Positions 1 through 64,000 of a stretch of DNA of 64,000 nt are shown here, piece after piece; position 1 is the stretch's first letter, and every line of letters begins with the position of its first letter. Position numbers and translations under genes: made by a program. Source of the DNA: Paucisalibacillus globulus (GTDB taxonomy: Bacteria; Bacillota; Bacilli; Bacillales; Amphibacillaceae). The DNA is taken from assembly GCF_900184735.1 (NCBI RefSeq), contig NZ_LT855399.1:62001-126000 (forward strand), in the 5' to 3' direction. The notes under the pieces were generated by a model. That model was not told the origin of the DNA. It ran no database searches and saw only the letters and a list, made by a program, of their open reading frames with translations.

Positions 1-7
1 CTCTAAC

Positions 8-33
8 ATTTTGTTCTTTATAAAGAACAAAAT
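8..33. promoter_or_regulatory. 26-bp perfect palindrome, operator-like, with a weaker second copy
   Basis: Bases 8-33 read identically on both strands, with core GTTCTTTATAAAGAAC at 13-28. A related imperfect copy, ATTCTTTATTGAGAAC, lies at 109-124, and a third dyad (AAATGAAA-ATTA-TTTCATTT) lies at 47-66. Repeated dyads of this kind in gene-free DNA usually bind a dimeric repressor. The regulated gene may lie left of the window or be the membrane protein at 261. No T-run follows, so a terminator is less likely. Nothing else is visible in 1-260. Confidence 0.4.
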
Positions 34-260
34 AAGTAAAAAAATGAAATGAAAATTATTTCATTTAATTGAATTATACAATAATATTAAGAAAATTCAA
101 TAGAAAGTATTCTTTATTGAGAACATTTAATCTAATTGTAAAATTAAATCGTGTCATATAGTTAAGTGGGATTTATAAAAGAGGATAGTTTTGTACAAAT
201 AGCTATGTTAAAATTATGAAAAGTGTAATAATTATTATTTTTAATGGGGAGGAGGGACTT

Positions 261-650
261 TTGTTTAAAAACAAGATTTTTTCAATCATCTTCCTAGTAG
301 GCACCATCATTACATGTATTGGAATCCTGCTACCTTGGATTGATACGATTTTTATGCCTTTCTTAGGCATTGGAACTTGGGGTGGCATGATTGTTTTCGC
401 ATTGTTAATCAGTAATGTCTGCTGTTTTTTCTTCGTTAGGAAGAGAGTGAAGCTCAGTTCCGTTTTGTTTATTTTGTCTGGCATAATAACGATCGTAATT
501 GTCTATCCACCAAAAGCGCTAGTTTCTGATCCTTTTGTAAGATATGGAATAGGTACATACGTTACGGCTATAGGGTACTCTTTTATCATTCTTTCTGGTA
601 TTGGTGGATTGTTACAGTCCGAAAAGAGTGGTCCATTTGAGGACCATTAA
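261..650 (+). CDS. Small four-helix membrane protein, unknown function
   Basis: I do not recognise a family. The chosen start is TTG at 261, because GGGGAGGAGGG lies at 246-256 just upstream; an in-frame ATG at 216 would sit before that ribosome site and add a poor leader. The 129-residue product starts LFKNKIFSIIFLVGT and has four hydrophobic segments (about residues 5-25, 30-50, 58-75 and 95-115), separated by short charged loops, with a soluble acidic tail. It is probably an integral membrane protein of the cytoplasmic membrane. It stands alone, followed by about 170 bases before the symporter operon. Confidence 0.6.
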   Translation: MFKNKIFSIIFLVGTIITCIGILLPWIDTIFMPFLGIGTWGGMIVFALLISNVCCFFFVRKRVKLSSVLFILSGIITIVIVYPPKALVSDPFVRYGIGTYVTAIGYSFIILSGIGGLLQSEKSGPFEDH

Positions 651-763
651 AGAAAGTACAAAGCTATAAAAAGATATTTAACCATTCACTCGCCAAACAA
701 AACCATTCAAACATAAAATCCAACCGTTTACCCTGAATCAATATTATGAATGTCCAAAATTAT

Positions 764-787
764 TATACTAATTAGTAAGCGCTTACA
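764..787 (+). promoter_or_regulatory. SigA -10 element followed by a CcpA cre box
   Basis: TATACT at 764-769 is a good -10 element; the -35 region is weak. Immediately downstream AGTAAGCGCTTACA (774-787) matches 13 of 14 positions of the cre consensus TGWAANCGNTNWCA and is centred on a perfect GTAAGCGCTTAC palindrome. A cre overlapping the transcription start normally means CcpA roadblock repression on rich carbon. The operon downstream encodes an acetate-type symporter, which fits carbon catabolite control. Confidence 0.7.
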
Positions 788-825
788 AATTAGGTTTAAT
801 TTTTGGATATTAGGGGGATGGATTT

Positions 826-1170
826 ATGGCTCAACCAAAGCTTTCGAGTGAAAAGGACAATCGAGTTGATTTTGAACGAGTGGAGAGTAGTCCGCAGTTT
901 AAGAAATTAATGGAGAACAAAAAGAAGTTTATTGTACCGATGACCATTTTCTTCTTGGTATTTTACTTTTTATTACCCATCTCAACATCCTATGGAACGT
1001 TTCTGAACACACCAGTCTTTGGTGACATTACTTGGGCTTGGGTATTTGCAGTTGCACAATTTGTGATGACCTGGGTTATTTGTTCGATCTATGTGAAAAA
1101 GGCTAATACCTTCGATAAAGATGCTGATCAAATTGTAAATGAGCAGATTGAAAAAGGAGGTAATGCCTAA
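826..1170 (+). CDS. DUF485 membrane protein, partner of the acetate-type symporter
   Basis: This 114-residue protein has a charged N-terminus (residues 1-34), two membrane helices (about 35-57 and 68-90) and a charged tail. The pattern FKKLMENKKKFIVPMTIFFL in the first helix is the DUF485 signature. Members of this family (B. subtilis YwcB, E. coli YjcH) are encoded directly upstream of SSS-type acetate symporters; their biochemical role is unknown. AGGGGGATG at 812-820 supports the ATG at 826. The stop shares one base with the next start (TAATG), so the two genes are translationally coupled. Confidence 0.85.
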   Translation: MAQPKLSSEKDNRVDFERVESSPQFKKLMENKKKFIVPMTIFFLVFYFLLPISTSYGTFLNTPVFGDITWAWVFAVAQFVMTWVICSIYVKKANTFDKDADQIVNEQIEKGGNA

Positions 1171-2699
1171 TGGATCCGGTTGTTATTGTTCTATTTCTTG
1201 CAATCGTATTGCTAACCCTTGTCATTACGTATTATGCGGCTAAACGTACTAAGTCTACAGGTGATTTCTATACGGCTGGTGGGGGACTTACTGGATGGCA
1301 AAATGGACTCGCGATTGCTGGTGATTATTTATCCGCAGCATCCTTCTTGGGGATTGCAGGGGCGATTGCGCTAAATGGTTTTGATGGGTTTTTCTATAGT
1401 ATAGGATTTTTAATTGCGTACTTAGTGGTGTTGCTTCTGGTTGCAGAACCACTTCGTAACCTTGGGAAATACACCCTTGCAGATATGATTAACTCCCGAT
1501 TTAATGCAAAGAGAGTAAGGGGAGCGGCAGCACTTAGTACTATTACTATTGTACTTTTTTACATGATTGCACAATTAGTTGGTGCTGGTGCACTTATTCA
1601 ACTTTTATTTGATATTCCATACTGGATTGCTGTTTTAATCGTTGGAGTCATGATGACGATTTACGTTTTATTCGGTGGGATGATTGCAACAAGCTGGGTA
1701 CAGATAACTAAAGCAGTTCTGTTGATGGCTGGTATGGTGATTATTTCCTTTATTGTACTCATGAAGTTTAACTTCAATATTGGGGCAATGTTTTCTGAAG
1801 TAAAAACGGCAACAAGTCATGGTGCAGATTACTTAAACCCTGGAATTAAGTATGATGACCCATTAGGTACCATTTCCTTGATGTTGGCGTTAGTCCTTGG
1901 TACTGCTGGATTACCACATATTCTGATGCGTTTCTTTACGGTTAAGGATGCGAAGACAGCTAGGAGTTCTGTTATTACGGCAACATGGACCATTGGGATC
2001 TTTTATATCCTCACGCTATTCCTAGGTTTTGGAGCAGCAATCTATGTTGGCCAAAGTGAAATCTTAGCAGCTAATCCAGGTGGAAACATGGCAGCACCAT
2101 TACTTGCTGAAGCCATTGGTGGAAATATATTATTTGCCTTTATTTCAGCAGTAGCATTCGCGACTATACTCGCGGTTGTGGCAGGTCTTGTATTATCCGG
2201 TGCATCTGCATTTGCACATGATATATATGGAGAAATTATTAAAAAAGGAAAAGCAAGTGAGCGTGAGCAAATGCTAGCTGCTCGTTATGCAGCACTAGGA
2301 GTTTCGGTGTTATCCATCCTATTATCTTTAGGAGCGCAATACCTAAACGTAGCATTCCTCGTTTCACTAGCATTCTGTATCGCAGCAAGTGCGAATTTAC
2401 CGGTTATTCTTTACACCGTTTATTGGAAACGCTTTAACACTTCTGGTGCCATTTGGGCATTACTGTCAGGATTAGGATCTGCATTAATTCTTGTATCCAT
2501 GAGTCCAAGTGTTTTCTCTCCGGTAGAAGGAGCAGCTTTATTTGTTGGAAATCCAATCTTCCCATTAGATAATCCGGCACTTGTCAGTGTGCCACTTGGA
2601 TTCTTAGGTGGATATTTCGGGACTATATTTTCTAAGGAATATGACTTTAAGAAATATGCGGAGGTTAAGGTTAGAGCGAATACTGGTTATCGAGGTTGA
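1170..2699 (+). CDS. Cation/acetate-type SSS symporter (ActP/YwcA-like)
   Basis: The 509-residue protein is a sodium:solute symporter with about 13 hydrophobic helices. It shows SSS-family patterns such as GDYLSAASFLGIAG (about residues 51-64), the GYTLADMI-like KYTLADMINSRF and the long LGFGAAIYVG segment. Pairing with DUF485 and the upstream cre box point to the acetate/short monocarboxylate branch (ActP, YwcA) rather than proline or pantothenate carriers; the exact substrate is inferred. It would bring acetate back in once preferred sugars run out. A REP-like hairpin follows the stop. Confidence 0.82.
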   Translation: MDPVVIVLFLAIVLLTLVITYYAAKRTKSTGDFYTAGGGLTGWQNGLAIAGDYLSAASFLGIAGAIALNGFDGFFYSIGFLIAYLVVLLLVAEPLRNLGKYTLADMINSRFNAKRVRGAAALSTITIVLFYMIAQLVGAGALIQLLFDIPYWIAVLIVGVMMTIYVLFGGMIATSWVQITKAVLLMAGMVIISFIVLMKFNFNIGAMFSEVKTATSHGADYLNPGIKYDDPLGTISLMLALVLGTAGLPHILMRFFTVKDAKTARSSVITATWTIGIFYILTLFLGFGAAIYVGQSEILAANPGGNMAAPLLAEAIGGNILFAFISAVAFATILAVVAGLVLSGASAFAHDIYGEIIKKGKASEREQMLAARYAALGVSVLSILLSLGAQYLNVAFLVSLAFCIAASANLPVILYTVYWKRFNTSGAIWALLSGLGSALILVSMSPSVFSPVEGAALFVGNPIFPLDNPALVSVPLGFLGGYFGTIFSKEYDFKKYAEVKVRANTGYRG

Positions 2700-2710
2700 T
2701 GCGGGACCAT

Positions 2711-2756
2711 GGGGACGGGTTCCTCGGCTCATTTGGGCCTGGGAACCTGTCTCCCC
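2711..2756. repeat. REP-like GC-rich hairpin element
   Basis: In an AT-rich neighbourhood, bases 2711-2756 form a GC-rich inverted repeat: GGGGACGGGTTCC at 2711-2723 faces GGAACCTGTCTCCCC at 2742-2756, with two G-T-compatible mismatches. Sequences of the GGGGACRGGTTC / GAACCTGTCCCC kind are scattered palindromic elements in Bacillaceae genomes, often linked to REP-associated tyrosine transposases. No such transposase is in the window. It may also act as a weak terminator after the symporter gene. A half copy is at 10660. Confidence 0.55.
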
Positions 2757-2837
2757 GGCCCGTTTTAGGAATAGTAGTTATGTTAGCTTGTTTTTCAAAA
2801 TATAGTAGTAGTAACTGGGAAAATGAGGAGGATATTT

Positions 2838-4562
2838 ATGAGTCAGGATACTTTAGTGTTTACCGAAGAAAAATTTGCGAGTTATCCACAACAACCTCAT
2901 GGTGGTAAATTGGTGGACCGAGTACTTAGAGGGAAAGAACGAGAAGAAGAGCTAGAACGTGCGAAACAATTACCAATGATTATGGTTGACTTAGAAGCAG
3001 TCATTACGCTTGAAATGATTGCGACAGGTGTATTATCTCCAAACGAAGGATTTATGAATGAAGCAGATTATAAGTCTGTCCTAACAGAAGGACGCTTAAC
3101 AAGTGGGGTTGTTTGGCCAGTACCACTTAGTTTCGCACCAATTGGTGAGCGAAATCAACAGATTATTAAAGGTTTATCAGTTGGAGATGAAATTGCATTA
3201 GCAGATGAGACAAAAGAGCCGGTTGCAATTATGAAACTGGAAGACATCTTCCATTATGATCGTGATTTCCGTGCCGAGCATGTATTTGGAACGAAAGATC
3301 GTAATCATCCAGGTGTTGACGCGATTTATCGCCGGATGGGTGATACGGCATTAGCTGGACCGATTACACTAGTTCGTCGCGTGCATTGGGGTCCATTTGA
3401 AAGTATTCGAATGGAGCCGAAAGATACATGGAAGCTATTTTATGAAGACAAAAAAATGAATTCCGTTGGTGGCTTCATTACTGGTGCCAATCCATTACAC
3501 CGCGGCCATGAATACATTCACCGCAACGCACTGGAAGAAATGGATGGCTTATTTGTGCAGCCGTTAGTAGAAATGGCCAAAAGGGAATATACTAGGCATG
3601 AATTCCGGATGTTATCGTATCGTGCTGTACTGGAAGAGTATTATCCAAAGGAACGAACCATGCTTGCACCATTACGTGTGACCTATATATTTGCCGGACC
3701 ACGAGAGGCCGTTCTCCATGCATTAATTATGAAAAACTATGGATGTACACATGCATTAATTGGCCGAGACCATGCTGGTATTGGTGATTATTATGATAAA
3801 TATGCAAGTCACACTATTTTTGACGAGTTTACACCTGATGAGCTAGGAATTGATATTCGATTATTCCATGAGGTCTTCTATTGCACACGCTGTGATAACC
3901 CGGCAACAGAGCAAACCTGTCCTCATGATAAGAAATATCGCATCAATATTTCTGGAACTGGTATCCGTGAATTACTTCGCTATGGCGTTTTACCGCCAAA
4001 AGAAATTGTTCGTCCAGAGTCTGCACGTATAGCTATGCAGGGGATTCAGCCTAAAGGAATCGATGAAAATGGGCTAGCGATTAATCCAGTTGGTAAAACC
4101 ATTAAGAGTATTTTTCCTTATTATCTAGAAAATACTCGTATTGGAGGACCAAAACGTCGAAATGCTCTTGATGCGGAACAATTAACGATTGAAGATCTAG
4201 AAGCAGTTGTGAATGATGTTCGCGAAAATGCAGACCGTATTTATAAAGGAATCTTTGATGAGTTTAGTTATGTGACCGATAACTTGCGAAATGTGCAACC
4301 AGATTGGGTAGCGGAGGCTCGTGATGCGATTCGCCGCCAGCAAGAAATGGTTGTCGATAATTTAGAGGAGAAGGTTGACAAGGCTCTAGAGAAAGCTTCT
4401 GATGAGTTTATGTACCAAGATAAATCGGAGGCAGAGAGGGAATTAGAAGTTGCAAAGCGAATTTTAGAGGATATTCCTGCACCTTTGCATAAGGATGATA
4501 TACAATATCGTACCTGGAACCCACTGCCGTATAAGCGTTATCGTGGTGGGGATGAAGAATAA
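2838..4562 (+). CDS. Sulfate adenylyltransferase-like protein with a long C-terminal extension
   Basis: The start is ATG at 2838, because GAGGAGG (2825-2831) covers the in-frame ATG at 2823. The 574-residue product has an N-terminal PUA-like part (about 1-170), the ATP-sulfurylase catalytic part (about 170-395) with HRGHEYIH and GRDHAGIGDYY, a small zinc knuckle CTRC..CPH (near residue 350), and about 170 extra residues rich in helices. ATP sulfurylase makes adenosine phosphosulfate from ATP and sulfate. The usual QTRNP sequence before the HxxH motif reads ITGANP here, so the conserved Gln and Arg are absent. The extension has no P-loop, so it is not APS kinase. No other sulfur-assimilation genes are near. 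Substrate or role may differ from classical Sat. Confidence 0.75.
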   Translation: MSQDTLVFTEEKFASYPQQPHGGKLVDRVLRGKEREEELERAKQLPMIMVDLEAVITLEMIATGVLSPNEGFMNEADYKSVLTEGRLTSGVVWPVPLSFAPIGERNQQIIKGLSVGDEIALADETKEPVAIMKLEDIFHYDRDFRAEHVFGTKDRNHPGVDAIYRRMGDTALAGPITLVRRVHWGPFESIRMEPKDTWKLFYEDKKMNSVGGFITGANPLHRGHEYIHRNALEEMDGLFVQPLVEMAKREYTRHEFRMLSYRAVLEEYYPKERTMLAPLRVTYIFAGPREAVLHALIMKNYGCTHALIGRDHAGIGDYYDKYASHTIFDEFTPDELGIDIRLFHEVFYCTRCDNPATEQTCPHDKKYRINISGTGIRELLRYGVLPPKEIVRPESARIAMQGIQPKGIDENGLAINPVGKTIKSIFPYYLENTRIGGPKRRNALDAEQLTIEDLEAVVNDVRENADRIYKGIFDEFSYVTDNLRNVQPDWVAEARDAIRRQQEMVVDNLEEKVDKALEKASDEFMYQDKSEAERELEVAKRILEDIPAPLHKDDIQYRTWNPLPYKRYRGGDEE

Positions 4563-4582
4563 AAGCAAAAGTTAATCTTAGG

Positions 4583-4624
4583 TAGGGTAACTCGCAGTAT
4601 CAAGCGTAGTTGCCCTTTTTGTTT
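4583..4624 (+). terminator. Intrinsic terminator after the sulfurylase-like gene
   Basis: AGGGTAACTCGC pairs imperfectly with GCGTAGTTGCCCT and is followed by TTTTTGTTT. This is a plausible Rho-independent terminator 20 bases after the stop codon. Confidence 0.65.
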
Positions 4625-4883
4625 GGTACGATTTTGATGGTGGTGGCTTTGGCACTTTTAAACTGGGTATATGACGAATTTTACACGTTGAGACGTTAAT
4701 TAAAGAGGCTATGATTTCCTTGAATTATCATTTCTATAGAAGATTATATCAACCTTGCAAAATAGCCCCACTTTGGTTTTAAGTCTTTTTAAGGGGAAGC
4801 TTTTTAAAGACAGGGTTAAACAATTGGTGATATACTCCTTTTTGGATACTATAAGAAATATAACAATAATGGGAATGATACAG

Positions 4884-7022
4884 ATGAAAGTAAGCTTCAA
4901 CATTTTTTTACGTGATATCAAAAACATTGGAACAAACTGGGTAGCTTTGATATTAATAGGTGGATTAATTTTACTACCTTCCCTATACGCATGGTTTAAT
5001 ATTGCTGCTTCTTGGGATCCATATTCTCAGACGGAGCAAATCCCAATCGGAATTGTTAATGAGGATGAGGGCGCGATTGTTAGGGAACAGGAAATCCATG
5101 TTGGTGATGAACTAATTGAAACCTTAAAGGATAACAAATCGATGGGATGGCAATTTGTTAATAGAAATGAAGCGATGGAACGGTTGGAATATGGGGATTA
5201 TTATGCGGTTATTGTTATTCCAAAGAACTTTTCTGAAAGCCTAGGAACGGTCATCACCGACAACCCAGAGAAAGCCAAAGTAGAGTATTATGTAAATGAA
5301 AAAATAAATGCAATTGCACCAAAGATAACCGATAAGGGCGCAAGTGTAATAGTGGATCAGGTAACTCGTAAGTTTACTGTTACAGTAAATGGTGTTATTT
5401 TTGAGAAATTTAATGAAATAGGGATTGAACTTGGAGAAAACTTACCTGACATAAAGAAATTCGAAGACTACCTGTTTACCTTAGAGGAGAAACTTCCGGA
5501 AATTCATCGTATGCTCAATGAGACAATTAATGATGCCAATCGTGCAGACGAAATGATTCGACAAGCTCAAGACTTTATCCCAGAAGCGGAAGATGCGGCA
5601 GCCAAGGGAATAAGTATAGTTGGGAATGCGAACGATCTGTTGAACCAAACGGAGCAAAGATTGGATGAAATTGAACCGAAAATTGATGAAGATATTGCTA
5701 GAATGCAAACAATAGTAACGGAAACCAATGACTTTGTTCAACAATTAGAGGGCAATCTATCTGAGGAGAATTCGGACAAGATATCGGGACAGATTACGAA
5801 TTCACAGGATTCCCTAAATAATATGGAAGAAGCACTAAATGAACTAAAAAATACAGAAGATAATTCGAATGAAACGAATGATACATTAGATCAAGCAATA
5901 CAAGAAATTCAAACAATAAATGATAATTTAACAAATGTAAATGAGCAGGTTAACAAGATAACAGATCAGGCTGCAGAATTGGAAAAATTACTTCCTAATC
6001 TAAAGGAAAACACATCCACGCTAAAAACGCAGCTAGATAATTTTGCGAAAGACTATCAAGAAGTAATTAAACCCAATGTAAAAGAGAAAGTAATCAGTGC
6101 AAAAGAGTCTGTCTCAAGAGCTAAAGAAGTGCTAGAAAAGGTTCAGACCGCGATTCCGGAAGTATCAGGAATGCTAAACAGAACCCAAGACAAACTTGCT
6201 AATGGTGAAGATGTCCTAGATGAAGCCTCCAATGAGTTTCCTTATATTAACGAAAAAGTGAATGAACTTGCAAACCGGATAAGAGAAATTCAAGGGGAAG
6301 TGGATATTAATGAATTAATTAACTTACTTCGAAATGATCCAGAAGCTGAGAAAGGATTTTTTGAAGAACCAGTATTATTAAATGAAAATAAGGTATTCTC
6401 CATTGCAAATTATGGTACAGGGATGACACCATTTTATACAGTACTTGCTATTTGGGTTGGAGCTTTATTATTAATTTCATTATTATCAACAGATGTTCAC
6501 CAAGCTCGTCAGAATTTTACTAGTAGACATGTGTATGCTGGAAGAATGATGACCTTCTTAACAATCGGATTTTTACAAACTATTATTGTAACATTAGGAG
6601 ATATGATACTCTTTCATGTGGAAGTTCGAGAGCCAGTATGGTTTGTATTATTTGGTATGATATGTAGTGCCATTTTCATGATAATTGTATATACACTAGT
6701 TTCCGTATTTGGTGACGTTGGAAAAGCATTAGCAATTGTGTTATTGGTTCTGCAAATTGCCGGATCGGGAGGAACATACCCAGTTGTCTTGCTCCCTGAA
6801 TTTTTTCAATTCATCAGTCCATTATTACCGTTTACGTATGCTATTTCCCTTATGCGGGAAGCGGTTGGTGGAATTATATGGGACAAGGCCTTTCATGATT
6901 TACTTTTCCTAGGAATATTCGGCCTGCTAGCTCTTATTCTGGGTGGAGGATTAAAAGAAGTGATTAATAAACAGACCCATAAACTGAAGGAAAAGGCGAA
7001 GGAAACAGGATTGTTTCATTAG
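4884..7022 (+). CDS. YhgE/Pip-family membrane protein
   Basis: The best start is ATG at 4884 (MKVSFNIFLRDIKNIGTNW), the usual N-terminus of this family; upstream in-frame ATGs at 4869 and 4875 cannot be excluded. The 712-residue protein has one N-terminal helix (about 20-40), a large outward domain of about 480 residues rich in Asn/Glu and heptad-like coiled coil, and five or six C-terminal helices of the ABC-2 permease type (about 515-690). This is the architecture of B. subtilis YhgE and the lactococcal phage infection protein Pip, which act at the cell surface; Pip is a phage receptor. No ATPase gene is adjacent. A TATACT -10 candidate lies at 4831-4836. Confidence 0.78.
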   Translation: MKVSFNIFLRDIKNIGTNWVALILIGGLILLPSLYAWFNIAASWDPYSQTEQIPIGIVNEDEGAIVREQEIHVGDELIETLKDNKSMGWQFVNRNEAMERLEYGDYYAVIVIPKNFSESLGTVITDNPEKAKVEYYVNEKINAIAPKITDKGASVIVDQVTRKFTVTVNGVIFEKFNEIGIELGENLPDIKKFEDYLFTLEEKLPEIHRMLNETINDANRADEMIRQAQDFIPEAEDAAAKGISIVGNANDLLNQTEQRLDEIEPKIDEDIARMQTIVTETNDFVQQLEGNLSEENSDKISGQITNSQDSLNNMEEALNELKNTEDNSNETNDTLDQAIQEIQTINDNLTNVNEQVNKITDQAAELEKLLPNLKENTSTLKTQLDNFAKDYQEVIKPNVKEKVISAKESVSRAKEVLEKVQTAIPEVSGMLNRTQDKLANGEDVLDEASNEFPYINEKVNELANRIREIQGEVDINELINLLRNDPEAEKGFFEEPVLLNENKVFSIANYGTGMTPFYTVLAIWVGALLLISLLSTDVHQARQNFTSRHVYAGRMMTFLTIGFLQTIIVTLGDMILFHVEVREPVWFVLFGMICSAIFMIIVYTLVSVFGDVGKALAIVLLVLQIAGSGGTYPVVLLPEFFQFISPLLPFTYAISLMREAVGGIIWDKAFHDLLFLGIFGLLALILGGGLKEVINKQTHKLKEKAKETGLFH

Positions 7023-7169
7023 AGGATATTGTTACTTTGGGGTGAAAGTTACTGGCCATGTGTCTGGCCTGTACCATGCACCCGCTCGAAGCCATCACCA
7101 TATCCAATAAATAGAAGCTAACATATTTTACCCCAAATGAAGAACACTATAGGTGTGGAGGTGTTCTTA

Positions 7170-7319
7170 ATGGGAAAAAAGAAGCTTAGTAGCGGTGGAT
7201 TCAGTGATGAACAAGCGGTACGAAAAAAGCTTTCGAAACAATTTGACCATGAATTTGCGAATGAGCCACTGACACCAAATGAAAAGTACAACAATAAGAA
7301 AACCAAAAAGCGTCAGTAA
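7170..7319 (+). CDS. sspO: Small acid-soluble spore protein O
   Basis: GGAGGTG at 7157-7163 sets the start at ATG 7170, giving 49 residues. The C-terminal half EFANEPLTPNEKYNNKKTKK matches the SspO (CotK) family, whose members are very short, Lys/Asn-rich and found in the spore core. An upstream in-frame ATG at 7137 precedes the ribosome site and is rejected. This gene is direct evidence that the organism makes endospores. SspO genes are transcribed by the forespore factor SigG; I could not read a convincing SigG promoter. A second small gene follows 28 bases downstream. Confidence 0.8.
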   Translation: MGKKKLSSGGFSDEQAVRKKLSKQFDHEFANEPLTPNEKYNNKKTKKRQ

Positions 7320-7347
7320 GTTATTTCGCTGGTAAGGAGTTCATGTG

Positions 7348-7551
7348 ATGCCAGAAAGAGACACAGGAACAGAAACCACTCCACATCCGGATGGTAAAAA
7401 GGAAAGTATTATCAACGATTCTATAGGTACCCAAATCGGGATGAAATATGGGAAACGTCGTGATACGGAGTTTAGTACGCTCACTGAAATTCAGGATAAG
7501 CAGATGAAGAAGTTTGAGAAGATGATGCGGGGTAATCCTGTAGAGGAATAA
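7348..7551 (+). CDS. Small hydrophilic protein downstream of sspO, unknown function
   Basis: AAGGAG at 7334-7339 supports ATG 7348 (GTG at 7345 is also possible). The 67-residue product is very hydrophilic, with alternating acidic and basic residues and no membrane segment or signal. It does not resemble SspP, the usual partner of SspO. The position 28 bases after sspO and before a shared terminator suggests co-transcription and a sporulation link, which is inference only. Confidence 0.6.
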   Translation: MPERDTGTETTPHPDGKKESIINDSIGTQIGMKYGKRRDTEFSTLTEIQDKQMKKFEKMMRGNPVEE

Positions 7552-7567
7552 AGTTGATAATAAAAAA

Positions 7568-7605
7568 GTGGACAGGATTTTTATACCTGTCCACTTGTAA
7601 TTTTA
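7568..7605. terminator. Bidirectional intrinsic terminator
   Basis: GTGGACAGG (7568-7576) pairs exactly with CCTGTCCAC (7586-7594), with A-rich and T-rich flanks on both sides. It lies between the convergent small gene at 7348 and the antiporter at 7611 and can serve both. Confidence 0.85.
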
Positions 7606-7610
7606 ACTGA

Positions 7611-9413
7611 CTACCCCTCCGGCACTAAAGCAACTAATTGATCACCAACATCCAAGTTCAACTTATCTTTAAAGGTAACAAAATTAATGTTGCCATTTTT
7701 CTTTTTAATACATAATGGTGAACCATTTAATGACAGTTCTTCTTTTGAGACTGTCTTTTTCTCTTCTATTGTAATATTTATTAGTTTATAACCAATGTTG
7801 ACTTTTTTATTTAATTCCATAAATGTATCTTCTGGGCCAAATAGCAGGTTGGCTTTCAGGGAATGTGGGATTTCATTATCCTTTGTTTTCTGTGCGTTAT
7901 TGGATAGGGAGAAGATGTTTTGATACCCAAACTCCGGAATGTGTGACTGACATACTAGGGCATTATAAGCGGAATCCCCGGTAAGTGCCAAGAGCATATC
8001 GTATGGAGTCATGTCGATTTCAAATTCACTCTGCTCGGATAAAATCTCCCCATGGTAGGTCGAGATTCCTAATCTTCTTGCTTGATGTAATCGCGAGTTA
8101 GAAGTGTCTGTTATTAGGACTGGTGTACCCAATTCTTTTAAATGAGTGGCAAATGCTATTGAAAAACTACTCGCACCAACCATTATAATACCCGTTGATT
8201 CGGTATTGGCTAAACCTAGTTTGATTGCGATTGGACCAATAGAAAACCCGTGTGCACAAACGGTTATAAATACTAATGCTAAGGTTAGTGATGTTAAAAG
8301 GGATGCATTTGGATACCCATCCTCCAACAGGATTCCTGCGAAGTAACCAGATACCGTAAGCGCGACGATTCCTCTTGGTGCAATCCACCCAACAAGTGCT
8401 TTTTCCTTAAATGTCATTTCTGTACCAATTGTGGAAATCCAAATGGACAAAGGACGAACGACAAACAACATCGCTAGTACAAAGGCTAGAATTGGCCAAG
8501 TAAAGATTTCTAATATGGTATCTCTGGTGAGAGATGCTGTGAGTAAAATAAAGACTGTAGACGTCAACATCACGGAAATATTCTCCATGAAATGAGTAAT
8601 CCCACTTATTGATTGAACATATTTCTTTGTTCTTGCTAATGTTAGACCCATAACAGTTACGGCTAACATTCCAGTTTCATGCATGATCGCTTCTCCAATA
8701 GAAAAACAAATCAACACGAAACAAAAGGTTATAGGAGATTTCAGATATTCAGGGAACCATCCTTTCTCAGCAAGAAAACTTACTAGCAGCCCAATGACAA
8801 AACCGACGATAACCGCTAATAATGCATCACCAAAGAAGGGGATAAAATCTTTTAAACTAAATGATTCCACAGAAGTGATTTTGATAATTTCATAAGCGAA
8901 AAGAGCAAGCAATGGTCCTATAGGGTCGACGATAATACCTTCCCATTTCAACACCGAAGAAACCCTTGACGTCAATTTTGCTTGTCTTAATAAAGGAATG
9001 ATGACGGTAGGTCCTGTTACAACAAATAACCCACCAATGATAAAAGATATTTCCAAGCTAAGTCCCGCAATAAAGTGAGCAGCTAGGGATCCAGCAATCC
9101 AAGCAATAAACGTGCCAATGGTAACTATCCGGTATACTGATTTCGATATTCCCTTTAGCTCTCGAACATCTAAACTTGTGCTACCTTCAAATAGAATTAA
9201 TGCAACAGCAAGTGAGATAATGGGACTGTAGAGATCCCCAAGTGCAGCCTGCGGATTAATTAATCCGAATACCGGGCCGATTAATAACCCTGATACGGAC
9301 ATGATAACAATAGAAGGCCACTGAATTCTCCATGCCAACCACTGTGAAAATATTCCTAGGGAAATAACGATAACAATGCTAATTAATGCAAATTCTTCGT
9401 GAATAACAATCAC
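7611..9413 (-). CDS. CPA1-family Na+(K+)/H+ antiporter with C-terminal RCK domain
   Basis: The first 390 or so residues hold about 12 membrane helices with CPA1 signatures: LFEGSTSLDVRELKG (about 75-90), TGPTVIIPLLRQAKL (about 133-147) and EGIIVDPIG (about 158-166), which carry the ion-site Asp. Residues about 404-510 form a TrkA-N (RCK) Rossmann domain starting GIIMVGASSFSIAFATHL, and the last 70 residues resemble TrkA-C. RCK domains let nucleotide or cation binding gate transport. At 600 residues it is like the NhaP-type antiporters with RCK tails. Likely role: export of Na+ or K+ in exchange for protons at high pH or salt. It is monocistronic with its own promoter region at 9414-9600. Confidence 0.82.
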   Translation of the reverse strand: MIVIHEEFALISIVIVISLGIFSQWLAWRIQWPSIVIMSVSGLLIGPVFGLINPQAALGDLYSPIISLAVALILFEGSTSLDVRELKGISKSVYRIVTIGTFIAWIAGSLAAHFIAGLSLEISFIIGGLFVVTGPTVIIPLLRQAKLTSRVSSVLKWEGIIVDPIGPLLALFAYEIIKITSVESFSLKDFIPFFGDALLAVIVGFVIGLLVSFLAEKGWFPEYLKSPITFCFVLICFSIGEAIMHETGMLAVTVMGLTLARTKKYVQSISGITHFMENISVMLTSTVFILLTASLTRDTILEIFTWPILAFVLAMLFVVRPLSIWISTIGTEMTFKEKALVGWIAPRGIVALTVSGYFAGILLEDGYPNASLLTSLTLALVFITVCAHGFSIGPIAIKLGLANTESTGIIMVGASSFSIAFATHLKELGTPVLITDTSNSRLHQARRLGISTYHGEILSEQSEFEIDMTPYDMLLALTGDSAYNALVCQSHIPEFGYQNIFSLSNNAQKTKDNEIPHSLKANLLFGPEDTFMELNKKVNIGYKLINITIEEKKTVSKEELSLNGSPLCIKKKNGNINFVTFKDKLNLDVGDQLVALVPEG

Positions 9414-9570
9414 CTGCCATTATGTAGTATGGATTAAAAGTACTGTACGTTATATTGTTTACTAGGATTTTATAATTATGTTTAGAAGAAAAGCCTTATA
9501 GACGATATGGGTTTGTTTCTTTATCTATTTCCTATTCCTAGTAGATAGCTATAATATTCGAAAATAAGAT

Positions 9571-9591
9571 GTTCGCTTTGTCCAAGCGAAC
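9571..9591 (-). terminator. Hairpin downstream of the SAP-domain gene
   Basis: GTTCGCTT (9571-9578) pairs exactly with AAGCGAAC (9584-9591). On the minus strand it lies 10 bases after the stop at 9601 and is followed by CATCTTATTTT, a weak T-rich tract. Probably the terminator of the SAP gene. Confidence 0.5.
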
Positions 9592-9600
9592 TTTCTCATC

Positions 9601-10167
9601 CTAACTAGGTATGTATTGATTACTACCAGGGAGTTTTTTTATTTCATTCCAAGCGCTAATTGCTTCATTACGACTTTTACCTTTATTGCTAGGATCGGCG
9701 AAATAGTCTCGAATGAACCGATTGTATTCAAATTGAGGTGCAATCTCTTTTGTATAAGAAGGATCTTTTTTCCTCTCTTCTTCCTCATACCATGCATTCA
9801 CCACGTCACGATACGTTTTTCCTACATTATTTTTGAGATAGTTCTGGATAAAAGTAGAGAAGTGAAATGTTGGAATTATTGTCTTGAAAAATGCTCTTAC
9901 AACTTGACTACATCGATGGTTTTCGGTAATGACTGTATCAAGTGTCAATTCTGCTTGTGGCGTAGTTTTCATAGGTGTTGTTGATTTTCTGATAGGTTTC
10001 GTAATTTCACCAGTGTGAAGAAAAAGTTCTACTCTGTTGGTAAGTTCAATTTTGGAGCCTGATGTACTGATCCCGTTTTCCCTACAAAAGGATTGCAACT
10101 CTTCTTTCAACCAATAATAATCTTTAAAACTTTGCAAGTTAATATTCTTCGTCAACTTAGGTCTCAA
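9601..10167 (-). CDS. SAP-domain DNA-binding protein (DUF6434-like C-terminus)
   Basis: The start is TTG at 10167 with GGAGGGG nine bases upstream; the longer frame to 10242 has no ribosome site. The 188-residue protein begins RPKLTKNINLQSFKDYYWLK. Residues about 10-55 form a SAP motif (LKEELQSFCRENGISTSGSK), a helix-extension-helix that binds nucleic acid. After a Thr/Pro linker, residues 75-188 carry two similar blocks (FSTFIQNYLKNNVGKTYRDVV and YNRFIRDYFADPSNKGKSRN), as in bacterial SAP proteins with a DUF6434 tail. Role unknown; possibly a DNA-associated regulator. Its 5' end overlaps the promoter of the divergent antitoxin RNA at 10195. Confidence 0.68.
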   Translation of the reverse strand: MRPKLTKNINLQSFKDYYWLKEELQSFCRENGISTSGSKIELTNRVELFLHTGEITKPIRKSTTPMKTTPQAELTLDTVITENHRCSQVVRAFFKTIIPTFHFSTFIQNYLKNNVGKTYRDVVNAWYEEEERKKDPSYTKEIAPQFEYNRFIRDYFADPSNKGKSRNEAISAWNEIKKLPGSNQYIPS

Positions 10168-10194
10168 CCTATTTCCCCTCCATTCAATGGCTTC

Positions 10195-10223
10195 TTGACA
10201 GTATAAAAATAACACACTATACT
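10195..10223 (+). promoter_or_regulatory. Consensus SigA promoter for the antitoxin RNA
   Basis: TTGACA at 10195-10200, a 17-base spacer and TATACT at 10218-10223 form a near-perfect vegetative promoter reading rightward. No protein gene follows on this strand. It points into the 3' part of the toxin transcript, as expected for a cis-antisense antitoxin of the BsrG/SR4 or TxpA/RatA type. Confidence 0.8.
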
Positions 10224-10229
10224 GATAAT

Positions 10230-10368
10230 AAGAAAAAGGCACTTAGTAGCTGGAACTACTAAGTACCACAACTACTCACCGCATAAAGAGCGGTTGACCG
10301 GTTTTGATGTGAATTTCAAAAAGAAGTAGCCGTACTTACCTAGTCAAAGGGGCGGTTACTTCTTTTTA
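10230..10368 (+). ncRNA. Putative type I antitoxin RNA
   Basis: Predicted from the promoter at 10195-10223 and a strong terminator, AAGAAGTAGCCG (10321-10332) pairing with CGGTTACTTCTTTTT (10353-10367). The RNA of about 140 bases would be antisense to the 3' part of the toxin mRNA, including the last codons of the toxin, and would contain the stable ACCGC..GCGGT stem-loop around 10281-10298. The same promoter-to-terminator layout recurs in degraded form at 17406-17562. By analogy with SR4, SR5 and RatA it would block toxin translation and promote RNase III cleavage. Confidence 0.7.
10232..10267 (-). terminator. Terminator of the toxin mRNA
   Basis: On the minus strand GTACTTAGTAG and CTACTAAGTGC (10239-10266) form an 11-base stem with a six-base loop followed by CTTTTTC. 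It marks the 3' end of a toxin transcript of about 290 bases. Confidence 0.7.
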
Positions 10369-10454
10369 TTTAGATAGACGACAATAGTCTCTGTTAATGT
10401 TATTCCTGCTGTTAAAGAGATACTAAATTGAACTAGTAAACTCGAGTACTGCAT
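10356..10454 (-). CDS. Holin-like type I toxin peptide, probably frameshifted
   Basis: A 32-codon frame begins MQYSSLLVQF and ends VYLNKKK just before the shared terminator, the typical hydrophobic segment plus Lys tail of BsrG/TxpA/Hol-Tox peptides that insert in the membrane. The conserved translation start of this family, a strong GGGAGGTGG followed by ATGACGACATAT (MTTY), is present at 10464, but that frame stops after 13 codons. Joining MTTY to the hydrophobic segment needs one base more or less near 10440-10460. Either translation starts at the internal ATG 10454, or the toxin is inactive. The Shine-Dalgarno sequence is in a hairpin (10470-10494), as in BsrG. Confidence 0.6.
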   Translation of the reverse strand: MQYSSLLVQFSISLTAGITLTETIVVYLNKKK

Positions 10455-10469
10455 ATGTCGTCATCTATA

Positions 10470-10494
10470 CCACCTCCCTTCAAAAAGGAGATGG
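10470..10494 (-). promoter_or_regulatory. Hairpin sequestering the toxin ribosome site
   Basis: On the minus strand CCATCTCC (10487-10494) can pair with GGAGGTGG (10470-10477) across a short loop, hiding the Shine-Dalgarno sequence. This is a known translational brake in type I toxin mRNAs such as bsrG and bsrE. Confidence 0.6.
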
Positions 10495-10533
10495 CTACCG
10501 ACCACTATACTATGTAGTTGTTAGTGCTAGTTT

Positions 10534-10562
10534 AGCATAATTTGGATAGTTTTTATACACAA
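10534..10562 (-). promoter_or_regulatory. Likely SigA promoter of the toxin mRNA
   Basis: Reading leftward, TTGTGT (complement of 10557-10562), a 17-base spacer and TATGCT (complement of 10534-10539) form a moderate SigA promoter about 65 bases upstream of the toxin ribosome site. Confidence 0.55.
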
Positions 10563-10659
10563 AATAGAATATTTGTTCGATTATTTAGGTCTAGTAAACG
10601 GGCATGCATTTCGTTCCTGTACCTTAGTGATACTACAGTTAGAATAGATGACTGAGTGC

Positions 10660-10678
10660 GAACCTGTCCCCATGGCTC
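10660..10678. repeat. Half copy of the REP-like element
   Basis: GAACCTGTCCCCATGGCTC matches one arm of the GC-rich element at 2711-2756 and lies directly against the stop codon of the GGDEF-EAL gene. The other arm is missing, so this looks like a solo or decayed copy. Confidence 0.5.
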
Positions 10679-10680
10679 TA

Positions 10681-12939
10681 CTATATTTCCCCTCTAAGTA
10701 AAATCTTCTCTAATTCAACTGCTGGAACTGGTCTGCTAAATAAGTATCCTTGTCCAATGATATCCTGATTACTGATTTCGAGTAGTGTGGTTAGTTGTTT
10801 TTCATTTTCAATTCCTTCGACTATTACAGCCAAATTTAGATTGAACCCTATATTCATGATGGTTTTGACCATTGCAATATCTTTTTCTGTAAGGTCTATA
10901 ATAAATGATCGATCAATCTTGATTGCAAAAATAGGTAAATCTTTTAATACAGAAAGGGACGAATAGCCTGTTCCAAAGTCATCGATCGCCGACTGTACGC
11001 CCATTTTTCGTAATTCATTAAGAATTCTTGTAGTGTCTACAATATTTTGCATAATACTTTCTGTAATTTCAAATTCAATGCTAGCGGGATTTACCCCCGT
11101 CTGTTCGATGATTTTTTTAACATTGTTGAGAAAATCCTTATGTTGAAACTGCCGTACGGAAACATTGATACACATTAATAAATCATCATGACCATATTCT
11201 TGCCACTGTTTCAACTGCTTACAAGCATTATACAAAACCCAATTACCAATGGAGACTATCTCTCCAGTTTCTTCTGCTAACGGAATAAATTCGTCTGGTG
11301 CTAGTACTCCCAATGTTGAATGTTTCCAACGTAATAAAGCTTCCGTACCGATTATTTTTCTAGATTGTAAATGCACTTTTGGTTGGTAATGCAAGAGGAG
11401 TTCATTATTAGTTATAGCTAGACTTAGGTCATTCTCAATCTGCATTTTTCTAGCCATCTGATTATTTAATTCGGGACTAAACACTTCATATTGGTTTCTT
11501 CCCTTACTTTTCGCTAGATACATCGATGTATCCGCATTTTTTAATAATGTTTCACTAGTAGAACCATTTTCTGGGTATAGGCTTATCCCTATACTTGGGG
11601 TAATGGAAATTTGATATATACTTACTGTTAAGGCTTTTGAAAATGTATCAAGAATCATTTCTGCAATGTGTTTACAATAATTCTCTGTAGCATCCTGGAG
11701 AATAATGATAAATTCATCCCCACCGACACGGTATACTCGACCATTAATTGGAATAGATTCTTTCAGTCTGATGGAACATTCCTGTAATAGCTGATCACCA
11801 ATTCCATGTCCGAGTGTATCATTAATATTTTTAAATCGGTCAAAATCCAAGAGCATAATTGCAAACTTTTTCTGATTTTCGTTTGCAAAATTAATTAAAT
11901 TTTTAATATCTTGTTGATAACTAGCACGGTTCAGTAACCCGGTGAGTTTATCATGATAAGCATGATACCAAAGGTCATGTACAAGCTCGCGCTGCTGTTT
12001 TATCATTAATATTTGTCTAATGACGATGAAGATAATGGATAAGACTAGACCAAGCACTAAGGCATTCCAATTCCAACCTGTACTTTGCATGACAAGAAAA
12101 GCAAGGAAGATAACACTAAGATTTAGTAATAAGCCGTTGTCACTATGCTTGGGGTAGGAATTAGATATCCATTTAATATCCTCTGAAAAAATTTCGACTT
12201 GGAAATTAGTGTAGCCTAGTAATAGGATGGCCAACGTCCAGAGAGGATCAATCATACTGCCATTTTCATATTGGTGATTGATGAGCGAATGAATGTAAAT
12301 CGTATCGGTTATGATTTGAACCAAGAAACCGAGTGAAAGGTAAAGGAATGCCTTATACTCCTTTGTATATCGAGTCATATAAAAAATATTGATGGCTAAA
12401 AATGCAATTCCTATATCGAGAATAGGATATGAAATATAAACGGCCACAAGAGTTTCATGTTCATTAGATAGTTCAATTATTGGGTTAATTAAATAGTGAT
12501 AACTAATGGATATAGCGGCTATCATAAATATTAAAATATTAAATAGAAACGGACCCATAGACAGTGAGTGGTATAGTAACTTTAACTTATAAATTAGAGT
12601 AAGTAAGAGAAATACATAACCTGCTAACCATAGAACAAATGATAGATCTGGATATCCAGTTTCTCCATTGACTAGTAGGTTGAACAACCAAAGCAAATTG
12701 GACAAGAGAGGCAGAAATATCCCTGTACTTAATAAGATAATAAATATTCTATGGTCAGTTGATAGAATGCGAATGGGTCTGAATAACCAATAAATTGATA
12801 CAGCGCCACCGATTATTGGAAAGAGTGATGCACCAAATATTCGCATCCATGTATGATCTGCATAGAACCATAACCAACCATAAAAGGCTGCGAGGTATAA
12901 GATAATAAATAGGATTGCATTTCGTTTTTGTTTGTTCAT
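10681..12939 (-). CDS. Membrane GGDEF-EAL protein (cyclic di-GMP turnover)
   Basis: The 752-residue protein has about nine membrane helices in residues 8-310 (a MASE-like sensor region I do not recognise), then a GGDEF domain with an intact GGDEF motif at 406-410 and an EAL domain with EAL at 533-535 followed by the expected DDFGTGYSS and EGIE patterns. GGDEF domains make cyclic di-GMP from GTP and EAL domains hydrolyse it. Both catalytic signatures look complete, so the protein may be bifunctional, with the membrane part choosing direction. A second, different GGDEF-EAL protein is at 62642. It is monocistronic; a REP-like half element abuts the stop. Confidence 0.88.
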   Translation of the reverse strand: MNKQKRNAILFIILYLAAFYGWLWFYADHTWMRIFGASLFPIIGGAVSIYWLFRPIRILSTDHRIFIILLSTGIFLPLLSNLLWLFNLLVNGETGYPDLSFVLWLAGYVFLLLTLIYKLKLLYHSLSMGPFLFNILIFMIAAISISYHYLINPIIELSNEHETLVAVYISYPILDIGIAFLAINIFYMTRYTKEYKAFLYLSLGFLVQIITDTIYIHSLINHQYENGSMIDPLWTLAILLLGYTNFQVEIFSEDIKWISNSYPKHSDNGLLLNLSVIFLAFLVMQSTGWNWNALVLGLVLSIIFIVIRQILMIKQQRELVHDLWYHAYHDKLTGLLNRASYQQDIKNLINFANENQKKFAIMLLDFDRFKNINDTLGHGIGDQLLQECSIRLKESIPINGRVYRVGGDEFIIILQDATENYCKHIAEMILDTFSKALTVSIYQISITPSIGISLYPENGSTSETLLKNADTSMYLAKSKGRNQYEVFSPELNNQMARKMQIENDLSLAITNNELLLHYQPKVHLQSRKIIGTEALLRWKHSTLGVLAPDEFIPLAEETGEIVSIGNWVLYNACKQLKQWQEYGHDDLLMCINVSVRQFQHKDFLNNVKKIIEQTGVNPASIEFEITESIMQNIVDTTRILNELRKMGVQSAIDDFGTGYSSLSVLKDLPIFAIKIDRSFIIDLTEKDIAMVKTIMNIGFNLNLAVIVEGIENEKQLTTLLEISNQDIIGQGYLFSRPVPAVELEKILLRGEI

Positions 12940-13020
12940 TACTGGTTCACTACTCTCATTAAAAAGTCTACACGATTAGTATTTATGAAAAGAGTGTGAC
13001 TATACCATTACACATTCCAA

Positions 13021-13056
13021 AATAAAAAAAGGTAGTGGGGGAAATCCCTCACTACC
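13021..13056 (-). terminator. Terminator of the marR-SDR operon
   Basis: On the minus strand GGTAGTGAGGG pairs with CCCCCACTACC and is followed by TTTTTTTATTTTGG. It lies 17 bases past the SDR stop codon. Confidence 0.8.
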
Positions 13057-13072
13057 ATCTTCCTAACACTAG

Positions 13073-13807
13073 TTATCTGGCGGTTATTCCACCATCCACG
13101 ACAAATTCAGCTCCAGTGCTATAGCTTGATTCGTCTGATGCAAGATACAGTACTAAATTCGATACTTCTTCTGGTTTAGCAACGCGACCATTTGGAATAT
13201 ATTTGGCAAATTCCTTGATTGTTTCTTTGGAATCTTCTTGTACAATCATCGGTGTTTCAATGACACCTGGGTGTACTGAGTTCACACGAATACCGTAATG
13301 TGCTAGACCAAGTGCAGCAGCTTTTGTCATGCCACGAACAGCAAATTTCGTATCTGTGTACCCAATAGCTCCACCAACAAGTCCATTGATAGAAGAAATA
13401 TTTACAATAGATCCACCATCTGCTTTTTTCATAGAAGGGATCACAGCTTTTATCCCTAAGAATACGGAAACTTGATTAATATCCAGAATTCTACGATATT
13501 CTTCCTCGGTAGTTTCCTCGATAGATTTATTCATACTAATACCAGCATTATTAACCAGGACATTTACTGGTCCAAATTGATTTTCTGTTAATGTGATTAC
13601 TTCTGCCCAATTTTCTCCTTTAGTCACATCTAGTTTTACAAATTTGGCATGATCACCAAGTTCTTTTGCTAATGCTTGGCCGTCTTCCTCCAGAATATCC
13701 GCGATCATTACTTTAGCGCCTTCTTTAACGAATAATCGAGCATGGGATGCGCCCATTCCACGTGCTCCACCAGTAATAATTACAACTTTCCCATCTAATC
13801 GTTTCAT
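13073..13807 (-). CDS. SDR-family NAD(P)-dependent oxidoreductase
   Basis: The start is ATG at 13807 (MKRLDGKVVIITGG), with GGGAG eight bases upstream; an ATG at 13822 abuts the preceding stop. The 244-residue protein is a classical short-chain dehydrogenase: cofactor motif TGGARGMG (about 12-19), NNAG (about 86-89), catalytic Ser in NISSINGL and YTDTK (Tyr-X3-Lys), and the C-terminal VDGG. An acidic residue after the second strand (IADI) favours NAD(H). It resembles glucose 1-dehydrogenase and hydroxysteroid dehydrogenase-like enzymes; the substrate cannot be read. It follows a MarR regulator by 15 bases and probably responds to the same inducer. Confidence 0.85.
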   Translation of the reverse strand: MKRLDGKVVIITGGARGMGASHARLFVKEGAKVMIADILEEDGQALAKELGDHAKFVKLDVTKGENWAEVITLTENQFGPVNVLVNNAGISMNKSIEETTEEEYRRILDINQVSVFLGIKAVIPSMKKADGGSIVNISSINGLVGGAIGYTDTKFAVRGMTKAAALGLAHYGIRVNSVHPGVIETPMIVQEDSKETIKEFAKYIPNGRVAKPEEVSNLVLYLASDESSYSTGAEFVVDGGITAR

Positions 13808-13822
13808 GTAAAAATCTCCCAT

Positions 13823-14266
13823 CTAATTGCTTTTTTGAATTCTATCCTCAATGCCTTGTAGTAACTTTTCTTGGATGGAGAGATATTGATTAATCTCTTC
13901 TTCCGTCAGTACTTGAAAAAGATCTACAAACATTTCTTTTCCAATCTCTTGTGCCTCTACTAATGCCTTTTCTCCAGTTGCGGTGATGGATAATTGATTA
14001 GCACGTTTATCTTGTTTAACATCTAAACGATCTACAAACTCTAAATTTACTAACTTGTTTGCAATATTTGTCATGGCTCCCTTGGTATATCCAAGTGTCT
14101 CAGCCAATTCTACTTGTTTTTGCGGACCTTTTTGTCGTAATTCACTTAAAACGAGAATTGGCGATATTCCTAATGGATAGGGATATTGCTTTGTAAACTG
14201 AATAATATTATGATTATTCATCTTTTCGATTGCATGAATTAATTTAAATATATTGGCTTGTTCCAC
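13823..14266 (-). CDS. MarR-family transcriptional regulator
   Basis: Translation starts at GTG 14266 with GGAGG seven bases upstream. The 147-residue protein has the MarR winged-helix core: helix-turn-helix KQVELAETLGYTKGAMTNIANKL split about residues 53-75, wing VKQDKRANQLSITATGEKAL with the conserved D-x-R, and dimerisation helices at both ends. It is the first gene of an operon with the SDR enzyme. Two 16-base palindromes at 14329-14372 upstream are its probable operators, which implies autorepression released by a small molecule. Confidence 0.85.
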   Translation of the reverse strand: MEQANIFKLIHAIEKMNNHNIIQFTKQYPYPLGISPILVLSELRQKGPQKQVELAETLGYTKGAMTNIANKLVNLEFVDRLDVKQDKRANQLSITATGEKALVEAQEIGKEMFVDLFQVLTEEEINQYLSIQEKLLQGIEDRIQKSN

Positions 14267-14328
14267 ATTCGACCTCCAATTGAATTATTTAAAGTCAGCA
14301 TGACCAGAATGTACTTAGTGACAAATTT

Positions 14329-14372
14329 AGTTTAATGCTAAACTACTTTCGAATATAGTTTAACACTAAACT
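14329..14372. promoter_or_regulatory. Two palindromic operators upstream of marR
   Basis: AGTTTAATGCTAAACT (14329-14344) and AGTTTAACACTAAACT (14357-14372) are copies of AGTTTA-N4-TAAACT with centres 28 bases apart, on nearly the same helical face. They lie 60-105 bases upstream of the GTG start and fit cooperative binding of MarR dimers over the promoter. Confidence 0.72.
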
Positions 14373-14447
14373 ATATTTTTGGGTAGAGTATTGATTCTTA
14401 ATTGGTTAATTTACATGAGTGATGGGTATATGTGAATAACAAAAAAA

Positions 14448-14492
14448 GAAGTAGCCGCTCACCCGAGTTATAGGGACGGTTACTTCTTTTTG
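14448..14492. terminator. Terminator homologous to the type I antitoxin terminator
   Basis: GAAGTAGCCG (14448-14457) pairs with CGGTTACTTC (14477-14486), with A7 before and T5 after, so it works in both directions. The sequence is the same hairpin as in the toxin-antitoxin locus at 10321-10367. On the minus strand it is preceded by NKKK-stop codons, the end of the toxin frame. It appears to be the remnant of a second locus now serving as terminator for the VOC gene. Confidence 0.65.
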
Positions 14493-14521
14493 TTTATAAA
14501 AATGAGTGTTGCAGACAGTAT

Positions 14522-14893
14522 TTACCGATGCTGATCAAAAAGGATCTGATTACCATCCGGATCTTCCAATGTGAAATGTGCAGGACCTTCCGTTGACTCA
14601 TCAGCTTCCGTTTTCAATTCGATTCCTTTTGCTTTAAGCTCTTTCTGGATGTCGCGAACATCTGTGAAAGAATCCAGATTCTCAGCATTTTGGTTCCAAC
14701 CAGGATTAAACGTTAGTATGTTCTGCTCAAACATTCCTTGGAATAATCCGATTACGGTATCACCATTTTTTAAGATAAGCCAATTTTGTTCGATGTTTCC
14801 ACCTAGTGTTTCGAATCCAAGTGCTTCGTAGAACTCTTTTGATTTGTTAATGTCTTTGACAGTTAGACTGATAGAAAATGCTCCTAGGTTCAT
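14522..14893 (-). CDS. VOC-family (glyoxalase/bleomycin-resistance fold) protein
   Basis: The 123-residue protein is one VOC module: an N-terminal beta-alpha-beta unit beginning [22 protein letters not shown] and a C-terminal unit ending [16 protein letters not shown], the usual DPDGN signature. VOC proteins bind metals or sequester small molecules; no specific enzyme can be assigned. A well-placed ribosome site (AAGGAGG) precedes the ATG at 14893. It appears monocistronic, ending in the repeated terminator at 14448. Confidence 0.8.
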
Positions 14894-14976
14894 AATTTCC
14901 TCCTTGGTTATTTGATTATGTACTAGTTATCATTATAGCAAATATTCATATAATTTTATTCAATAATTCTAAAAAA

Positions 14977-15306
14977 CTACTGCCCACGAAGAAATTCTAT
15001 ATCTTTCCGTGTTAGCGGCACTCCATTAATGATTATTTTTTCTTCATTAGGCAATTTAACTTGTCCATCTACTAATACTCTCTCTGTTAAAATACTTGGG
15101 ATGGCATAGTCAATCAGGTTTCCTACTACATCATAAAATAAGTAGCCTTCTATTTCATCATAGATAAAGGAGTTTATTTTCATATTTGGTGTGATAAGTA
15201 GTGTGATTTTCTCCTGGTCATTCCAAATCATCTTGATGAGGATTTTTTTCTTGGTTTTGTTTTCTACTAGGGCTTTCCAGGTGGTAAGTGGGATTGATTC
15301 TTGCAT
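14977..15306 (-). CDS. Conserved-looking small soluble protein, unknown function
   Basis: The start is ATG at 15306 (MQESIPLTTW), with GGGAGGAAATCAAC in front; the frame extends to 15342 without a ribosome site. The 109-residue product is mixed alpha/beta with no signal, membrane helix or recognisable motif. It is neither clearly enzymatic nor DNA-binding. Coding appearance is supported by the ribosome site and typical codon use. Confidence 0.6.
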   Translation of the reverse strand: MQESIPLTTWKALVENKTKKKILIKMIWNDQEKITLLITPNMKINSFIYDEIEGYLFYDVVGNLIDYAIPSILTERVLVDGQVKLPNEEKIIINGVPLTRKDIEFLRGQ

Positions 15307-15499
15307 GTTGATTTCCTCCCTGTGTTCTTGATGGCTGTCCATTCGTTGATAATAGTCTGTGCCAAAATCTATTTATGTACAGGTTTTATATTTAATAATT
15401 ATAGCAAAGATTGGAAAATGGTTTAACAGGTTTTAAGTACAAGCCTGTATTATCGTGACATTTGATATAATAAACTAGATATAGAAAGGAGGTAATGGA

Positions 15500-16420
15500 A
15501 TGTCTAAACAGGAAAAAAGAAAGAAAGTATGGCGGATTATTGGCTTAATTTTCGGTGTTATTGCTCTTATTTGGCTTATCATTTTCTTATTCCCAGTTAC
15601 CGAAAATACAGATTTACATAAGTTTGACCGGGAGAGACCACTAGTTATTGCACATGGTGGGGGAAACCATCTAGCACCTTCCAATACTTTAGCTGCTTTC
15701 ACTAATGCTTATGAATTAGGTGTTGATGTTCTGGAATTCGATATTCATATGACAAAGGATGGCTATCTCGTATCGATTCATGACCCGACTGTTGATTGGA
15801 CGACCAATGGTACCGGTAAAGTGAATGATTTGACATTGGAAGAGGTTCAAGCATTAGATGCAGGAGTGAATTTCAAAGATTTAAATGGAGAATACAGTTA
15901 CCGTGGTCAAGGGGTATATATTCCAACTGTAGATGAAATATTCTCGGCCATTAATGATTCAGATATGCTGTATACCATTGAAATTAAGGACTCCAATGAC
16001 CCTGAGTTATATCAAGAAATGAGTGAGAAATTGTGGGAGTTAATTCAGGAATATGACTTAGAAGAAAATGTTATTATTGCAGCGTTTGATCACTCTATTA
16101 TTGATATGGTACTGGAAGCATCCGATGGAAAAGCACTTGTCAGTGGTGGAAGGGATGAAATCACTAAGTTTGTCGTGTTTCATAAGTTGTTCTTAAATAG
16201 CTTGTATAGACAAAATGTCCATGCACTCCAAATCCCAACGGAGGATAGTAATATTAACCTTGTCGATGGTAAGCTAATTCGAGGTGCACATAATAGAGGG
16301 ATGGATGTCCATTATTGGACAATTAATGATCCCGAGACGATGAAGGAACTAATCGAATTAGGGGCTGATGGAATTATGACAGATCGGCCGGATTTGTTAA
16401 TCGAGTTATTAGAGAAATAA
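15500..16420 (+). CDS. Membrane-anchored glycerophosphodiester phosphodiesterase
   Basis: The 306-residue protein has one N-terminal membrane helix (about 11-31) and a GDPD TIM-barrel. The key motifs are IAHGGGNHLAPSNTLAAF (about 49-66; the usual HRG is HGG), LEFDIHMTKDGYLVSIHDP (Glu/Asp and His of the metal site), YTIEIK (Glu/Lys) and the C-terminal HYWTIND and GADGIMTDRP. Such enzymes hydrolyse glycerophosphodiesters, or lipoteichoic/teichoic acid glycerol phosphate, at the outer face of the membrane. AAAGGAGG precedes the ATG, and TATAAT at 15466-15471 is a good -10. It is monocistronic, ending in a strong terminator. Confidence 0.85.
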   Translation: MSKQEKRKKVWRIIGLIFGVIALIWLIIFLFPVTENTDLHKFDRERPLVIAHGGGNHLAPSNTLAAFTNAYELGVDVLEFDIHMTKDGYLVSIHDPTVDWTTNGTGKVNDLTLEEVQALDAGVNFKDLNGEYSYRGQGVYIPTVDEIFSAINDSDMLYTIEIKDSNDPELYQEMSEKLWELIQEYDLEENVIIAAFDHSIIDMVLEASDGKALVSGGRDEITKFVVFHKLFLNSLYRQNVHALQIPTEDSNINLVDGKLIRGAHNRGMDVHYWTINDPETMKELIELGADGIMTDRPDLLIELLEK

Positions 16421-16423
16421 ACA

Positions 16424-16462
16424 GGGAGGAAGGTTATATGGAAAACCTTCCTCCTATTTTTA
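16424..16462. terminator. Intrinsic terminator after GDPD
   Basis: GGGAGGAAGGTT pairs with AACCTTCCTCC and is followed by TATTTTTA. It separates the GDPD gene from the convergent lipoprotein gene and can serve both. Confidence 0.85.
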
Positions 16463-16472
16463 TAGCGTAAAA

Positions 16473-17117
16473 TTATTGGATTTTTAGTAGTTTGATTAGT
16501 TTTATGACCTGTTCATCATCACCTGTATCAATTGCCACTAACTCGGTATTATCAATCAACTCTTGGTAAAATTCTTCACCGGCAGGGTATTGACCATCCC
16601 AACGCAATGGGACATTGTACACATTTATCGTGCCATCGCCATTCCCACTATATGTTACGGAACCATCCACTAAGCGACTGCCTGCTAACTGGATAACATC
16701 TTCTGGATAAGTCAGACTGGTTTCATCATCAGGATTAAGTGGTGTACCAGCTGGAATATGTAGGACATTCAATTCATCCAACTCTTGATTAGGACCAAGC
16801 TGTAACCACACACGAGCATATTCAATTTCTTGTGAAGAATATTGGGACAGTGCATCTTTTTCTGTACTATTTTCAGATGAGGAAGATTCTGTATCTTGTT
16901 CTTCTAAATCTTCGGTGGTGCTTTCAGATTTTTCTTCCTCACTAGAAGAATTGCTCTCATCTGTTTCGGTAGTATTTTCATCGGTTGACTCTTGGACAGA
17001 ATTGTCTTGTGTAGAATTAGATGTTGAGTCATTTTTATTATCTCCACAGCCTGCAAGTAACCCCACTAGGATTAATAGTGCAACATTCATATAAAGTATC
17101 TTTGTTAGCTTCTTCAT
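16473..17117 (-). CDS. Lipoprotein with a Ser/Glu/Thr-rich linker
   Basis: The 214-residue protein has a lipoprotein signal ending in LLAGC (Cys about residue 24), then about 65 residues of low-complexity Ser, Thr, Glu and Asn, then a folded domain from about residue 90 (YSSQEIEYARVWLQLG onward) with alternating strands. The domain type is also found alone in Bacillaceae lipoproteins, but I cannot name its function. It would be anchored to the outer face of the membrane with the linker crossing the wall. It is monocistronic. Confidence 0.75.
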   Translation of the reverse strand: MKKLTKILYMNVALLILVGLLAGCGDNKNDSTSNSTQDNSVQESTDENTTETDESNSSSEEEKSESTTEDLEEQDTESSSSENSTEKDALSQYSSQEIEYARVWLQLGPNQELDELNVLHIPAGTPLNPDDETSLTYPEDVIQLAGSRLVDGSVTYSGNGDGTINVYNVPLRWDGQYPAGEEFYQELIDNTELVAIDTGDDEQVIKLIKLLKIQ

Positions 17118-17405
17118 TTGTTAGATCATACCTTTCATTGATGTTTTAGGTAATTCTCATAGATTATAAACCTATCATAGGATAATTTCCATTTTTTGCT
17201 TGGTGGGCCATTAAATTCATTCTGTTTTAAAGAAGAAATATAGGGTTTGGATTATGGTAGAAATAACTTGATTCTAGAGAAAGTAGGGAGTGATAAACAT
17301 GAAGGGGAATAAGGGTAGGAAAGGTGATAGAGCATATGTCTAAAGAAAGGTAATTGTGGATTTCTTATTAATAATATGGTTGTTTGAAGATAATCCTACT
17401 GCCAA

Positions 17406-17562
17406 TTGACAGTATATTGATTAATATCTATTTATTATAATAAGAATAGGTACTTAGTATTTGCTCTACTAAGTACCCTTTTTACAAACTGCATAAAGAG
17501 CAGTTGACCAATATGTTGTTAATAAGATGTATTTTTTCTTGGTTGGGGCAGTTACTTCGTTT
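17406..17562 (+). ncRNA. Degenerate copy of the type I antitoxin RNA
   Basis: From TTGACAGTATA (17406) this stretch aligns with the antitoxin region at 10195-10368. It shares a TTGACA box with a weak TATTTA -10 at the same 17-base spacing, AATAAGAA, the TACTTAGTA..TACTAAGTA stem (17450-17478), GCATAAAGAGC-GTTGACC (17489-17507) and GTTACTTCGTTTT at the end. The upstream arm of the final terminator is eroded and no toxin frame remains on the opposite strand. It is either a dead relic or an orphan antisense RNA that could still act on the intact locus. It sits at the left edge of the defence island, in the gap 17118-17610, which otherwise shows nothing. Confidence 0.55.
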
Positions 17563-17610
17563 TGAAAAGAATAATACTCTGCAAAGGTAAGTTAATTAAT
17601 ACGTTGAAGA

Positions 17611-18903
17611 TTAGACTTTAGATAGAGTAAATATCCATTTTAACCAACTTAATACACTTCCTGATCGTCTATCGATTTGTGATTCGCCACAAACATTATA
17701 TTCTCTCATTTTACTTTTCACAATTTCCTTTGATGGAAATTCACCGTTATTATAAATGTCAATAAAAAATTCATGAAATATTTTGTGTTCTAAAATTAAC
17801 TTCACAAGGCTCAACTGTCGGGCTTTATAATTTAATTTATAGATTCTTTCTCCTAAGCTAGTCAATTGGGCAACGACTTTACCAGTATTTTCATCATTTG
17901 TTTTTTCAAATAATCTTAAGTACTTACCAGCATTAAAATAATAATAAGATTGTCTGTCTTTAAACTGCATCAATTCTGCGATGTCATCAGTAGTCATACA
18001 ATTTTCATAAAGATGTTCTAACAACGATATAACCCTTTCAAATGAGTCAGCTTGTACGAAAGGAATATCAGTGTTGTTCATATTATCGTCAGTTTTGACA
18101 TTAGTCTTGTGATATACTTCTAACAATTCTTCATTATTTATTTCAGTATCTTGCAGTGAGTAGTTCCTTTCTTTTACAAGTTGAATCGATGAATAGTCTT
18201 CTAATGATTGAAATTCATATTCAAATAGTCTATAAATCATATTCGAATAGACAGAAAAAACTAGTCGAATTGGTTTCTTTACACGCTTCTGCCATAAACG
18301 ATATGGATAATATAATTGTCTAATATGGAAGTCTGGATAAACAACATTTTTTGCTTCTAAAATTACTACTGACTCTTCATTTTCGAAGCCACCGTCTATT
18401 TCACACTGTGCATTTTTTACAAAGACATTTTCCTTACCTCGTCTTGTGTTTACAACGAAGCTAAACTCACCAGTTCCCATCCGACCATTAAAGGTTTGCA
18501 CATTTTGATCCACCTCTAGAAAATCATCTAGTACATTAGAAATAACTAGAAGATTAATTGCATTTGACTCTGAAGAAATATTATTTACATCAATTGTTTC
18601 AAAGTCAGGGATTTCCACTTTTTGCATTTTAGTAACATGTTCTGTCAAGGCTGGAACCTTTTCATATAATTGGAAGTTGCCCAATACATATGAACTTCTA
18701 CTGTCAGGAAGAATATTAATTTTGCTTTTTTCCAATATACTAGGAAGTGATTCGGAACTATCCCATTTTGACATTAATCTTGGTTCACGGAATTCTTTAA
18801 TTTGTTTTGATAGAATCTTATATTGTCCATCTTCTTTCACTTTATTAACAATATCGTACTTGTCGAAGATTTTCTTCCAAGCTTCATTACTAGATATGTT
18901 CAT
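17611..18903 (-). CDS. Predicted type II restriction endonuclease, PD-(D/E)XK type
   Basis: The 430-residue protein is encoded directly after, and overlapping by 14 bases, a Dam-type methyltransferase. A nuclease core is readable: Asp170 in CEIDGG, then VVILEAKN with Glu183-x-Lys185, and a following QLYYPYR segment, the normal PD-(D/E)XK arrangement. The N-terminal 140 residues may hold a DNA-recognition part; residues about 285-430 look like a winged-helix region (SFERVISLLEHLYENC..DIAELM). I recall similar proteins annotated as type II enzymes with DUF6996/DUF7226 domains. It does not resemble DpnII, MboI or Sau3AI. The target sequence should match that of its partner methyltransferase and is unknown. 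Confidence 0.72.
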   Translation of the reverse strand: MNISSNEAWKKIFDKYDIVNKVKEDGQYKILSKQIKEFREPRLMSKWDSSESLPSILEKSKINILPDSRSSYVLGNFQLYEKVPALTEHVTKMQKVEIPDFETIDVNNISSESNAINLLVISNVLDDFLEVDQNVQTFNGRMGTGEFSFVVNTRRGKENVFVKNAQCEIDGGFENEESVVILEAKNVVYPDFHIRQLYYPYRLWQKRVKKPIRLVFSVYSNMIYRLFEYEFQSLEDYSSIQLVKERNYSLQDTEINNEELLEVYHKTNVKTDDNMNNTDIPFVQADSFERVISLLEHLYENCMTTDDIAELMQFKDRQSYYYFNAGKYLRLFEKTNDENTGKVVAQLTSLGERIYKLNYKARQLSLVKLILEHKIFHEFFIDIYNNGEFPSKEIVKSKMREYNVCGESQIDRRSGSVLSWLKWIFTLSKV

Positions 18904-19738
18904 AATTGTAAACTAACACCTCGTTTATTTCTCCACGCTTATTAGCTTTACTGTTAATAGCCCGTTTTGCTTTTATAGTCTTTATATTATAATCTTTATA
19001 TAAATCTCTAATTATTGGATGATCAGAATTGGATAGTAGAAATTTTATCCCCCGTCTATTTAAATTATCACATTGTTCTTTTAATTCTATTTGCTGTTCC
19101 AGTGTAAAACCATTTTCCGTGTACCCTGTAAAAGAAGAAGATGTAGAAACAGGTAAATAAGGTGGATCAAAATAAACAAACGCACCTTTTCTTAAATTTT
19201 TTAATGCTCCCTTATAATCGGTGTTCATTATTTTAATGTTCTTTTCATTAAAATAATTTGACATGGCATAGATAACGGGCCTATTAACTATATTAGGATT
19301 TTTATATTTTCCAAAAGGTGTGTTAAATTGTCCAGCTGAATTAACTCTAAAGAGGCCATTGTAACAAGTCTTATTTAGATAAATTATCCTTGCTGCACGT
19401 TCAACATTAGATAGATTGTCTATATAATTTTCCTGTCTATCAAGTGCTCTAATCTCATAGAAATATTCTTGGTTATTATTTTCTTTATGAGTTATAAGTA
19501 ACTCTACTAATTCATCTGGTGAATCCTTTATTACATTATATACATTAATTAATTCTTCATTAAAATCATTTATAATTGCTTTATTTGGCTGATATTCAAA
19601 TAGAACTGCTCCTCCACCAACGAATGGTTCCACATAGGTAGAAGCATTTAGAGGAATTAGTGGAATGATCTCGTGAAGTAGTTGTCTTTTACCTCCGACC
19701 CATTTTAGTACAGGACTTAATATAGTATTTTTTGACAT
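18890..19738 (-). CDS. Dam-family DNA adenine-N6 methyltransferase (DpnM-like)
   Basis: The 282-residue protein is a full-length alpha-class adenine methyltransferase. It has LKWVGGKRQLL at the N-terminus, the SAM-binding FVGGGAVLFEY (about 39-49), NDFNEELINVYN and the catalytic DPPY at 191-194 within FVYFDPPYLPVS. The whole length is similar to what I remember of M1.DpnII, including NGLFRVN and the NxP(F/Y)G(K/R)YKNP segment. Family members modify GATC or longer sites containing GAT; the actual site is not readable. It overlaps the restriction gene, which it protects against. Its codon use is AT-rich like the rest of the island. Confidence 0.88.
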   Translation of the reverse strand: MSKNTILSPVLKWVGGKRQLLHEIIPLIPLNASTYVEPFVGGGAVLFEYQPNKAIINDFNEELINVYNVIKDSPDELVELLITHKENNNQEYFYEIRALDRQENYIDNLSNVERAARIIYLNKTCYNGLFRVNSAGQFNTPFGKYKNPNIVNRPVIYAMSNYFNEKNIKIMNTDYKGALKNLRKGAFVYFDPPYLPVSTSSSFTGYTENGFTLEQQIELKEQCDNLNRRGIKFLLSNSDHPIIRDLYKDYNIKTIKAKRAINSKANKRGEINEVLVYNYEHI

Positions 19739-19992
19739 GACTTACACCTTTCTAGATTAGTATAACTTTGATGATACTAATGATAATTGTTTCTATTATA
19801 GAATAACACACATACGTTCGCTTTTATAGATTGCAAGTGAAAATGCTACCCATTTATTAATATAAAAGTTTATAGAACATTTATTTTTTATAGCTGTTGA
19901 TTATATTTTATAGAAGAAAAGATAGTGGGGCAAATATTGAGTGTTAAAAGTTTATACCTGTCTTGTTCTTATTTATAATTGAGTGTGGTGGT

Positions 19993-20619
19993 TTAAAGTT
20001 TTTTAAAAATAAGTAGGTGCTCATGGGCAATTGGGATAAAATTATCGGTAGCGTATTTTTTGTTCTGACTTAAAGTGTTATGCTGGATTTTGATTAAATG
20101 AGATTCTAATTCCCCATACCACTTCATATCTCTAATAATGGAATAATATTTTCTGTTTCTGCGTACATCACCAATCAAAATAGCATGTCTTCCAAATGTA
20201 CTTAGACTATTAAATATTTTCTGGTTTATAAAATTTAGTTTGTTTATAAATTCATTATAGTCTTGTATGTGTGATATATCATCTTCATGTATTTTGTTTC
20301 CCCATACATTATTCTTACCAGAATATTTAATGATATTCCAGTATGGGGGATGACTGAAAACTAAGTCTGCACCTGCAGGTAATGGATCCTCTAATATATT
20401 AAAATTGCCAAATCTGTTGTTTAAATCTAAATGGATACTGTTTGTGTAACCTAATTCTATTGCAGCATCATAACCACTTCCACCTCCGGCGAAACACTCT
20501 AAGAAATTTTTGGGTTTAAAGTGTAATAATAGATCCCTAATAACATAACCAGAACAGTTACCACGATAACTTGAATTACCATAGTGTCCGCGGTTAGGGT
20601 AAGATAAAATACTAATCAA
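19993..20619 (-). CDS. Solitary DNA methyltransferase-like protein
   Basis: The likely start is TTG at 20619 with GGAG seven bases upstream; the frame runs open to 20664. The 208-residue product begins LISILSYPNRGHYGNSSYRG. It carries a SAM-binding CFAGGGSG motif (about 42-49), a catalytic SHPPYWN (about 89-95) and the late IGDVRRNRKYY. A motif-I-before-motif-IV order with HPPY resembles small N4/N6 methyltransferases of phages and plasmids. No cognate nuclease gene adjoins it, so it may be an anti-restriction or epigenetic enzyme, or an accessory of the neighbouring systems. Confidence 0.65.
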   Translation of the reverse strand: MISILSYPNRGHYGNSSYRGNCSGYVIRDLLLHFKPKNFLECFAGGGSGYDAAIELGYTNSIHLDLNNRFGNFNILEDPLPAGADLVFSHPPYWNIIKYSGKNNVWGNKIHEDDISHIQDYNEFINKLNFINQKIFNSLSTFGRHAILIGDVRRNRKYYSIIRDMKWYGELESHLIKIQHNTLSQNKKYATDNFIPIAHEHLLIFKKL

Positions 20620-20664
20620 AATATCACTCCTAATTCTATGAATATAGTAAATGTAAATTCTCAA

Positions 20665-20948
20665 TGGAAAAGATGAATAATTATTGTTTATAGAGGTTAT
20701 TCTTATGCAGTAGTGAAAGGGGGGTGGATGGGTTAATTTATACTGTTAAGAAGTAACTATTAGTAGTGGTTGAAAATAGTGTAGTCTATTTTGTATTATT
20801 AATCAATAATTTATGTGAAGAATGTTTCTTTATATATTATTTTAAATAGTCGAATATTAGTATATTTTTACTCTTAAGTCAGTTATTGATTTTCATATTG
20901 TTACTATACATCGAGAATTACGGTGCAAAGGATTAATATATTTAAAAG
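20665..20948. other. Gene-free AT-rich spacer inside the island
   Basis: About 280 bases with no open frame, ribosome site or clear repeat. It contains the upstream region of the solitary methyltransferase. I see no convincing promoter in it. Confidence 0.4.
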
Positions 20949-20983
20949 ATAATAGACAGGTATCAGTGATACCTGTCTATTAT
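20949..20983 (-). terminator. 35-base perfect palindrome, terminator of the five-gene cassette
   Basis: Bases 20949-20965 pair without mismatch with 20967-20983 around a single central G (core GACAGGTATCA / TGATACCTGTC). On the minus strand it comes 9 bases after the last stop of the cassette and is followed by CTTTTAAA. It is a strong Rho-independent terminator. Confidence 0.8.
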
Positions 20984-20991
20984 AGATGCAG

Positions 20992-21465
20992 TTAGTCAAA
21001 CGGACTATTATCTTCATTTAAACTATCAACAAAATGAATAATTGCCTTTAGTAAATCAGCTTTCTCGGTATAAACTATAGTTAATGTACCATCTTCTTGT
21101 TCCTTAATATAAGGCTTAAAGATTTCTTCAATTAGTATTTCCATTCCATGGTCAGCGTATTGTTCAGCGATTTTATAAACTTTCTCAGCATCATCAAGAA
21201 TATTTAAATTTTGCTCTCCGGATGATTTAACTGCAATAGATCTTAATACTGTTTCCTGATGCTCATCAAGAGTTCCAGACCATAGTAACATTTCAGTATT
21301 CTTTAATTCATTTCTATTTCCTGATTTATATCCAATAGTACAGCAAAGAGTGAATAAATCTTTGTTTTCTGTGAAGATACGAGGGCTCGATTTCTTATCT
21401 GTTCTTAATTCTCGGTAGATATCAATAAATCTCCTTCGAACGTAAATACGATGTCCTAAGCTCAT
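20992..21465 (-). CDS. Cassette gene 5: small Dnd-associated-type protein
   Basis: The 157-residue soluble protein starts within the stop of the DndD-like gene (ATGA overlap), with AAAGGAG just inside the preceding frame. The first 50 residues (RRRFIDIYRELRTDKKSS..FTENKDLFTLCCTIGYKSG) resemble the family I remember as dnd system-associated protein 4, found beside DNA phosphorothioation genes. The rest is acidic and helical (AEKVYKIAEQYADHGMEILI). No enzymatic motif is visible. Tight coupling to the ATPase gene suggests a subunit or regulator of it. Family assignment is from memory and moderate. Confidence 0.6.
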   Translation of the reverse strand: MSLGHRIYVRRRFIDIYRELRTDKKSSPRIFTENKDLFTLCCTIGYKSGNRNELKNTEMLLWSGTLDEHQETVLRSIAVKSSGEQNLNILDDAEKVYKIAEQYADHGMEILIEEIFKPYIKEQEDGTLTIVYTEKADLLKAIIHFVDSLNEDNSPFD

Positions 21466-23534
21466 ATTGATTTACTCCTTTCGATTGCCTTTATATTAGA
21501 TAGATCCTCAGGGGATACTTCTTCAATTTTCGTTACTCCTTCAGAGATGGCGTCCAGTAGATAGAATTTCCCCCATTTCCCAGTATCTTTTAAAAATTTA
21601 GCTTCTTCATCTTCTTTAAATTCACTACCAGTAACAAGTAATATCCATTGTGGAGTAATCGTCGGGATATGACTTACAAGATTATACCGGTGATCTGGTG
21701 ACAGACGTCCAAATGGGGTATCCATAAATAAAGGTATTTCCAACATTGAAGTTCCACCAGCAACTGCGGCTAATGCAGTAATAAAGGATAGAGAAATAAT
21801 CTGCCTTTGACCAGCTGATATGTTGGCAAGGAATGGACGACCACTCCAATCTAGTACATCTAAAGTATAATTGTCTTTTACAATTATTTTTTTTAAGTTT
21901 GTTGATCCACCTTCATCAATAAGGTTCTTGAAGATGTCGTTTGCTTTAGATTCAAGTTCAACTTTTATCTCTTGTTCAAAGCTTTGAATAATTTCATTTA
22001 GAGCAGTTAGACTTTTATCAACGATCTCCAATTGACGGGTAATTTGGGCTTGTAATTCATTCTCAACTTTAAGGCTTTTTTGTTTTTTCTCAAGTGTCTC
22101 TTTATATTTGAGAGCCTCGTCACGTTCTGCTTCATAACTCTCTAGTTGTTGTTCAGCTCTTGCTATATCCTTCATTAAAGTATCTCGATATTGGAAGTCG
22201 TTAACCATATCTTGCTCTGAGATTTCCCCAACATCCTTCTTTAACCGTTCGTAATCATTTGTATATATTTCTAGCTGCTCTTCAATTTGGGCGGCATTAG
22301 TAAGGCTTTGAGATATAGAATTTGAGGAGTACATAATATGACTTGCTGTTGTTTTTAAGTCACCAAATAACTTCATTGCATGTTTTTCATAAACCTGAGT
22401 ATTTGATTTTTGTTTCCAGTTTAGTAAACTCTCATATTCTTTTGAACCAATACTTAGCTCTCGGCCGCAAATACAACTCATCTCATTTAATAATCTGTCA
22501 ATTAGCTCTGTCTTTATTTCAGAAGGTACTTCTCCACGAATTCTTTGCCCCTCTAAATCAGCTATTAGTTCTCCAACCGTGTCTTTTGCAAGTAGTACAC
22601 TAAGTGAAGAAGTTAATTCGACCATTTGTTGGTTACTCTGACTATGCTCTTCCTTTAGAGCATCAATTGCTTTTTCTAAGTCAAGGATTCTATTAAGAGT
22701 AGGTCTTTGTTCTTCAATTTCTTTCAATTTCCGGTCAATTTCTGCCTTTTGACTTTCTGCAAAGTTTAAATCTTTCACTATGCTATCAATTTTGTTTTGA
22801 ATGTTGGCCAATTTTTCATCGACTGCTTCAATTTCTTGGAGGTTCTTAAACATTTCACCTGTTGAAATCTTTTTTAGTTCACTATTTAAGTCTCTTTTGC
22901 TTTCTTCTAACGCTTGCTTTAATAGAAATAAATTATCGATTTTTAATAGGTTTTTAATTCCTGTACGTATATTTTCTTTCTGCTTTTTTGAAGCTTTAGT
23001 TAAAGACTCAATACGCTCACCATCAAAAAGGAAGTAGTTTTTTACACGTTCATCTAAGATTGAATTAATAATTTCACGAATATCATCGTTCTTCGATTCA
23101 TCATGATATTCGGTATTTCCATCATCTTTGATAATTGTTAATTTGACACTTGGCAGGTCTTCATGAATCTCTCCATTTTGATCCTTTATAGCATTGAAAT
23201 ATCTTCTAATTTCATATCGTTCATTATTATGGGAAAAGTCGATAGTAACTCCTACTGTAATTCCTTTTCCACGTTCAGCGGCTTCATCAATCGCTTTTAA
23301 ATTTGCCAAATAAATTACCGAATCTTTATTATCCTCAAATTCATCTTGTTCTAGATAACGGTCGCCATAAAAACCAAATAACATTGAACGATAAAGAGTG
23401 GTCTTCCCTCGACCATTTTCACCATAGACTACAGTAACGTTAGATTTGTCATCTTCATTTACACCAGAAAATTCGATAGTTTGCTCTCCGTAATATTGTT
23501 TAAAGTTTTGCATGACAATCTTTCTAAGTCTCAT
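21462..23534 (-). CDS. Cassette gene 4: DndD-like SMC/Rad50-type ATPase
   Basis: The 690-residue protein has the Rad50/DndD architecture: N-terminal Walker A in YGENGRGKTTLYR (about 37-48), FLFDGERIESL (about 168-178; the FxFDGE motif is typical of DndD), long coiled coils (about 200-350 and 400-540) flanking CICGREL at 354 in the zinc-hook position, and the C-terminal signature NISAGQRQIISLSF followed by Walker B-like IPLFMDTPFGR. In Dnd systems DndD supplies ATP hydrolysis for DNA sulfur modification. Here dndA, dndC and dndE are absent from the window, so the ATPase probably serves a restriction or sensing complex instead. Four-base overlaps with both neighbours show coupling. Confidence 0.82.
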   Translation of the reverse strand: MRLRKIVMQNFKQYYGEQTIEFSGVNEDDKSNVTVVYGENGRGKTTLYRSMLFGFYGDRYLEQDEFEDNKDSVIYLANLKAIDEAAERGKGITVGVTIDFSHNNERYEIRRYFNAIKDQNGEIHEDLPSVKLTIIKDDGNTEYHDESKNDDIREIINSILDERVKNYFLFDGERIESLTKASKKQKENIRTGIKNLLKIDNLFLLKQALEESKRDLNSELKKISTGEMFKNLQEIEAVDEKLANIQNKIDSIVKDLNFAESQKAEIDRKLKEIEEQRPTLNRILDLEKAIDALKEEHSQSNQQMVELTSSLSVLLAKDTVGELIADLEGQRIRGEVPSEIKTELIDRLLNEMSCICGRELSIGSKEYESLLNWKQKSNTQVYEKHAMKLFGDLKTTASHIMYSSNSISQSLTNAAQIEEQLEIYTNDYERLKKDVGEISEQDMVNDFQYRDTLMKDIARAEQQLESYEAERDEALKYKETLEKKQKSLKVENELQAQITRQLEIVDKSLTALNEIIQSFEQEIKVELESKANDIFKNLIDEGGSTNLKKIIVKDNYTLDVLDWSGRPFLANISAGQRQIISLSFITALAAVAGGTSMLEIPLFMDTPFGRLSPDHRYNLVSHIPTITPQWILLVTGSEFKEDEEAKFLKDTGKWGKFYLLDAISEGVTKIEEVSPEDLSNIKAIERSKSI

Positions 23535-23704
23535 TTCATGCTCTCCTTCGCCATTTTCTCAATGTCACGTGAAATACGGTTTTTTACACGTGTTAATTGT
23601 GCTCTTTCTGTGTATAAGATTCCTTTTTTAAGAATGTTTTGTACTTCTTCATCATAGTTTTCTATTTTTTTTATGATTTTGTCATTAATTTTAAAGTTCT
23701 CCAT
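23531..23704 (-). CDS. Cassette gene 3: 57-residue charged protein
   Basis: The start is ATG at 23704 (MENFKINDKIIKKIENYDEE), with AAGGAAGTG upstream, inside the end of the helicase gene; the frame extends to 23725. The product is short, helical and highly charged, without membrane helix or known motif. It overlaps the helicase by 14 bases and the ATPase gene by 4. Such tiny genes between large subunits are often structural or regulatory partners; nothing more can be said. Confidence 0.6.
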   Translation of the reverse strand: MENFKINDKIIKKIENYDEEVQNILKKGILYTERAQLTRVKNRISRDIEKMAKESMK

Positions 23705-25805
23705 TTTGGTCACTTCCTTCTTCATTTTGCATCATACGATAGGCATCCCAAGGTTTTAAATCAATAATATGGCGAAGATTATAAGCGCCAAGGATTGGTA
23801 ATATAACTTCTCGAGATTCAAATTTATTTAATGCTCCTTCTGCAAACTCAGCAAATCTTGGAATCTCTCTTTTTAATAAACCAGCTCCTGCATCTTCCCC
23901 CCAGTTTGATGTTGGCGGAACAGCATAAAAGTCATAAATGATAGCTTCTTTCTTGTTTTTATACTTACGTAAAATACGACCACGGCGTTGAACAAATTCA
24001 CGAGGGTTTGTTGTACTAGATAAAAAGTAAGCTTCTTTCGTAGCTGGAATATTTACACCCTCATCCAAACATTTCATAGCAACGAGTATTTGTATATTAC
24101 CATTTCCAAATTGCTCTAGAAGTTCCATTTTCTTTTGATTTGAGACTGTGTATATAAATTCATGTGCACGAATTCCCAAATTAGCGAGCATTTTTACAAC
24201 CTCATTTGTTTTACCAAAGGGACTGTATACTAGTGTGTGTTGAATATTACTTAGTCCAACACGTTCTATTTTTTCTTTTAAGAGTGTTTCAAGTAGAGTC
24301 ATTTTTTCTTCTGCTTTATTTACAACTCTAGATCGTAAAATCAATAACTGATGAACTTTTTCCCTACGCTCAGAAATTGAAAGGTTCTTATCATTTTGCA
24401 CATTAATTATTTTTTGGGTAAAAGATTGAAATTGCTCATATTCCGTATCAGTTAGTGTCACTGTTTTAGGATAAAAACGATAGGGAGTAAGAAATCCCTT
24501 TTCAACGGCTTCAGTAATGGGAAGATCTATAACAGTTTTATCAAAATAATTTCTTAATTTACTACTTCCATCCTCATCAAACCATCTATCAGGTGTAGCA
24601 GAAAGACCAATTCTATAGTCGAAATTTGGATGTAGTAAGCGACTAAGCTTTCTTGCTCCTAAGTAATGTGATTCATCGGCAATATATAGAAATGGTGCTT
24701 TTACAGTTTCCATTAGTTTTAAAAACTCTTCAGAAGCACCTGTATCATGAGTAGTTATAATACATAAGTTAGTTCTTAATCCTTTATTAATATCAAATAT
24801 TTTGGTGCGTAATTGCGAAATCCACGTGGAAGTTGTATCTTTACGGACTAATGGATTAAAACCAAACATTCGAACCTCTTCTTCCCATTGTTCAATTAAG
24901 TGGTTAAATGGGACAGTGATTAGAATAAAACTGCTATTTTGTTCATTCGCAAACTTTGACGCTGCAGCGAGAGAAGTGATAGTTTTTCCTGTTCCAGTTG
25001 CCATTTCAAATAATCCTTTGCCATCATTTGCAAACCAGTTATCAATAGCTTGTGATTGGAACTCATGCAAAGTAATATGCTTAGGGAGTTTAAATTGTAG
25101 CTTTTTAATTGGTACAGGAAGTTTATATGGCCTAGGTTTATTATCCTTCAGCTTAACAATATCTATTTGAATTGCTTCAGGAAGGTCATAAACATGATAA
25201 AAACTTGAATTCTGAATAAACGATTTGTCAAACCTAGTTTCATGCCCTTCTACAAATCCCTCTTGACCAGGTATCCAAGAGCGAAATATGGAAACCCCCT
25301 CACCATTGTAGCTTGCTTTCTCAGAATCATTTAATGATCCATGAAGGGCAACCTTATCTCCGTTACTATCCTCAAATATTGCAAATTTATCATGAAAATC
25401 TCCACGGTTATTCTTCGGAACAGCAATCTTAATTTCAAGTAATCCATCAGCAATGAGCCAGGCTAATATGGTAAGTTTTGCACTTGTCATATTTAATCTT
25501 AAATTCTCTACTTGTTTAGCTAATGTTTGATAAACAATATTGTTTTTTTTTGCTTCGGTTCCAAGCCTGAAAGCGTCCCAATCCATTTCACTTAAATGAG
25601 GGGAAGTGACAAGGATGATTTTCCCTTGCTCTTCGGCCATTTTTAATAAGCCATCCATACACATTTCAAGCCATGAAGACGTGAAGTATCCAACGCCTCT
25701 TTTATAAGAGATTGAATTTGAAAGTAAAGGATTAAATAAATCCTCGAAAATGTTATCATTTTCATTATCATAAATATACTTTAAATCTAGTGAACGAAAA
25801 GTCAT
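23691..25805 (-). CDS. Cassette gene 2: PLD-nuclease/SF2 helicase fusion
   Basis: The 704-residue protein combines two activities. Residues 1-200 form a phospholipase-D-type domain with HDK at 138-140 and GSLND at 156-160 (HxK...GSxN), the catalytic set of PLD nucleases. Residues 245-680 are an SF2 helicase: TGTGKT (270-275), DESH (377-380), LSATPDRW (401-408), LVAMKCLDEGVNIP and QRRGRILR. The type resembles the XPB/Res-like helicases of restriction systems. It would bind, translocate on and cut DNA. Its ATG shares one base with the stop of gene 1, so the two are coupled. Confidence 0.82.
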   Translation of the reverse strand: MTFRSLDLKYIYDNENDNIFEDLFNPLLSNSISYKRGVGYFTSSWLEMCMDGLLKMAEEQGKIILVTSPHLSEMDWDAFRLGTEAKKNNIVYQTLAKQVENLRLNMTSAKLTILAWLIADGLLEIKIAVPKNNRGDFHDKFAIFEDSNGDKVALHGSLNDSEKASYNGEGVSIFRSWIPGQEGFVEGHETRFDKSFIQNSSFYHVYDLPEAIQIDIVKLKDNKPRPYKLPVPIKKLQFKLPKHITLHEFQSQAIDNWFANDGKGLFEMATGTGKTITSLAAASKFANEQNSSFILITVPFNHLIEQWEEEVRMFGFNPLVRKDTTSTWISQLRTKIFDINKGLRTNLCIITTHDTGASEEFLKLMETVKAPFLYIADESHYLGARKLSRLLHPNFDYRIGLSATPDRWFDEDGSSKLRNYFDKTVIDLPITEAVEKGFLTPYRFYPKTVTLTDTEYEQFQSFTQKIINVQNDKNLSISERREKVHQLLILRSRVVNKAEEKMTLLETLLKEKIERVGLSNIQHTLVYSPFGKTNEVVKMLANLGIRAHEFIYTVSNQKKMELLEQFGNGNIQILVAMKCLDEGVNIPATKEAYFLSSTTNPREFVQRRGRILRKYKNKKEAIIYDFYAVPPTSNWGEDAGAGLLKREIPRFAEFAEGALNKFESREVILPILGAYNLRHIIDLKPWDAYRMMQNEEGSDQNGEL

Positions 25806-28800
25806 TATCTCACCATCAATTCTTTTAGTATTACTTCATCTTTTGTTAATTGATAATCTAATTTTCTATCATCGGATTTTAAATAATAATTTGGGATTGA
25901 AGAATTACCACACATATCGATAGAATACAAGTATTTTTGCAGCTCTGACACTTTTACATATCCATCATATTTATTTTTCAATAAATAAGAAATAAAATCC
26001 TGTTCATTTTTAATACCGAATGAATTATCCTTTGATAAGATTCCTGCCTTTTTCGTCCCCAATAGAATAAAGTTATTAGTAGTTTGTAAGATTGAAATTA
26101 ACAATGTGTAATTCCACTCAAATGTCGGATTAATACTCGGGAATTGCTCAATTAAGATATCATTATTAATTATGTCTCGTTCTATATGGATAAAAGGTTT
26201 ATTTGAATTATGCAAGAAATTCTCTAAAACTTCTATTAGAAGGGTTTTCTTTTCTTTATTCCATTCGATTAAATTTACATGTGCAAACTCTTCTGGAAAT
26301 ACCTCTAGAATTACTTCTTTATTCTTAGAATAGGCCATATAATATGTTGACATTGCCCAGCCACGTTCTTGAACAAATTCCTCATAAAGCTCATCACGTA
26401 GAAAATAATCTTCGTTTTCTAAAAAGAATGTTTCAAACTGCCCTACAACAGAGAGTTGTTCCGTTTTATACTTTCCAACAGGATGAATATGTGGAAAGCG
26501 ATAAAAGTCAAATTCCTCAGTATAATATTTCTCAAGTAAATGGTATAAGACTCTACTATCTTTGATATTCATTTGTAGTAATGTGGACTTTCGTTCTTCG
26601 AAAATCGTTTCAATAGAATAGCTATTTTGTAGATGATTCATCTTCTTCTTTGCATACAAGAATATTCCTTCGAGTTCTTCTTTCTCAATATTTAGACAAT
26701 CAATGTGAACAAGGCCATTTGATGTTTTTAATAATACCTCTGAAGCTGATATGTTTTGTTCAAACATAGTTTTTGTCCAACCGATAGTATTAATAAAATA
26801 ATTTGTAAGATCTTCATTTGAAATATAACCATTGTTATTTTTCACATATTTTTCTAAGACTTTTTTCTTTTCTAATCTCTCTTGTCCTGTTGTAACCAAA
26901 GTCGGGGAGCGACTGTAATTAAATGCATCGGGAAAATGTATCTTAAGTAAAGAAAACAATGCGTGTTCTGTATCAATCTCTAGTCTCTTTAGCTCATCTT
27001 CAAATTTGCTAAATGCTATATTTGTGTTAATTTGCTTAATTTTATCGGAAAGTTGAGACTGCAGCCATTCTTTGATTGGAGAAAGTGTATTAGTGTTAAC
27101 GTCTGGGTGAACTGCTGAGATATGTTTAAAGAAACCTAATCTCCAAAGTACTATTTTATTCTCATCACGAGTTAAGTTAGCAATAATAGATCTAGCTGAA
27201 TCGTTTTTAAATTCCTCTGGGAAGTACTCTAATAACTTTTTAATAAATAAATCTTGTTTTTTATATATATCCAAGCCATCAGCGAATTCTTCTTCAAAAA
27301 CTATTTGGCACATACGAGCTTTTGAGAATTTTTGCTTATAGGTATAAAGATTGGACTGGTTAGTTGATTCAAACGATTCACATATTAATTGGTTTGTTAC
27401 GACTTCAAATTTGTTTGAATTTAAATCTTTGTCGCTAACAGAATTTATAGTAAGGAAATTTACGACATATTTTTCAATCTCCTCACGAGAATATAGATGA
27501 GTTTCTTTTTTGTCATTTGTGATATCAGACTTAAAACTTTTAAGTTTTTGAAGGAATTCATCGCGACCATATAAGGATAAATAATCATCGTAAACATAAA
27601 ATGGCATGGAATACACATTTACTAATGACCGCATTAGTTTTATTATATTTTTATCTTTACCTTTAAAAAGGTCGTAGATATTAATAAAAACATAGTCTTT
27701 TATCTCCTGTTCTAGATAATCAAAATATTTCTGATATCTTTTGAACATTTTATCTAAACTTTTTCTGACAATTTGTCTAACTCTCTCACGAGTCACATTA
27801 TATTTTTCTCCTATCTCCTCTAACGTACTTTCTTCTAGTCTATGAAAAACTATTTCCCAATCTCTTTGTTCTAGGAATGGTGGTTTGTTGTTAATGATAA
27901 ACTGGTTTAAAGAACGAGACAAAAGTTCCTGTAAACCTTGAATAGGTAGATGGTTGTATATCTTAGTGCTTAATTCACGTCTTGCTATTTTTTTATATCC
28001 ATTTGAACGAAAGAACTCTTCAATTTCATATGGAAGATCGCCGAGTACTTTTATACCTCTTTCGAAGAATAACTTTAGGACATCTTGACCAAAATAGTCT
28101 TTCATTATAGGAATTTGCATCCATATATCTTTGAATGGAATAAATTCACCTAGATACAAAAATCCTCCTTTTTCAGTGATGGTAGAAGTAGAGTAATTCT
28201 TATTACTAGTTAGTTGAGTTGTTTCTTTTGGTTTACTACCAAGCGTTAGAAAGAATTTTTCTACTGACCTTTGACCCACTTGGGGTACCGTTAACAAAAA
28301 GCTTAAGTCACTAGGTAAATCAATAACTCTTTTGTAACCCCTCTTAATTAATGTGCTTAGAACTTTTGACGCAGGTATAATTCCACTTGACAAAGAAATG
28401 TTAGTACTTTTGCATGGTACTGAATAACTGAAATTTCCCACTTGGAAAACTAGATTTTTTTCAGTTGACTTCTTTACTTCTTTGTTGTTTGATTGAACAC
28501 TAAACTCATTATCGAGATTAATAGAATCAGTTTTAATAACAGAAAATCCTTCTTTGGAAAAGAATTCAGTAGCTTTTTCAAAATTCATATACTCATTTAA
28601 AATATGTTCTATTGGCACGAGATGAAGGTCATACTTCTCATGAATTCCATTAGGAGCCAATTGTATTTTCAAAAAGGCATACTTATAATCAAAGTCTAAT
28701 CTAGAATTGTGTTCTTCTTTTTGTAAAAAAAGTATATATCCGTTTCCATTATTACTAGAAAAATTATACCGTGATAATCTGCCTGAAAACTCAAATCCCT

Positions 28801-28990
28801 GGAAAGATAGATACTTAATCACTGTCCAAAATACATCGAAGTCTTGATTATAGACCTTTTTCAGTTCATTTTCATTAATGTCAGCATAAGTTTTCCAATT
28901 ATATTTTTCTTTTAATTTAGAAATAATATTACCACCATTAGTTGGTAACAGTTTGTTCATTAAGTACGTGGGGATAATGACATTAGACAT
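25805..28990 (-). CDS. Cassette gene 1: 1061-aa protein with RNAP-like HhH and sigma-4-like HTH
   Basis: I do not recognise the full protein. Residues about 206-250 (KVLSTLIKRGYKRVIDLPSD through VPQVGQRSVEKF) read like the RNA polymerase alpha C-terminal helix-hairpin-helix domain, and 302-335 (DVLKLFFERGIKVLGDLPYE) like a second, partial one. Residues 386-412 (EESTLEEIGEKYNVTRERVR, then QIVRKSL) are a clear sigma-70 region-4-type helix-turn-helix. The remaining 640 residues are helical with repeated short blocks around FPEEF, IHFPDAF and VFPEEF that could be winged-helix modules. It is the first gene of the cassette, with GAGGTGAAAGC before ATG 28990. Role: possibly DNA recognition or target sensing. 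Confidence 0.68.
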   Translation of the reverse strand: MSNVIIPTYLMNKLLPTNGGNIISKLKEKYNWKTYADINENELKKVYNQDFDVFWTVIKYLSFQGFEFSGRLSRYNFSSNNGNGYILFLQKEEHNSRLDFDYKYAFLKIQLAPNGIHEKYDLHLVPIEHILNEYMNFEKATEFFSKEGFSVIKTDSINLDNEFSVQSNNKEVKKSTEKNLVFQVGNFSYSVPCKSTNISLSSGIIPASKVLSTLIKRGYKRVIDLPSDLSFLLTVPQVGQRSVEKFFLTLGSKPKETTQLTSNKNYSTSTITEKGGFLYLGEFIPFKDIWMQIPIMKDYFGQDVLKLFFERGIKVLGDLPYEIEEFFRSNGYKKIARRELSTKIYNHLPIQGLQELLSRSLNQFIINNKPPFLEQRDWEIVFHRLEESTLEEIGEKYNVTRERVRQIVRKSLDKMFKRYQKYFDYLEQEIKDYVFINIYDLFKGKDKNIIKLMRSLVNVYSMPFYVYDDYLSLYGRDEFLQKLKSFKSDITNDKKETHLYSREEIEKYVVNFLTINSVSDKDLNSNKFEVVTNQLICESFESTNQSNLYTYKQKFSKARMCQIVFEEEFADGLDIYKKQDLFIKKLLEYFPEEFKNDSARSIIANLTRDENKIVLWRLGFFKHISAVHPDVNTNTLSPIKEWLQSQLSDKIKQINTNIAFSKFEDELKRLEIDTEHALFSLLKIHFPDAFNYSRSPTLVTTGQERLEKKKVLEKYVKNNNGYISNEDLTNYFINTIGWTKTMFEQNISASEVLLKTSNGLVHIDCLNIEKEELEGIFLYAKKKMNHLQNSYSIETIFEERKSTLLQMNIKDSRVLYHLLEKYYTEEFDFYRFPHIHPVGKYKTEQLSVVGQFETFFLENEDYFLRDELYEEFVQERGWAMSTYYMAYSKNKEVILEVFPEEFAHVNLIEWNKEKKTLLIEVLENFLHNSNKPFIHIERDIINNDILIEQFPSINPTFEWNYTLLISILQTTNNFILLGTKKAGILSKDNSFGIKNEQDFISYLLKNKYDGYVKVSELQKYLYSIDMCGNSSIPNYYLKSDDRKLDYQLTKDEVILKELMVR

Positions 28991-29341
28991 GCTTTCACCT
29001 CATACATTTTTATATTGATACACATACTTGGATCTTAACAAATAACAGAATAAAGATCTATAGATTAAATAGAAACTAATATCTATTACTACTCAAAATA
29101 GAATTACTCAATTAAATGTGCCAGAGGTAAAAGAGAATGTGTTATCAAAAGCAATTCAGGTATAGTTAAAGAGAATCTATGGAATAAACAAAATAGGGGT
29201 TAAGTTGTGACATTTTTGTGATCTAAAAGTATCAAAGGAGGAGTGCTAAAAAGAGTCGAAAGAGGTAAATACTGTTTAATAGAAGAAAAGGAAATATTAG
29301 CGTGATATTTGACTGGAGGATTAAACTAGGTTGAAATCAGA
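28991..29341. other. Divergent intergenic region between the cassette and the EEP gene
   Basis: About 350 AT-rich bases. On the minus strand it must hold the cassette promoter; no strong consensus pair is visible. On the plus strand a fragment encoding IFDWRIKLG (near 29304-29330) resembles the missing N-terminal strand of an EEP nuclease but is out of frame with the gene at 29342. Confidence 0.45.
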
Positions 29342-30142
29342 GTGATCGACGATTTAAAAGTAGTTACACTACAAGAAGTACGTAAAAATGATTTTGATTA
29401 TATCACGAGTAGTCACATTTTTGATAAGTTGTATTACTCTCTCGATTTTCGAAAACCTGGTCCATATGATACCACTAATCGTAAATTAGGCTGTATGATT
29501 GGGGTTATTGGAAATTTTGATGTTGAGCAGTTTGGTGTACTTCCACGAACCGCATTTCCCGATAGAACCTTATTTTCTGATATTAATATTGATGGAATCA
29601 CATTTAAAATAGTATGTTTTCATTCACTAACAGGTGTAGGGTATAAGAAAACAAAACCAGCTCAATTTACAGGTGTTGCAGAGTATCTACACTTTCACAA
29701 GGAAGTACCTACAATATGTTGCTTTGATGCAAATGAAACAGAAGTAGATCATTATGATATGGACAATGTGCAATTATTCAAACAGAATGGTGACCGAGGA
29801 GTCGGCGCATCATTAATTTTGAGTAATAGACCAGTACATAGAATGAAGGATACTTATCGAACTTGGTTCGATAAAAATAAGGAAATATTAGATGTTATTA
29901 AAGCTAAGCAGGATAGTGTTCAGGATGAGAAAGAATTGAAATATACACCATTAACAGCTTCACATATTATTAATGGTAAATTTCCTAAACGGTATGACTA
30001 TATTTTCTCTTCAGAAGAATTTAAGGTAAAGAATGTTGAATATCGAATGGAAGACTCCTTAAAGGCTGGAAGTGACCATGCGATGGTGGTTACTGATTTA
30101 CAGCTAGACTACAGTATGCTCTTACCACGCCTTAAGATGTAA
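29342..30142 (+). pseudogene. N-terminally truncated endonuclease/exonuclease/phosphatase-family protein
   Basis: From GTG 29342 the frame encodes 266 residues starting at VTLQEVRK, which is the metal-binding Glu of the EEP (DNase I-like) fold. Further motifs are present: CFDANETE (the usual GDFN position) and the C-terminal GSDHAMVV with catalytic Asp-His. A normal EEP protein has one more strand with the WN motif before LQE; in-frame sequence stops at 29327, and a WRIKLG-like piece sits in another frame upstream. There is no good ribosome site at 29342. It is therefore probably a broken nuclease gene, divergent from the cassette, though an alternative start with a reduced fold is possible. 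Confidence 0.55.
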
Positions 30143-30452
30143 ATATATGTCTATATTATTGTGAGAAGGGTTAGACCTTTCATTTCAAAGTGTATGAGTA
30201 AAAACAATGCTCTAATGTAATATCAAAGTAACATAGATATTAAAGCTAGTTTCATACAACACAGAAAAGGTTATACATAGGAGGCCTATTACCAAATGAA
30301 TAACACACTTGGTAAGTATGTACTAGGGCTAACGTAGGTACTACTTATCACGGATTGCAGTCCAAAAGGAAGATATAGAACCAGCAACAAAGGATAAGGA
30401 AGATGATGTGGCAATTGTAGAGGTAGAAGTGGAAGAGGAGGAACTACCGTGA
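30143..30452 (+). other. Intergenic stretch with a degraded small gene
   Basis: AGGAGG followed by ATGAATAACACA (near 30297) opens a 13-codon frame (MNNTLGKYVLGLT). In another frame, 30333-30452, an open stretch without start codon encodes an acidic tail ending EVEVEEEELP, whose TGA overlaps the next gene's GTG. The two pieces look like one short gene split by a frameshift. There is no known homologue, and nothing else is seen in this gap. Confidence 0.35.
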
Positions 30453-30919
30453 AACCTAAAATACACAGAACTAGTTTACAAAGCAAGACTGACATATGGA
30501 ATGCCGTTATCGATGTACTAAGTAATTATGATCTTCTAACTGCGGAAGACTTACAAAAAGAAAACTTCATTCTCTTTCAATATTATTCTGAGCTTGAAAG
30601 TGGGGGACATGAAAGCTTACTTAATTGGTGGGAATTCTATATTAATGAGGTAGGGATAGATAATTATTTAAACGAATTAATCGGAATTCTTGAGAAAATT
30701 GGTGCTCATGAGTATGCAAGTATTGAAAAAAGGTATGGAAGCGAAATGTGGAATTTGTACGTAGCGTTAGAGAATGACGAGATTGAAGTAGATGCATTTT
30801 ATAAAGTAATCGAAAAAGCGAACGATGAATATGATAAGCTTAATAATAAGTTAGATAAGTTATTAGAAGAGCATTTTATTACCATACACACTAACATAAT
30901 TGATGTAATTGAGGATTAA
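30449..30919 (+). CDS. DMP19/DUF4375-like protein
   Basis: The start is GTG at 30449, with AGAGGAGGAAC directly upstream. The 156-residue product is acidic, helical and soluble. The block FQYYSELESGGHESLLNWWEFYI followed by YLNELIGILEKIGAHEYASI resembles DMP19-like (DUF4375) proteins, small acidic proteins of which some act as DNA mimics that bind DNA-binding proteins. That function is known only for distant members. Its position next to a defence island makes a DNA-mimic role worth testing. A strong terminator follows. Confidence 0.6.
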   Translation: MKPKIHRTSLQSKTDIWNAVIDVLSNYDLLTAEDLQKENFILFQYYSELESGGHESLLNWWEFYINEVGIDNYLNELIGILEKIGAHEYASIEKRYGSEMWNLYVALENDEIEVDAFYKVIEKANDEYDKLNNKLDKLLEEHFITIHTNIIDVIED

Positions 30920-30952
30920 AACCAAATTTAACCATCATCTAGAGGCATTTGT

Positions 30953-30995
30953 TCAGAATAGAGAACAAATGCCTTCTTTTTTTGTCTGAAGATAA
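30953..30995 (+). terminator. Intrinsic terminator after the DMP19-like gene
   Basis: AGGCATTTGTTC (30953-30964) pairs exactly with GAACAAATGCCT (30973-30984) and is followed by TCTTTTTTTG. Confidence 0.88.
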
Positions 30996-31040
30996 TATAC
31001 ATATAAATATTGATTGGAACCAATGGGGAGGAGAAAAGTA

Positions 31041-31871
31041 TTGAAACGATTAGGTGTACTAATAATCATGGCATTGTGTTTCTTAATGGTTGCTTGTACT
31101 ACATCAGATAAAGCAGAAAGTGAAGATATCAATCAACAGACTGATGTAGAGCAACGTGACCAAGGTGGTAAAGAAGATGTAAATACAGACGAGGGAGAAG
31201 AACAAGAAAGTACAGAAGACGAAACAGAATCGGAAGTGGGAAATAATACAGAATATCAAAGCTGTAAAGGAATATTATTTTCTGTTAGTCAAGAAATTGA
31301 AGGTAGTGTACTAGGAGATTGTATCGTCGAGGCGATGCTCGCACAACAAAGCGGGAGTCATATTGTGAAGGATGAAAGTGGTATTCATACGACAGTTGAT
31401 TTCAAATGGGATCCTCATTTTTCACTTGCTGTTGATAATGAAGAATTTGCAGTCATTCTTAAGGAAGATACTGGTTGGATGAAGACGTTGGACGGTAGAT
31501 GGATACAAGAGGACCCAAATAGCAATCATCCAGAAGTGAGGATGGCAAATACTATCATCCAAGGGTATCGTGTATTTGCAGATCCACGTTTTATTGCAGA
31601 GTTATTAGGAATGGTGAATACATGGACTGTTGTTGGTGAGGAGGCGGTACCGGATGCAGAGGCTTTTACAGATACAGCCTGGAAGCTAACATCAGATGAC
31701 GTCATTGATATGCAAATATCGGTCATTTCCGATTTTGAGTTTTGGATTACAAGTGACTATCTCGGTGCTTATTTTGTTGCGACTGGAAGTGCGGGGGGAA
31801 TTAGTGTACAAACATCTAATACGTTTACCCAATGGGGAGACGAAGTGGATATTCCAGATCCAGAACAATAA
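31041..31871 (+). CDS. Lipoprotein, unknown function
   Basis: The start is TTG at 31041 with GGGGAGGAG at 31025-31033; the frame is open from 31014, but that would put the ribosome site inside the gene. The 276-residue product has a lipoprotein signal (LKRLGVLIIMALCFLMVAC, lipid-modified Cys about residue 19), then 50 acidic residues rich in Glu, Asp and Thr, then a folded domain with many aromatic residues (TTVDFKWDPHF, TGWMKTLDGRWIQ, FWITSDYLGAYFVATGS). I do not recognise this domain. It is anchored outside the membrane and monocistronic. Confidence 0.72.
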   Translation: MKRLGVLIIMALCFLMVACTTSDKAESEDINQQTDVEQRDQGGKEDVNTDEGEEQESTEDETESEVGNNTEYQSCKGILFSVSQEIEGSVLGDCIVEAMLAQQSGSHIVKDESGIHTTVDFKWDPHFSLAVDNEEFAVILKEDTGWMKTLDGRWIQEDPNSNHPEVRMANTIIQGYRVFADPRFIAELLGMVNTWTVVGEEAVPDAEAFTDTAWKLTSDDVIDMQISVISDFEFWITSDYLGAYFVATGSAGGISVQTSNTFTQWGDEVDIPDPEQ

Positions 31872-31926
31872 TCAGAAAGAGTACTAAGGAGCATGCTAAA
31901 ATGGGCTACTAAATACTTTTTTTGTA

Positions 31927-31955
31927 TTGACACAATCAGTACTATGTATTACTAT
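31927..31955 (+). promoter_or_regulatory. SigA promoter of the padR operon with a possible operator
   Basis: TTGACA (31927-31932), 17 bases and TACTAT (31950-31955) form a good vegetative promoter. Downstream at about 31979-32007 an imperfect dyad, TACCAGTAT..ATACTGCTGGTA, could be bound by the PadR protein itself. Autoregulation is common in this family. Confidence 0.65.
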
Positions 31956-32042
31956 ATACTTGTAGTCGGTAATACTTATTACCAGTATCACTGAATACTG
32001 CTGGTATAGCAGAAGTGAAAATAGTAAAAAAGAGGGATAAAC

Positions 32043-32381
32043 TTGGAAAATATTACTGAAATGCTGAAAGGGGTGCTCGAGGGGTGTGTGCTTGAAATCA
32101 TTAGTCGAGGTGAAACGTATGGCTATGAAATTACGCAACAACTGAGAGAACTTGGATTTACAGATGTGGTGGAAGGTACAGTTTATACGATTACCATGAG
32201 ACTCGAGAAATACAATCTAGTGGATATCGAGAAAAAGCGTTCCACAATGGGACCACCGAGGAAATTCTACACCCTCAATGCAGCAGGTCAAGAGCATCTA
32301 GAAGTCTTCTGGAGAAAGTGGGAATTTGTCTCCAGTAAAATTAACGAATTAAAACAAAACCAAAATGAAAAGGAGCAATAA
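32043..32381 (+). CDS. PadR-family transcriptional regulator
   Basis: The start is TTG at 32043 with AGAGGGAT at 32031-32038. The 112-residue protein has the PadR N-terminal winged helix: [28 protein letters not shown], the recognition helix in [17 protein letters not shown] and the wing [18 protein letters not shown]. Length and pattern match PadR subfamily 2. It is followed one base later by a DUF1048 gene, the usual pairing. The inducer is unknown. Confidence 0.87.
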
Positions 32382-32382
32382 G

Positions 32383-32721
32383 ATGAATATTTTTGAGAAG
32401 ATAATTGGAGATTTAGAAGAGAAAAAAGAATGGAAGGCATTGGAGGAACGAGCAAAGGCACTTCCAAGTGAATACCGGAACGCTTACAATGCTAGTCAAA
32501 AATATATGTGGAACTCAGGTGGCGTTTCTGACTGGAAAGATATAAAACGGATATTCGGTGGTATTCTTGACCTCTTTGAAGAAGGAGCTCCGCAAGGTAA
32601 GAAAGTCACAGAACTTACCGGTAATGATGTGGCAGCTTTTTGTGATGAATTAATGAAGGATAACAATACTTGGATGGATAAATACCGCACGAAGTTGAAC
32701 GATACCATTAATCGAGGCTAA
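32383..32721 (+). CDS. DUF1048 protein, PadR partner
   Basis: The start is ATG at 32383 ([17 protein letters not shown]), preceded by AAAAGGAGC inside the end of padR. The 112-residue soluble helical protein matches DUF1048: [22 protein letters not shown] in the first half and [20 protein letters not shown] in the second. These proteins are encoded next to PadR regulators in many Firmicutes; the function is unknown but may involve modulating the regulator. The operon ends at the terminator 32746. Confidence 0.82.
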
Positions 32722-32745
32722 TTAAATAATGTTTATAGATCGACA

Positions 32746-32786
32746 AGAAGGCCAATTCTTAAAGTGAGAACGGGCCTTCTTTTTTA
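32746..32786 (+). terminator. Intrinsic terminator of the padR operon
   Basis: AGAAGGCC (32747-32754) pairs with GGCCTTCT (32773-32780), followed by TTTTTATA. Confidence 0.8.
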
Positions 32787-33026
32787 TATGATTCTAGATA
32801 AATTATGTTAATCTGATACTAAATCAGGCTTTTAATTATTGGTAATGGTAGTAATCCATACTCTATAATGTGCGACTGATATTCTTTTCAATGAGAGCTA
32901 CGGTTCCTGTCTCCTCAAAGGTTTGAAACTAAGAAATAAATGTTGTAGTCGATATTTTTTATATAAGAAATGTCGAGTATCATAAGAATTGCTCCGGTAT
33001 GATTAAGACATGAAAGGAGGGAAATC

Positions 33027-33890
33027 ATGTTACGAGAATTAAATCAAGTGATGGATTATATTGAAGAGCATCTAACCGAAGATTTATCTCTTGAAATGAT
33101 TTCTGAATATGCGGGTGTCTCTGACTATCATTTTCGAAAGATCTTCTTCTACCTCTCGGGCATGACTCTAAATGAATATATCAAAAATAGGAAGTTGTCA
33201 GAGGCAAATAAAGAATTATTACAAGGTGAAACAGTAACCGATGTCGCTTTTAAATATGGTTATCAATCCATGGATGGCTTTACAAGAGCATTTAAAAAGT
33301 GGAGTGGATTCTTACCTTCAGATGTTGGTAAGAGTGGCGTAAGTAAATCATTTCCCAAACTTTCATTTACTATAACCGTTCAAGGAGGAGTTACGATGGA
33401 ATTTAGAATTGAAAAGAAACCAGCATTTAACTTAGTTGGTGTGAGTGCACGTGTCCCAATTCAATTTGAAGGAGTAAACAATGAGATTGTAAAACTTGCA
33501 CAAAGTATTACAGAACAGCAAAGAGAAGAGATGCGCTCACTTCAGAACATCGCGCCATATGAAATTGTCAATGCATCTTTTGAGGCGGATGCTAATTTCT
33601 TAAAAGAAGAGGGAGACTTAACGCATTTAATAGGTGTTCTAACAACAGAAGATCAATTTAGTGTTCAACTAGATATTGTTCCTGTAGAAGCCTATACTTG
33701 GGCAGTATTTCCAAATGAAGGACCATTCCCTTCCACGTTACAAGAAACAATGGCCAAAACTTATTCGGAGTGGCTTCCATCTTCCGATTATGAAGTAATC
33801 AATGCACCTACTTTTTCATTTACGAAAATGAATGAACCAAAAGAAGGCTATGCATATAGTGAGATTTGGTTACCAGTTCGGAAAAGATAG
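33027..33890 (+). CDS. AraC-family regulator with GyrI-like effector domain
   Basis: The 287-residue protein carries the AraC double helix-turn-helix at its N-terminus (about 8-105: LSLEMISEYAGVSDYHFRKIF and VTDVAFKYGYQSMDGFTRAFK) and a GyrI-like/effector-binding domain at the C-terminus (about 125-287, starting MEFRIEKKPAFNLVGVSARV and ending YSEIWLPV). This order is that of the B. subtilis YobU/AraC-GyrI type regulators, whose C-terminal fold binds hydrophobic compounds. AAAGGAGGG precedes the ATG. No obvious target gene is adjacent; autoregulation or a distant exporter is likely. Confidence 0.87.
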   Translation: MLRELNQVMDYIEEHLTEDLSLEMISEYAGVSDYHFRKIFFYLSGMTLNEYIKNRKLSEANKELLQGETVTDVAFKYGYQSMDGFTRAFKKWSGFLPSDVGKSGVSKSFPKLSFTITVQGGVTMEFRIEKKPAFNLVGVSARVPIQFEGVNNEIVKLAQSITEQQREEMRSLQNIAPYEIVNASFEADANFLKEEGDLTHLIGVLTTEDQFSVQLDIVPVEAYTWAVFPNEGPFPSTLQETMAKTYSEWLPSSDYEVINAPTFSFTKMNEPKEGYAYSEIWLPVRKR

Positions 33891-33905
33891 TATGTATCAA
33901 AACAA

Positions 33906-33938
33906 GAAGAAGCTCAGGAGCTAACCTGAGCTTCTTAG
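33906..33938. terminator. Bidirectional terminator between convergent genes
   Basis: AAGAAGCTCAGG (33906-33917) pairs with CCTGAGCTTCTT around AGCTAA. It lies between the AraC gene and the convergent symporter gene. Confidence 0.8.
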
Positions 33939-33959
33939 TTGTAGGTCCAGGCAAATTCA

Positions 33960-35426
33960 TTAAAGTACCTTCTCCACTGACTCCATATCAACCTTCTCTT
34001 CCGCCTTCTTATCTGGGAATAATAAACTAAATACAATCCCGAAGAACGCTGCAATAAAGAATGTAGTGAAGCGAGATGTCATGATTTCTTCTAGTGGTGT
34101 GCTAATCCAAAGAATGGTTGAGACAAGACCAGATACAATGGTTGCGATAACACCTGCGCCGGAATACCGTTTCCAGAAGAATGTCATTAGGATGGCAGGG
34201 GAAAGGGTACAACCTACACCGGCCCAGGCCCAACCAACAATGAGGTATACGAGTGATTCTGAAACAAGTGCAATGACCATACCAACAATCCCAAATATTG
34301 CGATGGATAGACGAGATAACCATACAAGTTGTTTATCCGTTAATTTAATCCCTAATGCCTTATGGATGATATCCTCTGTAACCGAACTGGTAACAACGAG
34401 TAGTTGTGAGTTTGCAGTTGTGATAATAGCTGCTAATACTCCAGCTAATAGAATTCCTGCAATCCAAGGTGGCATTAGTTGAAGAATCATCGTTGGAAGG
34501 ATAATTTCAACATCATCAAATGACCCTTGGTTATACATGGCAATGGCAGCAAGACCAATCGTAAATGCTCCACCATACGCTAAGAATGTCCAAACAATAG
34601 CAACGATACTACCGTGATTAGCTTCTTTATCATTCTTTAATGCCATAAAACGTGAACTTAGCTGTGGTTGTCCCCCTAAGAATCCGAAGAACCAGGAGAA
34701 GTTATTAAAGAACAGTACACCAATTGCAAATCCTGTTACCCCTCCAAACCAAGAGTCGAAGGTAGGCCCTGCTGAAATGAGGGACTCCGTAATGGAAAGA
34801 TCATTTGTATTAATGTAAATTAATGCAAGAATCGGTAATCCAACTAATGTAATTAGCATCATGATACTTTGAACCATATCTGTCCAAGCAACCGAGATAA
34901 AACCACCTGCAAATGTAGTTAGGATAATAACTACCGTTGCGATAATTACTCCACCTATTTCCGGCATACCAAACGTTGTTAATAATAACTTCCCTGCACC
35001 AGCCATTTGGGCACCAACATAGAACATTAAGAACCCGGCAATTAAGACACCACTTAACCACCGTATCGCTTTTGCTTTGTCTCCAAAACGAACAGCTAGA
35101 TAGTCAGGCAGGGTTAATACTTTATACTTGTCTGTTTCGCGCATGAACTTCTTTGCTAAAAATAACCAAGAGAAAATGATACCAGAAGCAATACCAGCCG
35201 CAACCCAGACACCTGAAAGACCAGTCATAAATACAAAACCTGTGTATCCTAAAAGTAACCAGGCAGACTCACCAGTAGCCCGTTCGGAGAAAGCTAACAC
35301 CCATCCAGGTACCTTTTTTCCACCTAGTAGGAAATCAGACTGTGTCTTACTACGTCTTCCAAAAAAGTAACCGACTGCAACAATAATCACACAGTAAATA
35401 ATAAACTCTACGAGAATAATATTCAT
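33960..35426 (-). CDS. Sodium/proline-type SSS symporter (PutP-like)
   Basis: GGAGGTT places the start at ATG 35426 (MNIILVEFIIYCVIIVAVGYFFGRR); an ATG at 35438 lies inside the ribosome site. The 488-residue protein has 12-13 membrane helices with PutP-like marks: SDFLLGGKKVPGWVLAFSERATGESAW split about residues 34-60, MRETDKYKVLTLPDYL and AVLAAIITTANSQLLVV near residue 320-340. PutP imports proline with Na+ as nutrient or compatible solute. It lies 35 bases downstream of an ornithine-cyclodeaminase-type gene, which fits metabolism of proline or a related cyclic amino acid. The substrate is inferred. Confidence 0.83.
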   Translation of the reverse strand: MNIILVEFIIYCVIIVAVGYFFGRRSKTQSDFLLGGKKVPGWVLAFSERATGESAWLLLGYTGFVFMTGLSGVWVAAGIASGIIFSWLFLAKKFMRETDKYKVLTLPDYLAVRFGDKAKAIRWLSGVLIAGFLMFYVGAQMAGAGKLLLTTFGMPEIGGVIIATVVIILTTFAGGFISVAWTDMVQSIMMLITLVGLPILALIYINTNDLSITESLISAGPTFDSWFGGVTGFAIGVLFFNNFSWFFGFLGGQPQLSSRFMALKNDKEANHGSIVAIVWTFLAYGGAFTIGLAAIAMYNQGSFDDVEIILPTMILQLMPPWIAGILLAGVLAAIITTANSQLLVVTSSVTEDIIHKALGIKLTDKQLVWLSRLSIAIFGIVGMVIALVSESLVYLIVGWAWAGVGCTLSPAILMTFFWKRYSGAGVIATIVSGLVSTILWISTPLEEIMTSRFTTFFIAAFFGIVFSLLFPDKKAEEKVDMESVEKVL

Positions 35427-35460
35427 AATAACCTCCATTAATTTAGTGTGGTTCTTATCA

Positions 35461-36426
35461 TCAGAAATCTAAACGGGTACCAACTCCTTTTTCCACCGCA
35501 CGTTGATAAATAACATTTGCTGTAACGGTATCAAATAATGCCATACCTGTAGATTTGAAAATTATACTTCTGCCTGCTTTCGGTTGTATTTTGTTTGATT
35601 GAAAAAGATAAGATGACATGGTCTGAATGCTATCTTCATGAATCCAATTGTTTTCTAAAGGTGTCGTGATATCTCCAGATTCGATCACTGCATCATGAGA
35701 ATCAACAAATATTTGATCAGATACTTGATAAAGTGCTTCTGGGAATTCTCTCATGGTCGGTTGAAAGGATCCAATACCAATAACGAGTTTGTCTTGAAGT
35801 AATGATGCATCATTAGGTAAAACAGGTTCATAAGAAGTAGTAGCCGTGACAATTATCTCAGCGTTATGTACTGCTTCTTCTAGCTCTTCTGTTTTGTGAA
35901 GTGTAATTGGGGAGTTGTTCCATTTCCTAAATTCCTGAATAAATGAATCTGCCCGTTCAGGAGTTCTGTTGTAGAGATAAATATCAGTAATAGGTCTTAC
36001 CGTACAAGCAGCTAATGCTTGATATAATCCCTGTACACCTGTTCCAATTATGGCTAGTTTACTAGCATTCGGTTTCGCTAAATGACGAATAGCAGATCCT
36101 CCAATAGCACCTGTTCTGAATCCAGTTATAAATGAACCATCTAAAATAGCTTTTATTTCACCAGTCTCATTACTATTAAGAATGACTAATCCATGAAGTG
36201 TAGGATGATTTGTATTATTAGGAAAAGAAGTTACTAGTTTCGTAGCAATTGAGTTGTTTGTCATACAAGGCATAAGAATTAGGGTATTCTCCCCATCTGC
36301 AACTTGCATTCTTGTTGGCATGGTATAGTTTTCAGCATCGTATAAACGGTAAGCTTCATCGATAGCATTTATGGTATCTTCCATGGTAACAGCAGCTTTG
36401 ATATCCTTCTGATTCAAGAATAACAA
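35461..36426 (-). CDS. Ornithine cyclodeaminase/mu-crystallin family enzyme
   Basis: The start is TTG at 36426, eight bases after AAGGAGG; a GTG at 36435 overlaps that ribosome site and is less likely. The 321-residue protein has the family's substrate part (MPTRMQVADGENTLILMPCM) and an NAD(P)-binding Rossmann motif IIGTGVQGLYQALA (about 128-141), with LDGSFITGFRTGAIGG before it. Members are ornithine cyclodeaminases (ornithine to proline), alanine dehydrogenases or pyrroline-2-carboxylate reductases. The co-transcribed PutP-like symporter supports a proline, hydroxyproline or D-proline related role. Which of these it is cannot be decided from sequence reading. Confidence 0.8.
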   Translation of the reverse strand: MLFLNQKDIKAAVTMEDTINAIDEAYRLYDAENYTMPTRMQVADGENTLILMPCMTNNSIATKLVTSFPNNTNHPTLHGLVILNSNETGEIKAILDGSFITGFRTGAIGGSAIRHLAKPNASKLAIIGTGVQGLYQALAACTVRPITDIYLYNRTPERADSFIQEFRKWNNSPITLHKTEELEEAVHNAEIIVTATTSYEPVLPNDASLLQDKLVIGIGSFQPTMREFPEALYQVSDQIFVDSHDAVIESGDITTPLENNWIHEDSIQTMSSYLFQSNKIQPKAGRSIIFKSTGMALFDTVTANVIYQRAVEKGVGTRLDF

Positions 36427-36635
36427 ACTATTCACCTCCTTGAGGATTAATATTTGGATTATTTATAATATTTTTAACTTAAATAGAGATGAAAATCTAT
36501 AGTCAATTTGACTAAAATTATGGGACTTCTAGTAATCTTTTATTCTATAGATTAGCAAATTGGTGTGTTTGACGTTGTTTAACCGTATAGAATAAGGTGA
36601 TTTGGTGGGGTTTGTACATAGTGCACAATTAATTT

Positions 36636-36649
36636 TGTAAGCGTTTTCT
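36636..36649. promoter_or_regulatory. Candidate cre box upstream of the proline-type operon
   Basis: TGTAAGCGTTTTCT matches 13 of 14 positions of the cre consensus. It lies about 210 bases upstream of the TTG start at 36426 and beyond a possible -35 TTGACT (complement of 36501-36506). The distance is large for direct repression, so the regulated gene is uncertain. Confidence 0.45.
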
Positions 36650-36711
36650 TTTGTGGTGGAGAATGGAACTAAAGTACTGGGGTTTCTGGGGGAGGTGACT
36701 GAGGAATTGGA

Positions 36712-37005
36712 GTATGTGCCCGGGGTTTTGGATCATGAGTCCGAGGTTCCAGAGTATGTGCCCAAAGTACCGTAGTATGAGCCCGAGGTTAAGAAGCATA
36801 CGCCCGAAGTACCGGATCATGAGCCCAGGGTTTTGAACCATGTGCCCGAAATTCCGTAGCATGTGCCCTAACTTCTAACCCATGCGCCCGAAGTTCCTGA
36901 GCATGTGCCCAAGCTTCTAACCCATGCGCCCGAAGTTCCAGAGCATGTGCCCAAGCTTCTAACCCATGCGCCCGAAGTTCCCCAACATGTACCCAAAGTC
37001 CCCCC
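36712..37005. repeat. 21-bp tandem array, 14 units
   Basis: Fourteen units begin at 36712 and repeat every 21 bases exactly (36733, 36754 ... 36985) without a single indel. Each starts RYATG followed by NGCCC, and the typical unit is CATGTGCCC-GAAGTTC-NNNAG. Units 10-13 form a 42-base higher-order repeat with alternating CATGTGCCCAAGCTT and CATGCGCCCGAAGTT. Because 21 is divisible by 3, both strands give periodic heptapeptide frames, but none has a ribosome site. No spacers exist, so it is not CRISPR. Function unknown; it separates two divergent transcription units. Confidence 0.85.
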
Positions 37006-37134
37006 ATGCCCCCACCCCCTCAGTTAAAAAACAAAACACCCAACAGAATCCCAAAAAGTTAAAGGAATTACAACTCACACTGTCGAACTATATAGTTAAA
37101 ATACTCACTTAGTAAACCCAAAGAAGGTGAAAAT

Positions 37135-38082
37135 GTGCAATATATTAAACAAACAATTAGAGAACTAGAATCATATTTTCCACAGCGCAACAAAAGGGAG
37201 GATCATGATGCATTCTGGGAGCGTACGTTGAAGGATGCTCGACATCATCCATTAAATGCTCAGTTAGAAGAATTACCATACCCAATTAAACAAATTCAAG
37301 CATTTGAACTGACATATCATGGATTTGATGGAACTCCAATCAAAGCTCATTATATCCTACCAAAGAATCACCAAGATGCTCTTCCTTGTATCATCTTTTT
37401 TCATGGTTATATGGTAAATAAGGGATCCATCTCTGATTATATGAAGTGGCTAATTCAAGGGTATGCGGTAATTGCAGTGGATTGTAGGGGACAGGGGAAG
37501 AGTGCGGATTATTCGCAGTATTCTTCGGATGGACTTGGGACCTGGGTAACGAAAGGAATCCTAGATAAAGAAGAATATTATTACCGGAAAGTGTATGTAG
37601 ATGGGGTGCGTGCGGTAGACTTTGCTTGTTCTCAGCCAGAAATTGATGCTGAAAGAATTTGTATCATGGGAGGTAGTATGGGTGGAGGTATTACGTTAGC
37701 GGTTGCGTCACTACACGACAAGCCAAAGCTTGCAATTGCTGATATGCCGAATATGTGTGATATCCCCTTAGCTATCGAACAGAAAATGGAAGGCTCATTA
37801 ACTTATGTAGAAAACTTCCTGCACCGATATCCTGAGCATATTGAGTTAGTTTATGATAATCTAACCTATTTTGATAATTTAAATCTATCTGAGAAAATCA
37901 CTTGCAAAACTAGGATATCGCAAGGACTGAAGGATCTTATTTGTCCTCCTAGGGCTACTTTTGGAGTTTATAACTTGCTTGAGGCACCTAAGTCGATTGA
38001 AATCTATCCGTTTGCTGGTCACAATATGCATTTTGAAGAACATATCGATAAGACAATCCAATTTGTGAATGAGAATCTATAG
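37135..38082 (+). CDS. Acetylxylan esterase/cephalosporin deacetylase-family alpha/beta hydrolase
   Basis: The start is GTG at 37135 with AAGAAGGTGA at 37121-37130. The 315-residue protein matches the AXE1 family (B. subtilis Cah has 318): GFDGTPIKAHYILPK, oxyanion region FFHGYMVNKGS, AVDCRGQGKS, nucleophile elbow GGSMGG (about 180-185), acid Asp in GLKDLICPP and His in AGHNMHFEEH. These are cytoplasmic esterases that remove acetyl groups from xylo-oligosaccharides or cephalosporins. No xylan genes are nearby. It is apparently monocistronic. Confidence 0.82.
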   Translation: MQYIKQTIRELESYFPQRNKREDHDAFWERTLKDARHHPLNAQLEELPYPIKQIQAFELTYHGFDGTPIKAHYILPKNHQDALPCIIFFHGYMVNKGSISDYMKWLIQGYAVIAVDCRGQGKSADYSQYSSDGLGTWVTKGILDKEEYYYRKVYVDGVRAVDFACSQPEIDAERICIMGGSMGGGITLAVASLHDKPKLAIADMPNMCDIPLAIEQKMEGSLTYVENFLHRYPEHIELVYDNLTYFDNLNLSEKITCKTRISQGLKDLICPPRATFGVYNLLEAPKSIEIYPFAGHNMHFEEHIDKTIQFVNENL

Positions 38083-38608
38083 AAAAGTATGATGGTAGGT
38101 GATACAGATGAATTCATCAAACCTGTTTCACTATTCCGAACTTCACTTTTTTAATAAAGCATAGTATAATAATTACAGTTGATTAGATTTCAATGGATAA
38201 CATTATATATAATAAGAGGTGCTTATTTGTGAGTGCGGTAGGTTCTAAATAGGAGAAATTTAATGAAATAAATATGATGACAGAGAGGGAATTATAATAG
38301 AATTTCATACCCTTTGTTTTGTCATGGATTTATTTCAATACCTGTGAAGATACCTACAATACTTTATAAAGCGCGTAATCATGATGAGTTAGCTATACGT
38401 TTAGATAGCTTATTTCAATATGTACAGTACACTTGCCTTGTAAATGTAATGAAAGCTACGGTATCCCCGTAGCTTTTTTGTGTTTATTTTGGTTAAAGTG
38501 ATGAAGTGGCTAACCATGACATGTCAGTCATAATCTAACTTCATTGAAATCTAACGGCGAGGTATCTTCATGTATGATAAAAATTAGTCATAGTGAGGAG
38601 CAAAAAAA
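38083..38608 (+). other. Intergenic region with a short open frame and a terminator
   Basis: A frame without stop runs from 38281 to 38472 and would encode, from GTG 38344, a 42-residue peptide (VKIPTILYKARNHDELAI...); no ribosome site supports it, so it may be a gene fragment. AAAGCTACGG (38452-38461) pairs with CCGTAGCTTT (38467-38476) followed by TTTG, a good terminator. The rest holds nothing I can name except the upstream region of the MutS2-like gene. Confidence 0.45.
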
Positions 38609-40522
38609 GTGAATGAAATGACTTTTGAAAAGTTGCAATATAACGAGTTAAAAGGAATAGTTAAATCGTATTGTGTTAGTGGATTAGGGAAAAAAATGAT
38701 AGATAATTTGAGACCTAGCTCAAGTATGAAAGTAGTGAAGAATCGTTTAAATGAAACGACAGAGGCAAGAGCGATATTAGATGCGGTAGGAAATGTACCA
38801 TTTTTCGGTGTCTCTAATATTGAACATATCATTCAAAATCTCGAAAAAGGTGTGATACTGGAACCGGAAGATTTGGTTAGTGTATCGGATTTCTTAAGAG
38901 GCTGTAGGAAGATTAAACAGTTCATGCTGGATAAAGAATTCTTCGCACCGGTAATCGCTTCGTATGCGAATTCGATGTCTGAATTTAAGAATGTAGAAGA
39001 AGAGGTTGATTTTTCAATAAAAGGTAATCGTGTTGATTCAAATGCGAGTAAGGAATTAAGACGAATAAGAAGAAGTATGGAAACAGTTGAAGAGAAGATT
39101 AAAGAACGATTAGATAAATTTTTAAATCATAGTACCAATAAGAAGTATATTCAAGAATATTTTATTAGTAAGAAAGACGATCGCTATACAATACCAATTA
39201 AAGCTTCCTATAAAAATCAAGTTCCAGGGACCATTATTGAAGTTTCATCTAAGGGTTCAACAGTCTTTATAGAGCCGGATACCGTTACAAAATTAAACGG
39301 AGAGCTTGCAAGTCTGAAAGCAGAAGAAGCGATTGAGGAATATCAAATATTAGCAGCTTTATCAGGTATGATCTTCGAGAACATCGATGCTATCAAAATT
39401 AATCTGGATCTTATAAGTCAATATGATATGGTGTTTGCAAAAGCAAAATTTAGTAAACTTATAGGCGGTACGGAGCCGAAGTTAAATGACTACGGATATA
39501 TAAAATTAGTTAACTGCAAGCATCCACTATTATCAGGAGACGCGGTACCGCTGGATTTTGAAATTGGTCAAGACTATCGAAGCTTAATAGTTACGGGACC
39601 AAATGCGGGTGGTAAAACGATTGTACTCAAAACAATTGGATTATTAACGTTGGCGACGATGTCAGGTTTTCATATTACTGGGGATAAGGAAACGGAAATT
39701 TCTATTTTTGAAAACATCTTTGTCGATATTGGCGACAATCAAAGTATGGAAAATGCCCTTAGTACATTTTCATCGCATATGAAAAATCTTTCCGAAATCA
39801 TGAGTTTATCTAATAATAATACATTGTTATTATTTGATGAAATAGGTAGTGGAACGGAGCCGAATGAAGGGGCAGCAATTGCGATATCTATTTTAGAAGA
39901 GTTTTATCATATGGGTTGTATTATTGTTGCTACCACTCATTATGGAGAAATTAAACACTTTTCAGAAATGCACCCGGATTTCATGAATGCAGCAATGCAA
40001 TTTCATAATGAGACATTGGAACCGAAGTATAAGCTATTAATAGGAAAATCAGGGGAAAGTAATGCCCTTTGGATTTCAAAAAAAATGAGATTACGTGATA
40101 ATGTACTACAAAGAGCAAAAGGTTATATGGAAAATAAAGAATATCATCTAGCCAGTGTAAATGAAGGTAAATTAAGGAAGCCTAAAAAAGTTAAAGAGAA
40201 AAACCAAGAGGTGTATGAGTTTAAAAAAGGGGATCGGGTGAAATTATTAGACCATGATGACGTTGGAATCGTGTATGAAGAAAGAGATAATTTCAATAAT
40301 GTTGTCGTCTTTTATAACAAGGAATTTATTAAAGTTAATGATAAGCGACTCGCGCTAGAGGTACGAGCACAGGAATTGTATCCAGAGGGATATGATTTTG
40401 AAACATTGTTTATCGATTACCAGACACGGAAAATGCAGCATGATATAGAACGCGGTTCCAAAAAAGCACTTCGCAAAATTCAAAAGGAAATTCGTAAGAA
40501 CAGGATGATAGATAATGAGTAA
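38609..40522 (+). CDS. MutS2-like ATPase lacking the Smr nuclease domain
   Basis: The start is GTG at 38609, nine bases after GTGAGGAGC. The 637-residue protein contains the MutS core and clamp (about 1-310) and a MutS-type ATPase: Walker A TGPNAGGKTIVLKT (about 331-344), the ST box, Walker B LLLFDEIGSGTEPNEG (about 410-425) and TTHYGEIK. MutS2 of B. subtilis (785 residues) ends in an Smr endonuclease domain; here only about 130 residues follow, with a KOW-like FKKGDRVKLLDHDDVGIV and no Smr motif. It is therefore a MutS2 paralogue acting on branched DNA or ribosomes without its own nuclease. It overlaps the next gene by eight bases. Confidence 0.82.
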   Translation: MNEMTFEKLQYNELKGIVKSYCVSGLGKKMIDNLRPSSSMKVVKNRLNETTEARAILDAVGNVPFFGVSNIEHIIQNLEKGVILEPEDLVSVSDFLRGCRKIKQFMLDKEFFAPVIASYANSMSEFKNVEEEVDFSIKGNRVDSNASKELRRIRRSMETVEEKIKERLDKFLNHSTNKKYIQEYFISKKDDRYTIPIKASYKNQVPGTIIEVSSKGSTVFIEPDTVTKLNGELASLKAEEAIEEYQILAALSGMIFENIDAIKINLDLISQYDMVFAKAKFSKLIGGTEPKLNDYGYIKLVNCKHPLLSGDAVPLDFEIGQDYRSLIVTGPNAGGKTIVLKTIGLLTLATMSGFHITGDKETEISIFENIFVDIGDNQSMENALSTFSSHMKNLSEIMSLSNNNTLLLFDEIGSGTEPNEGAAIAISILEEFYHMGCIIVATTHYGEIKHFSEMHPDFMNAAMQFHNETLEPKYKLLIGKSGESNALWISKKMRLRDNVLQRAKGYMENKEYHLASVNEGKLRKPKKVKEKNQEVYEFKKGDRVKLLDHDDVGIVYEERDNFNNVVVFYNKEFIKVNDKRLALEVRAQELYPEGYDFETLFIDYQTRKMQHDIERGSKKALRKIQKEIRKNRMIDNE

Positions 40523-41129
40523 GTTTGAATGGAGAAAGCAATTGAAGGAACTATATTTACCTAAGAAGCAACCTACCAAAATTGATGTTCCAGAAATGAA
40601 GTTTTTCACTTTAAAAGGGAAAGGTAACCCGAATAGTGAACACTTTAAAGATCATATTGAAATCCTCTATGGTTTGTCCTATGCCATAAGAATGATGCCT
40701 AAAAAAGGAATCACTCCCGAAGGTTATTATGAATATACAGTTTTTCCTCTAGAGGGACATTGGGACTTAGATGAAGAGGGTAGAAAATTAGATTATTTAA
40801 GTAAAGATCATTTCGTATACAAGCTTATGATAAGACAGCCTGATTTTGTAACAGAAGATTTGTTTCAATATGCGCTAAACCATGTTCAACAAAAAAAGCC
40901 AGATTTTAATCCTAAAAGTGTTCAATTCGAGAGCATAACGGAAGGATTATGTGTTCAAGCAATGCATGAGAGAAGTTATGATGAAGAACCTAAGACCTTC
41001 CAGTTAATGGAAGAGTATTGCACACAAAACAATTTAAAAAGGGCAGAGAAGACCCATAAAGAAATATATATTTCTGACCCAAGAAAGACAGTTCCAGAAA
41101 AACTAAAGTGGATGAAGTTTAGCCTATAA
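40515..41129 (+). CDS. GyrI-like small-molecule-binding protein
   Basis: ATG at 40515 lies inside the end of the MutS2-like gene. The 204-residue protein begins FEWRKQLKELYLPKKQPTKI and continues VPEMKFFTLKGKGNPNSEHF, the standard start of stand-alone GyrI-like proteins, with ILYGLSYAIRMMPKKG following. The fold binds hydrophobic small molecules; some members hydrolyse cyclopropanoid toxins. Overlap with the MutS2-like gene means co-expression, but the functional link is unclear. Confidence 0.8.
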   Translation: MSKFEWRKQLKELYLPKKQPTKIDVPEMKFFTLKGKGNPNSEHFKDHIEILYGLSYAIRMMPKKGITPEGYYEYTVFPLEGHWDLDEEGRKLDYLSKDHFVYKLMIRQPDFVTEDLFQYALNHVQQKKPDFNPKSVQFESITEGLCVQAMHERSYDEEPKTFQLMEEYCTQNNLKRAEKTHKEIYISDPRKTVPEKLKWMKFSL

Positions 41130-41155
41130 AAGATGCAAAAGCGGTAATATAAAAA

Positions 41156-41183
41156 GGGGAGTCAATTAGGCTCCCCCTATTTT
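41156..41183. terminator. Bidirectional terminator between convergent genes
   Basis: GGGGAG (41156-41161) and CTCCCC (41171-41176) form a stem with A5 before and TATTTTTA after. Confidence 0.72.
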
Positions 41184-41195
41184 TATCCGTAAGTA

Positions 41196-43463
41196 TTAAT
41201 AATCAACAACTCTATAATGCTGCCATTCATAGGGCAATAATGCCTGATACTTCCTTTGTAAAAATCGATCATCTATTAAAGCAATTAGACCTGTATCAGA
41301 ATCCGAACGAATTAGACGTCCACCAGCTTGTAGTACTTTATTCATTCCAGGGTAGACATAGGCATAATCAAAGCCATTTCTCCCAACCGATTGGAAATAG
41401 TCCTTCATAATATTTCGCTCGAAGCCAATCTGTGGCATGCCGACTCCAACTACAATAACACCTTGTAATCTTTCTCCTTTTAAATCCACACCCTCAGAAA
41501 AAATTCCGCCTAGAACTGCAAAACCTACCAATCTATTAGCTCGTTCCGACTCAAACTCTGCTAAGAAATTCTCTCTTTCAACCTCAGACATTCCCACATC
41601 CTGAATAATGGTACTCACGTCTGGGTATTGCGCAATAAATTGTTCATAGGCATCTCTCATATATTGATAGGAAGGGAAGAAGATTAAGAAGTTTCCATCC
41701 TTCTTATCTAATACATCTTTGAAGAAGCGTACCATTGGCTCCAATGTATTCTCTCGATCCCGGTATCTAGTCGATAACGGTTGGATGATTACCTCAGCAT
41801 TTTCTCTTGGAAAAGGTGAGGGGACTGAGATAACATAATCGTCAGGTTGTCCACCTAGTAAATTTTTATAATAATCTGCCGGAGTTAAGGTTGCGGAAAA
41901 GAATACTCTTGCTTTAAATCCTTTTCCCGTTTTTAGAATTTGCTCAGAGGGATCAAGGCAAAATAACTTCATCTTCACTTCACTCTTATGGACTTCCACA
42001 TACGTGACAAATTGGTCATTATAAAGCGTAGCGATTTTTACAAAGGCTTGGGCGGCGAAATACGTATCTAGCAATAACTCATGGTCATGACGTACTAGTT
42101 CAGCCTCTGAATCGATGATGAATGTTTCTAGTAACTCTACTAATTCTTGATCTAATTCTTTTTGTACATACTCCTCAGATTTTTTAACTGATAATAAGTG
42201 ATCATTGATGGCTTTAGCCGACGTTCCAATAGGGCTGTTTTTAAATTCTCTTTTCAACTGTAAGAAGTTGGATTTATTTATTTCAGCAGAATACATTTCT
42301 CTAGCACGGTCAACAAGATTATGTGCTTCATCGACTAGTATGGCGGTTTTCTTTCTCTGATCTTCCATCAGTCGCTTCAATGATACTCTCGGGTCAAAGA
42401 TATAATTGTAATCACAAATAACGGCATCCACTGCATAGGCAAGTTCTATGGAAAATTCAAAAGGGCAGACTCGATGCTTTCTAGCATACAGTTCGATTAC
42501 GCTTCGGTTCATCATTTTTTCATGCTTCAAAATATCGATAACTGCATCATTTATTCGATCATAAAAGCCATCTGCAAATGGACAATCCACACTTGTACAA
42601 ATGGTTTCTGCTTGAAAACAAATTTTATCTTTAGCAGTGATAGTCAGCACCTGTATATCGAGACCATTCTCAATCAATAGCCGAAATGCTTCTTCGGCAG
42701 CTGTTCGTGTAATGGTTTTTGCAGTCAGATAAAACATTTTCTCTAATTTACCTTCGCCGATTGCTTTGATAGTGGGGAAGATAGTAGAGATTGTTTTTCC
42801 AATACCAGTGGAAGCACTAGCAAATAGTGTTTTTTTATCTGCGATAGTCTTGTATACTGCGCCAGCAAGTTTACGTTGTCCTTCTCGATACGTATCAAAT
42901 GGAAATTCTAGTGCTTTACTTGTTTCGTTTCGCTTTATTTTATGCTTGAGCTTCACTTTAAGGAATGAAGCATATTTTGAGATAACGTCATAAACAAAAG
43001 ATTCCAATTCCTCATAGGTCATCACACGTTGAAATTGCTTTTGTTCCTGCGTTTTTACCTGCACATACGTAAGTTGAATGGTCACTTCTGATAAGTCATG
43101 GTCACCAGCATAAATATATCCGTAAAATATAGCCTGAGCCCAGTGTACTGGATGTGTATTCTCCTGTATGTCATCCAATGAATGTACAGTAGATTTTATT
43201 TCGTCAATCGTGATGGTATCCCCATCTTTAAGGAGTCCATCACAACGTCCATCAACTCGCACAATAAAGTCTTCATAAGAAATTTCAGCTTCGACGAATA
43301 CTTCCTTTTCATCTTGTTCCCGGTAACTTTTTTGGATTAGTTGATGGATTCTAGTACCTTCTGTCATGGTGGAAGACGTACGAAAACCCGACTCGATACT
43401 ACCACTTCGATACACATATTCTACTAAATTTCTAACTGAGATTTTCACTACGTTCGTCATCAT
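41196..43463 (-). CDS. DinG/XPD-like helicase with N-terminal PD-(D/E)XK domain
   Basis: The 755-residue protein starts with a Cas4/RecB-like nuclease region (about 1-170), where DGRCDG, followed by ITIDEIKST, supplies Asp-X-Glu-X-Lys. An XPD-type helicase follows: Walker A ASTGIGKT (about 217-224), four Cys in KDKICFQ, ETIC, SVDCPF and HRVCPF (about 280-345; likely a 4Fe-4S cluster), DEAH in ILVDEAHNL, SATLTP and the final GGRLIRSDSDTGLIALIDDRF. Such proteins unwind 5'-overhang DNA and function in repair. ATG 43463 follows GGTGAT. Only one of the two adjoining Met codons is used. Confidence 0.82.
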   Translation of the reverse strand: MMTNVVKISVRNLVEYVYRSGSIESGFRTSSTMTEGTRIHQLIQKSYREQDEKEVFVEAEISYEDFIVRVDGRCDGLLKDGDTITIDEIKSTVHSLDDIQENTHPVHWAQAIFYGYIYAGDHDLSEVTIQLTYVQVKTQEQKQFQRVMTYEELESFVYDVISKYASFLKVKLKHKIKRNETSKALEFPFDTYREGQRKLAGAVYKTIADKKTLFASASTGIGKTISTIFPTIKAIGEGKLEKMFYLTAKTITRTAAEEAFRLLIENGLDIQVLTITAKDKICFQAETICTSVDCPFADGFYDRINDAVIDILKHEKMMNRSVIELYARKHRVCPFEFSIELAYAVDAVICDYNYIFDPRVSLKRLMEDQRKKTAILVDEAHNLVDRAREMYSAEINKSNFLQLKREFKNSPIGTSAKAINDHLLSVKKSEEYVQKELDQELVELLETFIIDSEAELVRHDHELLLDTYFAAQAFVKIATLYNDQFVTYVEVHKSEVKMKLFCLDPSEQILKTGKGFKARVFFSATLTPADYYKNLLGGQPDDYVISVPSPFPRENAEVIIQPLSTRYRDRENTLEPMVRFFKDVLDKKDGNFLIFFPSYQYMRDAYEQFIAQYPDVSTIIQDVGMSEVERENFLAEFESERANRLVGFAVLGGIFSEGVDLKGERLQGVIVVGVGMPQIGFERNIMKDYFQSVGRNGFDYAYVYPGMNKVLQAGGRLIRSDSDTGLIALIDDRFLQRKYQALLPYEWQHYRVVDY

Positions 43464-43518
43464 ATCACCTAACCTCAGTTTAACAGTTCAGCATGGAAAA
43501 GGGGAGATTTATCATCCA

Positions 43519-44646
43519 CTATTTCATTAAGAAATTCTCCGTATAAAATGGCTGGTCATCTGTATTAAAGGCAACCCCTACAGCGAGAGAATTAAATTCC
43601 GTTTTTAGTATGTTTTCCCTATGTCCAAGGGAGTTCATCAGACCCTCATGGGCGAATATGCTACTTGGTTGACCTGTCGCAAGATTTTCCCCAGCGGCTC
43701 GGTAGGAAATGGCATCCTCATCCATTCGATCAAAAGGGGTCATACCTTCTAAGTTCTCATGACTAAAGTAATTGTGTTTTGCCATATCTGCACTATGGTC
43801 ACGGGCTGTTTTACGTAACGGCTCTTCCCAGGAAAGAACGGATAAGCCATGATTTACTCTTGCGGCATTGGTTAAATCAAATAATTGATATTCTAATCCT
43901 TCTTTTAAAGCAGTGTTCGGCTGGCCAAAAAATCCTTCTTTTTCCTTTTCTAGTTTTGCACTTATGATTTGAATAGCAGTTACAGTGTTGTTTTCATGGA
44001 TATCATAAAAGATGGTGACGTAATTATCATCGATTAAGAACGTATTATATTCTTTTGTATCCTGCACTTGATAGAGTATTCTACCTTTCCGAATGGCCTT
44101 AATCGGATCATCTAATGTAGCCAACACATGATCTCTTGTACTATCAAACGTAATACCTACCGTAGAGGTTATTAGGTCTTGATTCGTATAAAGTCCAGCT
44201 ACTTGGTCAGAGGAGTCATAAGCTACCATAAGATAGTTATGATAATTCTCATGATAGGTCACCCACTCAACACCGTACTCATTTATTGTGGAGCGTTTAG
44301 GCTCACCGACTTCTTTTTCTACTTCACTACGGATATCACCTATTTCAATATTGTGAACGGAAAATGTTTGTTCTGTTGGTTGATGTAAATTTGGGGCATC
44401 AGGTGCCGGAGTTGTTGGTGTATCATCCTGTTTGTTCTGTGAGAACTTACCCCATAGTAATTCTATCTCTTGTTTAATCGTATCAATGGTAAGCGCAACT
44501 CTAGGATTCTCTTTTATCCCTTCTACATCACTCTTCATTTCATCCATGGTACCTGAGAAACCCGACTTCTGAAATGTATCCCCGTAGAAATGCCAAAGCA
44601 CACCGAGTAGCAATAAAAGAAAGAATATATGTCTTAGTTTTGGCAT
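43519..44646 (-). CDS. CAP-domain secreted/anchored protein (YlbC-like)
   Basis: The 375-residue protein has an N-terminal membrane helix (about 5-22), a linker, a CAP-associated domain (about 95-235: SVHNIEIGDIRSEVEKEVGEP and two similar halves) and a C-terminal SCP/CAP domain (about 245-375) with NAARVNHGLSVLSW, HSADMAKHNYFSHENLEGMTPFDRM and GENLATG. This is the layout of B. subtilis YlbC. CAP domains bind metal or lipid; the bacterial role is at the cell envelope. It is monocistronic on the minus strand. Confidence 0.85.
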   Translation of the reverse strand: MPKLRHIFFLLLLLGVLWHFYGDTFQKSGFSGTMDEMKSDVEGIKENPRVALTIDTIKQEIELLWGKFSQNKQDDTPTTPAPDAPNLHQPTEQTFSVHNIEIGDIRSEVEKEVGEPKRSTINEYGVEWVTYHENYHNYLMVAYDSSDQVAGLYTNQDLITSTVGITFDSTRDHVLATLDDPIKAIRKGRILYQVQDTKEYNTFLIDDNYVTIFYDIHENNTVTAIQIISAKLEKEKEGFFGQPNTALKEGLEYQLFDLTNAARVNHGLSVLSWEEPLRKTARDHSADMAKHNYFSHENLEGMTPFDRMDEDAISYRAAGENLATGQPSSIFAHEGLMNSLGHRENILKTEFNSLAVGVAFNTDDQPFYTENFLMK

Positions 44647-44776
44647 TGTTTTTTCACCCTTAGTTCCCTAGATTTGTAGATTATTATAACATTATGCACA
44701 AAAATGAGAATGGATAGTAGTTTTTCTCATTTAAAATTAGCCTATATAGTATAAATTCGTAAATAGATAAGGAAAG

Positions 44777-44830
44777 GTGGCAACCATAACTATCTTTTTG
44801 GATAGAATGATGCCACCAATTTATGGTTGC
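44777..44830. other. Competing hairpins between hrtA and the CAP gene
   Basis: GGTGGCA (44777-44783) can pair with TGCCACC (44811-44817), while GCAACCATAA (44780-44789) can pair with TTATGGTTGC (44821-44830). The arms overlap, so only one long stem forms at a time. It lies 15 bases after hrtA and upstream of the CAP gene on the same strand. Most simply it is the hrt operon terminator, but the mutually exclusive layout resembles an attenuator. Confidence 0.45.
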
Positions 44831-44845
44831 TTTTCGATTATAGTA

Positions 44846-45532
44846 TTAATTAGACTCTGCCAGGATCTTACCATCTAACATTTTAATGACACGATCGGTA
44901 AAAATAAGCATTTCTTCATCATGCGTAACTAGTAAGGTAGCAATATGGTACGTTTTAGTGATGTCACGTAGTAATGCCATTACTTCTCTAGACCTTTTGG
45001 AGTCCAAACTAGCAGTTGGTTCATCTGCAAACAGTACTTTCGGTTTATGGATAATGGCACGTGCAATCGCAACTCGTTGCTTTTCCCCACCTGATAGAGA
45101 GGTAGGATAGGAGTCTTTTCGATGTTCCATTCCAACTAGCTTTAGAATTCGATCCACTTCCTTTTTCTTATCCACTTTCTTTTGTTTTGAATCGGCAATA
45201 TCAAGCATTAATAGTAGTTGTTCCTTTACTGTTAGAAACGGGACAAGATGTGCAAATTGAAATACAAAACCGAATTTGCTTGCACGTATTTTACGAATTT
45301 GATCCGATTTCATTGTTGCAATATTTTGGCCATCAAATTGTATCGTGCCTTCAGTCGCAGATTGAAGGCCAGCAGCAATAGTTAATAGTGTGCTTTTTCC
45401 TGAACCTGATGCACCGACTAATGCGGTGACTTCCCCCTCCATAAGGGAGAGGTTGATACCTTTTAAGATATCCTCTTTTGTTTCCCCATTCGTAAATGTT
45501 TTCCGTACTTTTTCCATTGTAAATCGATCCAT
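44846..45532 (-). CDS. hrtA: Heme exporter ATP-binding subunit HrtA
   Basis: The 228-residue ABC ATPase has Walker A GASGSGKST (about 38-46), the Q-loop VFQFAHLVPFL, signature LSGGEKQRVAIARA (about 143-156), Walker B VLFADEP and switch LVTHDEE. Length and neighbours match HrtA, the ATPase of the heme-regulated exporter that removes toxic heme from the membrane. It follows the permease gene by one base and is the last gene of the operon. Without the neighbouring HssRS genes it would only be called a LolD/MacB-type ATPase. Confidence 0.8.
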   Translation of the reverse strand: MDRFTMEKVRKTFTNGETKEDILKGINLSLMEGEVTALVGASGSGKSTLLTIAAGLQSATEGTIQFDGQNIATMKSDQIRKIRASKFGFVFQFAHLVPFLTVKEQLLLMLDIADSKQKKVDKKKEVDRILKLVGMEHRKDSYPTSLSGGEKQRVAIARAIIHKPKVLFADEPTASLDSKRSREVMALLRDITKTYHIATLLVTHDEEMLIFTDRVIKMLDGKILAESN

Positions 45533-45533
45533 C

Positions 45534-46568
45534 TTACATCTCTCCTTGTTGGATTGCTTGTAAGGCTTCTACTTTTTTAATTTGAAATCCGGACAGTGTG
45601 GCTCCTACAAACCCTATAATGAGAAATACACATGATAATTGTAAAGTCGTCTCGATGGTTAGACTAAAAGGCATTCCATTAGGTGCAAGTGAATTGAAAA
45701 TTTGGCTACCAGCAATAGAAACTGTTAATGCTATGCTAGTAATAACAACCATTTGCGTCCACATCATTTGGAACAAGGTGCTTGTTTTGACTCCAATTGC
45801 CTTTAAAATCCCGTATAGACCGATCTTTTGAACATTCATCATATAGAAAAAGATAGCAAATAACATACCACTAATCACGATTAGAAACCATACAATCATG
45901 TTTAAAGACATTTGCTCGGCACTATAGCTTGGAATTGTTTTGAGAAATTCTTGATTCGTAAAAGCTTGTAAGCCGGTAAATTGCTGTACGTTTTCTGTTC
46001 CTGGGATGAAAATAAGTTGCATGTCACTAGTTTGATAGATGTCCTGATAATCCTCCGTACTGATATAAGCAACAGGGGTATGACTGTATTTCTTTTGATT
46101 CACAAATCCCTTCACTAAAAACGTTCCGTTAGATTGATTATGGGTTAACGTGTCTCCAACTTTGATCCCTTCATCTTCTAATGAACGATCCAGAATGATC
46201 TCACCGCTACTTACTTGTTCAAATAAATCAGAATCAGTCGAGGTCACAAATGCAACACTTCGCTGCTTGTCGAACTGATCATTTACAAAGCCCATTTGGA
46301 TAGATAGGGCTACGGAATTCTCTTGATTCATTAAAATATCTTCTTGGGTTCCATTGTTAATAGTTGATAGATTATACATTTCCTCTGCATCTTCCGTCAT
46401 ATAAAAATGCCCATCTGGTAAATCCTTGATCAGTCCAGCATTATCGTGTGATAATCCGTTAGCTAAGCCAGATATAATAAATGTTAATAAGCTCACTAGA
46501 AAAATGATGGAGCCTAATATGATAAATTTCGCCTTGTTTTTCTGCATTTCTTTCCAGGCCATTTTCAT
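45534..46568 (-). CDS. hrtB: Heme exporter permease HrtB
   Basis: The 344-residue FtsX/MacB-type permease has helix 1 (about 16-38), an outward domain (about 40-220) and three C-terminal helices (about 226-330). The start MKMAWKEMQKNKAKFIILG with SGLANGLSHDN, and the segments YSAEQMSLNMIVWFL and GLYGILKAIGVKT, resemble what I remember of staphylococcal HrtB. It would pump heme out together with HrtA. It is 59 bases downstream of the four-helix protein gene and under the HssR operator at 47072. Confidence 0.8.
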   Translation of the reverse strand: MKMAWKEMQKNKAKFIILGSIIFLVSLLTFIISGLANGLSHDNAGLIKDLPDGHFYMTEDAEEMYNLSTINNGTQEDILMNQENSVALSIQMGFVNDQFDKQRSVAFVTSTDSDLFEQVSSGEIILDRSLEDEGIKVGDTLTHNQSNGTFLVKGFVNQKKYSHTPVAYISTEDYQDIYQTSDMQLIFIPGTENVQQFTGLQAFTNQEFLKTIPSYSAEQMSLNMIVWFLIVISGMLFAIFFYMMNVQKIGLYGILKAIGVKTSTLFQMMWTQMVVITSIALTVSIAGSQIFNSLAPNGMPFSLTIETTLQLSCVFLIIGFVGATLSGFQIKKVEALQAIQQGEM

Positions 46569-46627
46569 GGTTATTCCTCCAATTTATGTGTGATGGAAGG
46601 GACAACAAACATGTCCTTTTAGTCCAA

Positions 46628-47017
46628 CTAGTTATCTTCCCGGTAGAATAATGTAATCAAGAAAAACACGAAAAAGCTGACTAATAACAATACTCCACCA
46701 CCAATATAAAATGCTAATGTGACTCCTTCAGGGAGATCAAATGGCTTTACCATGTACAACCACATGCCAACGGTTAAACCAACGGAACCAATAATGGCAC
46801 TCCATACATGGATTTTAGTTAACAAATTTGTAGTGGTTTGGAATACCTTATAAAATACTGACCAACTAAATAATGTTAACCAACCAACTACTAGAATATG
46901 GGCATGAACTGGTCGGAAGGCATAGGAGCCAGAACCAGCCATATGGGCTCCAAGAAAAGCACCTATCAAACCAAAAACTCCTGCAAATTGTACTAGGATT
47001 TTACTATTTTTATTCAT
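46628..47017 (-). CDS. Four-helix His-containing membrane protein, cytochrome-oxidase-I-like, in the hrt operon
   Basis: The 129-residue protein has four membrane helices (about 9-28, 38-60, 68-90 and 98-122). Its helices resemble the start of heme-copper oxidase/NorB subunit I: GAHMAGSGSYAFRPVHAHIL, VVGWLTLFSWSVFYKVF and KIHVWSAIIGSVGL. His residues at about 25, 38, 40 and 70 lie in or near helices and could ligate heme. It is the first gene after the HssR operator, 60 bases before hrtB. A role in holding or passing membrane heme to HrtB is a reasonable inference; S. aureus hrtAB does not include such a gene as far as I know. Confidence 0.7.
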   Translation of the reverse strand: MNKNSKILVQFAGVFGLIGAFLGAHMAGSGSYAFRPVHAHILVVGWLTLFSWSVFYKVFQTTTNLLTKIHVWSAIIGSVGLTVGMWLYMVKPFDLPEGVTLAFYIGGGVLLLVSFFVFFLITLFYREDN

Positions 47018-47058
47018 TTAAAATTCCTCCTAATAATCGTTATTCTATTTCCATCTCT

Positions 47059-47091
47059 AATGTACTTTTTGAATATGAACAACAGATGAAC
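47059..47091 (-). promoter_or_regulatory. HssR direct-repeat operator and -10 of the hrt operon
   Basis: On the minus strand GTTCATCTG (complement of 47083-47091), two bases TT, then GTTCATATT (complement of 47072-47080) form a direct repeat with 11-base period. This matches the known HssR site GTTCATATT-N2-GTTCATATT. A -10-like TACATT (complement of 47059-47064) follows at the spacing expected for an activator covering the -35 region. Confidence 0.82.
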
Positions 47092-47101
47092 AAACGATTA
47101 C

Positions 47102-47135
47102 AAATAAAAAAACCATGGCTCTCGTAGAGTCATGG
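47102..47135 (-). terminator. Terminator of hssRS
   Basis: On the minus strand CCATGACTCT-ACG-AGAGCCATGG (one mismatch) is followed by TTTTTTTATTT. It separates hssRS from the separately controlled hrt operon downstream. Confidence 0.82.
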
Positions 47136-47148
47136 CATGATAATGGTA

Positions 47149-48528
47149 TTAACTTTTAGGGAGTTCAATGGTGAAGATAGTACCTTCATCTCTCTTACTT
47201 TCAACATGTATGGTACCATGATGTAATTTGACAATAGTGGCAACGATAGAAAGACCTAATCCAGTTCCTTCCACTGACCTTGTACGAGCCGTATCTACTC
47301 GGTAAAAGCGGTCAAAAATTCGATTTATATCTTTCTCGTTCAAGCCAACCCCAGTATCCTTACATAGGATTAATACGGAACTCTCCTTTTCCTTCATTGT
47401 CATTTCAATACTTCCATTCGGTCTGTTATATTTAATCGCATTGGATAACAGGTTATCCCAGACGGTATAGAGCAGGGAGGGATCGCCCTTGATTATCACT
47501 TCTGGTATGGTGTACTCTAACATAATGTCCTTCTCATTTATTAACCATTTGGAATTTCTTATTAGCTCTTTTATTTGTTTTCCAATATCAACGGATTCCT
47601 TTTTCAAAATGTCATTGTTTTTGTCTAAGGATGCTAGTAGTAATAACTGTTTCGTTAAATTAGACAGTCTTTTAATTTCATCATTAATAATCGTAATGTA
47701 CTGATTTCTTTCCTCTTGACAGATCGATTCATTCTCCAAAAGGTTGGTGTATCCTTTTATATTAGAGAGTGGTGATTGTATATCATGAGAAATATTAGAG
47801 ACGAATTCTTTTCTCATGTCATCCACTTGTTCTAATCTTCTCGCCATGGTTAAAAAGCTATGGGATAGTTCTCCTAATTCATCTTGTCTGCTGGTGCTAA
47901 CTTTGACATTAAAATCTCCTTTTGCAAGTGATTTTGTAGCAGATGTTAGTTGCGATATGGGTTTTACTAAATATTTAGTACTAAATAATACAAAAAGGAT
48001 ACTTAAGACAATGGTTAATACAAGTAGCCAACCGAATAAGAGATGCATTTCGTTAAAGAGTAATTTTATGTCTGGTCGTAAGAATAGCGCATAGTTCCTA
48101 TTATTATACATAAATGGCACACCAATCGTATTCTCCAGTTCATTTGCAAAGAAGCCTGTTACAAAAGTCTCTTGTGGAAAATGTAAAATACCATGATAAA
48201 TAGTCCCATTCAATACTTCATCCCTAATGGAATCTGAAAGTGTCGTAACTCGAAATGGTGAACCAAAGAAGGATTCGTTTCCTAAACGGTCCGTTAAATA
48301 AAATTGATATCCAATAGAAGAAAGGTGATTTAGGTATTCCTCTATATTAATCGATGGGTGGTCTTCTATAAATGAAGAGATACTTAAGGCTATGTTGGTG
48401 TTTTTCTCATCATTATACGGCTTTAATTTCTGTTGGTAATAGGTATTAGATATAAAAAAGGATAGGACACCACTAAAAATCATAATCCCAATGGTGATAA
48501 CAACAAATTTTATATATAGTGACCTCAT
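47149..48528 (-). CDS. hssS: Heme sensor histidine kinase HssS
   Basis: The 459-residue kinase has two membrane helices (about 7-27 and 163-184), an outward sensor domain, HAMP (about 185-240), H-box NISHDIQSPLSN with His248, and ATPase boxes DNLLSNAIKYN, DTGVGL and GTGLGLS. The sensor shares FFGSPFRVTTLS, YHGI, FVTGFFANELENTIG and FLRPDI with staphylococcal HssS, which detects heme stress. It starts two bases after hssR. On heme exposure it should phosphorylate HssR and switch on the hrt operon lying directly downstream. Confidence 0.87.
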   Translation of the reverse strand: MRSLYIKFVVITIGIMIFSGVLSFFISNTYYQQKLKPYNDEKNTNIALSISSFIEDHPSINIEEYLNHLSSIGYQFYLTDRLGNESFFGSPFRVTTLSDSIRDEVLNGTIYHGILHFPQETFVTGFFANELENTIGVPFMYNNRNYALFLRPDIKLLFNEMHLLFGWLLVLTIVLSILFVLFSTKYLVKPISQLTSATKSLAKGDFNVKVSTSRQDELGELSHSFLTMARRLEQVDDMRKEFVSNISHDIQSPLSNIKGYTNLLENESICQEERNQYITIINDEIKRLSNLTKQLLLLASLDKNNDILKKESVDIGKQIKELIRNSKWLINEKDIMLEYTIPEVIIKGDPSLLYTVWDNLLSNAIKYNRPNGSIEMTMKEKESSVLILCKDTGVGLNEKDINRIFDRFYRVDTARTRSVEGTGLGLSIVATIVKLHHGTIHVESKRDEGTIFTIELPKS

Positions 48529-48530
48529 CC

Positions 48531-49205
48531 TTACTTTACCTCCAATAAATAGCCTACCCCACGAATGGTTTTAATTTGGAAATCATTCGTTATATTGGTA
48601 AAACGTTCCCTTAATCGTTTAATATGGACATCTACCGTTCGTTCGTCTCCTTCAAAATCCAATCCCCAAACCTGCTCAATTATCTGATTTCTAGTAAATA
48701 CCTGCATCGGATAAGAGGCCAGAAAATAAAGTAAGTCAAATTCTTTTAATGGTAATATGACCGTTCGATCCCCAATTTGAACCTCGTAGTTATGTTTATT
48801 AATGGTAGTCATCCCTAGTTTAATAAAGGATTCAATAGGTTGTTTGTTATATCGCCTTAGTAAAGCCTCAATTCTTAAAAGCAATTCCTTTGGCTCAAAT
48901 GGTTTGACCAAGTAATCGTCCGTTCCAGAGCGAAACCCTTCTTCTTTATCGTCCAATTCATTTTTTGCAGTTAGAAGAATTACTGGGATATCATATTTTT
49001 TGCGAATATGTTTTGTTAGGGTGAATCCATCCATAAAAGGCATCATGATATCCACAACGGCTAGGTCGCACGGTTTGTTTATAAGAATATTTACTGCTTC
49101 TGTACCATCCTTCGCCAGGTGAACTTGATAACCAGCTTGTGATAGATGAATAGATACGAGTTGTAAAATATATGGATCATCGTCAGCAATTAAAATACGT
49201 TTCAT
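48531..49205 (-). CDS. hssR: Heme response regulator HssR
   Basis: The 224-residue OmpR-type regulator (same length as S. aureus HssR) has receiver residues DD at 8-9, phospho-acceptor Asp52 in VVDIMMPFMDGF, Thr/Lys in LLTAKN and VKPFEPKEL, and a winged-helix output domain ending NQIIEQVWGLDFEGDERTVD. It is the first gene of hssRS. Its binding site is readable upstream of the hrt operon at 47072-47091, which supports the assignment. Here hssRS and hrt are tandem, whereas in S. aureus they are divergent. Confidence 0.87.
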   Translation of the reverse strand: MKRILIADDDPYILQLVSIHLSQAGYQVHLAKDGTEAVNILINKPCDLAVVDIMMPFMDGFTLTKHIRKKYDIPVILLTAKNELDDKEEGFRSGTDDYLVKPFEPKELLLRIEALLRRYNKQPIESFIKLGMTTINKHNYEVQIGDRTVILPLKEFDLLYFLASYPMQVFTRNQIIEQVWGLDFEGDERTVDVHIKRLRERFTNITNDFQIKTIRGVGYLLEVK

Positions 49206-49426
49206 GTATTGTATTCTCCCTGTCCTTTTCTAATAAACCATAATAAATCCTTGTATTAATTCAAAATTGGTCATTACCTTATTATGCCAATTTTGTCCGA
49301 ATTTGCTACAATTAGCTTACCATAGATTAGGTACTCGAGGTGAAGTATTGGAACAGCCCCATACAATTATAATACCTGAACAAGTTGTATGCTAAAATAT
49401 GATAAGGAAGAAAGGGGCCTGAAAAG

Positions 49427-50560
49427 ATGAAATCCTACTGGTTATGGCTACTATTTAATATCCTACTTTGGCCATTTGCTCTTCTATATGTTGATGAGTC
49501 GATAGAAGGTATGACGTTAAACCTTCTTGGAACAGCGCTATATTTTACTTTGTTTTTCATTACCCCGTTATGGAAACAGAAACCAAAAGCGATACTTATC
49601 CTACTGGGGATCAATGTAATGGTTGCTATTCTCACACTGAATCCCATTCATGAGGAAGCATTGAATCCATTTCTTTTACTCATCTTAACCCTTGTCATGG
49701 CGGAGGGGATTTATTACTTGAATAGTAGAGAAAGCTTGATACTGGCCATCTTTATTTTCATCAGTATCCTTGTAGCTTCTTTTAGCATGGAAATGACCTT
49801 ATACATACAATTATTAATTATCTTCTATTGGATACTTGTTTTGGCAGCAATGCTAGTCCATAAAAGAGTAAAAGGACACGCTGATGATCTGGAGGCTCGA
49901 TATGATGCATTACTTAGTGAATATCGTAGTCTGAAACGGAAAAAAGTATCGGATGATGAAGTTACGAGGCAGGAAGAACGTATGTTGATTGCGCATGAAA
50001 TTCATGATTCCGTTGGACATAAACTAACTGCTCTTCTCATGCAGCTAGAAGCATTTCGGCTCGATGTATCGGAGAGTAATCAGGAGCAAGTCCAGTCGTT
50101 AAAAGTACTTGCAAGTGAAAGTCTGGAGGAGACTAGAAGGGCTGTTAAATCTCTCAAGACGACTGAAACGGGAGGGCTCCCAGGAATACTGCGCTTAATT
50201 CGTAAATTAGAAATGGAAAGCTTTATGCGGATTCATTTTTCTGTGAAGCATGGTGCATTTACTGCGCCACTAACTGGTGAACAGGCTTTTGCTATTTTTC
50301 GTTCTGTTCAGGAGGCACTCACTAATATTATGAAACATAGTACTTCCAGGGAAGCAGAGGTCATGTTTGAGGCACCTGGTGGTAGTATTTTTCGATTTGA
50401 AATTAGTAATCCCATAACTGGACACCAACCATTTCATGAAGGGTTCGGACTAACTTCCATGAGGGATCGACTAGAGCGATTTGGTGGAGGTTTGGAAGTC
50501 TTCCAAACGGATGAACAGTTTATACTTAGAGGCTATGTGAAAATTGAAATGGGGGTATAA
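49427..50560 (+). CDS. lnrJ: Linearmycin-type sensor histidine kinase LnrJ-like
   Basis: The 377-residue kinase belongs to the NarL/DesK class: six or so membrane helices without a large outer loop (about 5-145), a short coiled coil, the HisKA_3 box IAHEIHDSVGHKLTALLMQL with His193, and an HATPase region (FRSVQEALTNIMKHS, GFGLTSMRDRLERFGG). Kinase, LuxR-type regulator and three-gene ABC-2 exporter in this order reproduce B. subtilis lnrJKLMN (yfiJKLMN), which senses and exports linearmycin-type polyenes. The symbol rests on synteny and lengths. Confidence 0.72.
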   Translation: MKSYWLWLLFNILLWPFALLYVDESIEGMTLNLLGTALYFTLFFITPLWKQKPKAILILLGINVMVAILTLNPIHEEALNPFLLLILTLVMAEGIYYLNSRESLILAIFIFISILVASFSMEMTLYIQLLIIFYWILVLAAMLVHKRVKGHADDLEARYDALLSEYRSLKRKKVSDDEVTRQEERMLIAHEIHDSVGHKLTALLMQLEAFRLDVSESNQEQVQSLKVLASESLEETRRAVKSLKTTETGGLPGILRLIRKLEMESFMRIHFSVKHGAFTAPLTGEQAFAIFRSVQEALTNIMKHSTSREAEVMFEAPGGSIFRFEISNPITGHQPFHEGFGLTSMRDRLERFGGGLEVFQTDEQFILRGYVKIEMGV

Positions 50561-50561
50561 C

Positions 50562-51194
50562 ATGGTAAGGATATTATTGGCAGAAGATCAAGTAATGGTA
50601 AGGCAAGGTCTGAAAAAAATGATTGAATCAGATGAAGAGATGAAAGTAACTGGTGAAGCTAATAATGGAAAAGAAGCCATTCTACTTTGTGAGAAACAAT
50701 CCTTTGATATCGTTATTCTCGATATTCGTATGCCTGTCATGGATGGAATCGAAGCAGCTAAAGTGATTCACTCGAGATGGCCAGATGTGAAAATATTGAT
50801 TTTAACTACATTTGATGATAACCAATATGTATTGGAATCGTTAAAAATTGGTGTAAGTGGATATGTGTTAAAAACAGGAGATACCGAATCTCTACTTCGC
50901 TCCATTCGTAGTGCTTTAACAGGGGGGCTTTCCATCGAGGATCATGTGGCTGCAAAAGTAATGCCGATATTATTGAAGCAGGAAGAAGGGAACGAACCAG
51001 ATCCAACCTTAACACCAAGGGAAAGAGACATTTTAAAGTGTATTGGGGAAGGATTAAGCAATGGTGAGATTGCAGAACGGCTTGCTATATCTATTGGTAC
51101 GGTTAAAAATAACACAAGTCAAATTCTAAACAAGCTCGAATTAAGGGATCGAACCCAGCTTGCCATCTATGCGATCCGCCACAATTTGGTATAA
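50562..51194 (+). CDS. lnrK: LuxR/NarL-type response regulator LnrK-like
   Basis: The start is ATG at 50562 (MVRILLAEDQVMVRQGL), one base after the kinase stop, with GGGGG upstream; an in-frame ATG at 50544 is less suitable. The 210-residue protein has receiver Asp in IVILDIRMPVMDGIE (about residue 54), Lys in VLKTGD, and the C-terminal LuxR helix-turn-helix LTPRERDILKCIGEGLSNGE. As the partner of the kinase it should activate the following ABC genes. A hairpin lies between it and lnrL. Confidence 0.76.
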   Translation: MVRILLAEDQVMVRQGLKKMIESDEEMKVTGEANNGKEAILLCEKQSFDIVILDIRMPVMDGIEAAKVIHSRWPDVKILILTTFDDNQYVLESLKIGVSGYVLKTGDTESLLRSIRSALTGGLSIEDHVAAKVMPILLKQEEGNEPDPTLTPRERDILKCIGEGLSNGEIAERLAISIGTVKNNTSQILNKLELRDRTQLAIYAIRHNLV

Positions 51195-51228
51195 TGTAAA
51201 AAATAAATGAAGAAAGTAATGGTAATTC

Positions 51229-51276
51229 GGAAACATCGTGACTGGAGATAGTGGTGACGTTGTTTCTTTTTTTGTA
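51229..51276 (+). terminator. Hairpin with T-run between lnrK and lnrL
   Basis: GGAAACATCGTGAC pairs imperfectly with GTGACGTTGTTTC, followed by seven T. It would terminate or attenuate transcription after the two-component genes, so that the exporter genes need their own activated promoter downstream. Confidence 0.6.
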
Positions 51277-51325
51277 CATTAAAAAAGGATAAACGGATTT
51301 GATTGATTAAAAGGAGTGTATGGAA

Positions 51326-52258
51326 ATGCTCGAAACGATAAAGCTTAGTAAAACATTTAAGGAGAAAAAAGCAGTAGATGAAATTGATATGTATTTAGAT
51401 GAAGGGGAATCAGTTGGATTACTTGGACCAAATGGAGCAGGCAAATCGACCACAATATCTATGATTTCCTCACTACTAAAACCCTCTTCAGGGGATGTAA
51501 AGCTAAATGGACTAAGTACGATAAAGAACCCATCAGAGATTCGAAAAGTTCTTGGAGTTGTTCCACAGGAAATTGCCTTATATGAAGAACTATCAGCCTA
51601 TGAGAATCTGAAATTCTTCGGAAAGATTTACAAGGTGAAAAAAGACATTCTAGAAGAAAGAATTCAAGAAGTATTAGAAATGGTGGGTTTGAAAGAAAGA
51701 CAAAAGGAACTGGTAAAGACTTTTTCTGGTGGGATGAAACGTAGGGTCAATATCGCTGCAGCATTGTTGCATAAACCAAAGATTCTGATTCTCGATGAGC
51801 CGACTGTTGGAATTGATCCCCAATCTAGAAATCATATTTTAGAAACGGTAAAGAAGTTAAATGAAGAAACTGGAATGACGATTCTTTACACCAGTCATTA
51901 TATGGAAGAAGTGGAGCAGCTATGTAACCGAGTATACATTATGGATCATGGTCGAGTGGTTGCTTCAGGTAGTAAGCAGGAGTTGTTAAGTATTTTATCG
52001 ACAGAGGATACGATTCAAGTTCAATTGAGTAAAAAGAGCGATGCACTGTTAGAGGCCATTAAAGGAATGGCAGCTGTTAGGCAAGTAGAAGATACTAACC
52101 ACGGTATTCGAGTTATTTCGAAAAAAGGTAGTAATATCCTAGCTGACTTAGTACATGCAGCAGAGAATGTAGGGACTCAAATTACCCATTTCCAAATGGA
52201 AGACCCAAGTCTAGAAGACGTTTTTCTTCATTTAACAGGAAAAACGTTGCGAGATTAA
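51326..52258 (+). CDS. lnrL: ABC exporter ATPase LnrL-like
   Basis: ATG at 51326 (MLETIKLSKTFKEKKAV) is nine bases from AAGGAG; an ATG at 51320 is too close. The 310-residue protein has Walker A GPNGAGKST (about 38-46), signature FSGGMKRRVNIAAAL (about 136-150), Walker B ILILDEPTVGID and switch YTSHYMEE, plus a C-terminal extension typical of the DrrA/LnrL class. It powers export of membrane-active antibiotics by the two permeases downstream. It is the first gene of the exporter set. Confidence 0.78.
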   Translation: MLETIKLSKTFKEKKAVDEIDMYLDEGESVGLLGPNGAGKSTTISMISSLLKPSSGDVKLNGLSTIKNPSEIRKVLGVVPQEIALYEELSAYENLKFFGKIYKVKKDILEERIQEVLEMVGLKERQKELVKTFSGGMKRRVNIAAALLHKPKILILDEPTVGIDPQSRNHILETVKKLNEETGMTILYTSHYMEEVEQLCNRVYIMDHGRVVASGSKQELLSILSTEDTIQVQLSKKSDALLEAIKGMAAVRQVEDTNHGIRVISKKGSNILADLVHAAENVGTQITHFQMEDPSLEDVFLHLTGKTLRD

Positions 52259-52273
52259 GAGAGGAGTATTGGT

Positions 52274-53533
52274 ATGGGCTCATTTTTGAAAAAAGATTTA
52301 TTAATATTTTGGCGAGATCGAAAAGAAGTTCTAATTGCGCTTTTACTCCCTATTGTTCTTATTGTTGTGTTGAATACAGCATTATCGGGCATGTTCTCAA
52401 AAGATGGGGATTCAATTGACATACAAGTTGGGATTGTAGAGGAAGATCAAGCATTAGAGGGTTTTGAGCAATTTGCTGAATCATTAAATAACTTGGGTAT
52501 AGATGAAGCAGAGAAAGAGGCTATCCTCTCCCAAGCATCTTCTATTAATCCTAGTGAGATGTTGAATAGCTTTTTTAACAATCCAGAAATAAAACAGGTT
52601 CTTACTACTCGAGTTGTGAGTGAAGCGGAAGCCCTTGAGTTGGTTGAGGAGGGAGAGTTGCATGCTTTTGTAATAATTCCTGAAGAATTTACCTATAAAG
52701 TCCTCTCTTCGATTATTTTAGGGGAAGAAGTGGATGTTGCCTTATCTATACAAGCAGAAGAACAATCGACTGAACTAAGTACACTACAAAATATGATGAA
52801 TGACTTTATTGAATCAATTAATTTAGAATTTGCTCTCGGGTCTATTGCAGAAGGTGAGAATCAGGAACCTAAACTTCCACAAGGAGGTATAGAGGTCATT
52901 GAGGGAGTTGAAACATTCAGTTTCACCCAATATATTACCATCGCAATGAGTACCTTATTTGCCTTATTTATGGCACAGACTTTAGCAGTTAAAACAGTCA
53001 CCGAAAAGAGAGAACGTGTTTTTAATCGTATCATTTTAACTGGAAGCAATCCATTCCACTATTTAATGGGGAAAACACTTTCCACATTCATTCTTTCTTG
53101 GTTACAAATTATGTTCACGATTACCATAACCCAATTATTATTTGATGTTTTTCCAGATAAGTCATTAGAATTTTGGTTAGGGTTACTACTTGTTATCACG
53201 GCATTTGCGCTTACAGTCGCAGGTTTAACGGCGTTATTTACAAGCATCACATTAAATGTAACGGACACAAATGCAGCAAGTGGAATTCTTACCTTGGTAA
53301 TTATGTCAATAGCAGTCGTTGGTGGTAATTTCACGCCTATTCAAATTCTACCAACATTTCTCCAACGTATTGGGGAATGGACACCTAATGGCATGTCACT
53401 AACTGTACTATTAGAATGGATTCAACTAAGTAACCCTGGGAACTTAGTCATACCAATCGTGATACTTCTCGGATATTTCCTTGTTTTTCTGGTCTTAGGT
53501 ATGGCCATATTTCCTGGAAGGGGGCGTAACTAA
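52274..53533 (+). CDS. lnrM: ABC-2 permease LnrM-like
   Basis: The 419-residue protein has one N-terminal helix (about 21-41), a large outer loop (about 45-220), and five C-terminal helices (about 228-415), the ABC-2 exporter layout. The segment TERKERVFNRIILTGSNPFHYLMGK (here KTVTEKRERVFNRI) between helices is the usual coupling region. It starts 15 bases after the ATPase gene and shares one base with the next start (TAATG). It forms the membrane channel with the following permease. Confidence 0.76.
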   Translation: MGSFLKKDLLIFWRDRKEVLIALLLPIVLIVVLNTALSGMFSKDGDSIDIQVGIVEEDQALEGFEQFAESLNNLGIDEAEKEAILSQASSINPSEMLNSFFNNPEIKQVLTTRVVSEAEALELVEEGELHAFVIIPEEFTYKVLSSIILGEEVDVALSIQAEEQSTELSTLQNMMNDFIESINLEFALGSIAEGENQEPKLPQGGIEVIEGVETFSFTQYITIAMSTLFALFMAQTLAVKTVTEKRERVFNRIILTGSNPFHYLMGKTLSTFILSWLQIMFTITITQLLFDVFPDKSLEFWLGLLLVITAFALTVAGLTALFTSITLNVTDTNAASGILTLVIMSIAVVGGNFTPIQILPTFLQRIGEWTPNGMSLTVLLEWIQLSNPGNLVIPIVILLGYFLVFLVLGMAIFPGRGRN

Positions 53534-54630
53534 TGTACCCAGTATTTTTAGCGCAATGGATGAAGGATAAACGTAAACCGTATCTTATTCTTTTATTCAT
53601 CGGGTTGAGCATCTTAGCAACTATTATATTTGGTGATATTGATCGAATTGAGCAAACAACCGTCGCGGTATACAGTACGGAATCAAATGCAGAAGAACTT
53701 GAGCAGAAATGGATGGAGTTATTAGGCCACCATGACTCGATTGAGTTTGTTTGGATGGATCAGGAAAAAGCACATGCAGAGGTCCTAGAAGGGAACAGTG
53801 ATGTTGCACTTCAAATAATGGAAAATGATTACCGGATAATTACTGCTAATGAAATGCCGGGAGTCTTTATTGTGAATCAACATGTCCATCAAGTATTTAC
53901 GGAAGAAGCAAAGCTTGTTGCGGCGGCAGGAACGAACAGTACGACAGAGTTGAGAAATGAAGTTGGAGAATACTTGAAGACTCCTCCCATTACCATACAA
54001 ACGAAGTCATTAGATGGTGGAGAATTAGCTAATCATGACATGGGAATGCAGCTATTATTTGGCTTTACACTATTTATAGCCATGTTTACCATCGGTTTTA
54101 AAGTGAATGGGATTACTGCTGATAAAGTAAGTGGGATATGGAATCGTTTAATCTTATCTCCTGTTAGTAAAACGAATATGTATATTGGTCATTTGTTTTA
54201 TAGTTTTTGTGTAGCATTTTTTCAAATGATGGTTGTATTTCTTATATTTAAGTATGTGTTAGATTACGAGTTAGGGAATTTTGCGATGATTGTAACCATT
54301 GCGGCTGCTTTCACACTTAGCATGATTAGTGTAGCCATGTTAATTACAGGATTCGTGAAAACGCCGGAGCAGTTCTATATGGTGTACCCTTCTCTTATAC
54401 CAATGATACCGGTCGTAAGCGGTGTCTATATGCAACCAGGAACGATAACGAATCCTATCCTTCAATTCATAGCCGATATTTTCCCACTCTCCCATGGAGT
54501 GGAAGCTATGATGGATGTTGCTTTATATAATGCAGGTTGGAATGATATCTTACTTCCGATTGTCATTATGTTATTGATTGGGGTATTGGCTATGGGAATT
54601 GGGATAAATATAGTAGAACGAAAGAAATAA
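53533..54630 (+). CDS. lnrN: ABC-2 permease LnrN-like
   Basis: The 365-residue protein repeats the same layout: N-terminal helix (about 18-36), outer loop, five helices from about residue 170. The coupling segment VSGIWNRLILSPVSKTNMYIG is present. The outer loop is shorter than in the preceding permease. The two permeases probably form a heterodimer as LnrM/LnrN do. A strong terminator ends the operon. Confidence 0.75.
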   Translation: MYPVFLAQWMKDKRKPYLILLFIGLSILATIIFGDIDRIEQTTVAVYSTESNAEELEQKWMELLGHHDSIEFVWMDQEKAHAEVLEGNSDVALQIMENDYRIITANEMPGVFIVNQHVHQVFTEEAKLVAAAGTNSTTELRNEVGEYLKTPPITIQTKSLDGGELANHDMGMQLLFGFTLFIAMFTIGFKVNGITADKVSGIWNRLILSPVSKTNMYIGHLFYSFCVAFFQMMVVFLIFKYVLDYELGNFAMIVTIAAAFTLSMISVAMLITGFVKTPEQFYMVYPSLIPMIPVVSGVYMQPGTITNPILQFIADIFPLSHGVEAMMDVALYNAGWNDILLPIVIMLLIGVLAMGIGINIVERKK

Positions 54631-54640
54631 GGATTCTGTA

Positions 54641-54669
54641 ATGAGCACGGGGAACCGTGCTCATTTTTC
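54641..54669 (+). terminator. Terminator of the lnr operon
   Basis: ATGAGCACGG pairs exactly with CCGTGCTCAT around GGAA, followed by TTTTCAATTTT. Confidence 0.88.
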
Positions 54670-54750
54670 AATTTTACACAATCCTTGTTTTTTTAATATT
54701 TGATATAATAAGAACCAAAGCCATTCATTTATATTGCGAGGGGGAAGTGT

Positions 54751-55725
54751 ATGAAAGCAGTCATTATAGAAAAATTTGGCGGACCTGAAGTATTACAGTA
54801 TAAAGAAGTACCTGACCCATCACTATCAAGTCATGACGTATTAATTAGAGTTTCCAAAACGAGTGTAAATTACGCGGATATCAAAAATAGAAATGGAAAT
54901 AAGGGAAAAGGACATTTTCCGTTAATATTAGGTTTAGATTTGGTAGGTACGATTGTAAAAGTAGGAGAAGGAGTAGATAATCTTGAAATTGGCCAGAGGG
55001 TTATTGCTTTTCCTAAAACTGGCTCTTATGCAGAATATGCAGTCGCTACTGAGCAGTTAACATTTCCAATTCCAGATACTATCTCAGATGAGGTTGCTGC
55101 AGCTAGCCCGATTGTTACTTTCTTGTCTTATATGCTTCTAAAAGATGTTGGTAGGCTTATAAAAGGAGAAACGGTTCTAATTCATTCTGCAGCTGGTGGA
55201 GTTGGAACAACAGCGATTCAATTAGCAAAACTTCTTGGAGCGAAAATGGTAATTGGTACGGTCGGAAATAGACAAAAGATGGATGTTGCCAGAAATGCTG
55301 GAGCAGATTATGTATTTACATATGATCAATTTCGAAAGAACACATTGGAATTAACCAATGGATTTGGAGTTGATGTTATTCTGGATTCCATGTCGGGTAA
55401 GGTTTCGGAGGAGAGTTTAGAATGCTTAGCTGAATACGGGAGATTAGTCCACTTTGGAAATTCAAGTGGTGGAGTTGGAACTTTTAACACGAAGGCCCTT
55501 CATGCTAGTTGTCGGTCTGTATTGGGATTTAGTCTTGGGAATACACGTAAGAAAAGACCGCATTTGTTAATAGAAGCAGCGGCTGGAGTAATTCCATTAT
55601 TAGCTAATGGTGATTTGAAAATGGTAATAGGTGCAGAGTATCCACTGAGTAAGGTTGCTGAGGCACATCAGGCAATAGAGAATAGGGAACATACGGGGAA
55701 AATCTTGATTGATGTAACTAGGTAA
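54751..55725 (+). CDS. Zinc-independent quinone oxidoreductase (MDR family)
   Basis: The 324-residue protein is a medium-chain dehydrogenase/reductase: GroES-like N-terminus (KAVIIEKFGGPEVLQYKEVP), the quinone-reductase hallmark VNYADIKNRNG in place of zinc-binding Cys/His, the LGLDLVGTIVKVGEGV segment, and the NADPH motif HSAAGGVGTTAIQLAKLLGA (about 149-168). The conserved C-terminal region PLSKVAEAHQAIENREHTGK is intact. It reduces quinones or enones with NADPH; the physiological substrate is unknown. It stands alone between two terminators. Confidence 0.87.
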   Translation: MKAVIIEKFGGPEVLQYKEVPDPSLSSHDVLIRVSKTSVNYADIKNRNGNKGKGHFPLILGLDLVGTIVKVGEGVDNLEIGQRVIAFPKTGSYAEYAVATEQLTFPIPDTISDEVAAASPIVTFLSYMLLKDVGRLIKGETVLIHSAAGGVGTTAIQLAKLLGAKMVIGTVGNRQKMDVARNAGADYVFTYDQFRKNTLELTNGFGVDVILDSMSGKVSEESLECLAEYGRLVHFGNSSGGVGTFNTKALHASCRSVLGFSLGNTRKKRPHLLIEAAAGVIPLLANGDLKMVIGAEYPLSKVAEAHQAIENREHTGKILIDVTR

Positions 55726-55749
55726 ATTAAAAGCAATTAACTAAACTAT

Positions 55750-55788
55750 AAAATACCTTCACGCCAGTAATTTGGGTGAAGGTATTTT
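55750..55788. terminator. Terminator after the quinone oxidoreductase
   Basis: AAAATACCTTCAC (55750-55762) pairs exactly with GTGAAGGTATTTT (55776-55788). A- and T-rich flanks make it usable in both directions, including for the convergent coiled-coil gene. Confidence 0.85.
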
Positions 55789-55816
55789 AGATTACTGGTA
55801 TTTGCAGCATGGGGAA

Positions 55817-56128
55817 TTACTTTTGCCGCTGGGAAAGTTCAAGGAGTTTCTCATCGTGATCTGCAACCTTACGTAGTAAAAAATGTGTGGTTTTTTGTGT
55901 ATCTGTTAAGTCCATGCGAATACCATCTGTTTTTGTTTCTAGTCTGTCGAAACGTTTGTCCATTTCGTCAAACCGCTTATCCATTTGTTCAAACCGCTTA
56001 TCCATTTGTTCGAAACGTTTATCCATTTGTTCAAAACGTTTATCAATCTGCTCAAATCGCTTATCGATTTTCTCCGCATGCAATTTGAAAGCATTTAATA
56101 TTTCTTTAAACATGGTTTCCTGTTCCAT
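55817..56128 (-). CDS. Heptad-repeat coiled-coil protein
   Basis: The start is ATG at 56128 (MEQETMFKEILNAF), with AGGAGGTGAT upstream; the frame extends to 56170. The 102-residue product is one long coiled coil. Residues about 20-60 are near-identical heptads DKRFEQM repeated six to seven times, mirrored in the DNA as 21-base repeats, and the rest (LETKTDGIRMDLTDTQKTTHF) continues the helix. Similar short proteins are common in Bacillaceae and of unknown function. Heptad count probably varies between strains through slippage. Confidence 0.72.
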   Translation of the reverse strand: MEQETMFKEILNAFKLHAEKIDKRFEQIDKRFEQMDKRFEQMDKRFEQMDKRFDEMDKRFDRLETKTDGIRMDLTDTQKTTHFLLRKVADHDEKLLELSQRQK

Positions 56129-56296
56129 CCCTATCACCTCCTTGTCTTTAGTATAATTGAAAGTTAACAAAAAACAAGGTGTTTAGCAAAACAGTCGAAA
56201 CAAAATTTGACAAATATCGCTTTACTCGTATAGCGGAAAGGATTATCATTTATCTAAGACAAGCAATAAAAATCTGAACTGATTCGAGGAGATATT

Positions 56297-56758
56297 ATGT
56301 TTGAAAAGTTCAAGAAGAAAAAGATAGGTAAGGATCAAATGGAAGCAATTAACAAAGAAGTAGAGGGTATGAATGAGGAAGAAATACAAAAACATGGCAA
56401 GCATTATTCAGATGAAAAGCTATGGAATAAGGTTCGTAAATTTGCAAAGAAGGCTGGAGCTTCAGCGGTTTATGCTGTCTTGATTCTGTATTACACGTTA
56501 CAGAAGCCGGATATTCCAGTGAAAGTTAAGGCTACTATTTTGGGAGCACTTGGTTATTTCATCTTACCAATCGATTTAATCCCAGATGTTGCATTTGGGG
56601 CCGGTTTTATTGATGACTTAGGTGTATTGACAGCTGCCTTAATACAAGTTGCAGTACATGTGGATGATGAAGTGAAAACAAAGGCTAGAGAAAAACTAGA
56701 GAAGTGGTTTGGACAAGAAGTGGATACATCGGATATTGATGCAAAGTTACAGGGGTAG
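56297..56758 (+). CDS. DUF1232 (YkvA-like) membrane protein
   Basis: The 153-residue protein has a charged N-terminal part (about 1-60) and the DUF1232 region at about 75-110: VKATILGALGYFILPIDLIPD, with the hallmark LPxDLIPD, followed by GFIDDLGVLTAALIQV. YkvA-type proteins are small membrane proteins of unknown biochemical role. GAGGAG precedes the ATG. It is monocistronic with a strong terminator. Confidence 0.83.
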   Translation: MFEKFKKKKIGKDQMEAINKEVEGMNEEEIQKHGKHYSDEKLWNKVRKFAKKAGASAVYAVLILYYTLQKPDIPVKVKATILGALGYFILPIDLIPDVAFGAGFIDDLGVLTAALIQVAVHVDDEVKTKAREKLEKWFGQEVDTSDIDAKLQG

Positions 56759-56804
56759 TGACAGTCAATATTACTGCAATGTCGCTTATAATGATAGGAC
56801 ACCT

Positions 56805-56849
56805 AAAGAATCGCACAGAAGGCATTTCAATGCTCTGTGCGATTCTTTT
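56805..56849 (+). terminator. Terminator after the DUF1232 gene
   Basis: AAAGAATCGCACAGA (56805-56819) pairs exactly with TCTGTGCGATTCTTT (56834-56848), followed by T-rich sequence. Confidence 0.85.
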
Positions 56850-56897
56850 GTTATAGGGAGATAATATTGAATTATTTTATATAATAGGGGGAGAAAA

Positions 56898-57359
56898 TTG
56901 AGGCAAAAGATGTTAAAGGTAAGCTTACTTTTATCAGTAATGGTCCTCTTAGGTGCATGTAATGATGTCCAGAAAGGTCAGCATGTCGAGGTCTATACTA
57001 TTGAAACACTCGAACAAAATGATGAAGGTATATGGGAGAAAGATGGTTATAAGAAAGTTAATGTTATTAATAGTAGTGAAGAGAGTGATAAACAGATTAA
57101 GACAGATATAAAAGCCATTGAAGATTACTATGACCTCAAAGGAAATTATATCAGAACAGAAGTTATCCATTCCTACTATAATAAATCACTTGTTACACTT
57201 TATGAAGAAGGTGATGAACGTAAGAAAAAGCTTTCCAAACCTTCTACTATACTAATTCCTGATGATAATTTAGAGCACTTTTCTCTTGATGATCTAACAA
57301 ACGAAGAGAAAAAACGAGTGAGAGGACATATATTATCTTATATGGATTTGTTTGAATGA
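56898..57359 (+). CDS. Small lipoprotein, unknown function
   Basis: TTG at 56898 follows AGGGGGAG by five bases; ATG at 56910 is an alternative. The product of about 150 residues has a lipoprotein signal (KVSLLLSVMVLLGAC, lipid-modified Cys about residue 21) and a charged domain without recognisable motif (VEVYTIETLEQNDEGIWEKD..). It may be exported and anchored outside the membrane. It ends 41 bases before the start of the 2H phosphoesterase gene and may be co-transcribed with it. Confidence 0.68.
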   Translation: MRQKMLKVSLLLSVMVLLGACNDVQKGQHVEVYTIETLEQNDEGIWEKDGYKKVNVINSSEESDKQIKTDIKAIEDYYDLKGNYIRTEVIHSYYNKSLVTLYEEGDERKKKLSKPSTILIPDDNLEHFSLDDLTNEEKKRVRGHILSYMDLFE

Positions 57360-57400
57360 TGTTTCAGGTGATAATTGTACTAAAAGATAGGAGGGGTACG

Positions 57401-57934
57401 ATGCAATATTTCATTGGGATTGTTCCACCAGAATCTTATAAAGAGAAGGTAACAAAGTTTCGAGAAGGTTGGTCAAATCACTGGATTAATAAAGTGGTTG
57501 AGCCTCATATTACATTGAAAGCACAAGGCGGATTGACTCCTGATGAAAAGTGGATTACGAAGATTAAACAGGTTTGTAGTGCAGTTGAACCTTTTCAAAT
57601 TACAGTAGGAAAGCCAGAGTTTTTCTTTGATTCAATTGTCTATCTAAGTATCGAATCTAAAGAATTATTTACATTACATAAAAAATTGGTTCAAAATATC
57701 TCTCCAAGTCCTGAGTCAATCAAGCAATACTTTGAGTTGGAGGATTTTGTACCACATATGTCTATAGGAAAAACATATTATGGAATGACAACGGAAGAAC
57801 TTCAGGATATGGCAAGGTTAGCAGAAGAGGAACTACAGCCTTATCCTTCGTTTAACGTAGATTTTATTAGGGTTTATCGAGAGGTTGAACCACATGTATA
57901 TGTGAAGTATTTTGATGTACCTTTAAATCATTAA
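57401..57934 (+). CDS. 2H phosphoesterase (2'-5' RNA ligase family, YjcG-like)
   Basis: The start is ATG at 57401 (MQYFIGIVPPESY) with AGGAGGGG upstream; the frame extends to 57356. The 177-residue protein has the two histidine motifs of the 2H superfamily, PHITLKAQ (His about 38) and PHMSIGK (His about 122), arranged as in B. subtilis YjcG. Family members open cyclic phosphates or 2'-5' bonds in RNA or nucleotides. Its exact substrate is not known. Confidence 0.83.
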   Translation: MQYFIGIVPPESYKEKVTKFREGWSNHWINKVVEPHITLKAQGGLTPDEKWITKIKQVCSAVEPFQITVGKPEFFFDSIVYLSIESKELFTLHKKLVQNISPSPESIKQYFELEDFVPHMSIGKTYYGMTTEELQDMARLAEEELQPYPSFNVDFIRVYREVEPHVYVKYFDVPLNH

Positions 57935-57951
57935 GGAAGAGGGGTGATTAC

Positions 57952-58436
57952 ATTAAAGGCCATTTAGTCCCGATATACAGTATTGTGCTATGTTAAATCG
58001 TATTGTCAGGATGTGGTACTTCCAGTAACGACCAGTTACCAGAAGAAACAGACTGGGAACCAACCGTACATGAGACAGTAAACAATCTGGATGGTGTAGT
58101 TATGGTTGTTAAGTCTGAAACAGTCTCACCTACTGGATTAACCGTTACCTTTGAAAATAACACCGACAAACAATGTATCTATGGCGAGGACTTTTTGTTG
58201 GAGAAGAAAAAGGACGGAGAATGGTTCCAATCCCTGTTAAGTTAGAGAGCTATGGGTTTAATGATATTGGCTTTGACTTGGATCCTTCATCAGTTAGTGA
58301 GTGGACAGTGGATTGGGAATGGCTTTATGGCAGTCTTACTTCCGGGGAATACCGTATAGTAAAAGATATATTGGACTTTAAAAATCCCGGTGATTATGAT
58401 AAATATTATTTGGCTGGTGAATTTACAGTGAATTAG
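57952..58436 (+). pseudogene. Lipoprotein pseudogene with start, nonsense and frameshift lesions
   Basis: Three defects are readable. The position after AGAGGGGTGA where a start is expected has ATT (57952). The signal-peptide frame (KGHLVPIYSIVLC, then IVLSGCGTSS) is cut by TAA at 57994-57996. Near 58229 one base is missing: WFQ in one frame must join IPVKLESYGF in the next. Repaired, it would be a lipoprotein of about 160 residues with lipobox LSGC and an immunoglobulin-like domain that starts MVVKSETVSPTGLTVTFENN, carries YGEDFLLEKKKDGEW and ends with YLAGEFTVN. The independent lesions make a sequencing error unlikely. Confidence 0.78.
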
Positions 58437-58479
58437 ACTGGGATTGAGATGGGCAACCTCAAGGATAGGAGGCTGCCTT

Positions 58480-58788
58480 TTAAAATTCTGGTAAATTATC
58501 TAGATTATTTTCTTTTATACCATCTGGTTCACTACGGATGATGTCACGCCCATATTTGTCGAAAACATCAATATTGGCAAGGTTTCCAGCCTTTGCTTCA
58601 TCGAGTGCAGTAATATAATCCAACTCTTTACCAGAATCGGTTTTAAATGCAATGATATCACCATCATCATTTTTCCGTACGGCAACAATCTGCTCCTTTC
58701 CAGGTGTATTCTCTTGGTTTGTATTGGCTTGTTGTTCGCTTTGATTTCTGTATTCATTATAAATTTGTTCAAAGTCCTTTTCTGTCAT
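58480..58788 (-). CDS. DUF3892 protein
   Basis: The start is ATG at 58788 (MTEKDFEQIYNEYRN), with GGAGGTT upstream; the frame runs open to 58896. After a Gln/Asn-rich stretch, residues about 38-102 form a DUF3892 domain: EQIVAVRKNDDGDIIAFKTD, LDYITALDEAKAG and the final IIRSEPDGIKENNLDNLPEF. Function unknown. It follows the spore-protein gene by 16 bases on the same strand, so expression in the forespore is possible. Confidence 0.78.
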   Translation of the reverse strand: MTEKDFEQIYNEYRNQSEQQANTNQENTPGKEQIVAVRKNDDGDIIAFKTDSGKELDYITALDEAKAGNLANIDVFDKYGRDIIRSEPDGIKENNLDNLPEF

Positions 58789-58804
58789 CTTGGAACCTCC
58801 TTCA

Positions 58805-58999
58805 TTACTCGGATAAGTCCTGTTGAATTTGCCTTTTAACTTCATTTGGATCGGTATCACTATATTTTGCTGTTCCATATCCGCCAGTTTGAGCAAGCAT
58901 TGCTTTTACCTCATTATAGGATAGGCCTGATTCCGCATTTTTTCGCTTCGTTTCTTCAACATCAGTCCCAGCTACGGTTAATTTACGGTTGTTTTGCAT
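58805..58999 (-). CDS. Gamma-type small acid-soluble spore protein (SspE-like)
   Basis: The start is ATG at 58999 (MQNNRKLTVAGTDVEETKRK), with AAAGGAG upstream; the frame extends to 59044. The 64-residue protein has two related blocks, AGTDVEETKRKNAESGLSYN and KYSDTDPNEVKRQIQQ, which are gamma-type SASP features (Gly/Gln/Asn-rich, GTD..EVK..N). Gamma SASPs are an amino-acid reserve degraded by GPR during germination. The usual GPR recognition sequence is only weakly kept. Together with SspO it shows the organism sporulates. Confidence 0.72.
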   Translation of the reverse strand: MQNNRKLTVAGTDVEETKRKNAESGLSYNEVKAMLAQTGGYGTAKYSDTDPNEVKRQIQQDLSE

Positions 59000-59079
59000 G
59001 TGTATTACTCCTTTCCATTCGTTATTTTGTGCTATATTATTCAATAATATGATGTTGGGAAAAGTAGGGGGGAGTATTC

Positions 59080-59961
59080 ATGGGGGCAAAGGCAACGTTT
59101 ATTGTAGTTATGCTTATTTTTGGAAGTCTCGGGTTATTTGTGAAAAATATTGATCTATCCTCCAGTGAGATTGCTTTGTTTCGTGGGGCAATCGGTAGTG
59201 TGTTTTTAATTGGAGCAAGCTTTTTCATCAAGCAAAAAGTTAATGTAAAGTTAATCTCCAAACGGAATATGACACTACTTATTTTATCCGGAGCGGCGAT
59301 GGGATTTAATTGGATTTTCTTGTTTGAAGCTTATCGTTACACAACGATTCCAAATGCAACACTTAGTTATTATTTTGCTCCAATATTTGTGTTGGTATTA
59401 GCTCCATTTTTATTAAAAGAAAAATGGACAACCAAAAAAGCAATTAGTATCGTATTTGCATTTATCGGATTATATTTAGTAATAAAACCAGGTGCTGTTG
59501 ATCTAACTGATGTTTACAATCATCCAGTTGGAATTGGCTATGGTTTATTGGCTGCAGGTCTTTATGCAAGTGTTATTCTAATTAATAAGTTCATCCGGAA
59601 TTTATCTGATTTTGAGACGACAATTATGCAACTAAGTATTGCGACTATTGTTATGTTTCCCTATGTTATCTTGACACAGGAAATGAATTATAGCGGTATT
59701 GATATTCAATCCATCATATTAATTGCTATTTTTGGAATAGTACATACAGGTATAGCCTACCTCCTTTATTTCTCTTCCATGAAAAAGTTAAAAGGCCAAA
59801 CAATCGCTGTACTAAGTTATATCGACCCAATCTCTGCAGTTGTGTTTGCTGCATTGTTCCTGAGTGAAAACATGACTGCTGTGCAGATGTTAGGGGGAGC
59901 ATTAATCTTGGGGTCTACTATGTTGAGTGAGATTGCGTTTAAGAGGAGAAGGGCAGCCTGA
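59080..59961 (+). CDS. EamA-family (DMT) transporter
   Basis: The 293-residue protein has ten membrane helices in two EamA repeats (about 5-137 and 150-285). Typical segments are IFGSLGLFVKNIDLSSSEIA, NWIFLFEAYRYTTIPNATLS, YYFAPIFVLVLAPFLLKEKW and LSYIDPISAVVFAALFLSEN. DMT carriers export metabolites or amino acids; the substrate is unknown. ATG 59080 follows GGGGGGAG. It is divergent from the SASP gene. Confidence 0.85.
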   Translation: MGAKATFIVVMLIFGSLGLFVKNIDLSSSEIALFRGAIGSVFLIGASFFIKQKVNVKLISKRNMTLLILSGAAMGFNWIFLFEAYRYTTIPNATLSYYFAPIFVLVLAPFLLKEKWTTKKAISIVFAFIGLYLVIKPGAVDLTDVYNHPVGIGYGLLAAGLYASVILINKFIRNLSDFETTIMQLSIATIVMFPYVILTQEMNYSGIDIQSIILIAIFGIVHTGIAYLLYFSSMKKLKGQTIAVLSYIDPISAVVFAALFLSENMTAVQMLGGALILGSTMLSEIAFKRRRAA

Positions 59962-60030
59962 AGGAACTTTATATGTGGATTTAGTGTGTATACCATTTTG
60001 GTTTTTAGAATAAAATTATTGTTATAAGTT

Positions 60031-60183
60031 GATGATTAGTGTTCTCATAAACATTTACAGTTAAATCTGAGTAGAAAAGAAGATGATTAGTGTTCTCATC
60101 GACATTTTGAGGTAATTTCGAGTAGAAAAGATGATGAGGAGTATTCTCATCGACATTTTGAAGCAATTTCAAGTAGAAAAGTT
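60031..60183. repeat. Three 51-bp direct repeats
   Basis: Units start at 60031, 60082 and 60133, exactly 51 bases apart. Each begins GATGATTAGTGTTCTCAT, contains CGACATTTTGA and ends AGTAGAAAAG. Copies 2 and 3 are the most alike. On the minus strand they encode a 17-residue repeat with NVDENT, but no ribosome site supports a gene. They lie between the EamA gene and the convergent lipoprotein gene. Confidence 0.78.
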
Positions 60184-60231
60184 CATGACATCTTATGTAC
60201 ACCGCTGATCACTCAGCGGTTTTTCAATCGT

Positions 60232-61494
60232 TTATTTATAAGCTTCTACCGTATAGACATTTCCAGCATTCCATATTAAATATTGCGTAATGTCCTGGTC
60301 TTGGAGTGCTTGGATTTGGTTTTTAACGTCTGTTGCAGTGTAAGTGCTTAGGTAGTCAAAATCTTGTACCCATGGGCGAATAATGGCAGCCTCTTCACCC
60401 TTGTCTTCGAGAACCTTGTTTCGTTCTTTCGCATCGATCATAGCCTGTAGCATGATTTCATATGGAGCTCGGTCGGGATTTGCGACACCGTATGATCCTG
60501 GTGCATAATGTGATGGGTAGGTCATTGGTGAGATATAGTCAACATGTGTTGCGATGTTTTCCCATATTTGGCCAATGCCCATGTCGTCCTGTGCTGTTGT
60601 AACTAGACCGAATACATCTGCTGAAACATATACTGGGTAGTTGCGTAATTGATCTTCGGAATGTTTGAGGAAAGCTAATATATTTTCAGACTTCGTGAGA
60701 TTATTTGGATTGTCATACGTTACTTCTTGGTCAACCTGTTTACCTTTTTCTGGAAAACGAATATAATCATATTGGATTTCATCGAAGCCACTGTCGCTAG
60801 CTTCCTGTGCAATGGAAGTAATGTAATTCCATACTTCTTCTTTATATGGGTCTACCCATTTCGTGCCTGCTGCATCTTGCCAGATCGTTCCGTTTTTTCG
60901 TTTCATGGCGTAGTCGCTCATATTCTCTGCTAAATAGGGGTCTTTAAAGACTACAACACGCGCTATGGTGTAAATACCCGCGTCTTTGAATCGTTGAACA
61001 AGCTTTTTTAAATCTTTTGTTGCTGGTCCAGAATCCGAACCGATTTTGTTAGCTAAATCAATATTGGAGTCATAAGTGAGTTTTCCATAATCATCCTTGA
61101 TATCAATAACTGCAGCATTAAGGTTGGTGCTTTTAATCAGGTCAATAAAGTGTTGAACATTCTCTTCTCTTATGGAGGTACGGTTAAGGTAAATTCCTCT
61201 TACATCAACTTTATCGGGCTTTTTGGTGGCTTTTGGTTTGGGTATTTCTACGGTGTTTTCTAATGATTGTTCTTTTTTCGTTGTTTCATCAGTGGAAGAG
61301 ATTTTTCTAATACGGTTTTCAAGATTTTCTGTTGTGCTTTTTGGACTATTTCCGATGGTGATGTCTTTATTGATATGATCGTCTACATTGGACGTTGATT
61401 GATTCTCAGTAGGGGTTTTGTCTGGTATTGCTTCTTGGTTTGTACATCCTATGAGCAGGATTATTAACATTATGGAAAAAATTCTCTTTGCCAG
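60232..61494 (-). CDS. Lipoprotein with putative glycoside hydrolase domain (DUF4015)
   Basis: The first ATG (61470) cuts the signal peptide. CTG at 61494, six bases after GGGAGGG, gives a full lipoprotein signal, AKRIFSIMLIILLIGC, so I take CTG as the start (420 residues). After about 90 linker residues the DUF4015 domain follows: VRGIYLNRTSIREENVQHFI, AAVIDIKDDYGKLTYDS, IARVVVFKDPYLAE, WVDPYKEEVWNYI, IQYDYIRFPEKG and VDYISPMTYPSHYAPGSYG. It is a TIM-barrel related to glycoside hydrolases, anchored outside the cell. The substrate is unknown, perhaps cell-wall or capsular sugar. Confidence 0.8.
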   Translation of the reverse strand: MAKRIFSIMLIILLIGCTNQEAIPDKTPTENQSTSNVDDHINKDITIGNSPKSTTENLENRIRKISSTDETTKKEQSLENTVEIPKPKATKKPDKVDVRGIYLNRTSIREENVQHFIDLIKSTNLNAAVIDIKDDYGKLTYDSNIDLANKIGSDSGPATKDLKKLVQRFKDAGIYTIARVVVFKDPYLAENMSDYAMKRKNGTIWQDAAGTKWVDPYKEEVWNYITSIAQEASDSGFDEIQYDYIRFPEKGKQVDQEVTYDNPNNLTKSENILAFLKHSEDQLRNYPVYVSADVFGLVTTAQDDMGIGQIWENIATHVDYISPMTYPSHYAPGSYGVANPDRAPYEIMLQAMIDAKERNKVLEDKGEEAAIIRPWVQDFDYLSTYTATDVKNQIQALQDQDITQYLIWNAGNVYTVEAYK

Positions 61495-61660
61495 GTTGAT
61501 CCCTCCCTTTGTTGTTTTGTTATTACGTTGTGCTCAACCCATCGATTTGATTCGAGTCATAAATTAGCAAAAGCGTGTGATTTTTCAAGTACATGTTCGT
61601 GCAGTTTCAGGGAAGAATAAGGGAACCTAATGGAAAAAATTTACCTTAGGGGGAATGTAT

Positions 61661-62626
61661 ATGGGATTTATGCAACTTGTTAAAAAAGGGAACACCTCTT
61701 CTGGTATCGCCGCAGTTGGAAATTTATTCTTAGCTATCATAAAGATTATTGCTGCTAGTGTTAGTAGTAGTGGTACCATGTTTGCATCTGCTATGCACTC
61801 GTTTGCCGATGCAATCAACCAGGGATTTGTATTTTTCGGTAGTGTATTATCTGAAATGAAACCATCCAAACGATTCCCTACTGGCTTCGGTCGTGTGATT
61901 AATATCTTTTGTATGGTAGCTGTTATTGTAGTTACGGTAATGGCTTATGAGACGATAAAAGAAGGGTGGCATTTAATTCAACACCCTCAAGAAGCCACAA
62001 ACTTCTGGCTCAATATCGGGATTTTAGTTGCCGCATTTCTAGTGGATGGATTTATTTTGGTTAAAGCCATGAAGGAAATCAAACATGAAGCGAAGTTAGA
62101 AGATGGTGGTAACATTTTAGTTTCTGCTTTTAAAGGGGCAAAGAAAGCATCTCCTGCAACACGTCTTGTTTTCTACGAGGATTTAGTTGCTACTTCAAGT
62201 GCTATATTAGCAATTATAGGAATTGTATTGTCGCAGTACTTTGATATTCTCCAAGCAGATGGTGTTATTTCGATATTTATCGGGATATTAATGTTATTTG
62301 TCGCTTACCGAGTTGGATATGACAATATGGTTGGTTTAATTGGAGTCGCAGCACCGTCAGATGTAGAGAATAAAATTGCTACTGACTTACTAGCAGAAGA
62401 TGTTGTTGTCGATATTTATAAGTTACGTGTCATTCAAGAGGGAAGAACATATCATGTTGAGGTGACGGTTGAGCTGAAGAAAGGATTTACTTTAGCTGAA
62501 GCGGACGATATCAAGTTCCAACTCACTGACAAGTTACTTCGTGAACCAGAGATAGCAGACGTTGTACTAGGAATTATTGAAGATGATGAAAAGCTAACCT
62601 GGGAAGAAAGACAGGAAGAGAAATAA
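61661..62626 (+). CDS. Cation diffusion facilitator transporter
   Basis: The start is ATG at 61661 (MGFMQLVKKGN), with AGGGGG at 61648-61653; an ATG at 61655 is too close. The 321-residue CDF protein has six membrane helices in the first 235 residues, with HSFADAINQGF (metal-site His/Asp in helix 2), FYEDLVATSSAILAIIG (Glu/Asp in helix 5) and a cytosolic ferredoxin-like domain (about 240-310). It exports a divalent cation such as Zn, Fe or Mn in exchange for protons; the site residues do not settle which. Confidence 0.83.
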   Translation: MGFMQLVKKGNTSSGIAAVGNLFLAIIKIIAASVSSSGTMFASAMHSFADAINQGFVFFGSVLSEMKPSKRFPTGFGRVINIFCMVAVIVVTVMAYETIKEGWHLIQHPQEATNFWLNIGILVAAFLVDGFILVKAMKEIKHEAKLEDGGNILVSAFKGAKKASPATRLVFYEDLVATSSAILAIIGIVLSQYFDILQADGVISIFIGILMLFVAYRVGYDNMVGLIGVAAPSDVENKIATDLLAEDVVVDIYKLRVIQEGRTYHVEVTVELKKGFTLAEADDIKFQLTDKLLREPEIADVVLGIIEDDEKLTWEERQEEK

Positions 62627-62629
62627 AGA

Positions 62630-62664
62630 AAAAGCGAAGAGTTAGAAGCTCTTCGCTTTTTCAG
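62630..62664. terminator. Bidirectional terminator overlapping the GGDEF-EAL stop
   Basis: AAAAGCGAAGAG (62630-62641) pairs exactly with CTCTTCGCTTTT (62649-62660). It ends the CDF gene. On the other strand the 5' arm of the stem encodes the last codons of the convergent gene. Confidence 0.85.
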
Positions 62665-64000
62665 CTGAATTCTTACACCATTTTTCAAATTCATCAATTG
62701 GTATCGGTTTACTATAGTAATACCCTTGACCAAATAGGTTATGGACAGATAGCATTTCAATCTGTTCCTTTGTTTCGATTCCCTCAATAACAACCTTTGT
62801 ATTAATCTTCTTTCCAATTTGTATGATTGCTTCTAACAAAGAGCGTACCCGGTCGTTTTTTAATGAATCATTTAGGAATGAACGATCAATTTTTAGCTCA
62901 TCAATCTCGATATTCCGAATCATGCTCAATGACGAGTAGCCAATACCGAAATCATCTAGGGAAACTCCAACACCTAAATTACGAAGTGCTAGGATATTAT
63001 CCTTTGCATCCTCATAGTAAAGAAAGGCACTTTCCGTAATCTCCAGTGTTACATATTTCGGATCGACTTGTTCTTCTTGAATAATGGTTTGAACTCTATC
63101 GATGAAATTTGGTGCCATTAATTGTCTAGTTGAGATATTAACAGATACCGGGAAGGAATCTAATCCATTCTTCTTAAAACGCTTAATGTCACGACAAGCT
63201 TGTCTTAAAACCCATTCACCAATCGGAATAATTAATCCGTTTTCTTCGGCTATTGGAATGAATTCATCTGGAGGGATTCGACCCATTTCACATTCCCAAC
63301 GAAGTAAAACTTCCGCACCTGAAATTCGGAAGGTAGCAATATCAAATTGCGGTTGGTAGTGTACCGATAATTCATTATTCTCAATTGCTTTATGTAAATA
63401 AGTTTCTAAGATCATTTTACGTTTCATTTTTTGGTTCAATTCATCATTATAGAACTGGAAATTGTTCTTGCCATTTTCTTTTGCTAAGAACATGGCAAAA
63501 TCAGCTTTTTTAATTAATACTTCTGCATCATCTTCCCAATCTAGATTGATGCTAATGCCTATACTAGGTGTAGAGATAATCTCTGTACCATCTATTTTAT
63601 ATGGAGCATTCATCTTCTCTACGATATCTTTAGCAAGTTCCTCTATCTCTTCTAAATTACGGCCCTCAACTAAGACTAAGAATTCATCCCCACTTTGTCT
63701 TGAAACAATATCATTTTCGAAAAGGATTGATTTTAATCTTTCAGCTATTTGTATTAACAGTTGGTCACCAGCACTATGGCCAAGTGTATCGTTTACTCGC
63801 TTGAAATTATCAAAGTCGATAAACATAACTGCTAAAGTGCGACTGTATTTTCTAGCCGAAATGAGTGCGGTATTTAGATAGTTATGGAACCAATTTTTAT
63901 TAGTAAGTCCTGTTAGTGAATCATAATGAATTAGTTGGTTCATCTTCTGTTCTGCTTTAACCTGACTTGTAATGTCATAAATTACGCCATCTACCCGTGT
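62642..64000 (-). CDS. PAS-GGDEF-EAL protein, cut by the window edge
   Basis: The visible 452 codons continue past base 64000: the first 19 (TRVDGVIYDITSQVKAEQKM) are the end of a PAS-type sensor. A GGDEF domain follows (DSLTGLTNKNWF, FIDFDNFKRVNDTLGH) whose motif reads SGDEF instead of GGDEF; this variant is active in some proteins. The EAL domain has EVL in place of EAL, with DDFGIGYSS and VIEGIETKEQ intact. It is therefore likely a phosphodiesterase, with uncertain cyclase activity. It differs from the membrane protein at 10681 and seems soluble in the visible part. Confidence 0.87.
   Translation of the reverse strand, partial: TRVDGVIYDITSQVKAEQKMNQLIHYDSLTGLTNKNWFHNYLNTALISARKYSRTLAVMFIDFDNFKRVNDTLGHSAGDQLLIQIAERLKSILFENDIVSRQSGDEFLVLVEGRNLEEIEELAKDIVEKMNAPYKIDGTEIISTPSIGISINLDWEDDAEVLIKKADFAMFLAKENGKNNFQFYNDELNQKMKRKMILETYLHKAIENNELSVHYQPQFDIATFRISGAEVLLRWECEMGRIPPDEFIPIAEENGLIIPIGEWVLRQACRDIKRFKKNGLDSFPVSVNISTRQLMAPNFIDRVQTIIQEEQVDPKYVTLEITESAFLYYEDAKDNILALRNLGVGVSLDDFGIGYSSLSMIRNIEIDELKIDRSFLNDSLKNDRVRSLLEAIIQIGKKINTKVVIEGIETKEQIEMLSVHNLFGQGYYYSKPIPIDEFEKWCKNSAEKAKSF

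What the first reader, a model, noticed from the sequence alone, without database searches (positions are those of the whole stretch)
20992..28990. Five-gene coupled cassette: DndD-like ATPase with PLD-helicase, without phosphorothioation genes
Five genes on one strand overlap by 1, 14, 4 and 4 bases and end at one perfect 35-base terminator, so they form one functional unit. DndD-like ATPase and a Dnd-associated-type small protein point to DNA phosphorothioation systems, and a PLD nuclease fused to an SF2 helicase points to restriction. Yet no cysteine desulfurase (dndA), PAPS-reductase-like dndC or dndE is in 64 kb. The unit lies next to a type II RM pair and a lone methyltransferase. It may be a modification-independent defence system, or a Pbe-like restriction module (I recall PbeABCD with Dnd in archaea and Bacillus).
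Basis: partly seen in the sequence, partly recalled or inferred. Interest (0 to 1): 0.85.

Follow-up and report, generated by a model that had tools for sequence, protein, structure and literature searches.

The report
Phage-defence cassette with added DNA-reader
Four of the five genes are a known bacterial anti-virus set (PbeABCD) that was described working with sulfur-marked DNA; here the marking enzyme is missing from the genome, and the fifth gene is a large protein that looks like a DNA reader and travels with such sets in other microbes, which makes an open question about them testable.

Summary
The five-gene operon is real as described (overlaps 1, 14, 4, 4; 35-base terminator). Genes 2-5 are PbeA, a PbeB-like small protein, PbeC (CxC ABC ATPase) and, weakly, PbeD: a known kind of system. 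The genome (99.97% complete) has no DndC and no PAPS-reductase domain, so no known phosphorothioation (PT) route; Pbe without PT genes is already in print.

Gene 1 (1061 aa, 'g1') is in none of the passages I read. It is a conserved family: two alpha-CTD-like modules, a sigma region-4 HTH, about eight winged helices. In 41 aligned sequences the only three invariant columns lie in the sigma4 recognition helix; two match residues with which sigma70 reads the -35 element. g1 is present in 43 of 47 members of one PbeC clade (3 of the other 4 are cut by contig ends) and in 0 of 25 of the Dnd-linked group. The link with missing PT genes is strong but not absolute. g1-like genes also follow PbeD in a third PbeC clade and open one, probably two, type-4 BREX operons.

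Best reading: g1 is the DNA-recognition subunit of a modification-independent Pbe subtype. Its role is inferred, not shown.

The parts
25805..28990 (-). g1, 1061 aa: N-terminal domain (about 1-160), two alpha-CTD-like helix-hairpin-helix modules (about 175-345), sigma region-4 HTH (346-440), about eight winged helices (476-1055; my reading of the model)
   Evidence: Sigma70_r4 39 bits; AlphaFold pLDDT 84.3, pTM 0.47; repeat comparison H1-H2 98.8%, R3-R5 98.6%, R4-R6 98.1%, other pairs weaker; RNA_pol_A_CTD and HARE-HTH over cut-off in relatives only
23691..25805 (-). PbeA: PLD-type motif HDKFAIFED at residue 138 (HxK followed by D one place later than the classical spacing), SF2 helicase motifs GTGKT 271, DESH 377, SAT 402, QRxGR 606
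   Evidence: PADLOC PDLC02707 742 bits; TIGR04095 442 bits; motifs
23531..23704 (-). PbeB-like small protein, 57 aa
   Evidence: position and size; 80% identical protein in L032; small ORF at the same place in the 9 loci translated there; no model match over cut-off
21462..23534 (-). PbeC, CxC-type ABC ATPase (Walker A 38-45, CIC 354-356, SAGQ 573, MDTPFG 604)
   Evidence: PADLOC PDLC02730 774.5 bits; both cysteines invariant in 10 aligned sequences; motifs
20992..21465 (-). PbeD / Dnd-associated protein 4 (DndE-like)
   Evidence: TIGR04062 40 bits, PADLOC PbeD 23 bits, both weak
20949..20983 (-). perfect 35-base stem-loop terminator
19993..20664 (-). small methyltransferase-like gene, neighbour, probably not part of the system
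   Evidence: PADLOC MTase_II 50 bits
18890..19738 (-). Dam-family MTase, neighbour
   Evidence: PF02086 252 bits; homologue beside Pbe in L032, 57% identity
17611..18903 (-). type II restriction enzyme, neighbour
   Evidence: PADLOC PDLC03513 321 bits; homologue in L032, 43% identity

Best explanation
It is a PbeABCD (CxC ABC ATPase / DndE-like) anti-invader system of a PT-free subtype with a fifth core gene, g1. Inferred mechanism: PbeC and PbeD form an SMC-like DNA-scanning complex (proposed in print for CxC-DndE pairs); g1 is its DNA-recognition subunit, touching DNA with sigma4 (-35-like sequence), alpha-CTD-like modules and a rod of winged helices; once lodged on foreign DNA, PbeA translocates, unwinds or cuts; PbeB is a small adaptor or inhibitor. 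Shown here: gene content, conservation, predicted fold, lack of PT enzymes. Inferred: that g1 belongs to the complex, binds DNA and selects targets. How self is spared is unknown.
For: PbeA/PbeC identity. No DndC, no PAPS reductase in the genome. In 299 genomes of the order, 12 of 12 with a PbeC hit of 820 bits or more have g1 upstream (G171 only its C-terminal half) and 0 of 12 have DndC; of the 10 other genomes with a hit (123-306 bits) 0 have the g1 core beside it and 7 have DndC. Phylum sample of 398 genomes: g1 beside 6 of 6 PbeC of 486 bits or more, DndC in 0 of 6 (two of the six, G000 and G085, are in the order sample too). One PbeC clade, SH-aLRT 99, 43 of 47 with g1. Sigma4 helix: T400 41/41, R401 41/41, E402 40/41, R403 39/41, R405 40/41, Q406 41/41. 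R584, E585, Q589 of E. coli sigma70 are named as reading the -35 sequence (PMC8407463, one passage); letters and spacing fit T583-Q589 in the list of PMC4943231 (one passage). Foldseek: sigmaA region 4 at probability 0.98-1.00 and tandem winged-helix proteins.
Against: No experiment. Foldseek has no match below E 0.001 (the sigma4 hits have E 0.18-0.40) and pTM is 0.47, so the arrangement of domains is uncertain. Conservation of the sigma4 helix may only keep the fold: other sigma4 proteins share it and MzaA matches there. Of 21 g1-type proteins scanned, RNA_pol_A_CTD is over cut-off in 9 and HARE-HTH in 2, not in ours. g1 lies beside Dnd genes in L082, L137 and L139, and DndC lies elsewhere in the genomes of L074 and L078, so g1 is no plain substitute for PT. 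A lone g1 (L143) and g1 in a BREX operon (L144, probably L145) show that it is not Pbe-specific. PbeD assignment is weak.
Confidence: 0.6

Rival explanations
1. g1 is a transcription regulator of the operon (sigma/alpha-like), not part of the effector complex.
For: First gene of the operon; sigma4 helix intact; NCBI names some relatives 'sigma factor-like helix-turn-helix DNA-binding protein'.
Against: 1061 aa with many winged helices; in 14 of 44 loci it carries an N-terminal extension and PbeA is absent; a g1-like gene stands after PbeC/PbeD in 10 loci of another clade; no sigma regions 2-3 matched.
Confidence: 0.12
2. g1 reads a DNA mark (methylation, PT or an unknown one) made by other enzymes; the system is mark-dependent or mark-sparing.
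For: Winged helices read 6mA in several endonucleases (PMC11037411, abstract and outline seen); HARE-HTH whole-protein score over cut-off in L123 and L127; g1 beside Dnd genes in L082, L137, L139; Dam-family MTase beside Pbe here and in L032; a DNA-methyltransferase gene overlaps the start of pbeA in plasmid locus L136, which has a 3' g1-like gene; a radical SAM gene follows PbeD in 12 loci, 11 if L148 is L089.
Against: No regular MTase partner: among 85 flanking ORFs from 41 loci N6_Mtase 3, D12 2, C5 1, with only the first 25 of 103 families shown. The radical SAM gene gave no match in 12 of 12 order genomes with g1, in a search without a positive control.
Confidence: 0.18
3. Solitary Pbe is an inactive remnant that needs PT.
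For: Named as one possibility by Xiong et al. (PMC6459918 section 10); the activity shown there needs dndCDEA; L111 is a broken copy.
Against: All five genes open with catalytic motifs here; a crude motif scan finds HxK..D in 27 of 31 best PbeA-profile hits of g1 loci, which include some other PLD-helicases; the clade is kept across many phyla.
Confidence: 0.06

Closest known systems
PbeABCD of Haloterrigena jeotgali (Xiong 2019, PMC6459918) = CxC ABC-ATPase/DndE system (Rakesh 2024, PMC10853773)
   Same: PbeA PLD-SF2, small PbeB, CxC ABC ATPase PbeC, DndE-like PbeD in the same order
   Different: No PT enzyme in the genome; extra first gene g1, not mentioned in the passages and sections of either paper that I read (supplements not seen)
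PglW of type-2 BREX (PMC12839542, passages read)
   Same: alpha-CTD-like domain followed by winged helices, proposed as a sensory DNA-binding half
   Different: PglW also has NERD nuclease, kinase and inactive STAND domains; g1 has sigma4, more winged helices and no enzyme domain matched
MzaA of the MZA system
   Same: sigma region 4 HTH in a defence operon (30.5 bits)
   Different: the match covers about 43 residues; the rest does not match

Membership tests
PbeABCD / CxC-DndE system | PbeA: PLD-type domain fused to SF2 helicase | tested here: met
   742 bits; HDKFAIFED, GTGKT, DESH, SAT, QRxGR
PbeABCD / CxC-DndE system | PbeC: ABC ATPase with CxC zinc hook | tested here: met
   774.5 bits; CxC cysteines invariant in A1, 10 rows
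PbeABCD / CxC-DndE system | PbeB small protein | tested here: inconclusive
   right place and size, no model match over cut-off
PbeABCD / CxC-DndE system | PbeD, DndE-like | tested here: inconclusive
   40 bits (cut-off 74) and 23 bits; position fits
DndCDEA-PbeABCD (PT-dependent system) | PT modification genes, DndC above all | tested here: not met
   0 DndC, 0 PAPS_reduct in the whole genome
PbeABCD / CxC-DndE system | blocks virus replication | not testable with these tools
   needs phage plating
DndFGH | DndF/G/H proteins | not tested
   no such family came up for the five proteins (best 25 rows shown); genome not searched
MZA | MzaA over its whole length | tested here: not met
   30.5 bits against cut-off 800

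The most novel reading that the evidence does not exclude
g1 aims the SMC-like PbeC-PbeD machine at promoters: sigma4 reads -35 elements, alpha-CTD-like modules read upstream DNA, and the winged-helix rod measures whether the site is naked, so that immunity rests on promoter surveillance and not on any DNA mark. The same kind of reader has been taken up by at least one type-4 BREX operon.
Probability: 0.2. Interest if true: 0.85.

Novelty: new variant of a known kind. Interest (0 to 1): 0.6.

Why it matters
More than half of the PbeAC pairs surveyed in print have no dndCD within 10 kb, and whether they work and how they spare self is open (PMC6459918). A conserved fifth component with a definite architecture and a specific prediction (-35-like DNA binding through R401, E402, Q406) makes that question directly testable. 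It also suggests that DNA-reading modules akin to those of RNA polymerase are a shared part of several defence systems.

Tried and rejected
Rejected: 'g1 strictly excludes PT genes' (L082, L137, L139; DndC elsewhere in the L074 and L078 genomes). Rejected: regular pairing with a methyltransferase. My own motif scan is crude: its first form missed the Dam gene of L032 and was loosened; the second finds a candidate in 8 of 43 5' g1 loci, 2 of 10 3' loci, 1 of 18 DndC loci, 1 of 15 with neither. Rejected: fixed pairing with Zorya: ZorABCD follows L034 (PADLOC) and L037 (single-sequence profiles); L038 has McrBC-like genes, L107 type I RM and L033 an HsdM. Matches of L044_0 and L045_0 to g1 were only to the N-terminal extension. 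Scans of our g1 with Pfam, NCBIfam and PADLOC gave nothing over cut-off but sigma4. The first genome-contig scan, with our PbeC alone, found nothing. Plasmid search with our g1: no match.

Print: ten paper searches (115 was on the -35 residues, and 29 listed only unrelated papers). No listing or passage that I saw describes g1. Krishnan 2020 (recalled as the ABC ATPase paper that first described CxC systems) is not held, nor Aravind and Iyer 2012, and supplements could not be read, so priority is not settled.

Bias: all ten rows of A1 come from g1-bearing loci and one search kept the best 80 of 128, so 44 of 87 is not a prevalence. My PbeA profile took in one PLD-helicase that is not PbeA (L039_1). 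Shared descent makes the Fisher values (0/12 against 7/10, p 0.0007; 0/16 against 9/27, p 0.016) descriptive only.
Full report
Observation. The 2-kb bins from 18 to 30 kb have GC 0.299-0.336; all other bins have 0.336-0.419, which fits an acquired island.

Identity. Gene 2 matches PADLOC PbeA (742 bits), gene 4 PbeC (774.5 bits), gene 5 PbeD weakly (23 bits; TIGR04062 40 bits). Gene 3 (57 aa) sits where PbeB sits and is 80% identical in L032. PbeC has the CxC hook, invariant in ten aligned sequences. Xiong 2019 (PMC6459918; section 10 and passages read) describe PbeA-D, with PbeB of 66 and PbeD of 152 aa, and report that 233 of 553 PbeAC have dndCD within 10 kb. Rakesh 2024 (PMC10853773; sections 16 and 17 and passages read) equate Pbe with CxC ABC-ATPase/DndE systems and note that these also occur without the DndD-centred system.

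No phosphorothioation. In the window's genome (3.92 Mb, 99.97% complete) DndC gives 0 matches, the only DndD match is this PbeC, and PAPS_reduct gives 0 matches while ringing in 14 of 14 controls.

Gene 1. Only sigma70 region 4 is recognised in our protein. In 299 genomes of the order hits at E 1e-7 or better occur in 11 genomes, ours included; all 11 lie beside PbeC. Weaker hits mostly cover the sigma4 region alone; the six that I translated around the motif read like sigma factors (recalled, not tested). In the same 299 genomes the PbeC profile rings in 22 at E 1e-30. Twelve score 820 bits or more; all 12 have g1 upstream (G171 only the C-terminal half, 519 aa) and 0 of 12 have DndC. The other 10 (123-306 bits) have no g1 core beside them; 7 of 10 have DndC. 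At least one of these ten is DndD and not PbeC (G031).

Wider set. A scan of a collection of 84,980 species' genomes found 128 relatives, of which the best 80 were kept as 73 loci. With the earlier loci and the window, after dropping 7 duplicates, 8 extension stretches and one locus without PbeC, 87 loci remain: g1 5' of the operon in 44 (1 with DndC in the stretch held), a g1-like gene 3' in 10 (0 with DndC), none in 33 (18 with DndC). Of the 15 with neither, several are cut by contig ends, and two (L047, L048) have DndC elsewhere in the genome. In the tree of 83 PbeC and 6 DndD (4 short rows left out) the 5' group falls in one clade of 47 rows (SH-aLRT 99): 43 have g1, 3 (L066, L075, L077) end within 1 kb upstream, and L132 has an unmatched 1900-aa ORF there. 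The Dnd-linked rows form a group of 25 with 0 g1 (support 90), the 3' group a clade of 10 (97). The quick tree has long branches, so deep order is unsure; the plasmid loci below are not in it.

Whole-genome DndC over cut-off in 50 of the 73 named genomes: 3 of 32 with 5' g1 (L074, L078, L082), 0 of 10 with 3' g1, 2 of 8 without g1. The last figure is not a fair contrast, because 12 loci with DndC in place were left out of that call. Below cut-off, g1 genomes gave 217.6 bits (L124, partial), 34 (L071), 32 (L133) and 24.5 (L073).

Second sample. In 398 genomes of the phylum (7 of them also in the order sample, ours included), 6 have PbeC of 486 bits or more; 6 of 6 have g1 beside it and 0 of 6 have DndC. 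Of the other 17 genomes with a PbeC-profile hit 2 have DndC over cut-off; none of the 17 has a g1 hit of 200 bits or more, and I did not open their neighbourhoods. g1 without Pbe: a gene in G576 (L143) with no Pbe gene in the 12 kb held, and in G520 (L144) the first gene of an operon that continues with an unnamed 238-aa protein, BrxP (882 bits), BrxC (438) and PglZ (198), i.e. type-4 BREX. G359 (L145) has the same order of gene sizes but was not scanned.

Counterexamples. Among 39 plasmid records with a PbeC match I opened 8: g1 in 4 (L134, L135, L137, L139). In two of these (Pontibrevibacter, Ruegeria) dndD, dndE and a cysteine desulfurase are annotated 1-4 kb before it; dndC would lie outside the stretch taken. 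So g1 marks a Pbe subtype and is not a strict replacement for PT.

Architecture. With 41 aligned sequences (ours and 40 relatives: one 60% identical, the rest 14-24%) AlphaFold gives pLDDT 84.3, pTM 0.47. Profile comparison shows a duplicated helix-hairpin-helix pair (98.8%) and alternating winged-helix repeats (R3-R5 98.6%, R4-R6 98.1%, R2-R6 84%, R5-R7 75%, R1-R3 39%, R6-R8 31%). The count of eight is my reading of the model. Foldseek finds sigmaA region 4 (probability up to 1.00) and tandem winged-helix proteins such as SelB, Dcc1 and UFL1, none below E 0.001. Of 21 g1-type proteins scanned with Pfam, Sigma70_r4 is over cut-off in 18, RNA_pol_A_CTD in 9 (up to 201 bits, L082) and HARE-HTH in 2 (L123 27.3, L127 30.5).

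Sigma4 helix. The only invariant columns of the 41-row alignment are T400, R401 and Q406, in a helix reading TRERVRQ here and TRERIRQ in the sigma-like proteins of relatives. The ten 3' proteins also read [TS]RER[IV]RQ, found with a pattern that presupposes the middle of it. Letters and spacing equal T583 to Q589 of E. coli sigma70, of which R584, E585 and Q589 are named as reading the -35 sequence (PMC8407463, passage; PMC4943231, passage).

Layouts. Of the 44 5' loci 29 have PbeA; 14 lack it and carry a longer g1 with an N-terminal extension (in the two scanned, DUF4145 at 26.5 bits in L034, over cut-off, and 21.8 in L108, below it); one, L111, is broken. In the 3' loci PbeD was not found by profile; in the 8 that I translated a small DndE-like ORF stands between PbeC and the g1-like gene. 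A radical SAM-like protein follows PbeD in 12 loci: 9 of the named set and L147, L148, L149; L148 has the contig length and gene sizes of L089, so 11 if they are one. Of the four of these scanned with Pfam, one is over the Radical_SAM cut-off (L064, 39.6 bits); a CX3CX2C motif supports the rest.

Mechanism and verdict. The best reading is a DNA-recognition subunit for a PT-free Pbe subtype; promoter-directed reading is its bold form. PglW of type-2 BREX, with an alpha-CTD-like domain and winged helices proposed as a sensor (PMC12839542, passages), is a precedent; its section on type-4 BREX (section 34, read whole) does not mention a g1-like gene. The system itself is a new variant of a known kind.

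Noticed in passing
L063, L064, L066, L068, L071, L073, L075, L089, L112, L147, L148, L149: A radical SAM-like protein (CX3CX2C) follows PbeD in part of the g1 clade; a possible source of an unknown DNA mark. L148 is probably the same record as L089.
   Followed up: partly
L144:3181-15672 and L145:370-12141: g1-like protein as first gene of a type-4 BREX-like operon; BrxP, BrxC, PglZ tested in L144 only, L145 has the same gene sizes.
   Followed up: partly
L119, L120, L122-L124, L126, L127, L129-L131: A separate PbeC clade carries an alpha-CTD / sigma4 / winged-helix protein (HARE-HTH over cut-off in two) after PbeC and a small DndE-like ORF.
   Followed up: yes
L033-L038, L065, L070, L072, L074, L106-L108, L110: PbeA is missing and g1 has an N-terminal extension (DUF4145 in L034, with a weak ZorC-like stretch).
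   Followed up: partly
L136: Aurantiacibacter plasmid: a DNA-methyltransferase gene overlaps the start of pbeA, and the 3' g1-like gene is interrupted by an IS3 element; described only.
   Followed up: no
L111: g1 and PbeC are both broken into several ORFs in Gracilibacillus boraciitolerans; described only.
   Followed up: no
window 17611-19738 and L032:15785-17948: The same Dam-family MTase and REase pair lies beside the cassette in two genomes of different families, 57% and 43% identity.
   Followed up: partly
G524, G667, G670, G699, G725, G730, G491, G581: Lower-scoring PbeC/DndD-like hits have a DndC-like match below cut-off, in open frames of about 540-640 aa, some 1.5-10 kb away.
   Followed up: no
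L151:6836-8611: A 592-aa protein with four alpha-CTD matches and sigma4, also matching part of PglW (80 bits), without Pbe genes in the stretch held.
   Followed up: no
L132:2766-8468: A 1900-aa ORF without g1 match stands in the g1 place in Ligilactobacillus pabuli.
   Followed up: no
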